64,000 nucleotides of DNA. It comes from Sphaerolaimus hirsutus. Taxonomy: Eukaryota; Nematoda; Chromadorea; Monhysterida; Sphaerolaimidae. The notes under the pieces are model-generated. The model worked only from the letters and a program-made list of their open reading frames with translations, had not been told where the DNA came from and did no database searches. A program made the position numbers and the translations under genes. Within the stretch, counting starts at the first letter, position 1. Every line of letters begins with the position of its first letter. Where the stretch lies: NCBI GenBank assembly GCA_964036195.1, contig OZ038456.1, positions 22,607,792 to 22,671,791 of the forward strand, in the 5' to 3' direction. Of the stretch, positions 1 to 64,000 are shown piece after piece.

Positions 1-221
1 TGAAATATCCACTGAGTATAGACAAAAGTAGTAAAAACGATTTACGCTTTGAACTTGAATATGCACTTACCCACTGTGATAGTCAGGCAAGTCGCTGCAT
101 GTCTGGCTGCATGTCTGTAAATAAAAAGCACTCATTTTCTCCGGAATACCTAATGATTGTGGTGGTGCGACTGGGCAAATACTATCATCTAATGATTGAT
201 TCATCAGATTAATCTGGCACA

Positions 222-260
222 TCATTTACTATGAGAAGAATGGACGAATGAACTAGCAAA
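222..260 (-). CDS. Candidate terminal exon, unknown protein
   Basis: Short open stretch of 12 codons plus TGA, directly after the acceptor end of a family A introner-like element (CCCCAG). The exon on the other side of the element is open in the same phase. No family recognised. Being so short, it rests mainly on the element boundaries. Confidence 0.3.
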   Translation of the reverse strand, partial: FASSFVHSSHSK

Positions 261-457
261 CTGGGGCAGTCCCAGATTCTGAAAAATGTTCTGTAAAATG
301 TAAAATGTCATGCAAAGTGTCAAACGTCATGGAAATGCCCTGCAAAATGGACGTTTGCCATTTTCCAGTGCATTTTACATGACTTTGCACTTTGACTTTG
401 ACTTTGACTTGACACTTTGCATGACATTTGACATTTTACAGGGTCTGAGATTGGCAC
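261..457 (-). mobile_element. Family A introner-like element forming a putative intron
   Basis: Inverted-repeat element in minus orientation. On the - strand it starts GTGCCAATCTCAGACCCTG and ends GGGACTGCCCCAG, with a self-complementary interior of TGTCAAATGTCATGCAAAG-like units. Its ends coincide with a GT donor and an AG acceptor, flanked by short open reading stretches in matching phase. Confidence 0.7.
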
Positions 458-505
458 CTGGTAAATCAGCAAATTAGAATCATCGTATTTCCATTTTTTG
501 CTCAC
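458..505 (-). CDS. Candidate internal exon, unknown protein
   Basis: Open frame ending in codon phase 0 at the donor of the element at 261-457, with residues SKKWKYDDSNLLIYQ before the junction. The 5' limit is not determined because the frame stays open upstream. It looks protein-like but no homologue is recognised. Confidence 0.3.
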
Positions 506-622
506 TTCATGCAGATATACACAGGTGGAGTAAATTTTTTTATTTCATATAATCAAATCAAATACTACTGAGAAGAATGGACGAATTAACTAACTAGGTA
601 TTGTAGGAAAGTGGGGGCAGTC

Positions 623-735
623 CCAGACCCTGTAAGCTGTCAAATGTCATGCCATTTTGCAGGGCATTTTACATGACTTTTGACACTTTGCATGACATTT
701 GACATTTTTCAGGGAATTTTACTGAGTCTGGGATT
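623..735 (-). mobile_element. Degenerate family A copy
   Basis: Contains the family A 3' end (minus orientation GGGTCTGGGACTGCCCCCAC) and interior, but the donor end is degenerate. About 25 bp beyond it resemble the flank of the copy at 261-457 (AATTCGTCCATTCTTCTCA), so part of this region is probably duplicated. Confidence 0.55.
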
Positions 736-796
736 TGAAAAATGCAGAGGTGAGGGCAAATCTTCAATAACCATCCTTGTTGCATATGTTGCATTT

Positions 797-2895
797 AGTG
801 ATGGAATGGTGCCTTGGCGCTGGCGCCCTTTAACGGCGCCAAAGGACGCCGGCGCCGTGGAGGGAAACCCATTATTTAACCACAGCGACTCGTAACCCAT
901 CGACTCGCAAGCCAAAGTACATCAAGATTAAAGCCAAAGTGCCTCGTCTCTAAAGCCGCAGTCAACCAATTGACCCATCACCAAAAGTGTATCATTATTT
1001 AACCCCATTGTGTCATTATTAAAGCCATGCGTACATAGTGCTTATTTTGTGTCATTATTTAAGCCATGTGTACATTATATTTACTTCATATTTATGTATT
1101 AGGGAGTAAACTAATTAGTGTATGTTTTTTTGTGATTTGATAGAAATGCACATTCCTGTGTCCCATTTTGCTGTACATCGGCCGATTTTGATGCCCTTCG
1201 AGTATGTTGGGGTTTGGGGTCTGGGCTATGACGAATTATCTTGGTTTGCTCGAATAATCCCCCAGTCCCGGTAAGAGGGGGGTCTATTAAAAATGGTCAT
1301 TTTGCATGGCCGATATTGCTGATTGACTTTGAACCTTAATAACTTGACCATTTCTAGGCCGATTTAGATCGTTCAACACTTAAAATGATCAGCACAACCT
1401 GCAGATTCAATTTTTGTGGTCGAATTAGTGATGTCTAAATTACATATGCCGATTTGACCCGGTTTTTGTACACAAAAAATAAATTTTTTGAACATGCAAT
1501 CGTATCGTATAGTTTAGACCAAAAGAATACATCTGGCCTAACAAGTTTTTCAATATCACTTTCCTATCAAAAGTTATAGCACTTTGAATTTTCGTTTCCC
1601 AACCATAAAATAACCACATGATGAACAGCGTATACAGATAATCAGACCATAAAAATGAAATCTCCAGGTTATTCTGATCATTTAAAGTGTGAGTTAGTGA
1701 AAAATCGGCTGAGAAATGGCCGAGATACAGAGTATTGATGTTGCATAAATTGTTCTTCATGCAGTGGTATATATTTAAATGGTTTGGAGGTGGAAGTTTA
1801 AAGTGCTGTAACTTTTGACTGGAAAGAGATATAGAAATTCTATTGGGCCAGATGAAATCTTTTTGTCTAAAGTGTATGATAGCATGTTAAAAAAAACCTA
1901 TGTTGAAAAATTATTCTAACGATTTTTCACGTTCAAACGCCTGGTCAAACGGGCATACGGAATTTAAACATCACTGATCCGACCACAAAAATTGAATCTG
2001 CATGTTGTGCTGATCATTTTAAGTGTTGAACGATCGAAATCGGCCCAGAAATGGTCAAGTTAATAAGCTTCAAAGTCAATGTGCAGATCGACCACACAAA
2101 ATGACCACCTATTTATAGACCCCCCTTATCTCGGGACTGGGGGATTATCCGAGCAAACCAAAACAATTCGTCATAGCCCAGACCCCAAAACCCTACATAC
2201 TCAAAGGGCATCAAAATCGGCCGATGTACAGCAGAATGGATGCAGGAATGTGAATTTCTATGAAATCACAAACAAAAACATACGCTAATTAGTTAAAGCC
2301 TAATATTTATTTACATGCCAGAGGATACATGAGGGCGTTTCGCAAAATACTCGAGAAAGAATACTGGCAAATCTAATAAATAAATATTGCACCCACTTTT
2401 CATATGGGAACAAACCGTTTTTTCTCTGTATGACGCTCTCATGCAGGATATACTCTTTGCGTCTGCTATTCATCTGTTTGTTCACACCGAAATTCTCCAT
2501 GATGCACTACATCGAGCCAAACAGAAATTGGCCACACGTGTCCATTCAAAAGCGGATTACCCCAAAAATGGCTGTGAACATGTATTGAAATACTATACAT
2601 CAATTTTGTATGTGCATCGTTAGGTATTTCCCTGTATTGCGGCTTGCGAGTCGACATATTGGCTTTAATAATGACACACAATGGCTTTAATTATGACACA
2701 TTTTTCTATGACCGTTTTGGCTTTTATGTCGCTATACTTTGGCTTACCTAGCGAGGTACTTTGGCTTTACAGTCGATGGGTTAAATCTCGGGTAGCTTTA
2801 ATCTCGCTATACTCTCGGCGCCGTGGCGCCATTGACGCTTGGCGCCATTTTTCCTTGTGTCAATTTGGCGCCCGGCGCCATTGATTTGGATGGCG
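797..2895. repeat. 2.1-kb nested fold-back (inverted repeat) element
   Basis: Outer arms (about 800-1100 and 2660-2890) are GGCGCC-rich and carry matching inverted text about ATTTAACC, AAAGCC and GTGTCATTATT. Inner arms (about 1107-1440 and 1965-2300) are a long imperfect inverted repeat including CATCGGCCGATTTTGATGCCC. The centre (1440-1960) has no gene I recognise. The structure fits a fold-back transposon, or one MITE nested in another. Confidence 0.75.
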
Positions 2896-3905
2896 CCAGA
2901 AATTGCAGAATTTTTTTATTAGAAAAAATACAGTATGTTTCTTTTATCAGTGGAAATTCACCATTGCGCATTTGTGCGGCAAGTTTTCATTTCATTTCAC
3001 ATGAGGTAAACGACAATTGGCGACGGGCGTCAAGGGCTCATAATCACAACCAGCAAATACAAAAAATTGAAAACTCGAAAAAAACGCCAATGCGGAAATA
3101 CGGAAACGCGGAATGCCTATGCAGGGAACCGAGATGTGGACCAGTGTAAAACGAAATAAAATCCCCGACCGGACTTTATGTCCCACACCAGATATTCGGG
3201 ATCGGGTCTCGTATGAGAACTTGGCCCTCATCCCAGTTGCCAGTTGCGTATTTTACGGATGAAAGTTAAAGCTCAAAGTTAGCTCAAAATCGCTGAAATG
3301 TGCTCCACTTTGACAATTCCCACCTTCAAAATCGCTATTGTCATTTATAAAAATACATGATTATATAGCTAGTGTTAGCCTATTTTATTCATATTTATAG
3401 TGGATATAGAAATTTTGGCCAGCTGCCAAGTTCTCATACGGGGACTCTTCCGATATTCGCGTGTTAAGAATGACGTGTGAGCTTAATTGGATTGTTTCAA
3501 TCCAGGGAATTGCATTGAAATGTCACTTTACTTTATGTCATTCAGCTTATTGATAGCTTAATTTATGCGTGCATTATCATAACAATAAATACACCTATTA
3601 TGACGCGTGAAACCTAATTAACTTGTAGTATTATCAGAGTTGTTAAAACTACAAAACTTTTTTGAAAGTAAGATAAACATAAGTACCTATGTTTTTTTCC
3701 TCACCCTTTGAGTACAGAAAAAAATAAATCAAATTATACATGATAAAAATAATTTCCCCTGGAAAACGTAAAACTTAAGATTTTGCTGCAATTTCCGTCA
3801 AATACACTAATGTTCATACCTTCTTGTCCATTGTCACCTTCAAATCAACCTGTTTACCTATAAGATTTTCTCTCTCCAATTTTTGGCTAATTTACGCTAT
3901 ATATT
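2896..3905. other. Non-coding stretch, nothing recognised
   Basis: AT-rich sequence. Short open frames occur around 2820-3230 on both strands, but none shows a domain or splice-consistent exon. Only unassigned repeat-like sequence is seen. Confidence 0.5.
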
Positions 3906-4384
3906 TACCGTATTACCTCGGATTAACCCCCCCTTGAATTAACCCCCCCTCGAAATACCCCCCCCCCCCCTAAATTTCGGCTGAGGAAATAATAAACCCC
4001 CCCTCGAAAAACCCCCCTAAATTTCGGCTGAGGAAATAATAAACCCCCCTCGAAATACCCCCCTAAGATTGAGTGTAACGTGAACGTACATGACAAATAC
4101 CGCAGTTTGTGATCTGTACAATGCAGAACACACGTTAAAACTGATGATTAAGTGACGTTAGGGAAGGGCTTTTGTGTATATACAGTTACCTATATATGCC
4201 TATAAACACATATACATCAATGTAATTGTTCAATTTTTCTACGTCCGCGTATGGGGAATTTCCGAAAATTTCTGGCGAAATAATAGACCCCCCCTCGAAT
4301 AAACCCCCCCCCTCGAATTATCCCCCCCTCAAATTTTGCTGGTGAAATAATAAACCCCCTGGGGTATTTCGAGGTAATACGGTA
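3906..4384. mobile_element. TACCGTATTT-family MITE (C-rich type)
   Basis: Begins TACCGTATTACCTCGGATTA and ends GGTATTTCGAGGTAATACGGTA, with poly-C/poly-G arms. It has a core seen in other copies (GTTTGTGATCTG, GCAGAACACACGTTAAAA). The TA at each end may be target duplication. Confidence 0.75.
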
Positions 4385-4840
4385 TGTGCTTTTATACTCT
4401 TTTTTGGCTCTGTATTTTTCGCTATTTCTTGCTTTTTTTCTCCCTATACCGTTCTTTGCTTTGAAAAAGCCCATCTTATCTGAAACATGTTTTCTGTACT
4501 CTGGTAAACACTTAAAAAAATTATATGTTAAAGCACGTGCTACTTTCAGAGGAGATGTATTTACTGTAAATACTTAGTATTTACTATATATTTTTCTAGC
4601 AAACAAAAATACGTTTTAACAACATCGATCATTATCTACCTATATTGTACACATTTCTGGCTCCACTTACGGTCGGTGCCTAACATTGAAGTGACAGTGA
4701 GTGTCAGTGTCAGTGTTAATTAATTTCATTGAAGTTAGATATAAATTTTCTGCCGCTGGCATAGCGCAGTTGTGAGCTGGCCATTGCTTCGCAGGGCTTT
4801 CATTGAATTTTAGAACTCACTTTGAGTAAAAAGCAAACCT

Positions 4841-5289
4841 CTCCAAAGCATAGTTGTGAAAACGTATTTACGTTTACTCAAAAAGTATGTATACTCGAGT
4901 ACTGAGTAAATACATTTACGTATACTCGAGTACAGAAAACGTATTTCACATGAAGACCTGAAAAAGCGGTAAAAAAAGCGAAAAATAGAAAAAAATTGCC
5001 AAAAATAGATGAAAACAGGCACATAACACATGAACCAGTGAATTTGAGTGTTCAAATTGTCAAAAAGGTATGAAACTTTGATTTTGAGTGAAAATTGAGA
5101 CAAAATTCCTAAAAATTTTACACTTTTACGTTTTGTGGAAGGGAAAAGTATTTTACTCATGTTTACTCTTGAGTAAAAGTTAAAAAAATTACTTTACGTT
5201 TTCTGTACTCAGCGGGTGAGTAAAAAAATACTTTACGTTTACGCATACGTTGAAAAAAGTTCTATACTTTTCACAACTCTGCTCCAAAG
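4841..5289. mobile_element. hAT-type non-autonomous element with perfect 8-bp TSD
   Basis: Element 4849-5281 has ends CATAGTTGTGAAAACG and CTTTTCACAACTCTG and is flanked on both sides by CTCCAAAG (4841-4848, 5282-5289). The arms are built of ACGTAAA/TTTACGT-type short repeats. There is no transposase frame. The 8-bp duplication and inverted ends fit the hAT superfamily. Confidence 0.8.
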
Positions 5290-5487
5290 TCCAAACCACA
5301 GTAGGCACAAAATTTTTAAATTACCTTGTTTTTTTTGTTGATTTGGATTGTGGACATAAGAGAAACTCAACTCGAAATAAAAACCTAGCGTGTTTTTTCA
5401 TTATTTTTCATTTGGTGGATAGAAATGTGTCAAAAAGTAGAAAAATACAAATCTGACAATGTACAAGAAATGAAATGAAAAGTAACA

Positions 5488-5553
5488 TCAAAGTGATATA
5501 CATATATCAAAGTGATACAGATCAAAGAGTACGTGGTGCACGTAGTTAACCGG
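5488..5553 (-). CDS. Candidate terminal exon, unknown protein
   Basis: Open from the acceptor CAG of the introner at 5554-5732 to a TGA, 21 residues, beginning PVNYVHHVLFDLYHF. It is in phase 0 with the preceding candidate exon. No family recognised. Confidence 0.35.
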   Translation of the reverse strand, partial: PVNYVHHVLFDLYHFDICISL

Positions 5554-5732
5554 CTGCCACTACCAGACCCTCTAAAATGCCCTGTCAAATGTCAGATGTC
5601 ATGCAAAGTGGCGAAAGTCATGTGAAATGCCCTGCAAAATGGCAAACGAGTTGCCATTGTGCAGGGTATTTCCCATGACTTTTGACACTTTGCATGACAT
5701 TTGACATTTTACAGGGCGAGCAGAGCAGGCAC
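5554..5732 (-). mobile_element. Family A introner-like element forming a putative intron
   Basis: In minus orientation it starts GTGCCTGCTCTGCTCGCCCTG and ends GGGTCTGGTAGTGGCAG, with the usual self-complementary interior. The ends fall exactly between two short open exon-like stretches with matching phase. Confidence 0.65.
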
Positions 5733-5782
5733 CGCTCCATCTAGCTGGAATGCGCCACCGCGCTGCACTGACCACGGGTTAC
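5733..5782 (-). CDS. Candidate internal exon, unknown protein
   Basis: Follows a TTCGCAG acceptor and ends at the GTGCC donor of the introner at 5554-5732. The encoded stretch reads NPWSVQRGGAFQLDGA. It is GC-richer than its surroundings, as are the confirmed exons in this window. Function unknown. Confidence 0.35.
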
Positions 5783-5825
5783 CTGCGAACAATTCCAAGT
5801 GTTGTTATGTCCTGACTCATGAGTA

Positions 5826-6060
5826 GTGATGTAAAGACACTGGGGCACCGGTGCCCCGGTACTGGCCACCGAGCGGCACCAGCAGCGCACTTGAAAATGG
5901 CACTGGTGCCGGTGCGGTGCGGTGCGGTGCCAGTTTTGGCCGGTGCCCAAAGTGCCAGTTGCCCTTTCCTAGGAATGGCACCGGTCCGGTGCCGGTGCGG
6001 TGACATGTGTTCCGGTGCTTTTCACATCGTGATGAGCGAGGTGATATGTGAGTGATAAGT
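5826..6060. mobile_element. hAT-like element with CACCGGTGCC arms
   Basis: Starts TAGTGATGTAAAG and ends CTTTTCACATCGTGA, with CACCGGTGCC/GGTGCGGTGC repeats between. A related copy lies near 32340-32560. The target duplication is not clear. The open frames here are translations of the repeat. Confidence 0.6.
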
Positions 6061-6900
6061 AGTGATGGAAAGTGCCAGAAAAAGTAACTGCGAGGGGGGT
6101 AGTTTCTGTTTGAATGTCAAAAAATCCTGTTTGAATGTCAAAAAATTCCCATTTGACGACGAAAATTTATCGACAAACAATTTGAGAATGTCTGAGAAAA
6201 ATGATAGCTTCGTGCGGTTATGAAAATCGCTGACAATCTGACAATTTGGCATCAGTTCCGACGAAAGTAACAGCTGATATTTTGAAATGCGAAACGTTTT
6301 TTTGAAGTATTCGCCAGCCAAAATGTGGCTTTTAAAATGACAAGGAACCGAAAATGTCAAAAAGTTTGACGATTTTGTAGACCCGAAACAATTTTCCAGT
6401 AATCTGACCGCGTCATATCAAATTTCAAAAAGTGCCACAAAAGTGTCCGCAAGTGATCCGCACTTGAAAATGCCCGGCAAAAATCAAAATGGGTCGCAAA
6501 AAGTCATTTCATTTCTTATTGTATAATATTTCTAATTTTCTGCAGAAAAGGCAGTGTGCATCAGCTGCTCAATTTTCAGATTGACGTGTACAAAATCAGG
6601 AATGGGCGATATATTTTAGCTGCGACAGCTTCGCAGCTGCGAAATAGACATGAGGTTGTTTTCTTGGGTTAATGGTGGCAAATCTAAATTTAAAGTATGA
6701 AAAAAATTTATTTTAATTTTTTTAAAGACGATATAAAACGCTAAATAATATGAATTCATCCCAGAAAATTTGAAAATTCAGAATTGCCTTTTCACCAAAT
6801 TAGTAGCTTCGAAAGTATTTTAAGTATGTGTAATGGCACACAATAGAAATCCACCATTTCACAATAGAAATCCACCATTTAATTTGGGACTATCGCACGT
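6061..6900. other. Non-coding, repeat-like
   Basis: Begins with TAGTGATGGAAAGTGCCAG, another hAT-like end, followed by AT-rich sequence. The 112-codon frame on the - strand at 6022-6360 contains an internal repeat and no recognisable domain. Confidence 0.4.
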
Positions 6901-6924
6901 GGAAGTGACAAGAACACATAAATA

Positions 6925-7230
6925 GTCCGTATTTCTTCTAATAGAACGGCATACCTCCAATAGAACGACAGGTTTTGGTGCGTTTGTTACGCTCACGAAA
7001 ACAATAGAACAGCACCCTCCAATTGAAAGGCACCTGCAATAGAACGGCAGGCAAAAATTAGTTGGGAGAATGTTGAAACACAAAAATAACAACTGAATGG
7101 TGAGATGGATCAAAGCATTCAAATAGATATAATTTTCAAATTGATGCTCTGATATTAAGATTCAAATGAGAAGTCTGTGAAAAGTTTGGTGAAAAGAATA
7201 GAACGGCAGCGTCCAATGGAACGACACATA
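6925..7230. mobile_element. Degenerate 'AATAGAACGGC' MITE
   Basis: Contains CCGTATTTCTTCTAATAGAACGGC and repeated AATAGAACGGC/CTCCAATAGAAC units as in the intact copy at 27439-27656. The 3' end is not clear. Confidence 0.55.
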
Positions 7231-8030
7231 CAATACAATAATTGAAAAATCAGAATCTAGCAAAAAAAGTTCAATCTAAAATCTAAAAAAGTTCAATCTA
7301 AAAGGAAATCTAAAATTCAAAAACTATTTTCGGGAACAAATTCGAGAACTCATTTTTGAAAAACAATTCAAAATTTTAACACTTTTTCCAGATAATTTTC
7401 CATCGTTTTTTTGGATGATTGATGTTTTATGCAGGAAAATGCTAAATGATGCTTGTGTTTTGATTTCTGTATTGAACAATTTACGACTTCATTCTTGGAT
7501 GATTTTCAACAGCCTTGAGTCATTTTTGTCCGTTTGGGAAATTCAATTACCTAAAACCGATTCACACTTTTTTCGAGCGGCCCAAAATTTTTTGAAAAAA
7601 GTTTATGAAGCTGCCCAAAAAAAATTATTGGCCAATTTTATTTTGACCCAGTGCAGTAGCACATTTATTCCAGCGAATTCTAAACTAACTTATGAAAAAT
7701 TAACCCGATTTTTTGCAGTGAATGGAAATGTCATTCTGATGGCTACTTATATTCACAGTGGTGTTCAATGTAAAAGTTTGACAAATGTTACATGAATTCT
7801 TATAATGATCCGACTGTCTACCAGCGTTCCCACGGCTCCAGTGAGTCAAAAATGTTGCTCAATTTTTGAGTTTTTTCCATTTATTTTCTCAATTTTTAAG
7901 TTTACAAATCGAAAGTATTCACATAACTTCTACTGTGTACTTTAATGTGTACCCAGTAAAATATCTACAATTTCTACAATGTGCCTACAATTACTTTTCA
8001 ACCAAAATTTCGAAAATACTTGAATCAGCA
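7231..8030. other. Non-coding stretch, nothing recognised
   Basis: AT-rich. A 126-codon + frame at 7415-7795 is open but has low-complexity composition, no domain, and no splice or repeat support. I do not call it a gene. Confidence 0.4.
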
Positions 8031-8366
8031 TACCGTATTTGCTTGAATAATCACCCTGGGGGATTATTATTTCGTCAGAAATTTTTGAGGGGGGATCTAT
8101 TCGAGGGGGGGGGGGGGGTTATTCAAGGGGGGAATTATTATTTCGTCAAAATTTTCAAGCATGTTTCCATCAACTCATTTCCCGAAACATGCCTTATAAA
8201 CACAATAACCTTTTTTGTTAAAATTAGGTAGAACAAATGAATCAAATCTTTAAAGGGAGGATTATTCGAGGGGGGAATTATTATTTCCTCACTCGTCTTA
8301 CAGGGGGGGGGTTATTCGAGGGGGGAATTATTCAAGGGGGGGGGAACTATTCAAGCAAATACGGTA
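8031..8366. mobile_element. TACCGTATTT-family MITE ('TTGAATAA' type)
   Basis: Ends TACCGTATTTGCTTGAATAA and TTCAAGCAAATACGGTA, with GGGGATTATT/TTATTCGAGGGG arms. Same terminal 10 bp as the other TACCGTATTT elements, but different sub-terminal sequence. Confidence 0.75.
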
Positions 8367-8601
8367 GAAAGAATTTGAGTTTACTGCGATGAGTGACTTT
8401 TAATCCCTACCAACTGTAGTTGACGGATATCGCATTCCGGTAAACTCAAATAGGTTCAAAGCTGATTTATAAGTTTTCACAGTTTGGGTTGAAAACTACC
8501 TACCAAAGTTTTTAGGCCCAATGTTAGCTGTAAACATTTATGTGCACATATTTATGTGTAATTTGTTTTTATGAGAAGTTATATCGAAATGGAACCGGTA
8601 A

Positions 8602-9019
8602 TACCGTATTTCTTCTAATAGAAAAGTCCCGTTCTATTTTTTTAGTCACCTTTTTTACCTGCCGTTCTTTTAGAGGTCGATCTATTTTATTCCAAATTTT
8701 TCACACATTTTTCATTGGAACATAGCCTTTTTAGCAAGCTTGAGCAATATTTTGATATCAGAGAATCAATTTGAAATAAGATATCTGCCTATTTGAACGC
8801 TTTGAACACTCTCGCCTTCAATTTTTATTTATTTTTGTGTTTTGGCACACTCCCAAATAATTTCTACCTGCCGTGCTATTGGAGGTGCCTTTCAACTGGA
8901 GGGTGACGTTCTATTGTTTTCGCGAGCGCAAAAACGTGCAAAATCCTGTCGTTTTATGGTATATTTAGGTGCCCTTCTATTGGAGGTATTTATGTCGTTC
9001 TATTGGAAGAAATACGGTA
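8602..9019. mobile_element. TACCGTATTT-family MITE ('AATAGAACGGC' type)
   Basis: Ends TACCGTATTTCTTCTAATAG and GGAAGAAATACGGTA, with repeated TTCTATTGGAGG-type units. No coding capacity recognised. Confidence 0.7.
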
Positions 9020-10085
9020 GATCCTTGGATATTTTCATACGCTATTGTTCTACCGTGGAACTTCGACTGGGTTCAACTTATCAAAAACTGTTTTTTTTCT
9101 CGTGGAAATATGGTAGCTTCGCCACTAGTCTGAATGGCGTTTTTACCACAAGTTTTATTTCTTTATTACAATAATGCGGGGCAGTATTTTTGGACTAAAC
9201 ATCCTAATTGGCTGAACTAAACCTTTTTATTCATTTTAGAACGTGTAGATTTAAAAGAGTCTACTGATTTAACGAAATGTGCAGATATAACCAACCAAAT
9301 TTGGTGTGATCTGTAATGTCAACGTTTCTTTCAGCGCACTTTCTGTGTTTCGAGTTGAAGCGTTTTTCTGTGTTTTGTTATCGTGTTTCTGTGTTAATTA
9401 GATAAATAATAGAAAACTTTATCAGGTTTATGCATATCATTAATTGACATTGATAGAATTCAGTTTGCAAAAAACACAGACTTTTTCAGCAGTATCCGCG
9501 GTTTTATGCACAATAAAATCATAGGTAAATAGAAAAAACATAGAATGGTATTTTACGTTGGTAACTCCCTGAGTTTCTGTGTTTTGAATGTTCAGATCCA
9601 ACATCACTGGCTGCAATCAAACTGCAGGAGTTGCCGCATGAGAAATTCTTTCTAACCAGCTTTTATGATTTTGCGATTTTAATGGCTTCATCTGATCACT
9701 GCTGAAGTTTATTTATCTTTGTTTAAATCGATTCACAATTAGAATTTACAGTGGCAAAATGTTTACGCACCACAAAATGTCAATGGTGAGCTTTCTCTAA
9801 ATAAAATAATGTATTTTAATGTAATCCAGTGAATTGATACTGTCTGAGCTATTTGTATTATGTTGGCAGTACGCCAAATCATCTGTGCAAATCTTGTCAA
9901 GTAAAAACGTAAAAAAATCCAAATTTTTCACCTTTTCAAATTCGTTTTCACGTAAAAAATTTCTCGTTATTTTACAATATTTGAGGGCAATAGTTATCGT
10001 TGACACGATGCCAAAAGTGAACCGAGCAATGAGCGTGCGCCGTGTAAAGCACACGCGTTTGGCAGCGACATAATATCTGATCATG
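9020..10085. other. Non-coding stretch, nothing recognised
   Basis: AT-rich sequence without recognisable gene or intact repeat. A short + frame at 10009-10071 (MPKVNRAMSVRR before a GTAAAG) could be an upstream exon, but nothing ties it to a gene. Confidence 0.4.
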
Positions 10086-10568
10086 CCACAATGCAGAGTT
10101 GGAAAAACGTATTTACGTTTACCCGAAATACCCGGTTATTCGGGTATTTATACTTACGTTTACGTTTACGTTTTCCAAAAATACCATTACGTTTTGTTAC
10201 GTTTTCCTGACCAAAATACCCGGGTACTAGGGAAAACGTAAAAAACTTGTGATCGTTCTCACGTGCACATGTTCAAATGGGCCGCACCACCTACAGCCAA
10301 TAATATTCTCATGTTTTTGCATAAATGTAACATGTTTATGTACAAAAAAGCGGTGTATGTAAAAAGTGACTGCATGCTTGCACGTAAATACACATGGAAT
10401 TTCGGGTACACATTCAAAAATGTGTTCAAATGCTGAACACAGAAACCTTTTTGTTTGTTTGTAGAGCCTTGCGTTTATAATTTTTTTTGTGATGAATTCC
10501 GACGATGCCACTTGCAACAACTGTGAGTAGCACACGTTTTGAAACTGGAGGGGCGAGTGCAAGCTCTG

Positions 10569-10757
10569 GTGCCAATCCCAGACTCTGCAGGATGCCCTGT
10601 AAAATGTAAAATTTCATGCAAATGTCAAAACTTATGTAAAATGCCCAGCAAAATGGCAAATATTGGCCACCTTCCAGGGCATTTTGCATGACTTTAGACA
10701 CTTTGCATGCCATTTGACATTTTACAAAGCATTTTACAGGGTCTGGGACTCACCCAG
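10569..10757 (+). mobile_element. Family A introner-like element inside a hAT-type element
   Basis: Starts GTGCCAATCCCAGACTCTG and ends GGTCTGGGACTCACCCAG, with self-complementary interior. It is preceded by GCTCTG. It is followed by an open 29-codon frame (10758-10844) ending before GTATTT, which would be phase-compatible with the K+ channel exons downstream. Its position inside a transposon makes an exon role doubtful. Confidence 0.65.
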
Positions 10758-10844
10758 AATCACCAGCGTAGTTGTATTTGGCCACACTTACGACAGAAAG
10801 TGGTGCAGATGGAGCGATTGACCCATCCAACGGTGAAAATAATG
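10758..10844 (+). CDS. Possible upstream exon or captured exon fragment
   Basis: Twenty-nine open codons between an introner acceptor (CACCCAG) and a GTATTT donor. They include LRQKVVQMERLTHPTVKIM. Both ends are phase 0, which would join to 11612 and 12424. It lies within the hAT-type element at 10094-11024, so it may be a captured fragment or a chance frame. Confidence 0.2.
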
Positions 10845-11149
10845 GTATTTTCCAAAGCACAATGGCAAATACTGTGTGAAAAATTTTTACGTTTACGTTT
10901 TTTTTTACGTATTCCTTGGTATTTTAAAAATACCTTACGTTTTAGTATTTATACTTTTGATTTGGAAAAGGTATTTACGTTTACGTTTACGTTTTTCTAA
11001 AATACCAGTATTTGCACAACTCTGCCACAATGGCACAACGCTCACATTCATCAGAAAAATGGCTAATTATCATTGGCAAGCTGCCAAAATTCACTGCGCA
11101 TGGAAAGGTCAACTCAATTCACTGGAATATATTTGATCCGTAGCTCAAC

Positions 11150-11578
11150 TATTGGGCTGTCGGGAAAGTTCGTTCCGTCTTCCCTTGGATGGTCGGGGAT
11201 TGTGAGTTTTGAGTCGGTGTATATAAGCTGGAATTACCGCTCAACGTAAAATTCAAAAATAAAAGTTTACCGCGAAATTGATAACATAAAAGTGGATGAT
11301 AATACATATGTCCAACTTTATGTTTCCAGCCGATTTTGCATTGAAATTTCATCGAAAAATCGAAAACCCCGGAAACGCTGGATCGTGCACGTTGAGTTTT
11401 GAACATTATTGAGAGATAAATCAGCACTGCATCGACTTAAAAAAATCAACTTTGTGGTAAAATTTCCGCTTGGATAAATTCCAGCTTATATACGCCGGCT
11501 GAATGCCCACTGATCGTCCAGCACGATTAAAACGGGAGACGATCCTGAAACGGAACGAACTTTCCCGACAGACCAATA
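11150..11578. mobile_element. Tc1/mariner-like MITE with TA target sites
   Basis: Terminal inverted repeats TTGGGCTGTCGGGAAAGTTC (from 11152) and GAACTTTCCCGACAGACCAA (to 11576), flanked by TA. Sub-terminal inverted text (TATATAAGCTGGAATT / AATTCCAGCTTATATA) is also matched. Length about 425 bp. No intact transposase frame is seen. Confidence 0.8.
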
Positions 11579-11611
11579 AGGTAATTCAACTCGGAAAAAT
11601 GTACCCAGCAG

Positions 11612-11659
11612 GTGCCAGAGGGAGGTTCACCTCACATGCAGTTCCGCAGGTCTCCCCAG
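11612..11659 (+). CDS. Possible N-terminal mini-exon of the K+ channel
   Basis: Sixteen codons between CAGCAG and GTGCGC, phase 0 at both ends, reading VPEGGSPHMQFRRSPQ and joining in frame to the exon at 12424. Its internal ATG (11636) could serve as a start codon. The splice signals are plausible, but so short an exon cannot be confirmed by reading alone. Confidence 0.35.
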
Positions 11660-11882
11660 GTGCGCTATTTCACTTTTCAAGTGTTATTCAATGACTTTTT
11701 TGTTACTTTTATCAACTAAAAAGTGACTAATATGTACTCAAATTAACACCTTTTCTTTGATACTGAAAGCCCCATGACCCTATGTTCCCACGAATTCAAA
11801 CCAGACGCACATCATACCCATGTAGATATTCCTTTCAAAAGTTTTTCCAAAGTTTGACTACCTTTCGGGGCAGTCATTTCAC

Positions 11883-12089
11883 TAGTGATGTAAAAGCGGC
11901 ATGGCGCTGGCGCTCAAGCAAAAAGCGTCATGGAGTTTTTGGCGGCATTTGCGCTTGGCGCCATGCCCATGAAAAGTGCTAATTTTGCCCGGCGCCAAGA
12001 ACAAGATTCCTGGCGCTGGCACCAAAGCAAAAATCGCCATGGCGCTTTTGGCGCTTGGCGCCAAAGTTCTGGCGTTTTTTACATCAGTA
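11883..12089. mobile_element. hAT-like element with GGCGCC arms
   Basis: Starts TAGTGATGTAAAAG and ends TTTTTTACATCAGTA, filled with GGCGCC/GGCGCTTGGCGCC units. Flanks CATTTCAC and CTCTTCAC match at 6 of 8 positions, as an aged 8-bp duplication would. Confidence 0.65.
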
Positions 12090-12136
12090 CTCTTCACAGA
12101 GGGTAATTCACGCGCACCCATTTTTGCTGTGAACAC

Positions 12137-12387
12137 TAGGGTTGGGAATTTCAAAACTTTCGGGTTCGGGTATCGGCATCGGGTGTAGGTTCCAAAAAAT
12201 TTCGGCTATCGGGTCCGGGTTCGCATATTGAGGTCGGGTAGCGGGTCGGGTTTCCAGGTCGAAATGTCGGGTATCGGGTTCGGGTTCCGGTAGTAGAGTC
12301 GGGTTCGGGTATCGGGTTACGGTTCCACAACGTGTGCGGGTATCGGGTATCGGGTTCGGGTCGGGTCGGGTCGGGTTTCCAACCCTA
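12137..12387. mobile_element. hAT-like element with TCGGGTA-repeat arms
   Basis: Ends TAGGGTTGGGAATTTC and GGGTTTCCAACCCTA, with GGGTATCGGGTTCGGG repeats between. Target duplication not evident. A longer relative with an exact TSD is at 43387-44690. Confidence 0.6.
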
Positions 12388-12423
12388 GACTTTACACCAT
12401 CACACCATCAATTCAATTCGCAG

Positions 12424-12587
12424 TCGGGCACCAAGCGCCGCGGTCCAGTCAACCAAAAGTCAGTTGACATTCCAAAGTCGAGACCTAGTGTGCGCCCCCC
12501 ACCCCAGTATGACGCCCTGGGCGAGTTCGCATTGAGTACGCTGGATGAGTACCCCCAGTTGACCAAATCGGATGTTAGCAGGAAAAA
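12424..12587 (+). CDS. Kv exon 1 of the model (N-terminal region)
   Basis: Follows acceptor AATTCGCAG and ends AAAAA|GTTTGTT, phase 0 in, phase 2 out. Hydrophilic, Pro/Ser/Lys-rich, including RPPPQYDALGEFALSTLDEY. The donor is followed by G/T-rich intron sequence, as at several other donors here. No domain. Accepted because its phase matches the next exon and its GC content contrasts with the flanks. Confidence 0.7.
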
Positions 12588-15500
12588 GTTTGTTTTGTTT
12601 TTTTGGGGTTTTTGTTTGGTTGGAATTGGTGTGTGATCTTTGTGAAATGTGAAAAATGCGGCTTGTCAAAATTTATGGGTCACAAACTTCAGTATTCTAT
12701 TTAAAAATCTTTTTGCACTCATTCTCTAAATTCTCTTGTTTATCTAGGTACATTCTCTATACACTCATTTCGAGTGGGGTATTTCGAGAGGGGCATTTTT
12801 TCATATGCTCGCTCAGATGTGGGGGTACTCCGAGTCCGAGGTGGTCTACTTTTCCGTAAGTTCGCTCAGATCTGGCGGTATTTCGAGGAGGGACGGTATA
12901 TTTCGGGGGGGGGGGGGTATTTCGAGGGGGGAGGGGGTATTTCGAGGGGGCGGGGTATTTCGCGGGTGCGGTGTATTTCGAGGAAATACACTACCTATTT
13001 ATATTGAAATCTGAGAACTTTTTTGAACGCCAACCGCAGACAATCTCTGCGACGCCAGAGCAGCATCAGTATCCAAGACAGCAGACGTGAAAGTGTCGTT
13101 TCCGCGGCACAAACGAGCGCCGCGCAGCCCCTGCGAAAAGCGACCGCAGCATTTGACCCCCCATTGGGCGATTTTATCGATAAGGACAATTTGTTCAGCA
13201 ATAGCGGCACTGAGCAGGGCTATTTTATCGATGTCAATGTTTCTGGCAAGATTTATCGACTGCGGAGTGGTCGGTTTTGGGTGGATCGACTTCCTTCAAC
13301 AAACTTTTGTATTATTTATTGAGTGCTTGCGGCTGCGGGTAACATGACACCCTGACCAGATCCTATGAGATGCCCTCTAAAATATCAAATGTAATGTAAA
13401 GTGTCAAGTCATAGCAAATGCATGCTAAATGTCAAATTTCATTCAAATTGTCAAGTCATGTAAAATGGCCTGCCCTGTCAAATCAAATTTCATTTTTCTT
13501 ACTGGACGTGTGACATTTTTCATGATATTTTACATGACTTTTGACAATTTGCATGACATCTTCAATTTACAGCGCACTTTACTCCACTTTTGACACTTTT
13601 AATTTGCATGATATTTGACATTTACCATTTAACAGAACGTTTTACCTGACTTTTTACATGTTGGATGGCATTTGAAATTCTACAGGGGACGTTACATGAC
13701 GTTTGACACATTGCATGGCATAACATAGTTTACAGGGCATTTTACATTACTGTTGACACTTCACATGGCATTTGACAGTTTACAGGGTAGTTTACATGAC
13801 TTTTGACCCTTGTCATGATATTTGCCGTATACGGGGGATTTTACATGACTTTTTACACTTTGCATGACATATGACATTTTACAGGGCATTTTAAAGGGCT
13901 TGGGAGTGGCACCTAGATACACAGTTTGCGTTAAACTGACATGGCATTACTCGCAGACAACTTTGGCAATCATCCAAAAGACGAACTTCTTCCCAGACTA
14001 TTCCAAATGAATTCACCATCCGAACTAGAGAATATTTCAAATAAAACTGTCAACTCATATTACATTAACGCCGACCCGGCAGTTTTCGAATGCGTTTTGA
14101 CATATTATCGCACCGGAATTTTGCACAAACCGTCAACTGGATTTTGCAATAGAAGAATGGAACACGAATTGGATACGTGGGGATTGGAAATGATTTTGGT
14201 AGCGGAATGCTGCAAGTTTGTTTGACATTTTCTCGTGACTGGGTAATTTACAGCGAAATCTACCATATCATATCACAACTTGTAAAGTGTTCAGTCAAGT
14301 GTTAAATGTCATGTGAAGTGTCATGTTTACAAATTTGTACATTTTCAGTAAAAAAGATATTTAATATTGATTGTCATTTTACATGGCATTTGACACTTGA
14401 CTTTACACTTTACAGGGTGCCGGACCATCCCCAGATGAATACCGTATTTCCTCGAAATACCCCCCGGGGGGTGATTGTTTCATAGTGGTCCCGAGAGGGG
14501 GGGGGGTGAAACGAGGGGGGGGGGGTATTTCGAGGGGGGGGGTTATTATTTCGCCAGAAATTTTTTCAAATCCTAGTACAAAATCGTCGTTTGTGATGTA
14601 CACTGGGGTAGAAAAATTCATCAATAACTGACATGTATAGACTCCTGTAGACTAATAGTAGTACGTAGATGGTAAAAACACTGTTCTAACGTGATTACGA
14701 CATTGTTTTAACGTGTGTTCTGCACTACGCAGAACACAAACTGCAGTATTTGTCATGTACGTTCTCTTTACACTCAATCTGGGGGGGTATTTCGAGGGGG
14801 GGTGATTGTTTCATAGTGGTTTCGAGAGGGGGGAAGGGGTCAAACGAGGGGGGGGGGTATTTCGAGAAAATACGGTAACATATAAATACTTATTAATAAT
14901 AAATATTAACATTTGCATCTTCCAGCGAAAATTCTTCCAACTACAAACGGAGCAATGCTTTCATAGAGCCGACAGAATTATCGCTGCTTCAAAACCACAT
15001 TGATCGAGCTGAAGATGATTTCGAAGGTCCACCCGATCACGATCAGGTGCCGATTCCGCAAGTGACCAAGTGACATGAAAAGTGCTAAGTGGCACATTAA
15101 CTTAAACTTTAAAGTGACAAAGATTTTTTTTAATTTGACTGTCACCTAAACATATCGGTAGCAAAAAAATTCTAAAAGGTTTTTGACGTTTACCTCACCA
15201 TAAGTTTACTTGTCACTTCTCTTACCATTCACAACTTAACCCATCACTTAGCACTTTTCCTGTCACTTATCCACTTGAGGAATTGGTCCCAGGTTGTACG
15301 CGACCACTTCAAAAACGCGTACTGTTTGGTTCCATTGAGACGGAAAATTTACGATGTCACGGAAGGACATACTAGCAGATGGTCGAAAATATATTCCATG
15401 TTCTCAATGTCGGTGGTTGTGATTTCAATTATAGCCATGATTTTTGGATCGCTGCAAAGCATGCAGGTAAAAAGTACTTTTTCGGAGTTTTATACCGATA

Positions 15501-18500
15501 TTTAAAATGGAGCAGGGGGCACTCCCAGTGCCTGTAAAGTGTAAAATACCCTGTAAAATGTCATGTGCCATGTAAAAGACCTTGTAAAATGTCATGTGTC
15601 ATGTAAAAGAACCTGTAAAGTGTCAAATGTCATGTAAAAAACCCGTTAAATTTCATGTGAATCCAAACCATGTTATATTGTATCCCAATCTTATGTTTTT
15701 GTATCCAAATCATATGTCAAAAAGTAAGACTTAAGAGTAAGAAAAGTGATACAGAAACATAAGATTTGGATACGATAAAATAAGATTTGGATGCACACTT
15801 TACAGGGTCTTTCACATGACAATTGGCACTTTACAGAGTATTTTACATGACACATTACAGGGTCTTTTACAATTGTGTGGATTTCAAGTGTCTATAAAAA
15901 GTTTCGAGAAAGTGCTTCCTCTCATTTGATTTTTGCAGAGAAAACCCCCGTGAAAAAGTGGTCTCCCCCAGAACACGGCACATTCTCCAATCTCCAAAAA
16001 AACCCCGCAGACCTACGACGAATCGTCGAAACAATACCGCTCAGTGGAACCCATAAACATGATCGAAGTTCTATGCGTCGTGTGGTTCACTTTCGAGCTT
16101 GTACTCCGTTTTGCAGTGGAGCCGGCCAGGTGCCAGTCCCAGACCCTGTAAAACGCCATGAAAAATGTCAAATGCCATGCAAAGTGTCAAAAGTCATGTA
16201 AAATGCCCGGTAAAATGGCAACTCGGTTGCCATTTTACCGGGCATTTTACATGACTTTTGACACTTTGCATGACATTTGACATTTTAAAGGGCATTTCAC
16301 AGGGTTTGAGACTGCCCCCAGGTGTTGGTTTTTGCGCCAACCGCTCAACATTATCGACGCGCTGTCGATTTTGCCCTTCCACTTGGAGCTGGTCGTCGAC
16401 ATTCTGGTGCCAGTTTCTCGAGTGGTCAAGTGACGAGTAAGTGGTAAGTGGAGAGTAAAGTGATAAGTGGCATGTAAAGTGACAGGTTCACTTCGAACTG
16501 ACAAGTATTTTGTTTAACCCTTTACATGACTCTAATTAGAGTTGCATTTAGTGTTCAAATGAGACTGCTTTTATTTTTTTCACAGTGAAAATTTTTAGGG
16601 GTGGGGGGTATCGACGGAAGGCGTATTTCGAGGGGGTATTATTTCGCCAGAATTTTATCGAACTGTCCCTTTTTGAACCCTATCAAATGTCACTTTACTT
16701 CATACTCACTTACCACTTACCACTTGCCTCGTCACTTGTCCACTGGTGAAAGTGGCCCCTGGGCATCGCGGCAGATCTGCAAGACATCCAGGGGGTGCTG
16801 TTGGTGCTGCGCGTGCTCAGGATACTCAGAGTGGCCAGACTTTTTAAATTGGCCAGACACAGGTGAGATGGGAGATTGGGGACTGGGGTGTCGGAATTTG
16901 GATTTGGGGGTCTCCAATGGGGGTGCCCAACAAATGTAGGGGGACAAAGCGCTGTTGAAATGTATGGTGCCAGATATAAATATTTCCAACTGTTGAGATC
17001 CCACAATTCCACCTGAATGGAGCCATAAGAGAGTCAAGCCACAAAAAAGTTGTCCAAATCAGTCAAGTTTTTCAAACAACAGACTATGCATTCGCACATA
17101 CTTATGTCTTATGCGCCAGAGCACCAATGTGATACTTATGCACCACTTTCACGAAAAAATATTTAAAAAAGAAAAAGGCGGATTCGAGTACAGGCAACAT
17201 ATTATGTTTTGTGCCCGAAAATATTTTTTCGTTTTGGTAGAGTTTTCATTTTTTCAACGATGACGTCATGACGGAGTGTTTCATCCAAAAGCATGGATAG
17301 CATGTGGTCCACAGAGTTTTTTAAAATAAAAAAACCCACGCAGCGGAGGACTATCTTCACTGGGCAAAACGCTCAAACGTTCTTGCCGAGAAATCGGCAT
17401 GTTATTTACCTTCGTCGGCACTACCATAGTCCTCTATTCGACGATGATGTATTATTTGGAGAAAGACGAGCCGGGCACCGATTTTACTAGCATTCCGGCC
17501 GGCTTTTGGTGGTGCGTTATTACCATGACTACGGTAGGATATGGTGATATTGTGCCCAGGACTGTGGGTGAGTTGGGGTGGGTTGTGTGGGTACAGTATA
17601 TTTTGGAATAGAACCCCCCCCCCCGCTTGAATAGCCCCCCCCCTAAGGGTGTGTTTACAGCTTGGGAAAAATAAAAGTTGAAAGGTAAATCAAAGAGTCA
17701 CTGAAAAATTTATTATTTCCATTTCTTGAAGGTTTTTTTAAAAGTTCTGTTCAAAACTAAATTTTTATCAAATGTGGGGACAAGTGAATCAGCACCTGAC
17801 TCCAAATTCAATTGGAAATTAAGGCACACGTAAGAGCGAGTAAGGCGCCTCATATTCCGGATAATGGCACCGGGTGCAGTCTCGCACCCTGTAAAGTGAG
17901 AAGTCAAGTGTGAAAAGTCATGTGAAATCATAATAAAATAGAAACGATTTTACCTATAATTGAACTTTTGACATTTTGCATGACATTTGACAAATTTCTA
18001 TGACATTTTACATGCCACTTGACACTTTAATTCATGACACTTTACATAGTGCGGGACTGCCCTCTCTATATCACTTGACTCCTCTCAGGCGGCAAGCTAA
18101 TAGCCACCCTCACTTCCCTATCCGGCGTGGTGGTGCTAGCATTTCCCATCACTTTGATAGTGGAAAATTTCAACGCTACACAACGAGAAGCAGACATGGA
18201 AGCTCAAAAATTGGCCGAAAGACAACAACTCGAAAAGGAAATTGTCGAAATGGCCGGTGACGGATTGAGAAAAGCCACCAGGTGGCAGTCGCAAGCCCTG
18301 TAAAGTGTAAAGTCAAGTGTCAAATGTAAAGTCAAATGCAAAGTGAACTGTCAATTGTTATGCAAAGTTCAGTAATAAAATCTTTTCTTTTTTGTTTTGA
18401 TTGACACTTGACTTTGCATTTGACTTTACATTTGACACTTTACTTTACACTTTACAGGGCTTGGGACTGCCCCCAGGGCGCAGTTGATTGGCGAATTGAA

Positions 18501-18543
18501 ACGGCGAGCGGAGGAGATTAATGAGGATGGGATGAATTTGTGA
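12424..18543 (+). CDS. Voltage-gated K+ channel (Kv) alpha subunit, 11-exon model
   Basis: Tetrameric K+-selective membrane channel subunit. I join exons 12424-12587, 13040-13308, 13957-14215, 14926-15046, 15293-15466, 15972-16129, 16322-16406, 16753-16862, 17344-17567, 18089-18281 and 18477-18543. They total 1824 nt, an unbroken 607-residue frame plus stop. Order: low-complexity N-terminus; T1/BTB tetramerisation domain (about 115-232); S1 (300-325); S2 (357-380, ending FTFELVLRF); S3 (388-408); S4 with Arg at every third position (LRVLRILRVARLFKLARH); S5; pore with TVGYGD at 510-515; S6; short C-terminus. The T1 zinc signature H-X6-C-X20-CC is present, which points to the Shab/Shaw/Shal side rather than Shaker. 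The S6 hinge reads PIT instead of PxP. Several introns are exactly introner elements. The true N-terminus is uncertain (see 11612). Confidence 0.9.
13040..13308 (+). CDS. Kv exon 2: linker and start of T1 domain
   Basis: Starts after CAACCGCAG and ends TTTT|GTATTA (phase 2 in, phase 1 out). Arg/Ser/Ala-rich linker, then the first T1 strand, read as IDVNVSGKIYRL, comparable to the LNVGG..F strand of Kv T1 domains, and DRLPSTNF, comparable to the TL..LP.T. segment. Confidence 0.8.
13309..13956 (+). other. Kv intron 2 with long degenerate family A repeat
   Basis: From about 13350 to 13912 the intron is a run of family A-like units (TTTACATGACTTTTGACACTTTGCATGAC and variants), several times longer than a single introner. 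It ends GGGCTTGGGAGTGGCACCT, a family A end in minus orientation. It looks like an expanded or multiply inserted copy. Confidence 0.6.
13957..14215 (+). CDS. Kv exon 3: main part of T1 domain
   Basis: Acceptor TACTCGCAG; donor CTGCAA|GTTTGT; phase 1 in, phase 2 out. Carries the T1 core (DPAVFECVLTYYRTGILH, like the DP..F..IL.FYRTG.LH of Kv channels) and the zinc-ligand set H..C..CC ending DTWGLEMILVAECC. Confidence 0.9.
14216..14925 (+). other. Kv intron 3 with family A remnant and a MITE
   Basis: Contains a degenerate family A copy (about 14280-14435, ending GGTGCCGGACCATCCCCAG) followed by a TACCGTATTT MITE at 14440-14877. Confidence 0.65.
14440..14877. mobile_element. TACCGTATTT-family MITE (C-rich type)
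   Basis: Ends TACCGTATTTCCTCGAAATA and TATTTCGAGAAAATACGGTA, with poly-G arms and the AACGTGTGTTCTGCACTACG core shared with copies at 3906, 21957 and 41149. Confidence 0.8.
14926..15046 (+). CDS. Kv exon 4: T1-S1 linker
   Basis: Acceptor TCTTCCAG, donor GATCAG|GTGCC, phase 2 in, phase 0 out. Hydrophilic, acidic toward the end (IDRAEDDFEGPPDHDQ), as expected of the cytoplasmic T1-S1 linker. The donor is the first base of a family B introner. Confidence 0.8.
15047..15292 (+). mobile_element. Family B introner that is exactly Kv intron 4
   Basis: Starts GTGCCGATTCCGCAAGTG and ends CACTTGAGGAATTGGTCCCAG, so the two ends are inverted repeats. GT and AG of the intron are the first and last bases of the element. 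The flanking exons join in phase 0. Confidence 0.9.
15293..15466 (+). CDS. Kv exon 5: pre-S1 and S1
   Basis: Fifty-eight codons, phase 0 at both ends. Contains PLRRKIYDVTEGHTSRWSKI, matching the RRKIWDL.E.P..S pre-S1 segment of Kv channels, followed by the hydrophobic S1 (MSVVVISIIAMIFGSL). Donor AGCATGCAG|GTAAAA. Confidence 0.92.
15467..15971 (+). other. Kv intron 5 with composite family A copy
   Basis: Contains family A-type repeats (15515-15870) with a nested palindrome of ATCCAAATCTTAT/ATAAGATTTGGAT. The same composite is present at 45275-45605, so this sub-family transposed after acquiring the insert. Confidence 0.65.
15972..16129 (+). CDS. Kv exon 6: S1-S2 loop and S2
   Basis: Acceptor TCTCCCCCAG (an upstream CAG would meet a TGA in this frame), donor GGCCAG|GTGCC, phase 0 in, 2 out. 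Loop then S2: INMIEVLCVVWFTFELVLRF, close to the I...C..WFT.E...RF of Kv channels. Confidence 0.92.
16130..16321 (+). mobile_element. Family A introner that is exactly Kv intron 6
   Basis: Starts GTGCCAGTCCCAGACCCTG and ends GGTTTGAGACTGCCCCCAG. The interior is one long hairpin around GGCAACTCGGTTGCC. Exons join as AG|G TGT TGG, restoring R-C-W-F between S2 and S3, so the intron is removed exactly at the element ends. Confidence 0.95.
16322..16406 (+). CDS. Kv exon 7: S3
   Basis: Phase 2 in, phase 0 out. Encodes CWFLRQPLNIIDALSILPFH, the classical W.F....NIID..AI.P motif at the S2-S3 turn and S3 of Kv channels. Flanked on both sides by introner-derived introns. Confidence 0.95.
16407..16752 (+). 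mobile_element. Eroded family B introner forming Kv intron 7
   Basis: Starts GTGCCAGTTTCTCGAGTGG; the family B 3' end reads GTCCACTGGTGAAAGTGGCCCCTG, where the usual terminal CAG is CTG. The only frame-keeping acceptor is GTGAAAG at 16752, eight bases upstream. A fragment of a TACCGTATTT-type repeat (about 16600-16655) lies inside. Confidence 0.75.
16753..16862 (+). CDS. Kv exon 8: S4 voltage sensor
   Basis: Encodes DLQDIQGVLLVLRVLRILRV and on to ARLFKLARH, with Arg/Lys at every third position as in Kv S4. Phase 0 in if the acceptor is at 16752, phase 2 out at CACAG|GTGAG. The first four codons (WPLG) derive from the eroded introner end. Confidence 0.9.
16863..17343 (+). other. Kv intron 8, ordinary intron carrying a MITE
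   Basis: Canonical GTGAGA..CACGCAG intron. It is not an introner. Around 17105-17290 it holds a copy of a MITE also present inverted at 31495-31690. Both copies contain the palindrome TGACGTCA (17261-17268 here). Confidence 0.7.
17344..17567 (+). CDS. Kv exon 9: S4-S5 linker, S5 and pore
   Basis: Phase 2 in, phase 1 out (GTGG|GTGAGT). Reads GGLSSLGKTLKRS (S4-S5 linker), S5 (GMLFTFVGTTIVLYSTMMYY), then FTSIPAGFWW and MTTVGYGD, the K+ selectivity filter. All key pore residues are intact. Confidence 0.96.
17568..18088 (+). other. Kv intron 9 with a family A copy
   Basis: Begins with G/T-rich sequence and contains a family A-like element (about 17874-18064, GTGCAGTCTCGCACCCTG to TAGTGCGGGACTGCC), not at the intron ends. 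The acceptor CCTCTCAG follows 24 bp later. A C-rich MITE remnant lies near 17610-17645. Confidence 0.65.
18089..18281 (+). CDS. Kv exon 10: S6 and proximal C-terminus
   Basis: Phase 1 in, phase 2 out (CACCAG|GTGGC). Encodes GGKLIATLTSLSGVVVLAFP then ITLIVENFN, the S6 gate. It is followed by an Ala/Glu-rich, probably coiled C-terminal stretch (READMEAQKLAERQQLEKEI). PIT replaces the PVP/PIP hinge of conducting Kv subunits. Confidence 0.95.
18282..18476 (+). mobile_element. Family A introner that is exactly Kv intron 10
   Basis: Starts GTGGCAGTCGCAAGCCCTG and ends GGGCTTGGGACTGCCCCCAG. The arms are complementary over nearly their full length (AAAGTCAAGTGTCAAATG / CATTTGACACTTTACTTT). Removal joins CACCAG to GGCGCAG in frame. 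Confidence 0.95.
18477..18543 (+). CDS. Kv exon 11: last residues and stop
   Basis: Twenty-one residues (RAQLIGELKRRAEEINEDGM then NL and TGA). Charged helix continuing the C-terminal coil. No PDZ-binding end is evident. Confidence 0.88.
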
Positions 18544-18607
18544 AAGATGCATTTTTAAGTCATTGATTGTGTCGAAAAGTGCCTTTTCACGCCACTCGAT
18601 TCGTCAT

Positions 18608-18777
18608 AGCTAGTGTGTAAACTTTCCGTTTTCCGTTTTCCGCAGCCAAAATTTTTCCGTTTCCGTTTTCCGGCAAGTGCAAACATTGTTCCGTTTCGGT
18701 TTCCGTTTTTTGGCAAGTTCAGAAATTTTTCCGTTTCCGTTTTCCATAAAAATTTTTTTTTTGACACCCTAGTCACA
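18608..18777. mobile_element. hAT-like element with TTCCGTTT-repeat arms
   Basis: Starts TAGTGTGTAAACTTTCCG, ends TTTTTTTGACACCCTA, with TTTTCCGTTTCCG tandem units. Flanks GTCATAGC/GTCACAGA are only partly matched. It lies just after the Kv stop, so it probably belongs to 3' flank. Confidence 0.5.
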
Positions 18778-18780
18778 GAT

Positions 18781-18940
18781 AGTGATGTAAAAGCGCCATG
18801 GCGCTGGAGCCAAATCAAAAAGCGCTATGGCGCTTTTGGCCCTTGGCGCTAGTTTTCGGTGGCGCCACGAAAGCGCCAAACGAAAAAGCGCCATGGCGTT
18901 TTTGGCGCCTGGCGCCATTTTGTTGTGGCGACTCGGAGAA
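18781..18940. mobile_element. Truncated hAT-like element with GGCGCC arms
   Basis: Begins TAGTGATGTAAAAGCGCC, rich in GGCGCC/GGCGCTTTTGGCGC. The opposite end is not recognisable. Confidence 0.55.
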
Positions 18941-19910
18941 TTGGGCAATGAGCATTTTCTTTCACGCCACTCTTCCTGCTAACTATAGCAAACGATATTT
19001 TGAAAAATTCTATAATGTTTTCAAATTTTCGATTTGTTTGATCCTTTTGAATTTTTATTCCACCATAAGAAAAACACCTAAAAACTATATATTTTTGAAG
19101 AATTCGTAAAATCGGAAATTTGAAAAGTATAAATTCATCTTTTTAGTATTTAGGTTGAAAATGCATGTAAAATGCTGGGGAAAAAAACGAATTCGAAATT
19201 TAGAAAATTGGAACCATCTTTGAAGAAAAAATCGAAATTTGACAAGTCATTTTAGAAAAACACTAGCAAATGAAAACAAATTTCTCGAGAGTTTGCTATC
19301 GTTACATTTGCTGCATGTGTATTTGAATTTGCATTTGCGTTGTGTACATACTGGCGCTACGCACACTAGCACACCACCGAAATTTTGGAAACTTATAAAT
19401 CTGCTTCAATCACATCTGAGTTCACCAGGATGAGGAGATTGTCAACTACTGTGAATGGGGATCAGAAATCAATCATTCTGGTAAACTCAAATGTGTTCAT
19501 AATCGATTTATGAGTTTCCAAACTTCGGTGGTGTATGGTGTACATTGTTGATCCGTTAACTGTATTAGGTATTTACTTCCCCTTACCTATTTATCGAAAA
19601 TGTGACAATTTTGCAACTATTTTCACCGGGTAGCAGACTTTGAGTGCAATGTTTATAAAGAGAATTTTGTACAGTATCGCATAATTGTTAAAACATATTT
19701 AGTTTACTCGAAAAATACTCATACTCAAGTACTACATAAATTTTTTTATGTTTCTCCTGAAAGAAAGTACCCATACTAACCTTTATGCACACTTGTTAAA
19801 GTATTTAAGTACAAAAAAGTATTTACTATATGTTTTTAGAAGGCATGGATTTGAAAAAGAAAGAAACAACCTAAAATAATGATAAATGAAATATAAATTT
19901 GGTATACCGT
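18941..19910. other. Non-coding, MITE remnants
   Basis: AT-rich. Around 19370-19550 there is a copy of the 'CTAGTTGACAACCGAAATTT' inverted-repeat family, with the telltale CATCTGAGTTCACCAGGAT and GGTAAACTCAAATG segments. No gene seen. Confidence 0.5.
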
Positions 19911-20630
19911 ATTTCTTCGAATTACCCCCGGGGGGTTTATTTTTTCAGAGTGAAAATTTTGAGCGAAAAACGTGAAAAATGCAATAATAACCACCATTTA
20001 TAAGTTTTTACAGCCTTATATAAGGGTGTAGATGGTATAAACAATGTTCTAACGTAACACAGTAAGTGTTTTGAACGGCGGTGCACTTGTACGCACAAAT
20101 GCCTGGTACGCACAAACGCCCGGTACGCACAAAATTGTGCCCGCCACGCACATCTGCCTGATACGAAATAACATTACATTACATTTTGAGCGTGTTTTTC
20201 ACTTCACACTTGTGAGTAAAGTGGAAAAAAGTTGTGTAATGACATTAGTTAACTTTTTGTCACTTCAGATATATTTGAACATCACTTGAAAAAGTGTCAA
20301 GTGAAAAAATGGTGGATAATGGCCATTTTTGACCGTTTTTTTCACTTGACACTTTTTCAAGTGATTTTCAGATATCAGTGAAGTGAAAAAAGCTGTGCAA
20401 TAACATTAGTGACCATCTGTCCAGTACGCAAAGATCATCAGCCATGTAAGTACCGGGCATATGTGCGTGGCGGGCACAATTTTGTGCATACCGGCATTTG
20501 TGCGTTTGCAGGCATTTGCAGGCATTTGTGCGTAGGAGGCCTGGCCCTTTTGAACGTCTGTTATGCATTTTCGGACCACAAATTCATAGTGCCCATTTTG
20601 AGGGGGGTATTTCGAGGAAATACGGTATAA
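19911..20630. mobile_element. TACCGTATTT MITE with a nested 480-bp palindrome
   Basis: Outer element TACCGTATTTCTTCGAATTA to GTATTTCGAGGAAATACGGTA. Inside, about 20068-20547, is a large palindrome whose ends carry GTACGCACAAATGCC-type repeats and whose middle is TTTTTCACTTGACACTTTTTCAAGTGA. A relative of this palindrome is at 33163-33365. Confidence 0.7.
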
Positions 20631-21006
20631 GGACATAAATAGGTAGTCAAGAATAGCTGAAAATTGGAAAACAGCAGATTAAATAGTGAATTTCGGTGGT
20701 GAAAACTGTGAATTATTAGTTATTTTTTCTTCACGAGTCTAACAGGGGGGTGGGGGACTCAAGTGGGTGAGTTATTCAAGGGGGTGAATTTTTCAAGCAT
20801 ATACGTTATTTAGTAGCTTTATACGAAAATGATATAATTCCTTCAAGGTTTCTTTATTTTAGCAATAAAAAAATTAAGATTTGAAATTTCTGAAATACAT
20901 AGGTATGTAAATGTATTTACCCAGTACTCGAGTATATGTATTTTTCGTGTAAATGTAAACACAATTTTTCAACTGTGTATAACCGTTCACTACTTAGACC
21001 ATTTTT

Positions 21007-21016
21007 TTATAAAGCG
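21007..21016 (-). CDS. Possible micro terminal exon
   Basis: If the family B element at 21017-21241 is an intron, the next in-frame bases after TAG are three codons including TAA. It is too short to support on its own. Confidence 0.15.
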
Positions 21017-21241
21017 CTATCGCAACAGGGGCCAGTTCCGCAAGTGGAAAAGTTAAGAGTTAAAACTTTAGAGTTGAGTAAAATGACAAATGACAAGTTA
21101 TGAGTAAAGTTAAGAGTTAAGAATAGAGTAAAACGACAAATGATTTTACTCAACTCTTAACTTTTAACTTTACTCTTAACTTATCATTTATCATTTCACT
21201 CAACTCTTAACTTTTAACTTTTCCACTTGCGGAACCGGCAC
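21017..21241 (-). mobile_element. Family B introner-like element
   Basis: Minus orientation GTGCCGGTTCCGCAAGTGG to CCACTTGCGGAACTGGCCCCTG, almost a perfect palindrome of AAGTTAAGAGTTAA-type units. The donor side abuts an exon-like frame. The acceptor CAG is CTG, as in the eroded Kv copy. Confidence 0.7.
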
Positions 21242-21299
21242 CTGATCTGTTGAACATTAAACCAGTTGCCCCCATCCAAGATGTTAGTATTTCTGATAT
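21242..21299 (-). CDS. Candidate exon, unknown protein
   Basis: Open between acceptor ATTTTAG and donor ATCAG|GTGCC, reading IRNTNILDGGNWFNVQQI. Phase 1 in, phase 2 out. No family recognised; support comes from the precise introner boundary. Confidence 0.35.
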
Positions 21300-21819
21300 C
21301 TAAAATTCAAGACCTTCATCTGGCACTCGGCCAATCAAAATTGCGCCGATTACGTACATCAAAAAATACGCAAAGAAAAACACAAACAAATTCCCAACAA
21401 ATTCGGTAATTTACTTCAATTTATTTATTTTATTTTGAGCAAATGATGCTAAATTTCGGCAGCAGCGAGTAAATACTATGCAGACACGTTGGCCACAAAC
21501 ACACTAGTTTACAGATAAATTGCGAAAACTGATAAATCTGCTATGAATGCATTTCAGTACGCCGGTATGGGGAGTCCGTCAACTAGTTGAAAATGATTTC
21601 AGTACGGTGAACTAAAATGCATTGAAAACAAATTTATCAATTTCCGAAATTTCGGCCATAAACTTGTGTGAAGAGCCACATTCGAAGTACCTGGTTTTAC
21701 GTATCAAAAAGTCATATCTTTTACTATTTACAAAAAACACAGTCATGAGAATCACTCTACCTGATGTTCCTTCAAACAGCTAAACTATTCACAAATATAT
21801 AGGTAAATGTACCGTATTT

Positions 21820-22640
21820 CTTCTAATAGAACGGCATACCTCCAATAAACGGCACCTGCCATATAACGGCAGGTAGAAATTACGTTGGAAGAGTGCCAAA
21901 ACACACAAATATAAGAAAAATGGGTGGTGAGTACATCCAAGGTGTTCAGAACTATTTACCGTATTTCCTCGAAATACCCCCCGGGGGGTGATTGTTTCAT
22001 AGTGGTCCCGAGAGGGGGGGGGGGGTTAAACGAGGGGGGGGGGGTATTTCGAGGGGGGGTTATTGTTTCACAAGAAAATTTTTGAAAACCAAGTACGAAA
22101 TTGTCGTCTGAAACGTACGCAGACGTCGAAAAATGCAACAAAAACCGCCATTTATAAGGTTCTGTAGACTAATATTAGTATGTAGATGGTATGTACACTG
22201 TTCTAACGTGACACCGACATTGTTTTAACGTGTGTTCTGCAGTACACTGAACACAAACTACAGTTATTGTCATGTTCGTTCCCTTTACACTCAATTTGGG
22301 GGGGTATTTCGAGGGGGGGGGTGATTGTTTCATAGTGGTCTCGAGAGGGGGGGGGGTCAAACGAGGGGGGGGGGGGTATTTCAAGGGGGGGGGGGTATTT
22401 CGAGGAAATACGGTATGTTGTTTTCACATTTGGTTTTGTTAGAATTGATGCTCTGATAGTAAAACGTTGTTCATTTTTTCATTGAAAACACTATGTTCAA
22501 ATGAAAAATGTCTGAAAAATATTGATGAAAAAATAGGACGGCAGCCTCCAATAGAAAGGCACCTCTAATAGAAAAGCAGGTAAACATATTGGCGAAAAAA
22601 AAATAGAACAGCGCTCTTCTATTAGACGAAATACGGTATT
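21820..22640. mobile_element. AATAGAACGGC-type MITE interrupted by a C-rich MITE
   Basis: Outer element starts TACCGTATTTCTTCTAATAG (about 21820) and ends CTATTAGACGAAATACGGTA (about 22638). The inner element (about 21958-22417) has TACCGTATTTCCTCGAAATA and TATTTCGAGGAAATACGGTA ends. Insertion order is clear: the AATAGAACGGC type is older here. Confidence 0.75.
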
Positions 22641-22679
22641 CAGTTTGCCCGGTGTGACGATCAGGTGTGAATAGCTCAC

Positions 22680-22820
22680 TTGGCACTCACTCGGACCGTG
22701 TCAAATGTAAAATGTCACGGAAAGTGTAAAAGGGCAGTGAAAAATTTGTGACAAATGCCAAGCAAGCAGTAAAAAATTTCTTTTGGCACTTTGTCAATAT
22801 GGCATGTCACATTTTTCTGG
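22680..22820. mobile_element. Degenerate family A copy
   Basis: Contains GGCACTCACTCGGACC, AAATGTAAAATGTCACGGAAAGTG and a GGGTCTGGGAT end. It is cut by the adjacent GGCGCC element. No exon-like flanks are evident. Confidence 0.45.
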
Positions 22821-23021
22821 GTCTGGGATAGTGATTAGAAAGCGCCATTGCACTCGCGGCTGGTGCTAGCGCCAAGGCAAAAAGCGCCATGGCTCTATTG
22901 GCGCTTGGCGTCATTTTCCTCTGGTGCCATTGGCGCTTGGCGCTAGGGTTTGCAAAAGCGCCATGACGCTTTTGGCGCTTAGCGCCAAAGTGCTTGCGCT
23001 TTTCAAATCACTAGTTTCGGA
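22821..23021. mobile_element. hAT-like element with GGCGCC arms
   Basis: Element 22829-23013, TAGTGATTAGAAAGCGCC to GCGCTTTTCAAATCACTA. Flanks GTCTGGGA/GTTTCGGA match at 6 of 8 positions. Confidence 0.65.
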
Positions 23022-23118
23022 GTAGCACCAGTGGGCAGTTCTAAAATACAAAATGCGTGGCGAAATTTGTTTTATTACTTTGTATTTCGATAAAATATAT
23101 TTTTACTGTACACTTGAC

Positions 23119-23238
23119 ATGGCATTCAAAAGTGACGATAAATTTCAAAATTTACAAAAAACAGCTCGTGACACCGGGCGTTCATGTTTTCGCAAAACAA
23201 ATGAAGCAGCAAAAAACTTAGCAGAAAAATGCAATTAA
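23119..23238 (+). CDS. Possible small ORF, unknown
   Basis: Forty-residue ATG frame (MAFKSDDKFQNLQKTARDTG and on) ending TAA, Lys/Asn-rich. The composition is protein-like, but there is no family and no splice support. It could extend upstream to an ATG at 23053. Confidence 0.2.
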   Translation: MAFKSDDKFQNLQKTARDTGRSCFRKTNEAAKNLAEKCN

Positions 23239-23799
23239 AAGTTTGTTGGGCAAGTTTTACAAAAAAAACGGAAAAAAATCACATGAATATGTAAATATCT
23301 ATTTGCATTGCATTAGTAGAAACTACTGAGGAAGGTGTTGCAAAATATAAAAAAATATCAGCTGCCAATTCTGCAAGTGGAAAAGTGACAACCATATTGG
23401 TAACGTGATAAGTAAAGTTTTAAGTTGAGTGGTAGGTCAAATTCCCTACCCCCGCTACCCCCCCCCTGAATTACCCCTTTCAAAATTTGCACACTGAAAA
23501 AATAACCCCCCTGGGGGTATTTCGAGGAAATACGTACCGATTACCAATTGCCATTTTTCTTGTCACTTGTAAATTGACACCAGAAATGGTTAAAAAAGCA
23601 ATTAGTTTGTTCCGGAATTTATAGCGATGTGAAAATTTCAATGAAAATCTGTAGCTGAATTTGCGCAATTATGAAGCGCCCATAAATTTGGGAACAAACC
23701 GGGTATTTACCAAATTCACTTATGACAAAACTAAAAAAAGCTAACGATAAAAAAGTGTAGAACCAGTGAAATTGGCATATCACAATTCCTCAAAAATTC

Positions 23800-24080
23800 G
23801 TGTAATTGATTGCAAAAATTGATCGTCAGAATTGCGCAAAACTGAGTTTTTAAAAATTATTGCAAAATAATTGTATTGGGAAAAATCGAAATCAAATTTG
23901 AAATTCGAGAGCGACAAAAAAACTGACGCGGCACAAATCAGCAGCGAAAAAACCCCCAAAAAAATATTGGACGATGAAATAAAAAAAGTTGCAAGAATCG
24001 CACAACCAGAAGACATCGGACATGCAGAAACAAATGCACCAAAATCATTCGAATATCCTAACACCAAACCTAATATTTAG
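23800..24080 (+). other. Exon-like stretch of ambiguous strand
   Basis: The + strand frame 23874-24080 is Lys/Glu/Asp-rich (KKTDAAQISSEKTPKKILDD) and ends in TAG. The - strand frame over the same bases (23780-24067) is Phe/Ser-rich and equally open. The + reading looks more like a soluble tail, but no homologue is recognised. Confidence 0.25.
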
Positions 24081-24689
24081 CTGAGTTCGTGTGAAGAAAA
24101 AACACTCACCTCGAATACCCCCCCCCCCCTCAAAAAAGTCTGACGAAAAAGTAATTCCCCAGGAGATTATTCGCGTAAATACGGTATTGAGAGAGAGAAA
24201 ATGACGTGTGATTTGCCGTGAAGCGCCTTCACGCTTCACACGCTATAACCCATAACAACTTTTTACGTACTTCTTCACGGCACCTTCACACTTATACAAA
24301 TATTGTTAGGCTTGAAATGCGCGAATCGAGAATTTAAGAACAAACGTAAATATCAAGTTTACAAATTATAAATACGTGGCAGCACAAAACCCATGACAAT
24401 CTCAAATTCACTGCAGCTGCAGGGGTCAGTTTCATTTCCTTTTCATTAGTGAATCACATTGGCGCCGTTTTGATGGCGCTATTCTATTTTTATTATTTTG
24501 ATGATCCAATTTTGAGTATGTCAAAAAACGTGTAGTACAGTTGACATCAGTTGACACTCCCAGACTTTGTCACATGTTCGTGTCAAAAGTCATGTAAAAT
24601 GTAAAATGTCATTAAACATGTCAGATGCCTTATGAAAAGATTGAAACAAACTTTGACATTGTAAATGTTTGAGTGAAGTTTTACACATT

Positions 24690-25346
24690 TCACATTTCCA
24701 TGAAGATTCCACGGCGCGGAAACACGTCGCAAGAAACCGACCCCCCCCCCCAAAAAAAACCCTCTCAAAAATCACACTTTCCCCTCCTAAACCTCTTCCA
24801 AAACATCAACCTACCCAACCTCCCCCACCCTTCTTCACAGGGGTACTACTAGCTGACCCCCCAAATTAGCGGCATTGGCCGCGGCGGCGTTGTTGCCGTT
24901 GGCGCCGGACGCGCGCAAGGTGCCTCCCATGGCGGCCGAGGCGTGGCTGTAGTCGTTGTTGTAGCCCGATGGGGCGAACTGGCTGAGCGGTGGGCTGCGG
25001 ATTTGGGCAGGGGCAGGAAGGCGCCAGGGAGTTGACCTGGGGGGTTTGGGGGGTTTGGGGGGTTTGAGTGTGAATACTTGTGCCGTATTGACTTGAATTG
25101 AGGCCCCATTGAGCCTAAACACACTGTTTAGTTGACAATGTCATCGTATGTCAACTGGGCCGACTGGGTTCAATTCAGATTTTAGTTGATGAGTTGCGGA
25201 ACGATCTTCAATTGCACATAACGCCAATATAAATCAGTATTGCGTACTTGAAAGTTTCACATTTCCATGAAGATTCCACGGCGCGGAAACACGTCGCAAG
25301 AAACCGACCCCCCCCCAAAAAAAAAAACTCTCAAAAATCACACTTT
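24690..25346. repeat. Direct repeat of about 90 bp flanking an exon
   Basis: The stretch 24693-24780 (TTTCCATGAAGATTCCACGG through GAAACCGACCCCCCC) recurs nearly identically at 25260-25346, just before the assembly gap. It could be a real duplication or a duplicated contig end. Confidence 0.7.
24869..24994 (-). CDS. Candidate Ala/Asn-rich exon, unknown protein
   Basis: GC-rich stretch on the - strand after acceptor AATCCGCAG, reading PLSQFAPSGYNNDYSHASAA followed by Gly/Ala/Asn-rich sequence. The upstream side is C/A-rich (CCCCCCAAACC) and the downstream side G/T-rich, the same strand asymmetry as at other splice sites here. The donor position is uncertain (GGGG|GTCAGC or later). Low-complexity composition resembles disordered regions of transcription or signalling proteins. 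Confidence 0.5.
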
Positions 25347-25426
25347 TGACAGCCATCGGATAGCCCCCCTTCCGGTTTGATGAACCCCCTTAAAATATTC
25401 TTGCAAGCGCAATCATAAAACCCCTC

Positions 25427-25626
25427 NNNNNNNNNNNNNNNNNNNNNNNNNNNNNNNNNNNNNNNNNNNNNNNNNNNNNNNNNNNNNNNNNNNNNNNNNN
25501 NNNNNNNNNNNNNNNNNNNNNNNNNNNNNNNNNNNNNNNNNNNNNNNNNNNNNNNNNNNNNNNNNNNNNNNNNNNNNNNNNNNNNNNNNNNNNNNNNNNN
25601 NNNNNNNNNNNNNNNNNNNNNNNNNN
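25427..25626. other. Assembly gap (200 N)
   Basis: Exactly 200 ambiguous bases, so the true distance is unknown. Neighbouring duplicated sequence suggests a difficult junction. Confidence 0.99.
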
Positions 25627-26600
25627 AGAACTTCATTGTCCACATAACTCAAACGTGAGCATGACATAGTAAAGCAATAAACATCAACAATCGCCCATTA
25701 AATCGCCATTAAACATCAACATCAACAAAACAATTGTCCAAAAGCGCGGAATCCACGGCTTCCGCAGATTGCGACATCATTACGCTGTTTTTTATTTTTT
25801 TCTCGGGTGTCAGACTATTGAAGAGTGTCGCGTTATTGGAGAGTGTCGGATTATTTTCACACAACGTGCCCAAACCTGTCGCACTATTGGAGATGTCGTA
25901 TTATTGGAGACCTGTCGTATTATTAGAGCATTTACGGTACAACAAAAACTATACATCGACTGATATCAGACTATTATAAAACATATTGTGATATCCGTAG
26001 GGAATTTTTTTCGTTAGACGTTTTTGAGGGGGGACTTATTCAAGGGGGTAGCTATTCGAGGGGGGAGTTATTTTTTCCTCGAGGACCTGTATACATTCCA
26101 TATTTACATGATGTACATCATTCCGGGGGGGGGGGGGTATTTCGAGGGGTGGGTCTATTATTTTCCCAGCCCATTTTGAGGGGGGGGGGGGGGTAATTCA
26201 AGGTGGGAATAATTCGAGGTAATACGGTATTTATGATTCTAAGGATTTCTCTCTGCCCGTACTAAACTAGGACTGTTTTATTGGACTGTCAATAAATCCC
26301 ATAATAAAATAGGTAGGTATACTATTTATTAGTGGCTTATTTATAGTATGTACAGGCAATGAGCATGCACTTACATAAATACAAATATAAGCATAATTAA
26401 GTAAGACCTGTATAAGCAGAAACTGCTAAATTGATGCAGACTGAACCCCGCCAAAAATCTAATATGGAAAGAGTGAAAAAGAAAAAATATATAGCGGCTT
26501 GCACGCGGCTTTAGCATTTCCAAATTCTAAAAGTCGATTTTTCTTAACAAATAGCCGCTGGGCTGTCAAAAAGACAAGTGAAAAGTAATTTTCTGGGGCC
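25627..26600. other. Repeat remnants, no gene seen
   Basis: Contains an AATAGAACGGC-like fragment (about 25800-25940, here as TATTGGAGA/GTCG units) and a C-rich TACCGTATTT-type remnant (about 26010-26230). Confidence 0.5.
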
Positions 26601-26890
26601 ACTCAAAAATTCTGTAAAGTGTCAAAAGTCATGCAAAGTGTTGAAAGTGATGTCAAAAGTTATCTAAAATGTGAAGAGAAAAATTAACTGATAACTTGAC
26701 ATTTTTCATGACATTTTACAAGACTTTTGATACTTTGTATGACATTTTACATTTTACAGGATCTGTCTGGGTGTGTCAACTGGAAATAATTTCCAAGCAG
26801 ACAAGTGAAAAAAGTGTAAGTGGTAAGTTAAGTTATGAGTGGAAAGTAAAGTGACAAATCACTTTGCACAGTTGCGGAATTAGCCTCTGA
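26598..26890. mobile_element. Adjacent family A and family B copies
   Basis: Family A in minus orientation (about 26598-26775, ending in GTGGCCCCAG on the - strand) directly abuts a family B copy (about 26775-26888, GCGGAATTAGCC end). No exon separates them. Confidence 0.6.
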
Positions 26891-26896
26891 AAATCC

Positions 26897-27097
26897 CTAA
26901 ATCTCGCAGAGGTTATCCAGAAAAGTACACGAGCCTGTCAGCGACAAAAAAATCCAAAAAAAATTGCCCCCTATTTTGAAGCGACCTCCATTCCACTGAA
27001 ACTGGGGAAAATACAGTTGAAATTGGATTGATACAGTCACATCTACGCGGTACGGGGATGCAAAATACACTTCGAAAATGTATGTGTACTCATCGGA
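26897..27097 (-). CDS. Candidate exon, unknown protein
   Basis: After acceptor ATATCGCACAG the frame reads SDEYTYIFEVYFASPYRVDV and continues to a TAG at 26897. A shorter spliced form is possible (donor GGAG|GTCGCT, acceptor GCTGACAG). The + strand is also partly open here, so strand is not certain. No domain recognised. Confidence 0.35.
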   Translation of the reverse strand, partial: SDEYTYIFEVYFASPYRVDVTVSIQFQLYFPQFQWNGGRFKIGGNFFWIFLSLTGSCTFLDNLCEI

Positions 27098-27438
27098 CTG
27101 TGCGATATACAAAGAGTGCTACCGTATTTTGATGAATAAAGACACCTGAAAGTGGGCATCAAATTCACTTATAATAGGTGTAAATAGTGATGGAAAAGCG
27201 CCACTGAAAAAGGGCTCATTAAGCCATAAGCCATTCCATCAATAAATGTAATGTGAGACGGAAAAAAATTAAGCACATAAATTCACCTATAGCTTTCTAG
27301 GAGCAATGAAATTAGATAACAAAAACTCTAATCAAATCCATCGATGGTAAAAGCAAAAAATCTAGGTAATGAAAAAAATCATAGTTTTTATTCAGATGCG
27401 CTACAGTAGGCCCCGTTCTCAAGAGAGCAAAATCCATA

Positions 27439-27656
27439 TACCGTATTTCTTCTAATAGAACGGCATACCTCCAATAGAACGGCACCAAAAATAGAACGGC
27501 AGGTGTTGGCTCATTTTTGCGGTCACGAAAACAATAGAACGGCACCCTCCAATAGACCGGCACCCCCAATAGAACGGCAGCCTCCAATAGAACGGCAGGT
27601 TAAATAGTCGACCAAAAAAATAGAACGGCGCCCTTCTATTAGAAGAAATACGGTAC
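27439..27656. mobile_element. TACCGTATTT-family MITE (AATAGAACGGC type), intact
   Basis: Ends TACCGTATTTCTTCTAATAG and CTATTAGAAGAAATACGGTA. The interior consists of AATAGAACGGCAC/CCTCCAATAGAACGGC units. Confidence 0.85.
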
Positions 27657-27878
27657 ACGCACATTTATTCGAAGCCGGTCCCAGAAACACAAGTGCGCAG
27701 TGGGACCGCGGGGATCGGTGGAGACAAGTCGCATAAAAATTTCATGACCCCCGCAAGCCGCGGCGCTTCGCTTGGCACATGGGCGCGCCCTTTTCGCGGC
27801 GAAGCGAAAACGGGTTGGGTGGATTTAGATTGCCCGACAAATTTGTGCCCGACCTTTTGTCGGGCGGCCCGATTTACT

Positions 27879-28252
27879 TGCTACTACAGGGGTATTCTAC
27901 ATTTTGGCCCTCCGGGGGGTTGGATAGATAGCTGAGCGGCCTCCGGGATAGATAGCTGGAGAAAAAATTGGGGGCTGGGGGTTGGGGGGTTGCGGGGGTA
28001 GGATATATAGGCTTCTTCAAGGTGTATAAGGAAGAAAATGGAGAAAAATAGCTAAAAGTAGCAGAAAAAAGGCCGAAAATGTGTATAAGCACATATAGAA
28101 CTAAACAAATCGCTGAAAATAGGTAGTTAGACACATGAACTAGTGATTTTGGAGGTGAAAAGGTAAATATGAACAATAGCTATTTTGAGCGAACATTGGG
28201 GTATAGTTTGGTGTAACCCCCACCCACCCCACTCCCTACCCCTGTGCTACTC
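27879..28252. mobile_element. hAT-type element with GGATAGATAGCTG repeats
   Basis: Element 27887-28244, CAGGGGTATTC to CTACCCCTG. Flanks TGCTACTA/TGCTACTC match at 7 of 8 positions. The interior carries GATAGATAGCTGAGCG units and a long AT-rich tail shared with 39650 and 48887. Confidence 0.75.
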
Positions 28253-28841
28253 GACCTAAGAGTGTCTGTCCTCACTTAACACTTTTTGGTCACTTGACAC
28301 TTTAAGTACATGCAAAAAATCAGGCATAAAATGTACATATAAAATACCTATCCAATTATCCGTGATGCCCGACAAAAACCTGTCGGGCAGAATAAATTTG
28401 AGTCGCTGACACGCTGGCGCTTAAAGCGGGTAACCCGACCAGAATTAGGCCGGTGTGTGAAATGAAATCAAAAGTATGTCAAATGCGCCAAACTGGATGT
28501 TTTGATCGATAACGGCCAGATTTAGCCTGCACTTTGTGAAAAATGGCATATTTTTCTATTTTTCTGGTAGGCAAAATTTTCATTGTGGCTGTTTTTTTGC
28601 GTCCAATGAAACTATGGGGAGAATGAACGATACAACATTTGTTAAGAATTTTGAATTTCCAATACTAACGATCTCTTAATTATCATCACACAAACTATTT
28701 TCAATGGTAATTTTGCATATTTTCAATTGAATGAGTAGTAAAAACTCATCAAAAAACAAACCCTCGAACACATCAAAATCAAACACCAAAACCCAAACCC
28801 CTTAAACACCCTTCCCTGAAACCAATGGGCCAGCACCCCAG

Positions 28842-29007
28842 GTGCCAGTCCCAGACCCTGGAAAATGTCAAATGTAATGCAAAATGTCAAAATTCATGTA
28901 AAATGCCCTGCAAATGCAACTCGGTTGCCATTTTGCAGGGCATTTTACATGACTTTTGACACTTTGCATGACATTTGACATTTTACAGGGTCTGGGACTG
29001 CCCCCAG
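28842..29007 (+). mobile_element. Family A introner at an older 3' splice site
   Basis: Starts GTGCCAGTCCCAGACCCTG and ends GGTCTGGGACTGCCCCCAG. It is directly preceded by a C/A-rich acceptor-like tract ending CACCCCAG and followed by a GC-rich exon-like stretch. The layout suggests insertion exactly at an existing acceptor. Confidence 0.75.
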
Positions 29008-29126
29008 CCCAGATCCGAGCACAAAAGTCGACTCGCACAAATGTCCCGCGCGCAGTACCCATTGCACTGCACTGTATTGTGCATCAACGAAAGTGGCGTG
29101 TGCGGCGCACAACAAATGGGGGGGGG
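29008..29126 (+). CDS. Candidate exon of an unknown + strand gene
   Basis: GC-rich stretch between the introner acceptor and a G/T-rich donor region. In the phase that links to the next candidate exon it reads QIRAQKSTRTNVPRAVPIAL. The donor is uncertain within a run of G. Basic, no domain recognised. Confidence 0.35.
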
Positions 29127-29888
29127 GTTGATAGGGTTGGGAATGGGGTTGATGTGTGTTTTGGGGGGTTGATGTTGATGTTGGATGATTTTGAGAAGTT
29201 TTGGATTGTGTTGTTTGGAATTGGATAGGGAGAAGTGGTAGATATGTAAATAATAGATGTCGATAAATGTCGATAATTATCCAAAGGTCCACAAAGAAAA
29301 AGTGTCGATATCGATATACACATGTCGAGCTTAGATACCTATATCGTTGTCGATGTCAACACACTTTCAATATTTGCGCTCTCCCATCCAATATTCCAAA
29401 CACAAAACATCTCGACATCGATATCGACATCGACATCAACCCAAACACCAACCCAACGCTACCCCATGCGCCCATCGTATGTATCATCATACAGTAGTGC
29501 GGTGCGCATTGGTCAGTCGGGTTAATGGCCGGCCGGCCGGCCCAACAACTCAAGTACCGTAAACTCGCGATTAGTGCCCCCAACTTGAATAGCCCCCCCT
29601 GATAACAGAGTGAAGCAAAAATCATCCCCCACGCCGATTGAATAATTCTCCTATCACTGTACAGTGGGTAGATTTTGACAACTATAATTATTTGAAACAG
29701 TTGGTCAGCCAGAGGGAACAAAGAGGTAGATTTAGTTTGTTAATTAAATGGAAACGCAGTGTATTTTTTGCAAAGATAAAATGGAACACTCCCAATGTAA
29801 ACTGCTCTGGCAGCAAATGCAATTATGCATGCTACCTAATTATTCAGAAACATGTAAATATGCCATGTGTGAATACCGAGCTCTAGTT

Positions 29889-30072
29889 GACAACCGAAAT
29901 TTAAACAGCTGATAAATCTGTTTTTAAAGCATCTGAGTTCACCAGGATAAAAAGCCGTCAACTACTGTTGAGATATAAATACACATCAAAATTATCCATT
30001 CCGGTGAATCCACATGTCTTCAAAACAGATTTGGAATCAGTTACGAAAATCTCGGTTGTCAACTACAACTAT
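29889..30072. mobile_element. GTTGACAACCGAAATTT inverted-repeat MITE
   Basis: Starts GTTGACAACCGAAATTTAAA and ends CTCGGTTGTCAACTA. Internal GCATCTGAGTTCACCAGGAT. The same family recurs near 19370, 42690, 44926, 50060, 51230, 54140 and 63815. Confidence 0.7.
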
Positions 30073-30198
30073 GGTGTGTGCGTAGGCACAATATGACCGC
30101 AGAAATCACTCACGTAAGAAAGTCCTCCCCTTGATTAGCACCCCTCAAAAAAAAAGACAATCTCCAATGTCAACTATTCGAGGGTATACGGTAGGCAG

Positions 30199-31840
30199 CC
30201 GGGGGGCAGTGCGGCACTATCAAATACTGCTGCCGCGCGGCGCAAAGTCGCACTGTCGCGGCGGCGATCAAACGCTGACGCGCCCAGGGTGATGGTGGCA
30301 AATGAAAGTTGGTAAATTGGGAACTTTTTTGAAAAAAATTGAATTTTTTAAAATTGATTTTCGAAAAAAAAGAGTTTCAACATTTATACACTTTTTTCCA
30401 GAGGGTTTATCATCGTTGGCGGCAAGGATGGGGTGTTGGGAAAGTTTGGGGTTGTTTGTGGTTGAATTTTGGATCCATCAAAATTGAAATATAGATGGGA
30501 ACAATTTTCTATAATTCAACAAGTATTTTTCATTAGGGTTCTTTGATTTTTCAGGAAATATGGAATCATAAAACATAATTATACCGGGAATAATTCCCAC
30601 TACTCTTTCAATAATTAAGTTCAGGAAGACAATAAGTAGAAATGTCCAACAAAATCAGGTGATCGAGATTATAGTTCCGCAAATTGGAATTTTTTTGGTG
30701 CACTCCATCCACAAAAAATCTGAACATTAATCTTCAAAAAAAGAAAAAATTTAAATCAATCACACAAAATTATAACAAACACCCCACAAAAACACAGTCA
30801 AAAATTCAATCCAAATCCAATCCCCAATACTTTTATAAACCACATTTCCATCAAAATGCAATCGTTTCCACCAAATACCCCATCCATTCCGCAGTGCCAA
30901 CTTCGCGCGACCGAAATGCATTGCACTGCACCGCGACCGCACAACAATACAGTGCGCCGCACGCGGTGCGCTAGGGTTGGGAAGTTCATTATTTTCGGTT
31001 CCGGTTCTCGGTTCCAATAAATCGGTTCGGGTATCGGGTATCGGTTCTTCAATGTTGGTTCCGGGTATAACTCTCGGGTATCGGTTTCGGTTTTGGTAGG
31101 AGGTTCGGTTGTGGTTCTCGGTTCTCGGTTCCTCAGTTCGGTACCGGTTCCTCGGTTCTATTCGGTTCCGGTTCCAAACCCCACAGCGCACTGTAGCGCG
31201 CGGGGTGGACGCTGTGTGTTACTTGATGATGGCCCAGATTTCGGAAACAAGCGCCCCACTAAGCAGACCCACTTTAGTGCGTATTCAATTGATGAAAGAG
31301 ACGCGACAGTTTGAATTTTGGACCACCGTAGTGATATTTTGGCAAGTGGATTAGTAAGTGACATGAAAAGTGATAAGTGATGTTTTAAGTGGTCTTTTAG
31401 GTCAAATAACAGGCGTCTTCATTAACAAATTCCCTATCGCTTATTTACATTTACTTGTCACTTGACTTATACCCTACGCGAGCTATGCATTTTCTGAACG
31501 AAACACTCCATCATGACGTCATCAGTTATAAAAAAAATTCCAAAAAAAGAAAAATTATGTCAGGCATGAAACGTACGTTGGTTGCACTCGACTCCGCCTT
31601 TTTCTTTTGAAATATTTTTCCTTTTAGTTTCTCAAAATGTATAAATAAATATCGCGCAGGTGCGCTGGCGCTTAAGCCATAAGTAGGTAATTACGGGAAA
31701 ATACACTTCTGTCCGGGGAGTACACCACTTAAAAACTTCACTTAACACTTACCACTTTCTCACCACTTGTCCAAACGAGAAATTGGGTCCAGGAGGTGCA
31801 CGGAAAAAACCCGCCGACCCAAATCGAATATACAATTTAA
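30199..31840 (+). CDS. Candidate multi-exon gene of unknown function
   Basis: Exons 30199-30288, 30402-30432, 30895-30965, 31187-31330 and 31793-31840 join in one unbroken frame with compatible phases, ending in TAA. The last two flank a family B introner. The protein is basic and Ala/Arg-rich at first, then SETSAPLSRPTLVRIQLMKE followed by TRQFEFWTTV and a short hydrophilic tail. No known family recognised. The two largest exons are GC-rich islands with proper acceptor tracts. The hAT-like element at 30972-31180 lies in the intron between exons three and four. Confidence 0.45.
30972..31180. mobile_element. hAT-like element with CGGTTCCGG-repeat arms
   Basis: Starts TAGGGTTGGGAAGTTC, ends GGTTCCAAACCCCA, filled with TCGGTTCCGGTTCTCGG units. 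It interrupts a GC-rich exon-like region. Flanks are only weakly matched. Confidence 0.6.
31187..31330 (+). CDS. Best-supported exon of the orphan + strand gene
   Basis: Forty-eight open codons after acceptor CCCCACAG, ending at GTA|GTGATA, the first base of a family B element. Contains VDAVCYLMMAQISETSAPLS. Phase 0 at both ends. Confidence 0.5.
31331..31792 (+). mobile_element. Family B introner with nested MITE, putative intron
   Basis: Starts GTGATATTTTGGCAAGTGG and ends CAAACGAGAAATTGGGTCCAG. Near its start it shares AAGTGACATGAAAAGTG with the Kv intron 4 copy. A MITE with TGACGTCA (31514-31521) is inserted at about 31495-31690. Confidence 0.7.
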
Positions 31841-32880
31841 CGAGACAGTCGATACAGAAAATTCAGCACCTCCCAGTGTCTGAATGCTACTCAAAAAAGG
31901 AAATAAGGTTTTTTGCGCACATTTTGTTCCCATGTAAAAGCGTTCAAGGATGGCGGGAGGGAATAAAATGTAATTTGGGACCAGTGCGTTGGAATGTTGC
32001 TCATTGGGTGCCCGATTTTATTTACCCGACGAGATTTTTTGTCGGGCAACCCGTTTTATTATTTTTATCAGCAAATTGGGTACTGTTTGGCTGGGTGCCA
32101 AAAAGAATCGAGCAGCGCATTTATTTTGAATACAGAAAATCGGGTTACCAAAAAACCTATAGGGCAAATTAAATTCCTCTCCAATTCAAGTTCTGATACA
32201 TAAGCGAAAATGGAATTGTATCGGAAATTAAACACCGACCGATTTTAAATGATCAAGCTACCACTGTTGATATTCAATTTAGAGCTTATCGCAAAAGTGG
32301 ACAAGCGGCAAGGAAAGTGGCATGTGAAAGTGAAAGTTCGTGATGTAAAGGCACCTGCGCACCGGTTCCCCGGTGCCGGGCACCGATGGGCACCACACCA
32401 GCACCGGTGCCACCTTGCAATTTTCAGAGGTGACCTGCCAGTTCCGGTACGGTGCCCTTTTTTGCTGGTAATTACCCCAAGGTAAATACCAGTGCCCTTT
32501 CTATGGCAGAGGTGCAGGTGCATTGCGGTGGCATATTTCAGTGTGGTTTTAACGTCACTGGTGGCTGCAAGTCAAGTCAAGTCTGGTAAAATAAGTTGCA
32601 AGTCAACTTATAAGTGGGCTGTATTCTCGGGCAAACTTACTAATTACTAATTACTGGTATAACTTTACTTATTGTTACTTATTTATAACTTTTCCAGTAA
32701 TCTACGTACTTTTCACATATTTTAGCACTTACCATTTTCCTTATCACTGGTCCACTCGCTGAATTTTTCCCTCAACCACTTAAAATCGGGCATGGTCCAA
32801 AAAAATCCAAACACAATGAAAATGCATCGGGCAACCCGACAAAACTTGTCGGGTAAAACCAATTTCCCCCCAAAACAGTG
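31841..32880. other. Non-coding, repeat remnants
   Basis: Contains GCCCGACAAAA/TTTTGTCGGGCAACCCG palindromic repeats (also at 27830 and 28360) and a CACCGGTGCC hAT-like element (about 32340-32560, CGTGATGTAAAGG to TTTTAACGTCACTG). A 129-codon + frame at 31783-32172 runs through these repeats and is not called. Confidence 0.5.
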
Positions 32881-33162
32881 AGACCGCGGTCCAATTCCAC
32901 TAATGCCATACAGGCGGGCCTTTTTGCATCGGCTTATAGAGGTATATTATTGCGCAATTTTGCCACAGAAAACTGGGGCAATGTAATCTTCGAGACGGGG
33001 TTATTTCGCCATAAGGCAGTAAAATATCGCCGGGAGATATTGTCCATTGTAGCCGCGCGCACTTTTTAGTACGCGGTCGAAATTTGGGAAACTCGTAAGC
33101 CTGTTTTGAGCACATTTGAGTTGACCGGAATGATGATTTTTGATAGCTGTCAACAGGGGGGT

Positions 33163-33365
33163 GCACTGATACGCATATCTGCACGATATGCACATTTGCC
33201 CGTTTTTTTCACTTGACACTTTTTCAAGTGATTTTCAGATATGAGTGAAGTGAAAAAAAGTTGCGCAATGACATTAGTGAACTTTTTCACTTCACTCATA
33301 TCTGAAAATCACTTGGAAAAGTGTCAAGTGAAAAAAACGGGCAGATGTGCGTATCAGTGCACCCC
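33163..33365. repeat. Near-perfect 200-bp palindrome
   Basis: GGGGTGCACTGATACGCATA at the left is complementary to the right end. Inner arms TTTTTCACTTGACACTTTTTC pair with GAAAAGTGTCAAGTGAAAAA. Related to the palindrome at 20068-20547. Confidence 0.8.
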
Positions 33366-34760
33366 ATTCTGGACAACTAAAATGAGTTCAAAACGGATTT
33401 GTGAGTTTCCCAAATTTCTGATGCATACTAAATAGTGTGCGCAGGGCTATTTTTGCAGAAATGAGGTGGTCAGATGACAGCAATTTTTGCCGCATAAAAA
33501 ACCAGTGGAAAATGTCTAGAAAAATGTGAATTGTGTTCGCTTCAGCTGAGTCCGGGGCTTTGCATGCGCAGATGTTAAAAGTGCGGGAATTTTCGAAATA
33601 TTCATGTAAATGTTTTGAAGTATTTTTGAATTTTTTCCAGTGCAATGGCAAAAAAAGAAATGAAAACGAAGAATGTACACTTAACCCGGCAAAACGTAAT
33701 AGCAGACATTTTTTTCACTCAACGAAGTGTAAAAATACGTTTTACCCTTACGTTTTACCCATACGTCTACAAACCATCCGATAATAATGCAAAACACGTT
33801 TTCTGTACTCAGACAGTTTCAAAGCGTATGCGTACATCTGAGTACAAGTACTTTCGTGGGAGCAAACGTAAAAGTACTCACGGCACTTGGCATCTGAGTA
33901 TTTTACGTTTTAAGTAAATGTACCAAAATTTTAACAACTTTAACCGCTTGCATGAAGTGAAAACGTGTCGCATTGAAAGCAGTCAAGTAAATCCCGTGGC
34001 GCCTGATGCGAAACAAACAAAACTTGGGTTGACATTGGAAAAAAGTTAGTGCACTGGGATTTGGATACAATTCCGCACTTTGTCAAGTGAGAAGTGAAAT
34101 TTGTGAAGTGACAATATTTTTTGTTGTTTTCACTGGTTTTATAAATAACGTTTGCTTGAAAGTTTGTCACTCACTTGCAATTTTTCTTGTCACAAAATAG
34201 GATATTGGTCGATGTCCTGAATACAGTTTAGATTTTTCGCAGCAGAAACAAAAAAAAATCGCTCTATCGAGCTTACTTTCTAAAAAATGGCAAAAAAAGT
34301 TACGCCAATAAATAACTCCATAAAAAATGACCCTTTCAAGAAAATTGGGATGAAAATTTATTGTTGGGAAGGAACGGAAAAGAAACGCAGTAGAAATCCA
34401 AATAAACTTACAATATATATTTGAGTGGCAAAATCCATTAGATACATGTTCAAAGTATAAAGAAAAATCTTTCAAACAAATGTGGCAACGCTAAAATACG
34501 CCAAATACGCCGAAATAAAGGTATTTTTTACTGTCCAAAATTTTCCTATTATTTCCCGCAAAAACATGTAATTTTTCTAACGAAATTCACCATTTAAAAG
34601 TTCACTACAGATATGAAATTCAAAAAATTCAAAACTTAATCCAAACAGACATAAGCTACAAACATCACAAGTAAATAAAAACAACCTATAATTCACTACC
34701 ACTATACACCAAGATAGTTTCCCGGTGACGTCCCCAAAGCCAAAACATATGGAATGTCCT
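33366..34760. other. No gene recognised
   Basis: AT-rich. ACGTTTTACC/TTTACGTTT repeats near 33725-33920 resemble decayed hAT-type arms. Frames at 33388-33651 (-) and 33533-33784 (+) overlap each other and show no domain. Confidence 0.4.
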
Positions 34761-35101
34761 GTCCACTCCCAGACCCTGCAAAATGTAAAATGTCATGTGA
34801 AAAAATCTTGCATCATTTTTTACACTTCAACTGGTATTTTACATTTTGAATATGCCGTATTTACATGATAGTCTGCATTTGATTTGACACTTTACTTTTA
34901 TACATTTTGCACGACATTTCACCTGAATTTACCAATTTTACATTTACATTTCCAGAATTTACTCAGTTGACATTTTCCGACAGTTGACACTTCACACTTC
35001 GTTTTACACTTTACATGTTACATGACATTTTACACTTTACATTTTACATGACATTTTACACTTTACATGTTGAGTATTCCAGGGTCTGGAAATCTCCCCA
35101 G
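34761..35101 (+). mobile_element. Expanded family A introner-like element
   Basis: Starts GTCCACTCCCAGACCCTGC and ends AGGGTCTGGAAATCTCCCCAG. The interior is expanded with extra TTTACATGACATTTTACAC units. The preceding open stretch (FPGDVPKAKTYGMS) could be an exon, but the frame is not kept downstream. Confidence 0.6.
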
Positions 35102-35696
35102 GAAGGGGGGGGGGGGGGGTGAGTGCCCTACTCCGCACACTTTTGTCCGCAGATATCACATGTGGCTGCGACAAGCCGCACTCCAGTGAGATTTACTAGT
35201 CGCTGCGGCTGCACTGAAGATCAGTGGTGATGGGAATTTTTTTTAATGGATTTTTTTTTTCGCTGGCATTTTTATGAATGGGGATGAAATTTTGAAGATT
35301 TTAATCGAAGCGAGATGAAAGTGTTCTATGATTGTGAATCCAGATTTTACGAATTTTTGAGCCAGGGAAGCGGTAAATTTACTACAAGAATATGTTCAAA
35401 GGGTAAAAGAAAACTGTAAAAAGCCATGTAATTTACAAGAAAACTTGATCTATACAAGCGTGCATTTGCCTGAAAAACACAACGCAACATATAACAAAAT
35501 TCAATATTTCTCACGAAAAAAAACCCCAACCATCACAAACAATTCAAAAACGGTGCACAAGTCCATTCAAAAACACCTAAACAACCCTCCCCCCCCAAAA
35601 CACCCCCTCAACCCCACAAAAGCCCACCCCACTTGCCATCACCCCTCAAACCCCTCCACAATCCACAATCCAGCCACACACACAAACCCAGCCCAG

Positions 35697-35803
35697 ATCT
35701 ATGCCGGATTCCATTGCGAGAGACATTTCCAGCGTGTGCGTGAAAACATCTCGGCGCGCGGCTCTATCGCACGCGCGCGCGGGGCAATGCAGAGGGGAGG
35801 GGG
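35697..35803 (+). CDS. Candidate GC-rich exon, unknown protein
   Basis: Preceded by more than 100 bp of C/A-rich acceptor tract ending CCCAGCCCAG and followed by GGGGG|GTAGGGGTGGG. One frame reads IYAGFHCERHFQRVRENISA and stays open. The strand asymmetry supports +, but the reverse frame is also open. Function unknown. Confidence 0.35.
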
Positions 35804-36171
35804 GTAGGGGTGGGAAAACGGCGTTAGGCGGGGAAATGGCGCTGGCGCCAAGGGGCTGGGTGGGGTTGGCGCTGTTTGTTTTGGTAAAATGGTGTCGATT
35901 AATGTGGTGTTTTTCTGGAAGGGCTCACGGACACTGTATAATGCCGTGTAAAATGTCAAATGTAAAATGTGAGGGATAGTGTCAAAAGTCATGTAAAATG
36001 TCATGGCAAATTTCAAACATAAAATATATAAGGAATTTTAACGGTTCACATAAAATGAAGCATCACATTTAAATGAAAAAAGTTTTGCCGACTATGTTTT
36101 TTAAGCGGCGTTTACACTGCATTGTGTGCCGACAAAAAAAGAAGACAAAAAGTTTCAAAATTCCACAATCA

Positions 36172-36440
36172 AGTTCCATATCTGCAAGACAAAGCAGTGA
36201 AGTATACTCACTAGTTGAGTGTACACACATGCCAATTTGCAGATAATTCGGGCATGTCGTTCAAGACTTAAAAACAAATTACACTTGTCAGTTTGGTTTT
36301 CGTTTTGAAACCAAACCGACAACTGTAATTTGCTCTCAAGTCTTGAACGACAGGAGCAAATTATCTGCAATTTGGCATTGTGTACACTTAACTAGTGAGT
36401 ATACTTCAGTGCCTTTCCTTGCAGATATGGAACCTTATTC
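36172..36440. repeat. 270-bp palindrome
   Basis: Left arm GTTCCATATCTGCAAG...AGTATACTCACTAGTT pairs with the right arm AACTAGTGAGTATACTTCAG...CTTGCAGATATGGAAC. Arms are about 120 bp, nearly complementary. A MITE-like structure without recognised end class. Confidence 0.8.
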
Positions 36441-37800
36441 CGGAATTATGGAACTTTTTCACTCGTTTTTTTTTGTAGGCACACAAAACCGTGTTTAACC
36501 GAAACCGAAAATAAATGGTTTCTCAACAAAGCAGTTTAAAAGACGTTTTTTTAAAAGGCTCCATCCTTCCCTACCATAACATCATAACAAAATGATGCAC
36601 ATAGCCAATAACACCATTATACACCAACTTTTTGGCGCCACAAATGGCGCCAGCGCCATGGCGCCATTCCAACCGCCAGTGCAGTAGTGCCCTGCGCTGG
36701 TGTAGTGGGTCGGCCCAAAGCGCAGTGCCAGACTCACTTGATATGCAATACTTTTCGTACCGCCCCACCCCCCACGCCCAAAGTGTCGCTGGCTATGGTA
36801 GATTATGGAATATGCCCCCCCCTCTAGGATGAGTGCCCCCTGCTTGAATAAATCCCCAGTGGGTGAGATACGATTTTTTTGTACCTTTTCTCGTTGGCGT
36901 TTATAACGATCTAAATATAACACGCATAAATATTTATATTAAACTGAATACAATAAAAAATATGTAAAAATATTAAACTAGACGTAAACCTTTCATCATT
37001 ATAAATTGACATAAAATATGGTATCTATCTGCCCATAAATACTTCTCTATTTTCCATCAATTTGCGATAAAAAATGAGTGTCCCTTGAATAACTCCCCAA
37101 ACAAAAAAGCAGTACTTAAAACCCCAGTGCCTTTTTAAAGAATGTACGATAACTATTTAATCGATATATGTATATTTTAGGTAGGTCGCTGTATCACGAT
37201 TATATACATTTACATGCACAGCTAAGCTTTTTCCATGCAGTTTTTTTTGTGGAAATGGATTTACATTAGTAAATATACTTAACGCAATGCAGAAATAACG
37301 AGAAATGTAGTAAATGTTGCGGGTTTTAAGGAGTATTTGATGTATCATACCAAAAATGTGTTGAAATTTCGGAAATATTATTTAGCTCTAGGTGTCATAA
37401 ACGTCCGGCGATCGCAGAATTTCAACTTAGCAAAGAAAATAATAAAAAAAACGGAAATATTTAGATTTTCCTACTCCAGGTACGACAAAAATAGAATGCC
37501 AGTTTTTTTTCTCTCGTAAACTCAAATTCTGTGTGCGGACTGCAAAAACAAAACTCAACCCAGATAAAAAAAAGTTGACAGAAAAATTGCGGTCCGCAGA
37601 AATGCACTAACGAGCTCCAGAAAGGATAAAATAAATAAATATTAGGTAATTCGGTTAGCGAATGTCCATATAAGCGGCAAAATTAGCACGGAAAGCGGGT
37701 ATGTAAAATGGCATGAAGCGAGATAATCGGAAACAAGCAATTTTCAATTTCAAAAGAAAACCGTTTCCGCGTGATAATAATAAGTTGCGAATGGTCGCCC
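36441..37800. other. No gene recognised
   Basis: A GGCGCC cluster at 36630-36670, then AT-rich sequence. No splice-consistent exon seen. Confidence 0.4.
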
Positions 37801-38720
37801 CCAGGGACCAATGCAACGTCGTGTAAAGTGACAAATTTCAGACAAAGTTTCAAATTTTATGTAATGTTTACACTTTACAGGCCATCTAAAATTTCACTTG
37901 TCACTTGACAGAGCGAGCTTTTAAAAGTTTTTACTGGTGTACTCCTAAACTCTGTAAAATATCATGTAAAATGTAAAGTGTGAGGTGTAATAGTCATGTA
38001 AAATGGCATGTAAAATGTCGCTTATTCTTTCATTCTTTCACAAGATTTTTGATTGATAGCATACTGAGAATTTGAAACATTGCCAGCAATTTGTTACTTT
38101 AGAGGGTTCGAGATTGCTACCAGGTAAAAAGGAAATCAATGGAATGTCATGTAACATGTCAGACAAATTCGTCAATTAAAAAACAAAATGCCTTTGGTAA
38201 AAATTCCTTTTGCGTTTTACGAGCATGTTACATGGCACTTGACAAATTTTACTTGACATTTTACAGGGTGTGGGACCGGCGCCATAGTATCAGAGCGAGT
38301 CAAATGCTATTATACTCAACTATATAACCAAATATATTTACCATAGGAATAGGTATGACGTCAGGGCCTTTCACAAGAATTTTAACACCACCTAAATATA
38401 GGCAACTTTGGACTTTGTCAATTGACAAGAAATGTGATAACTGGTAAGGACAGTAGTAAGTGATAAATGAAGTAATTTACTATTGTAAATCAATAGTAAT
38501 GTGAAGCCGGCACTGTGCCAAGGGCTCAACCTGGCATCCTGCCAAGTGACTCAGTCCAGACGAATATCCAAATGCCATGTCAAGTATCAGCAAAGATTCA
38601 AGTGCACTGTAAAGTGTTCACACGAGACTTATCACTTTTCACTTGACACTTTCGGAAACGTGACTGGAATTTGACACTTGACACTTGACAAAGTTTAAGA
38701 TAAGCGCCATACTTCTAGAG
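37800..38720. other. Cluster of degenerate family A/B copies
   Basis: At least three family A-like segments (about 37815-37890, 37945-38120, 38138-38282, with GGGTTCGAGATTGCTACCAG and GGGTGTGGGACCGGC ends) and a B-like one near 38400-38500. No coding sequence found between them. Confidence 0.5.
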
Positions 38721-39380
38721 TCCGGACCACCACATGAGCACGGCCGATTAAACTAGAAAAGTACACGGAGCAGATTTCTCGTATTATCGTGGTTCCGTTA
38801 AGTAAATTTTGAACCGTCAGATAAGATTAGTCTAACACAGGGAAGTGATATAAATAGCGAAATTTGTTAAGAAGAAACAATAAAGGATGTCTTAATAAAT
38901 TGGATTTCATTAAATTACATAATTGGGTTACAGTATAATACACATGGAGTTAAAATAGTCATTATTGTTGTGAAATTAAACGTTAAATAAACCTGTGTTT
39001 GTAAAATATGTTATAGGTAATAGTGTGCGGCATTGAATACGCAAATTATTGTATAAAACTTCCTTTTTCTGAGAACTACCTTTCAGCTACCCATGTTAAA
39101 AATGTTGAAAATATATTTTTTCTTCGAAAAATGTGTGCAGCTTGTATCGAAGAGTAAATATGTAAATACAAGACAAGTGTACATATGTACTGCTAAGCAA
39201 AGTTCCCAGTCTAACCATATTAAACTCACACAAACCAGGCGCCAAATTCAATTGGGACCTAAGGCGCCAGGCAACTTCAAAATTTCTTCGAAATTTCGCA
39301 TGAGAAACTAAGCTAACTAACGTGGTCTGGGACCACATTCAAATAGAACGTAAGGCGCCTTTGGATGAGCCCTACCTACG

Positions 39381-39622
39381 CACACTAGTTGACAAGGACA
39401 CCAAATGTCAACTGGTTCCCATCCCAATTCAAAGCTTGCTGACGAGCCGACCAAGGTCTTTCAAATGAGAAGTTTGAATCATGTTGAAGCTGTAGTGTTG
39501 AAATAAAATATTGCGGCATGTGCAATGTTCATACAAGGTCGGCATAAAGTGTTACTGGTCAGCGAGCTCAAATTGGGATGGGGACCAGTTGACATTTGGT
39601 GTCCTTGTCAACTAGCGTGTCT
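39381..39622. repeat. CACTAGTTGACA inverted-repeat element
   Basis: Left end CACACTAGTTGACAAGGACA, right end TGTCCTTGTCAACTAGCGTG. The inner arms CCAAATGTCAACTGGTTCCC / GGGGACCAGTTGACATTTGG also pair. A second copy is at about 53150-53305. Confidence 0.75.
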
Positions 39623-39641
39623 AGAACCTTACTGTCCTGTC

Positions 39642-40357
39642 AATCTGGGGAGGGGTCTCCAAGATTTTGGCCCTCGCGGGGGCTGGATAGGTAGCAAATC
39701 GCTCACCCGCATGGCTGAAACAGATAGATAGCTGCAACATTTTCTGGGGGTGGCTGGGGAGGGGCTTGGGGGGGGGGCTCGCGGGGGCAAAATATATAGG
39801 CTTTTTCAGTGCATAGAAGGCAGAAAGGGAGAAAAATCGCTAAAAACAGGTTAAAAGTAGCTAAAAATGGCTACAAATAAGTATATAAACATGTGTCTAG
39901 GCGAAAGCCGCGATTTTGAAGGTGAAAAACTATAAAATTGTATGAAAATTAAGTATTTTGAGCGAAAATTGGGCCAAAATTTCTCAAAAATCGCTCCAGA
40001 TATACTCCAGTCACTTTACACCCTGCGTGCATGGTTCCCGCTGGAATAGTGCCAATGATTTTTTACCCATGCGATTTTCATAATAAGTTCAAAAAAGTCA
40101 TCGCTGTTTTAACGTTAACTCATTCACTAGGTACAATGATTTTTAACCTTTATTACAAAAATCGCATGCTTTATCAACATTGGCACGCTTCCAACGTGAG
40201 ACATAAATGAGTGCGAGGGCAGAGTATCATGTCCACCGAGTATAGGTAGGTAGCTGAGCGATTTGTGGGGGGGCTCAGGGTGTAGTAGCCGAAACTTTTG
40301 TCTCGGGATAGATAGATAGCTGGGCAGCCACCCCCCTAGGAGACCCCTGAATCTGGC
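39642..40357. mobile_element. hAT-type element with a nested MITE
   Basis: Element 39650-40349, GAGGGGTCTCC to GGAGACCCCTG, flanks AATCTGGG/AATCTGGC (7 of 8). Carries GATAGATAGCTGAGCG units. A MITE also found at about 41885-42125 (TTCCCGCTGGAA to TTGGCACGCTTCCAAC) is inserted at about 40015-40235. Confidence 0.75.
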
Positions 40358-40360
40358 TAC

Positions 40361-40499
40361 GTGCCAATTGAACCGGGCCCCTGGCGGGGCTAAGCGAGCG
40401 GCGGCAGGGGCTAAATCGTAACGCAATTGTGGCACATTTACGCGACTGACACATGCGGCCCGGCCGCGCGCGTGCCAGCTGACTTTGATAGACTTCCCG
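40361..40499 (-). CDS. Candidate GC-rich exon beside a hAT insertion
   Basis: On the - strand, acceptor TAACACACCCCAG, donor TTGGCAC|GTAGCC. Open in two frames, one reading GKSIKVSWHARGRAACVSRV. The hAT target duplication begins a few bases beyond the donor. No family recognised. Confidence 0.35.
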
Positions 40500-41148
40500 C
40501 TGGGGTGTGTTAAGGATGGTAAGGGGAATTTTTGTGTTTTTTTTTGTAAATTTTGGAATTGAGATCAATTTTTTGGCGAAAAAATTTGGAAAAGTGTTTT
40601 GCTTCGGAATTAGTCGAAAGTTCGAAAAAAACTTTTTTTTCTTCTTTTTTTAGTTGTAAAATCATGCGGTACATCGCTCAATAGAAAAGGTGAAAATGTT
40701 ACTGTTTGCGGTAATATTTCTTCTGAAAGCCATTTCCAAAACATACGGAAATTTTCAAAGATCCATAAAACATAAACACATGCAGAATCTGAATGTAGAA
40801 AAAATTCAAAAAATTTAAAAATCATATTTTCAAACACTAATTCAAAATTAAAAGAACTTCTCAGAAGTTTTACCATCGTTAACATAAATATAAGGCTACT
40901 GGCATAAGACAGTGTTGTAGATATTTATCCTACATTACAGTGTAGAAAATCTGACGAGGGAGTATTCGAGGGGGATTTTTTCCTCAAAATTTTCGTGAAA
41001 TTCCATTACCTATTTATTTTTACTAAACATACTCACATGAAAAATGTTGTTTTTAATGATGCGTTATTTCCGGTGATATATGTTCAATGCCCAAAAATCA
41101 TAATTATAAAGCATAAGTCTAATAGAAGATTAGAAATCTTAATCTAAT
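40500..41148. other. No gene recognised
   Basis: AT-rich. A fragment of the TTATTCGAGGGGG-type MITE lies near 40950-41000. Confidence 0.4.
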
Positions 41149-42341
41149 TACCGTATTTCCTCGAAATACCCCCCGGGGGTGATTGTTTCATAGTGGTCCC
41201 GAGAGGGGGGGGGGGAAGGTCAAACAAGGGGGGGGTATTATTTCGCCAGAAATTTTCTCAAATCCTAGTACAAAATCGTCGTTTGTGATGTACACTGGGG
41301 TAGAAAAATGCATCAATAACTGACATGTATAGACTCCTGTAGACTAATAATCAGGGACGTAGCCAGGATTTTTGAGCGGGGGGGGGATTGTATACGGAGC
41401 TCGGCGAACGGGGGGGGCAGCCCCCCCCCCTAAATTTGACCCCTGTGGTAAAGGAATGGCGCATTGACGCCAGCGCCATTCGTAGGCGCGACGCCATGGC
41501 GCCATTGGCGCTGGCATTGGCGCCAAATAGTGCTGTACTTGTATGTATTTTACATACATATACAGCGACGGTGGCGAAGTTTCAGTGCTTTTTTGGTCCT
41601 AAACCACAGGTATAACTAAAATATGTATACTGCGGCGCCGAAATACTCGCTTGCGCGCAAAATTTTTCCGGACTGGTGACAAAATCGCTTTACGGATTTA
41701 CGGCTTTACGGACAAAGCCGCCCCCCCCCCCCCCGCCCCCCCTGGCTACGTCCTTGCTAATAGTAGTGTAGATGGTATAAACACTGTTCTAACGTGATTC
41801 CGACATTGTTTTAACGTGTGTTCTGCACTACGCAGAACACACGTTAAAACAATGTCTGAATCACGTTAGAACAATATTTATATACTCCGGTTACATTACA
41901 CCCTGCACGCGTGGTTCCCGCTGGAAGTGTGCCAACGATGGTTAACCCATCCGAGTTTCATAAAAAGATGACAAAATTGATTGTTGTTATAATGTTATTC
42001 ATTAACATATTCACATCGATGAATTTTTTCCATATTTTTACGGAAATCGCATGATTTAATAATGATTGGCACGCTTCCAACACGAGACATAAATCAGTGC
42101 GAGGGCAGAGTATCACGTACGCCGAGTATACCATCTACGTACTAATATTAGTCTACAGGAGTCTATACATGTCAGTTATTGATGCATTTTTCTACCCCAG
42201 CGCACATCACAAACAACGATATTGTACTAGGATTTCAAAAAATTTCTTGCGAAATAATCACCCCCCCCCCTCGAAATACCCGCCCTCTCGGGAGCACTAT
42301 GAAACAATCACCCCCCGGGGGGTAAATCGAGGAAATACGGT
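41149..42341. mobile_element. C-rich TACCGTATTT MITE with two nested insertions
   Basis: Ends TACCGTATTTCCTCGAAATA and ATCGAGGAAATACGGT. Interrupted by the hAT-type element at 41352-41756 and, at about 41885-42125, by the TTCCCGCTGGAA MITE. Confidence 0.75.
41344..41764. mobile_element. hAT-type element 'CAGGGACGTAGCCAGG'
   Basis: Element 41352-41756, CAGGGACGTAGCCAGGATTT to CCTGGCTACGTCCTTG. Flanks CTAATAAT/CTAATAGT match 7 of 8 and are part of the interrupted MITE. The interior has GGCGCC-type repeats. Confidence 0.85.
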
Positions 42342-42382
42342 CTTTGTTTTTCTACGTTGTGAACACAGAATTTAGCGATTTA

Positions 42383-42404
42383 CACACACACACACACACA
42401 CACA
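42383..42404 (+). repeat. (CA)n microsatellite
   Basis: Uninterrupted CA dinucleotide run. Confidence 0.95.
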
Positions 42405-43378
42405 AGGTTGCAAATATTAATAAATTTCGAAACTTTTTTTAAAAACATTTCTGAGTGTTAATTCGGAGGGGTGGGAGGGAAGGGTAAATATATTCACACA
42501 CCACATAAATTCAGTAACTCAGCTGAGCGGAATAAACTACTGAAACGCACAAAACAGATACCAAATAATAGCCCTGTCAAGTGCGGCATGCCAAGTGACA
42601 AATTTCAGAAAAAGTTTCAAATTCAGTGAAATGTATGAAATGATAAAACCACACTGCCAAAGTGAAAAGAACGCTTCACACGCTAGTTTACTAACCAAAA
42701 TTTGAAAATTTATTAAACTCATGAATCAACTTTGAATGGAATTTGAGTTGAACAAAGTTTAGGTGTTCGTCGACTTCAGTTGACGGAGAGTAAAAATAAC
42801 CCATTCCAGTAAACTCAAATGCATTCAAAGCAGATTTCTGAATTTATCAAGTTTTCAAAATTTCATCAGTAAACTGGTGTGTGCAGCGACGTAAAGCGTT
42901 AGACGCCCAGACAACAATCCACCGGTAATCTTCACCTTGTCAACTTGCAAACATTGTCACTTGACACGGGCACTTGACACTTGACAGTAAGCGTAACCGA
43001 CACTTGAAACCGCCGGCGATTCGATGTGCGTGTCGGATGCACATGAAACACGTCGCTTTGGAGGCAGATAAATAAAGTGAAACTGGTAGCACTTGGAGCA
43101 AATAAGCCGCGGAGAAGGGCGGAACTGCGGCAGTCGTATTGAAAGTGGGTTTGACTGAATTTGATCAGAAATCAGTGTTAACACATTGTGGCTCTAAGCA
43201 CAACCGAAATTTCGGAAACCAACAAATATGTTTTGGATACTGTATATCCTCAAATAATGCCCAGGGGGGTATAAATACTTCAAAAACTTTTGAAGGGGGA
43301 GTTATTCAAGGGGTTGTTGTCCAAGGGGGAGTTATTCTCTCATCATCGGGTCAATAGGGGGAAGTTATTCAAGGGAGG
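42405..43378. other. No gene recognised; MITE remnants
   Basis: Includes a GTTGACAACC-family remnant (about 42690-42880) and a GTTATTCAAGGGG MITE fragment (43240-43380). Confidence 0.4.
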
Positions 43379-44698
43379 GGGGGTGGTAGGGTTGGGAACC
43401 CGACCCGACCCGACCCGACCCGAACCCGATACCCGCACACTTTTTGGAACCGAAACCCGACACCCGAACCCGAAACTACTACCCGAACCCGAATCCGATA
43501 CCCGACCTCAATACCCGAACCCGCACTCAATACCCGAAAATACCTGCAAAAATTTCCCACAGGTCAATTTTTCAAGCATTTTGGGAGCATTCTAAATACA
43601 ACTTCCAGTTGTTTGGTGCAGTTGTCATTTAGACACTTCTAATTGGTTTGTTTCAATAAGTTCAGATCTGATTTTATTGTGTACTGCATGTCTTCATTCA
43701 CATTTGAAAAAATTTGATTCAATTGAGGACAATTCAGATAACTGCCTTTCCCTTGGCAAAAAGGGCTGCCAGATATCTGGGTACACTTGATCCCAGTTTC
43801 CTTCTCAAAGTGTGTTCAGTTGCACTGGTTCAGTGAGGCAGAAAGTCTGACTGGGTGCACTGCCAGGCATGGTTCAGGAGCAACTTAGAAAAAGTGGTTT
43901 GCTCAACCAAAAAGTTGCAAACTCCACAGTTGAGTTTGCAACTGTTTTGTAATCAGGCAATGAGAATTCATATCCTGAGTGTGCCAACAATTGCACTTTA
44001 TTGGCATCCAGTGAAGGCCACTGCAATACTGCCTCCATTAACTGAGATGTTTCAAGCACTGTTGAAATTTTTTTCATGGGTTCAGTGTTTATATAGTATA
44101 GGTACTTGCCACTGGTTTTTGACCAAATATACTGAGGCAAAAACTCTGAGGCAAAAACTGTGGACTAAAATGAAACCTGCAAAAAATATTTTACAACAGT
44201 CTTGGGGCCTCAGCAGCCATGGCATGACACTATGCAAAATAACAGAGCCATTAAGCTCAATTGCTAAAACTGGAAATGATTACTAATTATTATTGAAACC
44301 TACTTCTGCTATGATTAACAGTGCAATGCCTTCAGCAGTTACTACCCGAGTATGTTGAGGTAACACTGTGGGCCATTTTTTAGAAAGACTGCTGCATCTC
44401 CATGTGTATATGCATTTAGTTGTACACTTTGTGATAGATACACTTCATCATGCAGTACTTTTGTCGTTCAATCCAATATCAGAGATTTTTTCACCTGGTA
44501 CCCATCAATTCTATTACCCGATACCCGACAATTTTATTACCCGATACCCAACTTTAAACCTGAAAACCCGACTCGATACCCGACCTCAATACCCAAACCC
44601 GATACCTGCAAAATTTTTGGAACCGATACCCGACCCGAAATGTTTAGGACCCGATACCCGAACCCGAAAATTTTGAAATTCCCAGCCCTAGGGGGTGG
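43379..44698. mobile_element. 1.3-kb hAT-type element with perfect 8-bp TSD
   Basis: Element 43387-44690, TAGGGTTGGGAACCCGACCC to ATTCCCAGCCCTA, flanked by GGGGGTGG on both sides. Both arms are CCCGATACCCGAACCCG tandem repeats. The unique core (about 43570-44500) has a different base composition and a 143-codon open frame at 43855-44286 that I do not recognise as transposase. Confidence 0.85.
43855..44286 (+). CDS. 143-codon ORF in a hAT-type element, unknown
   Basis: ATG to TAA, beginning MHCQAWFRSNLEKVVCSTKK. Central to the element, so it could be a remnant of an element protein or captured sequence. No zinc finger, DDE or dimerisation motif visible. The reverse strand is open over part of it. 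Confidence 0.25.
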   Translation: MHCQAWFRSNLEKVVCSTKKLQTPQLSLQLFCNQAMRIHILSVPTIALYWHPVKATAILPPLTEMFQALLKFFSWVQCLYSIGTCHWFLTKYTEAKTLRQKLWTKMKPAKNILQQSWGLSSHGMTLCKITEPLSSIAKTGNDY

Positions 44699-45274
44699 GA
44701 TTAAAGGTGGGATCTAAAAGGTAGTTTTCTAGGACATTCAGTTTACCAGAATGAATAATTTTCGATCTCAATCAGCAGCACAAATGCGTTCAAATTTATC
44801 AGTTTCCGAAATTTGTGTGCAATTACATTCCGGTGAAATAGAATTCACGCCAGTCAGAAAAGTCGAGCGATAAAAAAACAGAATGGTATTATATGGTCAG
44901 TAGAAATGTTCCGATGGACAGCAGTTGACAACCGAAATTTCCAAAGCTGATAAATCTGTTTTAGCACCTCGAGTTCACAGATTCAGGAGTGCGTCAACTA
45001 CTACTAATGGAGATCAAAAAGCATACATTACGCTCAACTCAAATGTTTTGAAAACAGATTAGTTTCGGAAATTTAGGTTGTCAACTAGTTGCGCGTTGCA
45101 GGAATGCGCTCAAAAAGCCTATTTTCGAAATAAATGTACCTAAATATTTATTTATATTATAGAATTAGCGGCATCGGCACAGTGTATTTTCTGGGAAATA
45201 AATGGAAAAAATAGATTAGGCTTTGACAACTAAAGACTAGTGATGTAAAATGCATTCAGTCACTTTTCCACCTG

Positions 45275-45605
45275 GTGCCACTCCAAGACCCTGTAAAATG
45301 TCATGTGTCATGTAAAAGACCCTGTTAAGTGTCAAATGTCATGAAAAGTCCCGGTTAAGTGACATGTGTATTTAAATCTTATTTTATCCTATCCAAATCT
45401 CATGTTTTTGCATCCAAATGTTACTTTTTGGCATGACGTTTAGATACAAAAACATAAGATTTGGATACGATAAAATAAGATTTGGCTACACATGATACTT
45501 TACAGGGTCTTTTACCTGACATTTGACAGTTTACAGGGTCTATTACATGACACATGACATTTTACAGGGTCTTTTACATTTCACAGTGTCTGGGAGTGCC
45601 CCCAG
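45275..45605 (+). mobile_element. Composite family A element
   Basis: Starts GTGCCACTCCAAGACCCTG and ends GTGTCTGGGAGTGCCCCCAG. Contains the nested ATCCAAATCTTAT palindrome also seen in Kv intron 5 and repeated TTTACAGGGTCTTTTACATG units. No convincing exon on either side. Confidence 0.7.
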
Positions 45606-45795
45606 ACCCCCCTCCCAACAATGGCATCAAAAACATTGTCGCTACAGAAAAATTGCTATCATAAGGGTTTTACTCAAGGGTGGGGTAATTTGAGGTAATA
45701 CGGTAAGTATACACTGTTGGATGTTGCGATTGTCAGAACACAGAAAGCTTAGACGTGATGCAAAAAAAAGAATACTCCTGATTCAGCTGAAACTA

Positions 45796-46075
45796 CCGTA
45801 TTTAATCGAAATACCCCCAGGGGGTTATTTTTCATAGTAAAAATTTTGATGGGGATTAATCGAGGGAAGGGTTATTTCGTCAGAAGTTTTGTGCACCCCT
45901 TCCCTGCCCTAACGAAAGTTCTTTTTACGTGTGTTCTGCATTACACAGATCACAAACTGCAGTTTTTGGCAATTACACCCATTTTGAGTGGGGGGTATTT
46001 CGAAGGGGGTTATTTTTTCAGTGTGCTGACTTTGAGGGGGGTTTCGAGGGGGGATCTTTCGAGAAAATACGGTCC
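45796..46075. mobile_element. C-rich TACCGTATTT MITE
   Basis: TACCGTATTTAATCGAAATA to CTTTCGAGAAAATACGGT, with the ACGTGTGTTCTGCATTACAC core. Confidence 0.75.
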
Positions 46076-46196
46076 AATTCAAAAAGTTTTCTACCCGCTG
46101 CACCTTATCAAATGACTAAAATTGGTTTGTATTCAGCTGGGATGAAATAGATTTCGTTGCAAGAGTGCTGTCTGTAGACTTCACAAAAAGGCTTGA

Positions 46197-47160
46197 TATG
46201 AGCCTGTGCCTCTCCGAATGTAAACCCGCCCCGAATGTATACCCGCCCCGAATGGAAGCATACCCGCTCCGAAGGTAAGCCCGGCCCGAAGGTAACTGAT
46301 GCTACCTTCGGGCCGGGCTTACCTTCGGAGCGGGTATACATTCGGAGCGGGTATACATTCGGAGCGGGTATTCATTCGGGCCGGGTTGGAGATAAGCGGA
46401 GGGGGGGGGGGGGCACGACTGGCGGCGCGTGTGCACCCATTGGCACGGTGCGGCAAACACAAAGGGCAAATAACAATACAAAATGATACCCGAAATGAGT
46501 TGAAATTCAATTTCGGGTATCATGTTCAACTGCTAATTTTCAACGTATTCGTGAAAACAACATGAAACTAGCAGTTGAAATTAAAACCCGAAATTGAAAT
46601 TTTGTACAAAATTTCAATTTCGGGTTTTTATTTCAGCTGCTAGTTTCATGTCATTTTCACGAATACGTTGGAAACTAGCAGATGAAAATTATACCCAAAA
46701 TGAGGAGTAAAGATACCACAAAATGTCGGCAGATCGTTTTCCAAGATGTCGTTTTCTGTTCGATTAAATGTCGGCAGATCATGTTGCACAAATGTTGCTC
46801 GAAAAGACACCAAATCGCATGCCGAACCGGGGGGGTCACTCATCAAACATCAAACATCGGTTGCGGTCTTGGCGGCAAAATATAAAGAGCCATGCATTGT
46901 TGGGCCTCATTTGTATTGTTATTTGCCCTTTGTGTTTGCCGCACCGCGCCGATGGGTGCACATGCGCCGCCAGTCGTGCCCCCCCACTAATCTCCAACCC
47001 GGCCCGAATGAATACCCGGTCCGAATGTATACCCGCTCCGAAGGTAAGCCCGGCCCGAAGGTAGCATCAGTTACCTTCGGGCCGGGCTTACCTTCGGAGC
47101 GGGTATGCTTCCATTCGGTGCGGGTATACATTCGGGGCGGGTATACATTCGGAATGAGCC
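46197..47160. repeat. 960-bp composite fold-back with minisatellite arms
   Basis: Outer arms (about 46197-46470 and 46918-47160) are inverted copies carrying GGAGCGGGTATACATTC tandem units, each itself palindromic around ACCTTCGG. An inner pair (46480-46570 and 46610-46715) of GAAATTCAATTTCGGGTAT-type sequence forms a second hairpin. The open frames here are repeat translations. Confidence 0.8.
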
Positions 47161-47312
47161 TTGGTCGCTTGATATATCGGTGGAGAAATGGAGTACTTAT
47201 TTGTTTCCAGAGTAAATAAGTATAACATGATTACCTTCGGTATACTTTAGCAAATCCTGCATAAATATCACATGCATAACAAAATTGGAAAATGTGAGCG
47301 TGACTGACAAAA

Positions 47313-47460
47313 GTGAAAAGAGAAAAAAAAACAGAGAAACCCATACAGCAAAAAAAACCCGGTGCGAAAGTGCGCGAACCCACCAGCGGGGCACGCGCGT
47401 CCTCACGTATGGCATCCGGACCGAGTATGCCACAAATGACATACTGTGATTTTAACATCC
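47313..47460. other. GC-rich exon-like island, strand ambiguous
   Basis: The + frame is Lys/Arg-rich (KVREPTSGARASSRMASGPS). The - frame is open and hydrophobic. It directly precedes a CTATCTATCCCGG repeat. It could be an exon, but no splice set is decisive. Confidence 0.25.
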
Positions 47461-47830
47461 CCAAATCGGCCAGCTATCTATCTATCCCGGAGGCCGCTCA
47501 GCTATCTATCCCGGAGGCCGCTCAGCTATCTATCCCGGAGGCCGCTCAGCTATCTATTTATCCCCAGTTTTTGGCTTCTACCCCCAAATCGCTCAGCTAT
47601 CTATCTATCTATCTGGAGTGGTTTTTGAGAAATTTTGCCCCAATTTTCACACAAAATCACTAATTTTCGCACCTTTTTCAGTTTTTCAGCTTCAAAATCA
47701 TGCTTTCCGGCTATATACATTCTTATATACCAATATTTAGCCATTTTAAACCTACTTTTGCCTGCTTTTATACATTTTTTAACTGATTATTAGCGATTTC
47801 CTATTCTGCCTTCCTAACCTTGATTAATTT
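47461..47830. mobile_element. Partial hAT-type element (CTATCTATCCCGGAGGCCG repeats)
   Basis: Three tandem CAGCTATCTATCCCGGAGGCCGCT units and the same tail as the complete element at 48887-49367. Terminal repeats not found. Confidence 0.65.
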
Positions 47831-48255
47831 AATGGGTTTCCGCTGGGTTAATTTGACCAAGGAGTATCTGATGAGTGAAAAACCTTTTTCAAAATTTAGT
47901 TCATTGACATAATCAGATTATATAGACTGGTTATACTCCTTGAAAAAGCAAACTCCTGAGCACACTTTGCTGTATCCTTTATGTACACTTCACAACATGT
48001 AGTTTTCATCATTTACATGCCATGATGTGGGTATATACTCCCCAGCTCACTCAAACCAGGGCTCATTACATGAGGGTTTATTCAAAAAGTATAATTCAAG
48101 AATATACAAACCAGGGCTTATTTCCTGGGGGCTTCATTCAAATACTATAATTCACGAATAAACAGTATTATCTGACACTTCACATAAATACCACCATTCT
48201 CTACCCAAACACATCAAAAACCCTCGGTATGTCAAAATCACAATATGTCAAACAG
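47831..48255. other. No gene recognised
   Basis: AT-rich, turning C/A-rich just before the exon-like island at 48256. Confidence 0.4.
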
Positions 48256-48420
48256 CGTTCGCTGCGGCGGCGGCGCGCCGCGCAGCGCACTGCATCATAC
48301 TCGGGGCGGGGCGGGGCGGCTGAACATTTTCAACTGGTTGTGTGCGCGCATGCGGCCGCGCGGCGCCATAGAGAACACATCTAGAACATGTTTAGTTCGA
48401 TTCTGCATGAACCCCCGGCC
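48256..48420 (+). CDS. Candidate GC-rich exon, unknown protein
   Basis: Follows a C/A-rich tract ending TCAAACAG and ends CCCGGCC|GTTTGG before G/T-rich sequence. One frame is open throughout and includes GRLNIFNWLCARMRPRGAIE; the others have stops. Phase 2 in and out. No family recognised. Confidence 0.45.
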
Positions 48421-48878
48421 GTTTGGTGCCTGAGTGGGTGTTGGGGCTGGTTTCTTTGAGGGGTGTCGGTTGAGGGGTAAGGGTCAAGAATATTGTAATA
48501 CCCGCACCCTCGATTACCCCCCTCTCAAAATTTGCAAGGAAAATACCCCCCTGGGGGTATTTCGCGGGGATACGGTAAGAAAGAGCTATCTATTTTTATG
48601 AATTATTTCGCTAGTCCCTTGATGTACATACGTCTCAGGAAAAGATTGCAATACATGCAATCTCAGGATACAGTCGAAAATTCCCTTCCAATCCAATGAA
48701 AACGGTAAAATTCAAGCGAAAAATAATTATTTCCCATGTATAGTAGTCCCTGTAAAATGGCCAATTATGGTGTCAGAAATATATTTATTCAAAAAGATAT
48801 CGAACTATATCAACTTATCAAGGACCAAAAATTACCAAACCAAAGTTTACGAATCAATTGCATGACAACTGACAAAAT

Positions 48879-49375
48879 ATGTACCGCAGGGGTCTCCTAG
48901 GGGGAGGGCTGCCCCCCCCCCAAATCGGCCAGCTATCTATCTATCCCGGAGGCCGCTCAGCTATCTATCTATCCCGAGGCAAAATTTTTGGCTACTACCC
49001 CCAAAGACCCCACCCAAATCGCTCAGCTATCTATCTATCTGGAGTGGTTTTTGAGAAATTTTGCCCCAATTTTCGCTCAAAATCACCAATTTTCGCACCT
49101 TTTTATAGTTTTTCACCTTCAAAATCGTGCTTTCCGGCTATATACATGGTTATATACCTATTTTTAGCCATTTTATACCTACTTTTGGACACTTTTAACT
49201 GATTCTTAGCGATTTTTTCCCCTTTCTGCGTTCTTAACCTTGAAAAAGCCTATATATTGTGCCCCCGCCAGCCCCCCCCAGAAAATTTTTTCAGCTATCT
49301 ATCCCTCCGGAGGAGCGATTTGCTATCTATCCAGCCCCCGCGAGGGCCAAAATCCTGGAGACCCCTGATGTACCG
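48879..49375. mobile_element. hAT-type element with perfect 8-bp TSD
   Basis: Element 48887-49367, CAGGGGTCTCCTAGGGGG to CCTGGAGACCCCTG, flanked by ATGTACCG twice. Tandem CTATCTATCCCGG units at both ends. The right target copy overlaps the start of the next TACCGTATTT MITE. Confidence 0.88.
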
Positions 49376-49766
49376 TATTTCCTCGAAATACCCCCCCCCC
49401 CTTGAATTACCCCCCCTCGAAATACCTCCAGGTGTTTTCGAGCTGGGAAAAAAATACCCCCCCCTCGAAATAGCCCCCGTCTGAAATGATGTACATCATG
49501 TATGCAATGTACGATGCATTTATTGCTGCCGGTTTGCACCGCAGCTACACATATACAACGTGTAAGTAGATAATGTACGTTAATATGCCTAAATATACCT
49601 TATTTCGTCACATTGTTTACCGGTATAGGACATTTTTCAACGTATTGTTTACTACTAAATTCACGAAAATTTCTGACGCAATAATAACCCCCCCTCGAAA
49701 TACCCCCTCAAGATTTCCACTCTGAAAAAATAAACCCCCTGGGGGTATTTCGAGAAAATACAGTAC
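49372..49766. mobile_element. C-rich TACCGTATTT MITE
   Basis: TACCGTATTTCCTCGAAATA to GTATTTCGAGAAAATACAGTA, with poly-C blocks. Confidence 0.75.
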
Positions 49767-51389
49767 TTGACATTTTTACCGCGATCTTGACAAGTTTTAA
49801 AATTCCATCCAGAAATACGCACGGGGATTTTTGAATTCAGCAGATATTCCCACCCGCTGTTCTACAGTTCTAAATGTGGTGCGGGGAATTCTAAATATTT
49901 AGCACGCTTTTGGACGGAAAATTTCGGCAGAATGAAGTTAAATAGTAGGGCTTAGGGTAAATTCGTCACAAAACATCCTGACATAGAATATTGGGTCAAA
50001 ACATGCCAGAATCATATGAGGATTTCTAAAACCTAGAAAACAGAGTGTTCCGTTCCTTCGAACACAGTTGAGTTTACTGGAATGAGTTATTTTGAATATC
50101 TGTCAACTGTAGTTGACAGAAACTTTATCCGGGTGAAATAAAACGCCCTATTTATGAGTTGTATAAATTTTTGGAATTTCGGTAGAAAACTAGTGTAGTC
50201 CACTTGTCACAAAGCAAAAATGTCACCGAAAGAAAGTGTCATGTAAAAATACCATATTGTCACGGAATTATTTGATAATTATGATTATGATGTGAACACT
50301 TAACAGATTCATACCAAAATATAAACTTAAAACACAATTGGTATTGGCAATATGCGGAAAGCGCTGTCCGAAATCATACGGTGACAAATTGTTCTGTGAC
50401 GAATCGAACACAAACCCTTAGAACGGTCATTTTCTCTACATTTTACTAAATTAATATTTCCGAGCGATTTCCCATCAAACTACCAGTCGAAAATCCGTTT
50501 TATTTAGCGCCCGGACTCCATAGAGAATGAGCTTCCATGGAACAACAATCAACGAAGCTTCTGATTAGCGTTCGAAAAATTTCGGGAGATTTATGTTTTT
50601 TAATATAATAAACTTTTAAAAATGTCTTATTTTTTGTATTCTATCCAGATTGTCGCAGAAATAATAAATTTTATTTACATTATAAGAAAATACCGCAAAT
50701 CCTTGAATAAGACCCCCCTCGAATAACTTCCCCTGTGGATGAAAAAAGGATACAATACATAAACACAAAACAATATTAGCCTACCACAGCAACAGCAGAT
50801 ACATGTGTATATAGTGCTTTCGTTGTTGGACAGTTCAATACCTGAATTACATGAGTTGACAGGCTGCATCCATACAATGAATTAAGTCAAAGTTTTTTGA
50901 GGAAAAGTAAGTCCCCCTCGAATAACCCCCCCCCCCCTCAAAAACGTCTGACGAAAAAATAACTCCCCTGGGGACTCATTCGAGGATTTAGGGTATAAAA
51001 ACATCTCACAAATACTTTCTGTGCATTTTTTCCGGAAGTATATTTTATTTTTGAGAGATTTTCGGAGATTATATTTTCTGAAAATCATAAATTTTTCGGA
51101 ACGCTAATTCCGACGCTGGGGAAGCGGACAAATGCATGGAATTTAGAGTTCCGTCAGCTGAATGAAATATACAGCTGGCAGGGGCTACCGTATCTGCTTG
51201 AATATAGTGGACACAATTTTGTTGCACATGCTAGTTTACTGAGGACATTTAGGAATGTAAGTGAACTCGTAAATCAGTTTTCTACGCATTTGAGTTGACT
51301 GGAGGGCGTTTTCTTATTCTCCATCAGCTGCAGTTGACTAACAGTTAGTCTAGTCAACTCAAAAGTCATCCAAAATTGATTTATGAGTT
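49767..51389. other. No gene recognised; MITE remnants
   Basis: A GTTGACAACC-family copy near 50060-50200 and another near 51225-51390, plus a CGAATAAGACCCCCC-type MITE (about 50688-50995). No splice-consistent exon seen. Confidence 0.45.
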
Positions 51390-52070
51390 GACAAACTTAG
51401 GGTTGGCCGATGTTTTTTTTAAACGTTTTTTTAATAAAAAAAACGTTTTTTTTTTAAAAAAAACATGACGTCCGAAATGTTTTTTTTTTTAAAAAAACAT
51501 CGGCCGAAATTTTTAGTACTAAGCACTAGGTATTTTGCAAAATTTTTGCGCGCAAGCGCGTAATTTCACACACAAATTGACATTGGTGGTTGTTTTCATT
51601 GGTTTTGTTGCATTTTTAGTATCAAAACATCCATTTCTATGTGCTACCATGGGTGAATAAGCCGACATATGTTGCTGTAATATATAATATTGAGGTAATG
51701 TGCTTCCATGTACCTCCACAGTGTGTAACTTCACTCCCAAAGTAACAACCTCCTTTTATAACCTTGTTTGATCACCATTCCGTGCCAAACTTTACCTGAA
51801 GTCACGAACATTCGACTATAAGGCGATATACGAACGATATGTCAACGAAAAATGGATATTTTTGACACAAATCACCACTTATAATGCTATCCCATGGCTC
51901 CACAGCCATTATATGGTCATATTTAACATCACAGAGTATTGCCAGTGTCTGATATACCTATATATGTTGACACTAGGTCATATCTGGGAGCTTTTAAAAA
52001 AAAAACGTTTTTTTTATAAAAAAAACATCGAGTTGAAAAAAAACGTTTTTTTTCCAACCCTAGACAAACT
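51390..52070. mobile_element. hAT-type element with AAACGTTTT arms and perfect TSD
   Basis: Element 51398-52062, TAGGGTTGGCCGATG to TTTTTCCAACCCTA, flanked by GACAAACT twice. Arms are AAAAAACGTTTTTT blocks. The core (about 51510-51990) is shared with the element at 55275-55961. Confidence 0.88.
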
Positions 52071-53150
52071 GTTTAGTTTACTGGCAGTAAAGTAATTTGT
52101 GCAACGCAACTAGTTCCTCAGCAAGTGGACAAATGACCAGAAAAAGTAGCAAGTCAAATTATAAGTAGTGAGGTATGTGACAAGTATATTTCCAAATAAA
52201 GATAGGTACTTGTCCTCTTGGCACTTGTCTCAACGCTTGTCACTTTTCTTATTACTTGTCGATTTACATTACTTATTAACATCCTATTGTAATTGCAGAT
52301 GCATAGTGCTGCCATTATGTGAGACAAAAAATTTTGGACATTTTTTCGACATTCCAGGGATCGGGATTCTGGAGTGGTACTTTATTTCCGACTGTCGAAA
52401 TCGATACTAAGAATATAAGTCGGAATGAGAACCGGGTATTTTGTCGGAATCGCGATTCGCTACTTAGACTGTCGGAATTCAAGAACGAGATTGGGCTGTC
52501 GGAACCGGAACTAAACAGTAGCCGGACGCGAGAAACCAAAATGAGTTGACATCGATTACCGATAACATCATAAAAAGACAAACACGCATTCAAAAGCGTC
52601 AACACAAAAGCGGCCCCTACTTCTCCAGACCGTAAGTGGACCAAAACTTATGTACTTTTGTGTTTTCAACGAGTTTCCGTCGCGCCGCTTTCATTTTCAG
52701 ACAGTGGCAGATGTTTTTTTGTTGAGCGACGTTCAATCAGACGGGCGATATTTTAGTAAACAATGAGCCAACAAAAACCGGATTCATGGGTAGACGTTTG
52801 AAAGGGTTCCCCTGGGGATTGGGAATGGCTCTATAGAAACGAGTTGACGATGAAATCGGGTGTCAACTGGGTCGACTGGTTTTCAGTCAGATTTTAGTTG
52901 ACGGGTCGCGGAACCATGTTAAAGTGCACATATCAATGTTGATTCTTTTTTTGCATAGTTGTAAATAAATGTGCACTGATAATCGGACTAAACACGGACA
53001 ATGAAAAAGTGAATTGACATAGAAAAAAGTTAACACCCAGCGTGAGTAGCGCCAATAAAAGTCAACTCAACTAATTCCCGTGTTAATTCAATTTTTAGTT
53101 GACGGATCGCAGAACAATTTTCAATTGTTTGTCTTCCTATAATTCGCCCA
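52071..53150. other. No gene recognised
   Basis: Contains a family B-like fragment (about 52125-52280) and TCGGAATC/GTCGGAA repeats (52360-52540). The open frames in that block are repeat translations. Confidence 0.45.
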
Positions 53151-53305
53151 CACACTAGTTGACATCGACACCAAATGTCAACTGGTTTCGATCACGATTC
53201 GAAGCTTGCTGGCGAGCCAACGAACGACGTTCAAACGCAAGCTTTGAATTGGGATCGGAACCAGTTGACATTTGTTGTCGATGTCAACTAGTGTGTGTGG
53301 GGCCA
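53150..53305. repeat. CACTAGTTGACA inverted-repeat element
   Basis: CACACTAGTTGACATCGACA to TGTCGATGTCAACTAGTGTG, with inner arms ATGTCAACTGGTTTCGATC / GATCGGAACCAGTTGACAT. Second copy of the element at 39381. Confidence 0.8.
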
Positions 53306-54182
53306 TTGCCGCGTGCGCGTTTGAACATCGTTCCGCGACGATCAGTCAACTAAAATCTGTATTGAGATGGAAGCCAGTTGACATGCAATGTCAACTAGTG
53401 TACGAAGATCACCTAGCCTATCAAAAAGACTATTTAAATTAAAGCGCCTGAAATAATAGAAATATTTTTTCCTTCGAATACCCCCGCCCCCGCCCCGTCT
53501 GGATTGCCTATGCTATTTGATGATGAAAATTCTGCAAAAAAATAATTCCCTCCGTGAAAAATGGCATCCTAGGGAAGTTGTTTAAAATTTTTAAAATTGT
53601 TCAAAAAATTCGACCAAACAAATATATTGGTAGATTGGGGCGACACAGACTAGTTGACATCGCAATTCGTGTCTATTGAATGTCAAAATAACACAATTTT
53701 TTAAACCATCATTCTTTAAAAAAGCAAAGAAAATTAAGTGTCACGATGTAAAATTAACCATGCTCTATGACATAGAAAATAGAAATCAAATAATTCACCG
53801 AAATTTATTAGAATTTAATTGACATGGATTTTTGTGTCAACTATTGTGTGTGGGCCCATTGGGGCCAATTGCGCAAGTGCTCAAAGTAATGTAAGTGACA
53901 TGTAAAATTTTGCAATTAAAAATTAACCTGTCATTTATTGGCCCTACACAAACTAGTTGACAACTTGAAATTGTGAACTGACAAATTTAAATTTCAAGGG
54001 GCCAGGAAATTTAAATTTACAAACCTGGCGCCAGTTTCGCAAGTGACAAAGTCAAGAGTCAAGTTTAAACTCAAGCGCAAAGTAAAAAGTCAAGTCAAGA
54101 GTGAAGAGTAAAGTACTTGTCAACTTGCTGCACTGGCCCCAGAGCTGATACACCAGTTTTTAACGCATCTGAATTTACTGGG

Positions 54183-54988
54183 ATGTCAACTAGGGTTCAA
54201 ACGGGACCGGTTTTTCGGACCGGGACCGGGACCGGGACCAGAAATTTTTCTTATCGGGACCGGGACCGGGACCGGGACTAGGTGGTCCGGACCGGGACCG
54301 GGACCGGGACTGGCATTTTTCAATTGTCGGGATCGGGACCGGGACCGGGACTGGGGCATCCGGACCGGGACCAGAATTTGCCGAACCAGGTACCAGGACC
54401 ACAGCCCCCTTTTGAGCCCTATCGGGACCGATAACCATTTGAATGCATATTTTCAGAAGTTTCATACGATTTTCACACTTCATTCAATCAAAATTGTCAT
54501 CAAAAATATAGTAAAAGTCACAAAAATGACATAATGCACAAAAATTATGACAGTGAGTATTGATACATAAGCTGGCGCAGTGCTTTCTGAAGGTAAATTA
54601 TATTTTCAGCCTTCTCTGATGTCGAACATGAATGAGAATGTTTGGAACTCACTAAAAAAACGTCAAAAATTCGTCGACAGAACGAGAATGCGCCGACTGG
54701 CGCGAATTTTTTTGAATTTTACAAGTATTTAAAAGGCAAAATCTGGATCCAGTCCGGTCAATTTTTCTTATCGGGACCGCTGAAAAATTCCGGGACCGGG
54801 ACCGGGACCGGGACTGGGTGGTCGGGACCGGGACCGGGACCGGGACTGGCCTTTTTCAATTGTCGGGACCGGGACCGGGACCGGGACTGGGGTGTCGGGA
54901 CCGGGACCGGGACCGGGACCGCCCCAGTCCCGACTTTTTGCCGAACCATGTACCGGGACCGCGGTCCCGTTTGAACCCTAATGTCAAC
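54183..54988. mobile_element. hAT-type element with GGGACC arms and perfect TSD
   Basis: Element 54191-54980, TAGGGTTCAAACGGGACC to GGTCCCGTTTGAACCCTA, flanked by ATGTCAAC twice. Arms are GGGACCGGGACC tandem repeats. It was inserted into a GTTGACAACC-family MITE. Confidence 0.9.
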
Positions 54989-55266
54989 TACTATTGACGG
55001 AGAAGAAAACTGAAATCCATCGCGGTAAACTCAAATGGGTTAAAACTGATTTCTCAATTGTGAAAATTTAGGTTGTCAACTAGTGTACACCATAGGCACT
55101 TACCGTAAATCCTCGAATAAGTCCTCCCCCTCGAATAACTCCCCCCTGTTGCGAGCTTGAGGAAAAAATAACTCCCCCCTCGAATAACTCCCCCCTATGT
55201 TCGATGCAACTAAGTCGTGTCACATAAAAAACATTTCGATGAAGCCAGACAGACCAAAAAAGCAAT

Positions 55267-55969
55267 GGTCTGATTAGGGATGGCAAGCGCTTTTTTTCAA
55301 GCGCTTTTTTAAAAAAAACGCGCAAGGGTCCCAGCGCTTTTTTTTTTAAAAGAGCGCTGGCAAAAAAATTTGTACTCATGCACTAGGTATTTTGCAATTT
55401 TTTTTGCGCGCATAATTTCACATGCAAATTGCCATTGGTGGTTGTTTTCATTGGTTTTGTAGCATTTTAGTGACATTGCTTCTATTCCTGCATGGTATCA
55501 TGTAATAATAAGTTGAGGAGATATGTCAGTGTAGTAAATAATATCCAGCCAATGTGCTCCCACTTTTCTACACTGCAAAACATCACTGTCATGTATTAGC
55601 CATCTTTTATAGCCAGATTGAGGCACTATTCCATGCCTAACTTCACTTGCAGTCAAGAAACATTCAAAAACGGTGATATACATAATTAGTCGACATAAAA
55701 TTGGATTTTTTTTTGGCAGAAATCAGCACTTATAATGATATCAGATGATTACATAGCCATTATATGGTTATATATCATCACAAGTACTGCCACTTGTCTG
55801 ATATACCTGTATATATTGACTCAGGACTATATTTGGGAGCTTTTTAGGTAACGTCTTGACAATTTTTGAAAAAAGCGAAAAAAGCGCGTTTTTTTTAAAA
55901 AAAGCGCTTTTTTTAAAAAAAAGCGGGGCCGTTAAAAAAAAGCGCTTTTTTTCCATCCCTAGGTCTGAT
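55267..55969. mobile_element. hAT-type element with AAGCGCTTT arms and perfect TSD
   Basis: Element 55275-55961, TAGGGATGGCAAGCGC to CTTTTTTTCCATCCCTA, flanked by GGTCTGAT twice. Its core (CATTGGTGGTTGTTTTCATTGG and more) matches the element at 51398-52062, while its arms do not. Confidence 0.9.
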
Positions 55970-57780
55970 TCATCGAATGCAAAGGCAGTGCTGCGTATGC
56001 AACGTAAACACAAAAGAATGCTTTAGTTAGAGCGGCGATGTACGTACTTATGTACTGAATATTCTGAGGAAAAAACAACTCCCCCCTCGAATAACTCCCC
56101 CCCTCGATTAACTCCCCCCTCAAAATATTCTGACGAAAAAATAACTCCCCCGGGGACTTATTCGAGGATTTACGGTAGTTCACTTTTTCACTTCACTCGC
56201 ACTTAATATTTTAATACCATTTTCTTGTAGATTGTTCACTCGCGCGGAAGTGGGAACTAGTTCGCGGTCGAGTTATGAAAACAATTTGAAATTTTATCAA
56301 CCAATCTTCGTGAGATTGTAGTGGTGATAAGCGAGCATTTATTTCAGCTTATTTTATGGCACCTAATTGTCTATTTCGCGGCGGAAACAAAGCGTACTTT
56401 CGTGTGTTTATGACGGGATTACTTCCGTCGCAAATTTGGACAATAAAAATGACCATTGTAATCTAGACTTTTGATCATGAATTGGATACTAGAGTTACCG
56501 TATTTCCTCGAATTACCCCCGGGGGTAAATTTTTATAGTAGAGATTTTGAGGGGGTATATCGAGGGGGGTGTTATTGATTCATGGTTACCATTTTGAGGG
56601 GGTATTCCGAGGAAATAAGGTAGTACGGAATACCGAAAATATACAACATACAGTTTGTATCATTTACATTTTATCATTTAATACAAATAACGGGGGGGGG
56701 GGTATTTCGAGTGCGGTATTTCCCCAGCTCACTCAGATCTGGGATATTTCAAGGGGGTTGGGGTTATTCGAGGATATACGGTACACGAAGTACAGAAAAA
56801 CTACAAAAGACATTTACAGTGAGGCAACAATCTTAGCGGCACTAGAAGAAGATAAATCGACTTCACGGTGATAAATTGAAAGTGACCCTTCAAATAACAG
56901 GCAAAAAGATATTTTATCGCGGAAATGAAGGGCGCTGATTCAAGGAACTGAACGGGAAGTTATTTCAAAACGATGCATTTTCTGCAAATGGAAAATATGT
57001 GGATGGAAAAAATCAACTGAGGAAATTGCACATGGGATGGCGTTTAAGAAGCTTAGAAGAGAAGTATGATATTTACACTGCGACTGGTTTTCAAAAATAG
57101 GTATATAACTACCGTATTTCCTCGAATACCCCCCTTGAATTACCCCCCCCCCCTCGAAATACCTCTAGGTGTTTTTGAGCTGGGGACACAAATACACCCC
57201 CCCTCAAAATACCCCCGTGTGGAATTATGTACATGATGAATATATTGGTCGCAGTTTGCATCGCAGCAATGGACGTTGATGTGTCCAAATATACCCTACT
57301 TGTACACGTTGATTACCTGTTTTGGGTATTTAAAAGCGTACCATTTACTATGAATTTCGTGAAAATTTCTGACGAAATAATACCCCCCTCGAAATACCCC
57401 CCTCAACATTTCCACTCTAAAAAATAAACCCCATGGGGGTTGAACAAGAAACAACATATAGCGGCTTTTTATCACATGGACGCATGCATAAATGGAAGCT
57501 TTGACATTTAAATAGCCACAAAACTACTGAAAACAAGCAACAATATCATTATCAATGATACTTGCACGCGAATTTTTTTTGTTGAAAAAAACACCTACAA
57601 AATAGAAATTCACTGCTAAAATACCTCGGCTTTTGATTTTAAAGTAAATCTGATTCGACCCAATGATTTTTCCTAAAAAAATAAGTGAAAAATCAGGTGC
57701 CTGATTAATTATGATTCAGGTTTCTTTCTTGGATGCCAGTTAATCAGAAACACATTTTATCGATAGAGGGCTGGGTATTA
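55970..57780. other. MITE-rich, no gene recognised
   Basis: Several TACCGTATTT-type copies or fragments (about 56075-56178, 56500-56625, 56695-56785, 57110-57440). Confidence 0.5.
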
Positions 57781-57783
57781 TTT

Positions 57784-57962
57784 CAGGGGGCAGCCCCGCA
57801 CCTTGTAAAATGTGAAATAAGTGCAAAATGTAAAATGTCAATTAAGATAAAAAAGATTTTAACACTCTTTTGACATTTCGCATCACACTAGACAGCTTTG
57901 TGTGACAGTTTGCGTGATTTTTGATACTTATGATGACACTTTACTGGGTGCAGGTCTGCCAC
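57784..57962 (-). mobile_element. Family A introner abutting a family B copy
   Basis: Minus orientation GTGGCAGACCTGCACCCAG to GGTGCGGGGCTGCCCCCTG. Its donor GT directly follows the CCCCAG acceptor end of the family B element on its left (minus-strand order), leaving no exon between. Confidence 0.7.
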
Positions 57963-58595
57963 CTGGGGCCAGTTCCGCAAATTGAGAAGTGGGAAATAAA
58001 ATGGCAAATGCGAAGTGAAATGAGAAGTGAATTGAGAAGGAAATTGGCAAAAGCGAAGGGAAATTACTTTTTATTTTTTTATATTTTTTACTTCGCTTTT
58101 GCCAAATTACTGGCACCAGATAACGAGAATGTGGAATGAAATATCGAATTTCTTCTAATAGAAGAGCGCTGTTCCATTTCATCGTTAACTTTTTCACCTG
58201 CCGTTCTACTGATGGCTGCCATTCTATTTTTCTGTTAGCGAACCAAAACCTGCCGTTCTATTAAATGTAGGTATGTTAGGTACCGTATTTCCTCGAAATA
58301 CCCCCCTCAAAATGGGCACTATATATTTGTGGTCCGGGAAATGCATAACAGACGTTCAAAATGTGGTTATTATTGCATTTTTCACGTTTCTCTCTCAAAA
58401 TTTCCACTCTGAAAAAATCAACCCCCTGGGGGTATTTCGAGGAAATACGGTATACTATTAGAAGAAAAACGTTTTATTTTTAACTTCGCTTTCGCCAATT
58501 TACTTGCCATATCACTTCGCTTTTGGCAATTTTCTTCTCAATTCACTTCGCATTTGACATTTTACTTATCACTTCTCATTTTGCGGAACTGGCAG
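57963..58595 (-). mobile_element. Family B introner carrying a nested MITE
   Basis: Minus orientation CTGCCAGTTCCGCAAAATG to CAATTTGCGGAACTGGCCCCAG. The donor GT is changed to CT. Repeat units AAGTGAATTGAGAAG face each other. TACCGTATTT-type elements (58143-58470) are inserted within. Confidence 0.65.
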
Positions 58596-58825
58596 CATGT
58601 AAATACAGTGATGAATAAGGCCGGCCAAAATTAATTAATTAAATTGACTGTGGCTAATTAAATTTAGGCCCTGTAATTACGCGGCAGTCCAAAAAACGAC
58701 ACATTTTATCAACAGAGGCAGACAAAATCTCATGCGAGAGTGGAGTGTGTAAGCGCAATGATGCTTTTCCATGGGCATAAATATATAAATTGGATGCAGC
58801 GCCGCGCAGCGAACAGTGCAAATTA

Positions 58826-59330
58826 GGGGTGGAAAGTGTCTTTTTCAAAGGTGCTTGGTTTGTTTCTTTTTAAAATCATTTTTAAAGTTCAAATCTGATT
58901 TTTTAAGGGCCCAAAAGTGATGTGTAAGGGTAAAAATCTGTTATATCTAATCATGATATATCTAATCCACCAAGGTATATATATATATATATAGGTATAG
59001 CTTTTTTACATGGAATGTTCATGACTTCAACAACTTTGAACTTTGATATTTCGAATAATGGTCAAAAGTTTTGACAAAAATACCATGAAACTAAAAACAC
59101 CTCTAATGACAAATCTTAAGTGAAATTTCGCACTTATAATTCCAAAAAACGCTGCAATTTGATTACAACTGGGGTCTCAACTTACCGTATTCCACGATTT
59201 CTGAAGGCAAAATTATCCCGTTCCCGCTTTCCGGCCGCTAATTTTTTGACCCCCAAATTAGGTCCCCCAATTTTATTTAAAAAACCCGGATTTTTTAAAC
59301 TCAAAATCAGTGTAAATCAAGTGCCATCCC
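58826..59330. mobile_element. hAT-like element (TAGGGGTGGAAAG ends)
   Basis: TAGGGGTGGAAAGTG to AAGTGCCATCCCTA. Target duplication not evident. A (TA)n run near 58976. Confidence 0.55.
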
Positions 59331-59353
59331 TAAGCGAGCTCACGCAATATACA

Positions 59354-59630
59354 TGACTGGTGATCTAAAAAGCGCCAGGACTATGGCAAAATGGCGGTTT
59401 TCACACCCTCGGCGCCAAGCGCCAACGGCGCCAGAGCAAAATGGTGCCAAGCGCCAGCGCCACGCATTTTGTTCCTGGCGCCGGGAAAAAAATAGCGCCA
59501 AGCGCCAAATGCGCCGTGGTGCATTTCATTGGCATGGCGCCAAGCGTTTACGGCGCCACAGCAAGATAGCGCCATGGCGCTTTTTTATTGGCGCCAGCGC
59601 CACGGCGCTTTCACACCACTTTATGGGATT
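59354..59630. mobile_element. hAT-like element with GGCGCC arms
   Basis: TGGTGATCTAAAAAGCGCC to GGCGCTTTCACACCACT, dense in GGCGCC and GCGCCA. The open frames here are repeat translations. Confidence 0.6.
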
Positions 59631-59869
59631 CATGCGTTGGCACACGCAGCGAAGCGACATGCGAAGCGATTGCAGCTGATAACTGCGCAAACACACTTCC
59701 ATGCAAATGCGGCACCTTTCATTTGGGGGCGGCGGGAAAATAACAACTGGAAAAGGGAACTGCAAGTTACTGCTGATCCATTTAAGTGTATAGAAAGGAA
59801 AAAGCAGTCGCCAATTGAAGGGTGTGCTTCTAAAAGTACCGTTCTACAAATTTTTCAGTCAAGTTCTAT

Positions 59870-59989
59870 CAGGGGACGGTCACGCACCCTGTAAAGAGTC
59901 AAATGTCAAAATAAAGAATACAACATTTTTTTGCTAAAACTTTGACACTATGCAAATATTTTACACTTTACAAAGTGAGTGACTGGCAC
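59870..59989 (-). mobile_element. Family A introner downstream of the CCDC97 stop codon
   Basis: Minus orientation GTGCCAGTCACTCACTTTG to GGGTGCGTGACCGTCCCCTG, preceded by AAG. It begins 37 bp after the CCDC97 stop and so would lie in the 3' UTR if the transcript extends this far. Confidence 0.6.
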
Positions 59990-60026
59990 CTTATCACTTA
60001 TCCAATTACTGATATTTGACCCAAAA

Positions 60027-60206
60027 TCAATCCTGATCAAACCATTCATCTTCCAAATCTCTTTGCATCGTGTCTGGCAAGTCGCCAACAAAATTCTCGT
60101 CGATAGCGCGATAATCGATGAATTCTTGATCGAGCCCCAGTAGAAATCGTTCGTGCATTGTGCGCACAAATTCCGATCTGAGTTGCGCACATTCGGCGGC
60201 GTCCGG
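60027..60206 (-). CDS. CCDC97: CCDC97 exon 7 (C-terminal domain)
   Basis: Acceptor CTTCCAATCGCAG, ends TGA. Contains LRSEFVRTMHERFLLGLDQE followed by FIDYRAIDENFVGDL, matching the REEF...MH.RFL.G.D..FDY..VD.N block of CCDC97, and ends in the acidic DLEDEWFDQD. Confidence 0.95.
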   Translation of the reverse strand, partial: PDAAECAQLRSEFVRTMHERFLLGLDQEFIDYRAIDENFVGDLPDTMQRDLEDEWFDQD

Positions 60207-62992
60207 CTGCGATTGGAAGTGTGACATTTCGCATTTCGCACTTGACAAGTTTGTGTGACATTTACAGGGTGCGGTACTTACACCAGTTGACACGTGAACT
60301 GCCGTCAACTGAAAATTACGATGTTGCAACGAGTTTCAATTAACGGGCATGTAGCAGCACTGACCAACGCTTGTCAAAAGTAAAATATACTCGACAGATA
60401 AAACACATTTAAAGTTGACATTTAAAGTACCAACTGTCAACTAAAAAACCTGTCAACTGCCCCACCCCCCTCCCACAAACCAAAAGCACGTGTTCACTGC
60501 GTCCCGGGTGGGCGGGGCATGCGTCAGCGTCCCCCTGCTCACTGTCGTCATCATGCTCGCTCATGTCATCCTCGTTTAGCTGGTCGAGGCCGCGCAGATT
60601 TGTGCTGCCTGATTGCATTGCCGCGGTGCGGCGCTCGGAAAGTTCGTGTCTGGTGTTTGGTTTGGTAGTGGTGAGTTCAGCTTTTTTGGTTTGATTGACG
60701 ATGCGGTGTGACTCATTGTTTACAGGTGAAAATTGATATTTAAAGTGGTATGTAAAGTGATATGTAAAGGTGAACAAGTGTTATGTAAAGTGGCAAAAAG
60801 TTGCAAAAAGCTCTACTAGTCCAAATGGCTTTCCCAGACTCTGTAAAATGCCATGTCAAATGCCAGCAAAAAGTCAAAACTTTTGACTCAAATGCCATGT
60901 AAACTGATCTGCCAAATGTCAAGTTTCATTTTATTTTTTTGCCCGGTTGTTTGGCATTTTACATTTTATGACTTTTGACACTTTGCATGACATTTGACAT
61001 GTCCAGGGCATTTTACATGACTCTTGAAACTTTGCATGACACTTAACATGTTACAGGATCCAGGAGTGAACCCCAACCCACCTATCATGCGTCCTATCCT
61101 GACCACTTTCGAGCGATCTCTCCACCTCCAATCTGGCGCCAATGATTTGCGCGTCGACCAACGTGAAAAGGGTCGAGCTCATGCAGCTGCCCGCGTCTAC
61201 ATTCTGGCTGGGGCAGCAATTCCGCAGGGGGATAAGTGAGGAGAAGTGTTAAGTGTTAAGTGGTGTTTTGAGTGTGAGTCAAGTGAGAAGGAGACTTTCA
61301 AAGTGAAGATGCTTGTCACTTTTCAGTTTGGTTGCCACTTCACCCGTGGTGAGAACAGTTTCCATTTATATATTTCGTTTCTTACTTATAAGTTCACTTG
61401 ACTTGACACTTACAACTTCAGTTGTCACTTAGCACTTTCCAACACTTGTCCACTTGCGGAGTTGGCACCTGGTGGACGGGTGCAGCGCGTCCGTAGCTTC
61501 TGAAATAATGTAAAGTATTTACTCGAATAATTCCCTCGGGAAATCAGTTTCGTACGAATTTTTTCGGGGGGGGGGCTATTCAAGGGGGCAGGGGAGTTTT
61601 CAAGGGGGGGGAATTTTTTTTCGTCAAAATTTTCAAGCATGTTTCTATCAATTCATTTGATGAAATATGCTTTAAAACAAAATAAAATGTATTTTTTTTC
61701 GTTCAAATTCAACGACATTTACAGATAAGTTTTATGTAATTTTTTGGATAATATGATAATAAATATATCTCAGAAAATCTCTAAAAGTAGAAAAATCTAA
61801 TTAGATCTCCCTGGAAAATCCTATAATCCCTGGAAAAGTATAAATAAATACAGAAATCTAATATTCTTCATATTTTCGATATTTCTAAATAAAAATCTCC
61901 CAGAGAATAAACACACACCTTGATCAGTCAAAAATCTCCCCACCATTTGTTCATAAAGCAGAGGCGCGCGCCGGCGCATTTCAAAATCGGAAAAATATTT
62001 CCTTTCTGCGATGAGCTTTTTGAGCGCTTCAAAACGTCGATTTTTCTGCTGCTTTTTAGAATTCAATCGCATTTGGTGGCGCGATGCAGATATGCAGGCG
62101 GGAAGAATGGAATCTAGATTTTGGCACCCTGCCAAACTGTGAGATAGTCGCTGGAGATCGTCTGGGTGGTAAAATTATTTTCAAATATAGATTAGGTACC
62201 TAACTGTGTTATTAGACGATATGATTAACTGAGATTTCGACATGACAAAAAATTTCTTGGCAAACGTATCGATATTTAGATCCGAAATTTTTGGCAATTT
62301 TTTTCAAAAAATACAAATGGACAATTCTGCATAACTCCAAATTCGATACAAAACTTCACCCACACCAAATTTCATTGGAAATCGACTTACCCGGTTCCAT
62401 ATGCAGATGATATTTCGTAATGAATTTTGTAGCATTTTGGTGAAGCTGTTCGCGCAGCAATGCGGCACGTTCATCCACCTGCAACCGAAACAAAAATGGA
62501 AAAATGGACATGGATAAAGACCCATCCGGAGTTCCAGGAAATTGTAAAAAGCCTGATAAAATTGTCAAATGTCATGTGCAATTTTTATACGTGTTTTACC
62601 GGGCATTTTATATTTTACGTTATATATCAAATTTGACAAACTTGTGGCCCATTTCAGAGTTTATAAGGTGCGGGACAGGCCTCTGGCGTCAATTTCAACC
62701 CGTCAAATGATAACTTTCCGAGAAGTTTCCAATCTCAGGAATAAAGCTTTCATATTACCGACAAAGCCATTGCTGTAACCCGAATTTGAAACTTAAAAAC
62801 CATTCGCAAAACCTCTAACAAAAATGATAAAAGGCACAAAATTAAACGAACATTCAAATCGGGTTCCCCTCTTTGCTGCGACAAAACACAAACGTCCATA
62901 TCGGCCGCCAATTTCTCAATGATCCATTCGGTATCAGATTTATGCTTGTTTTCTTCTGATGAATTTAATGTGCCAGTGGCTACCGCTTCCAT
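60027..62992 (-). CDS. CCDC97: CCDC97-like protein (DUF2052), complete 7-exon model
   Basis: Homologue of animal CCDC97, a coiled-coil protein with a conserved C-terminal domain (DUF2052). Exons on the - strand: 62992-62852, 62478-62391, 62161-61919, 61499-61469, 61207-61082, 60649-60490, 60206-60027. They total 969 nt, an unbroken frame of 322 residues plus TGA, close to the roughly 340 of the human protein. Diagnostic segments: NRRFEALKKLIAERKYFSDF followed by EMRRRAPLLYEQMVGRFLTD (family RRY..L..LI..G.YFS...MR.R.PLLYEQ..GQ.L), an acidic linker (NEDDMSEHDDDSEQGDADA), and LRSEFVRTMHERFLLGLDQE with an acidic C-terminus. Start is the ATG at 62992. Function in the family is poorly defined; a nuclear role is inferred only. 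Confidence 0.92.
60490..60649 (-). CDS. CCDC97: CCDC97 exon 6 (acidic linker)
   Basis: Acceptor AAACCAAACACCAG chosen because it alone gives phase 2 with a good tract. Donor GAACAC|GTGCTT, phase 0 out. Encodes HELSERRTAAMQSGSTNLRG followed by the acidic DDMSEHDDDSEQGDAD stretch. Confidence 0.8.
60650..61081 (-). other. CCDC97 intron 5 with a large family A copy
   Basis: Begins GTGGGTTGGGG, then a family A-like element (GTTCACTCCTGGATCCTG to ACAGAGTCTGGGAAAGCC, about 60825-61070), then a B-like GTGATATGTAAAG run up to a C/A-rich acceptor tract ending ACACCAG. Confidence 0.65.
61082..61207 (-). CDS. CCDC97: CCDC97 exon 5
   Basis: Starts right after the introner acceptor. Encodes MSSTLFTLVDAQIIGARLEV and on to SGQDRTHD, aligning with the LSNLLL..YEE..L..RL segment of CCDC97. 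Donor GATAG|GTGGGT, phase 2 in and out. Confidence 0.85.
61208..61468 (-). mobile_element. Family B introner that is exactly CCDC97 intron 4
   Basis: Minus orientation GTGCCAACTCCGCAAGTGG to CCCTGCGGAATTGCTGCCCCAG. Inverted ends, with GT and AG at the terminal bases. Flanking exons join as ACC AG|C CAG. Confidence 0.92.
61469..61499 (-). CDS. CCDC97: CCDC97 exon 4, a 31-nt mini-exon
   Basis: Between acceptor TTATTTCAG and the GTGCC donor of a family B introner. It encodes EATDALHPST plus split codons. It is required to keep frame between exon 3 (phase 1) and exon 5 (phase 2). Confidence 0.8.
61919..62161 (-). CDS. CCDC97: CCDC97 exon 3 (core motif)
   Basis: Acceptor TTTTACCACCCAG, donor GATCAAG|GTGTGT, phase 1 in and 1 out. 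Starts DDLQRLSHSLAG and contains the most conserved family block (YFSDFEMRRRAPLLYEQMVG). Confidence 0.93.
62391..62478 (-). CDS. CCDC97: CCDC97 exon 2
   Basis: Acceptor TTTCGGTTGCAG, donor GAACCGG|GTAAGT. Encodes VDERAALLREQLHQNATKFI then TKYHLHMEP, similar to the L..R...DP..FL.RFG..L.P segment of the family. Phase 0 in, 1 out. Confidence 0.88.
62852..62992 (-). CDS. CCDC97: CCDC97 exon 1
   Basis: ATG (MEAVATGTLNSSEENKHKSD) to GAT TTG AAT|GTTCGT, 47 codons, phase 0. The upstream 63000-63060 region is an ACGTT-rich repeat with no further coding sign, which supports this start. Confidence 0.8.
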
Positions 62993-63000
62993 TCGTAGTG

Positions 63001-64000
63001 ATAACGTTTTTTCAACGTTAAGTAACGTTTTGTTACGTACACGTTTTGTTTTACAGTATATTCTTGAATGAGCCTGCTGTGTTTTTGTGATGAAAAATAA
63101 ATACCACCCTTGAATAATCCCCCGGTCTGACGTAAGTTGGCATATTTTTATCACGTCATGCTCACAATTTTTTTCAATATTAACGTGTTTTAAGCAAACA
63201 AATGAAGCAAAGTTGAATAATTCTTTGCACAGATTCTTAAAAATTCGGACTAAAAATCGCTCCGACGGAAAAAAAGTCGGACATCAAAATTCACGGAGAA
63301 TATACGGAACTGTTTGCCACTTAAAACACGATATTTGGATGGATATTTGGAATTAGTTTAACCAAATTTACACGGTGGGTCCGCAAAAAGTATTTTTATT
63401 TTTTTAAATTAGGTTATTTCAAATAAAAATACAGACTTCTCTTTCGAAAAAAGACTATCACAGTATAGCAATTAGCAAAGAAACATAAATTACCCGATTA
63501 AATATTTCAAGTGCGTTGGCATGATTTTGAATAGAAGGCAATGTTTACGTGAGGTGTCTAAAAAACTAGCTTGCCATAAAACGGATTACTAGATAAACAA
63601 ACAAAGTTCCATGGCGAAAAATATAAAAAAATGACTTTCACCGGAAATACCTGAACCACCACCTAAAATCCACACAAATAAAATACACTACCGTAAGCTT
63701 CTTTTGAAACTGAATAATTAGCTTACAGTGGGACTCAATTCGAGCAAAGCCGCAGAATTCAAACATATTTATACATTTTGATCCATGAGTATGCAATACA
63801 GCATTTATTGGCGCTGCATACGCTAGTTCACTGTCTAAGTAAACTAAAAATTCGGTGAGATCGTATTTAGACTTTTGAATGGCATCTGAGTTTACTGGAA
63901 AAAAGTGTCCGTAAACTACTGTTGATCGAGATTAAAGTAACTCATTCGAGTAAACTCAAATGCGTTCCTGGCAGATTTTTGAGTTTCAAAAAAATTCACT
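63001..64000. other. Upstream flank of CCDC97, MITE remnants
   Basis: ACGTT-rich repeat (63003-63060), a TTGAATAATCCCCC MITE fragment (63063-63125), AT-rich sequence, and a GTTGACAACC-family copy (about 63815-63990). No promoter element can be assigned with confidence. Confidence 0.5.

Follow-up and report, generated by a model that had tools for sequence, protein, structure and literature searches.

Inverted-repeat elements with CWG target-site duplications as probable introners and candidate GT-TG introns in the nematode Sphaerolaimus hirsutus

The Kv2-like channel gene and other copies in the window

A Kv2-like voltage-gated K+ channel gene, running from its T1/BTB domain to its C-terminus, was located on the forward strand at 13008..18543 of the window (the whole 64-kb stretch of DNA analysed) using Pfam, a KCNB1 match and reading frames. 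The spliced product, in which exon joints other than those at the elements described below were set by eye, matched Pfam Ion_trans (5.8e-48) and BTB_2 (3.2e-11), as well as KCNB1 (chain 8sd3_A; phmmer, 1e-70), the latter without a gap at the 16130-16321 junction. The channel identity proposed in a preliminary description of this DNA is thereby borne out.

Three introns of this gene, all on the forward strand, coincided with repeat elements. The first (15047..15292; family A, GTGCC...GGTCC followed by CAG) lies in phase 0, while the second (16130..16321; family B, GTGCC...GCCCC followed by CAG) and the last (18282..18476; family B, GTGGC...GCCCC followed by CAG) lie in phase 2. Each starts with GTG(C/G)C, ends in ...CCAG and has inverted-repeat termini, and the CAG immediately 5' of each intron (15044-15046, 16127-16129 and 18279-18281, respectively) recurs as its last three bases (15290-15292, 16319-16321 and 18474-18476) as a target-site duplication (TSD). 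Upon excision, the frame continued as DQ/VVRD at the first junction, and as EPA-R/C-WFLRQ and KAT-R/A-QL at the other two. The folded RNAs were near full-length hairpins (z of -8.5, -20.8 and -17.9, in the same order), and the first 76 nt of the 18282-18476 element were found copied elsewhere in the genome at 97% identity and less. The preliminary description had given these same coordinates, with repeat termini at the inferred junctions and the frame kept in all three, and was exact in each respect; its statement that the introns are exactly the elements holds for the MITE termini at the junctions, but the intron comprises the element plus one TSD copy rather than the element alone.

A fourth element (family A, 16407..16761, +) sits at a CTG target, with its TSD at 16404-16406 and 16759-16761, and is proposed as a GT-TG intron. 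Its flanks are coding on both sides (DIL/GIAADLQ), and it has no AG at its end, the sole AG of its last 90 nt being at +9. An alternative acceptor, AAAG, lies nine bases upstream and would add WPL in frame. The remaining introns of the gene are not elements. For intron 1 of the gene, an AG-AC reading was tried and dropped, since GT-AG fitted better by eye.

Copies elsewhere in the window, on both strands as had been reported, included a putative family A introner on the reverse strand at 61208..61468, within a CCDC97-like gene (CCACCAG/GTGCCAACTCC...GCTGCCCCAG/CCAG; phase 2), where the frame is open across the junction and the joined protein, its later exon joints guessed, matched Pfam CCD97-like_C (1.2e-38). 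Two family B copies on the forward strand were a CAG/CAG duplication at 28842..29007, without clear coding flanks, and a copy with a 5' CTG and 3' CAG at 45275..45605, without coding flanks. An Rfam scan and a tRNA scan (bacterial code) of the window returned no match.

It is very improbable that MITEs simply landed in pre-existing introns and that the alignment of element ends with splice sites is only apparent. Some copies do lie within larger introns, short of the junction, as in at least one other intron of the Kv gene (element end near 13910). Against this, the TSD at the putative introners is part of exon sequence, and exact junctions are repeated in unrelated genes (Kv, CCDC97, OSCP1, a deacetylase and an LRR-like gene).

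Element ends, target-site duplications and genome-wide counts

The elements have palindromic MITE ends, of which one reads GT and the other GG. A genome-wide search for the exact GT ends of one family yielded 1118 matches after CAG and 1054 after CTG, with none for the reversed control patterns; a genome search, with both consensus elements, had been proposed as a check in the preliminary description. The two families distinguished there are indeed MITE-like, but are better regarded as subfamilies, since their ends and the CWG TSD are held in common.

TSD pairs were tabulated for 64 GT-first/GG-last copies, part of them picked on the 5' triplet; eight loci that overlap others (L001-L008) were omitted, as was any copy whose partner end could not be recognised. 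The pairs were CAG/CAG in 20 copies, CTG/CTG in 16, CTG/CAG in six, CAG/CTG in none and other combinations in 22. Identical CWG pairs, the 3-bp duplication of NuwaI and PIF-Harbinger MITEs, were thus present in 36 of 64 copies, with six more differing at W only. Among the 29 copies not picked on the triplet, the corresponding counts were 9, 5, 2, 0 and 13, so that 14 of 29 carried identical CWG pairs and 2 of 29 differed at W only. Genome-wide, the 3' copy was CAG in 1681 cases and CTG in 1246, compared with 1118 and 1054 for the 5' copy (Fisher, 2.5e-5), an excess of CAG at the 3' side such as selection for AG would give. Mismatched pairs on C1 leaned the same way (CTG/CAG 8, CAG/CTG 3), though not significantly. 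At least 163 matches to PF13359 were obtained in the genome; the one locus inspected (L079) had no element-like ends by eye, and no cognate transposase with the element's termini was found there.

Copies in coding-like DNA

Flanking sequence was assessed for 45 two-ended copies, comprising 50 anchored loci less five without a recognisable 3' end (L030, L034, L042, L062 and L075); two near-identical duplicates (L040 and L041) were entered separately. Coding-like flanks, called from codon scores (training set of 1026 codons) and open frames, were found at 19 of the 45, as against 0.86% of 3972 random junctions. Most of these loci matched no Pfam family, which leaves codon scores and open frames as the grounds for calling them coding. 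One that did match, OSCP1 at C1:3591380-3593450 (Pfam, 2.6e-52), aligned 151 residues to 151 profile positions without a gap across one CAG and one CTG junction. Similarity extended up to both frame-inferred boundaries in the three Kv introns and in the CCDC97-like, OSCP1, deacetylase and LRR-like genes, and the same elements also occurred in non-coding DNA. Among sense-scoring coding-like copies, the exact join gave the best of the three frames in 12 of 14, as expected of insertions into coding exons whose removal keeps the frame, although margins were small at L052, L054, L055 and L060.

Taken with the 3-bp TSD, these observations agree with the introner reading of the preliminary description, and the elements are very probably introners; we infer both their splicing and the class of their transposase from sequence. 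The claim that introns were gained in bulk is supported in part: coding-like DNA accounts for the proportion of sampled copies given above, whereas none of 12 myosin introns was an introner. The latter were gaps of ∼190-390 bases chosen from 108 matches to myosin genes, which are long and conserved, and a scan of the 12 for the ends of both families returned one weak, chance-like match (L092) and nothing else. Introners may therefore be a minority of introns.

The sense orientation scored higher in 14 of the 19 coding-like copies (p=0.064), a bias that is not significant alone; strand was ambiguous at GC-rich loci, and L068 scored higher antisense. Only L070 was clearly antisense among the coding copies, and its GG end was altered to GC, giving a putative GC-AG intron. 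These data bear on the proposal, made for Amoebophrya introners, that the hairpin guides excision more than the splice dinucleotides do. The almost perfectly paired hairpins, at whose base the splice sites lie, and the apparent tolerance of both AG and TG are in favour of such guidance. Although a hairpin is symmetrical, GT-first is the commoner orientation among the coding copies and the clear antisense copy carries GC, which together suggest that the donor dinucleotide matters; hairpin guidance in this sense appears unlikely.

Acceptors at CTG targets and known systems

CTG-flanked copies were no rarer in coding-like DNA than CAG-flanked ones (13 of 25 and 6 of 20, respectively; Fisher, 0.22). 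Nine coding-like copies with a CTG/CTG pair, one of them in OSCP1, were intact, sense-scoring and frame-keeping. The CTG-flanked coding copies may well be GT-TG introns, with an implied number in the hundreds; TG use is favoured, if only slightly, by their frame and location. Alternatively, only the CAG copies would be ordinary GT-AG introners, and the genic CTG copies would be either recent damaging insertions or spliced at a cryptic AG, with no TG acceptor at all. We consider this possible but not probable. If the insertions were damaging, CTG copies should be scarcer in coding-like DNA than they are, and should not score in the sense orientation in 11 of 13.

Several observations speak for this alternative. 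An AG of the UUUACAG type was present at +19 in all nine copies, the 3' copy is enriched genome-wide for CAG over CTG, and TG acceptors in humans need an AG nearby (PMC2374985). In-frame AGs were found in the last 90 nt of five of the nine (L056 at +9, L055 at +45, L051 at +51, L069 at +69 and L060 at +72), and others occur in the copy L061@164 and in the Kv element at 16407-16761; TG is consequently not forced in those five or in the Kv element. However, the other four (L052, L054, L072 and L073) had no in-frame AG in their last 90 nt, and the AGs at +19 (nine of nine) and +31 (six of nine) shift the frame. Exact removal keeps the frame that use of +19 would break, and outscored +19 retention in 10 of 11 cases; the match to the Oscp1 family is likewise gapless.

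A bolder reading, which we hold to be somewhat likelier than otherwise, is that a CWG-target transposon seeded hundreds of introns whose 3' dinucleotide was written by the target (CAG giving AG, CTG giving TG), producing a bulk, constitutive GT-TG class of which some members would be turning to AG by a T-to-A change in the 3' copy, as in the CTG/CAG pairs. The introners themselves are best explained as non-autonomous cut-and-paste MITEs whose inverted repeats are long and whose TSD is a 3-bp CWG; within the PIF/Harbinger (PHIS) superfamily they come nearest to NuwaI elements. In a sense insertion, the GT carried by the element, adjoining the first CAG or CTG, would serve as 5' splice site, the duplicated CWG at the far end would supply the 3' splice site, and excision would restore the pre-insertion mRNA. 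A single RNA hairpin would hold both splice sites at its base, with the internal GUAAA and UUUACAG paired within the stem and perhaps hidden.

Introners are known from algae, dinoflagellates, fungi and copepods (Gozashti et al. 2022, PMC9860276), and the elements described here share with them a multicopy, MITE-like nature, TIRs and TSDs, ends at splice junctions, and the combination of an own 5' site with a co-opted 3' site (Fig. 2C of that study). Here, however, a 3-bp CWG TSD would give AG or TG according to the target, whereas in the parts of that study drawn on here rare GC/GA donors are reported and TG acceptors do not appear. NuwaI DNA transposons of the PHIS superfamily, mainly from animals, likewise have TIRs and 5'-CWG-3' TSDs; the cited account of them (PMC4482050) does not, in the portions used, describe introns, and our assignment is made without a linked cognate transposase. 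Amoebophrya introners (PMC7789003) also have hairpin-forming inverted repeats, direct repeats of 3-5 nt and non-canonical ends, but are described there as having highly variable splice sites and no family-specific inverted repeats, unlike the one defined end architecture and GT donor seen here. In the tunicate Fritillaria borealis, where 95% of introns are non-canonical and AG-AC and AG-AT are commonest, a triplet (YAY) often precedes the 5' site and nearly always ends the intron, its last bases forming the 3' dinucleotide, AC or AT (PMC13326754). The arrangement here is similar, but the ends are GT...CWG rather than AG-AC or AG-AT with YAY triplets, and the mitochondrial code of the present animal speaks against its being a tunicate. 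Human TG 3' splice sites of the U2 spliceosome, reported from 36 genes and only as alternatives ≤28 nt from an AG (PMC2374985), offer a precedent for the proposed TG acceptor, which would here arise in bulk by transposon with frame-breaking AGs nearby.

Introners as such are thus already known, while AG and TG acceptors templated by a CWG target look like a new variant. The elements provide a clear animal case of intron-making transposons in which the structure is exact. Because the same element occurs at CAG and CTG sites, they amount to a natural experiment in which intron and donor are constant and only the last splice bases (AG or TG) vary. The strictness of the need for a 3' AG, and the origin and evolutionary repair of non-canonical splice sites, would be directly testable within one genome.

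Probable introners in two genes of the window

The Kv gene of the window, which lies within a 348 Mb genome (G000:C9:22607792-22671791), is Kv2-like and runs on the plus strand. Three of its introns (15047-15292, 16130-16321 and 18282-18476, all plus strand) are bounded, as the preliminary description proposed, by inverted-repeat ends, with GTGCC or GTGGC starts and CCAG ends; CAG stands immediately 5′ of each and again as its last three bases. The claim that frame is kept across these junctions was borne out when the three introns were removed, which left the reading frame intact, and the junction of the second aligns without gaps to KCNB1. A fourth Kv element (16407-16761, plus strand) has CTG on both sides. 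The remaining Kv introns are ordinary, and at least one includes an element ending near 13910, short of the junction. A further precise case, the element at 61208-61468 (minus strand), lies in a CCDC97-like gene whose frame stays open when the element is exactly removed; the joined protein matched CCD97-like_C at 1.2e-38, with the joints of later exons in the query guessed. A further repeat type, marked by G-runs and motifs resembling TATTTCGAGGGG and likewise intronic, was seen at 14460-14870, 16610-16640 and 19915-19960.

Target-site duplication and copy number

Element ends were surveyed across 314 kb, comprising the window, 20 ten-kb loci and 40 short loci, these last selected because CAG or CTG adjoins the GT end. 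Both ends were present in 85 rows, and 64 of these paired a GT end with a GG end. The triplets flanking these 64 copies were CAG/CAG (20), CTG/CTG (16), CTG/CAG (6), CAG/CTG (0) and other (22); the window and ten-kb loci alone (n = 29) gave 9, 5, 2, 0 and 13, respectively. The target-site duplication is therefore a 3-bp CWG. This duplication is common to NuwaI, a group of the PHIS superfamily described as defined by CWG duplications (PMC4482050). The preliminary description had placed the same families elsewhere in the window. A search of the genome yielded 1118 exact GT ends with CAG and 1054 with CTG, and 1681 GG ends with 3′ CAG and 1246 with 3′ CTG, for which reversed-pattern controls gave 0; an end of the second family had 254 exact matches. 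The DDE_Tnp_4 family (PF13359) had at least 163 matches in the genome, none linked to element ends, with one locus (L079) inspected by eye. Many of these Harbinger-type matches (∼633 bases, e.g. C47:89409-90041) have an equal number, four, of in-frame TGA codons, which probably reflect an intron inside the transposase gene.

Coding location and homology-anchored cases

Copies on contig C1 were sampled as the first 20 CAG and first 20 CTG new matches, then the next 4 and 6; five without a recognisable 3′ end were dropped, leaving 45. Coding-like sequence on both sides (coding score ≥9, reached by 0.86% of 3972 random junctions) was found at 19 of the 45, in 13/25 CTG and 6/20 CAG copies (Fisher 0.22). 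The sense strand scored higher in 14 of the 19 (p = 0.064). Of the five exceptions, L032, L040 and L041 are GC-rich near ties, L068 is ambiguous in orientation (antisense 18.9 vs sense 14.0), and L070 is a clear antisense copy in a coding-like exon (C1:7324370-7325520). The GG end of L070 is changed to GC, so that the coding strand reads CAG/GC...CAG/ (slashes marking junctions), a putative GC-AG intron. L040 (C1:3746500) and L041 (C1:3950600) are a duplicate gene fragment with the same introner, in opposite orientations on C1. Among the 14 sense cases, the exact join outscored both other frames in 12. It did not in L064, which has a rearranged 3′ end where CAG comes one base sooner, or in L077, where the difference was slight; exact joins likewise differed little from shifted ones in L052, L054, L055 and L060.

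The OSCP1 gene (C1:3591380-3593450, minus strand) holds two elements, one at a CAG target between RLR and AQN and one at a CTG target between YDL and MTM. Its joined protein matched the Oscp1 profile at 2.6e-52 (residues 17-167 on positions 1-151), with no difference in length over either junction. The match of a polysaccharide deacetylase across its CAG element shows no length difference either (E 7.4e-05, at the family cut-off). In a third gene, at locus L015, three elements sit at junctions. One of them is preceded by CTG and followed by CAG, and another (∼5198-4762, minus strand) has a further copy from its own family nested inside it, within a single intron; we take this gene to be LRR-like from its look, and a Pfam search with it gave no match. 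On the mitochondrial contig (G000:C762; 14,754 bases), COX1 was read with invertebrate code 5; judging by conserved positions, the best reading takes AGR for Ser and AUA for Met, a code that speaks against a tunicate or a cnidarian. A repeated stretch near COX1 is visible as repeated peptides.

Putative TG acceptors and the extent of intron gain

Read from sequence, an intron at a CAG target is GT...AG, and one at a CTG target would be GT...TG. CTG flanks both sides of nine sense coding-like copies (L051, L052, L054, L055, L056, L060, L069, L072 and L073). All nine carry an AG at +19 (counted in nt upstream from the end) and six a second at +31, both frame-shifting. An in-frame AG is absent from the last 90 nt of L052, L054, L072 and L073, and present in the other five (L056 +9, L055 +45, L051 +51, L069 +69, L060 +72), as in Kv element 16407-16761 (+9). 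Exact removal outscored retention of the last 19 nt in all sense copies at CTG targets but L064 (10 of 11). CAG made up 57.4% of 3′ vs 51.5% of 5′ duplication copies in the genome end counts (Fisher 2.5e-5), as expected if AG is the better acceptor and T-to-A changes are favoured; subfamily differences could also contribute. Paired triplets on C1 (CTG/CAG 8, CAG/CTG 3, CTG/CTG 22, CAG/CAG 12) were not significant alone.

The predicted folds of the intron RNAs are hairpins of nearly full length (z -8.5 to -20.8; OSCP1 CTG element -16.6) with donor and acceptor at the base; in family B, internal GUAAA and UUUACAG would lie within the stem. Excision purely by this structure is less likely, because the orientation of copies and the GC change in L070 point to donor recognition. 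In the mechanism proposed, the spliceosome would act at the hairpin base, with the exposed GT as donor and the CWG copy as acceptor.

The proposal that introns were gained in bulk is favoured by the coding-like share of C1 copies. Scaling the sense coding-like share (14/45) naively to all 2172 exact ends gives ∼700, and the nine intact CTG copies give ∼400, both figures taken from the initial 8 Mb of a single chromosome. Against gain in bulk, introners made up 0/12 of myosin-gene introns chosen by length, and therefore may be a minority of introns.

No account of CWG introners, or of bulk GT-TG introns in an animal, was found in open-access titles and abstracts. Triplet-marked non-canonical 3′ ends are reported in Fritillaria (PMC13326754) and variable intron ends in Amoebophrya (PMC7789003). 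Introners that supply their own 5′ site and borrow the 3′ one are already described (PMC9860276), and those reported here would be alike in both respects. Human TG acceptors are described as alternative only (PMC2374985), whereas the introns at CTG targets here are predicted to be GT...TG.
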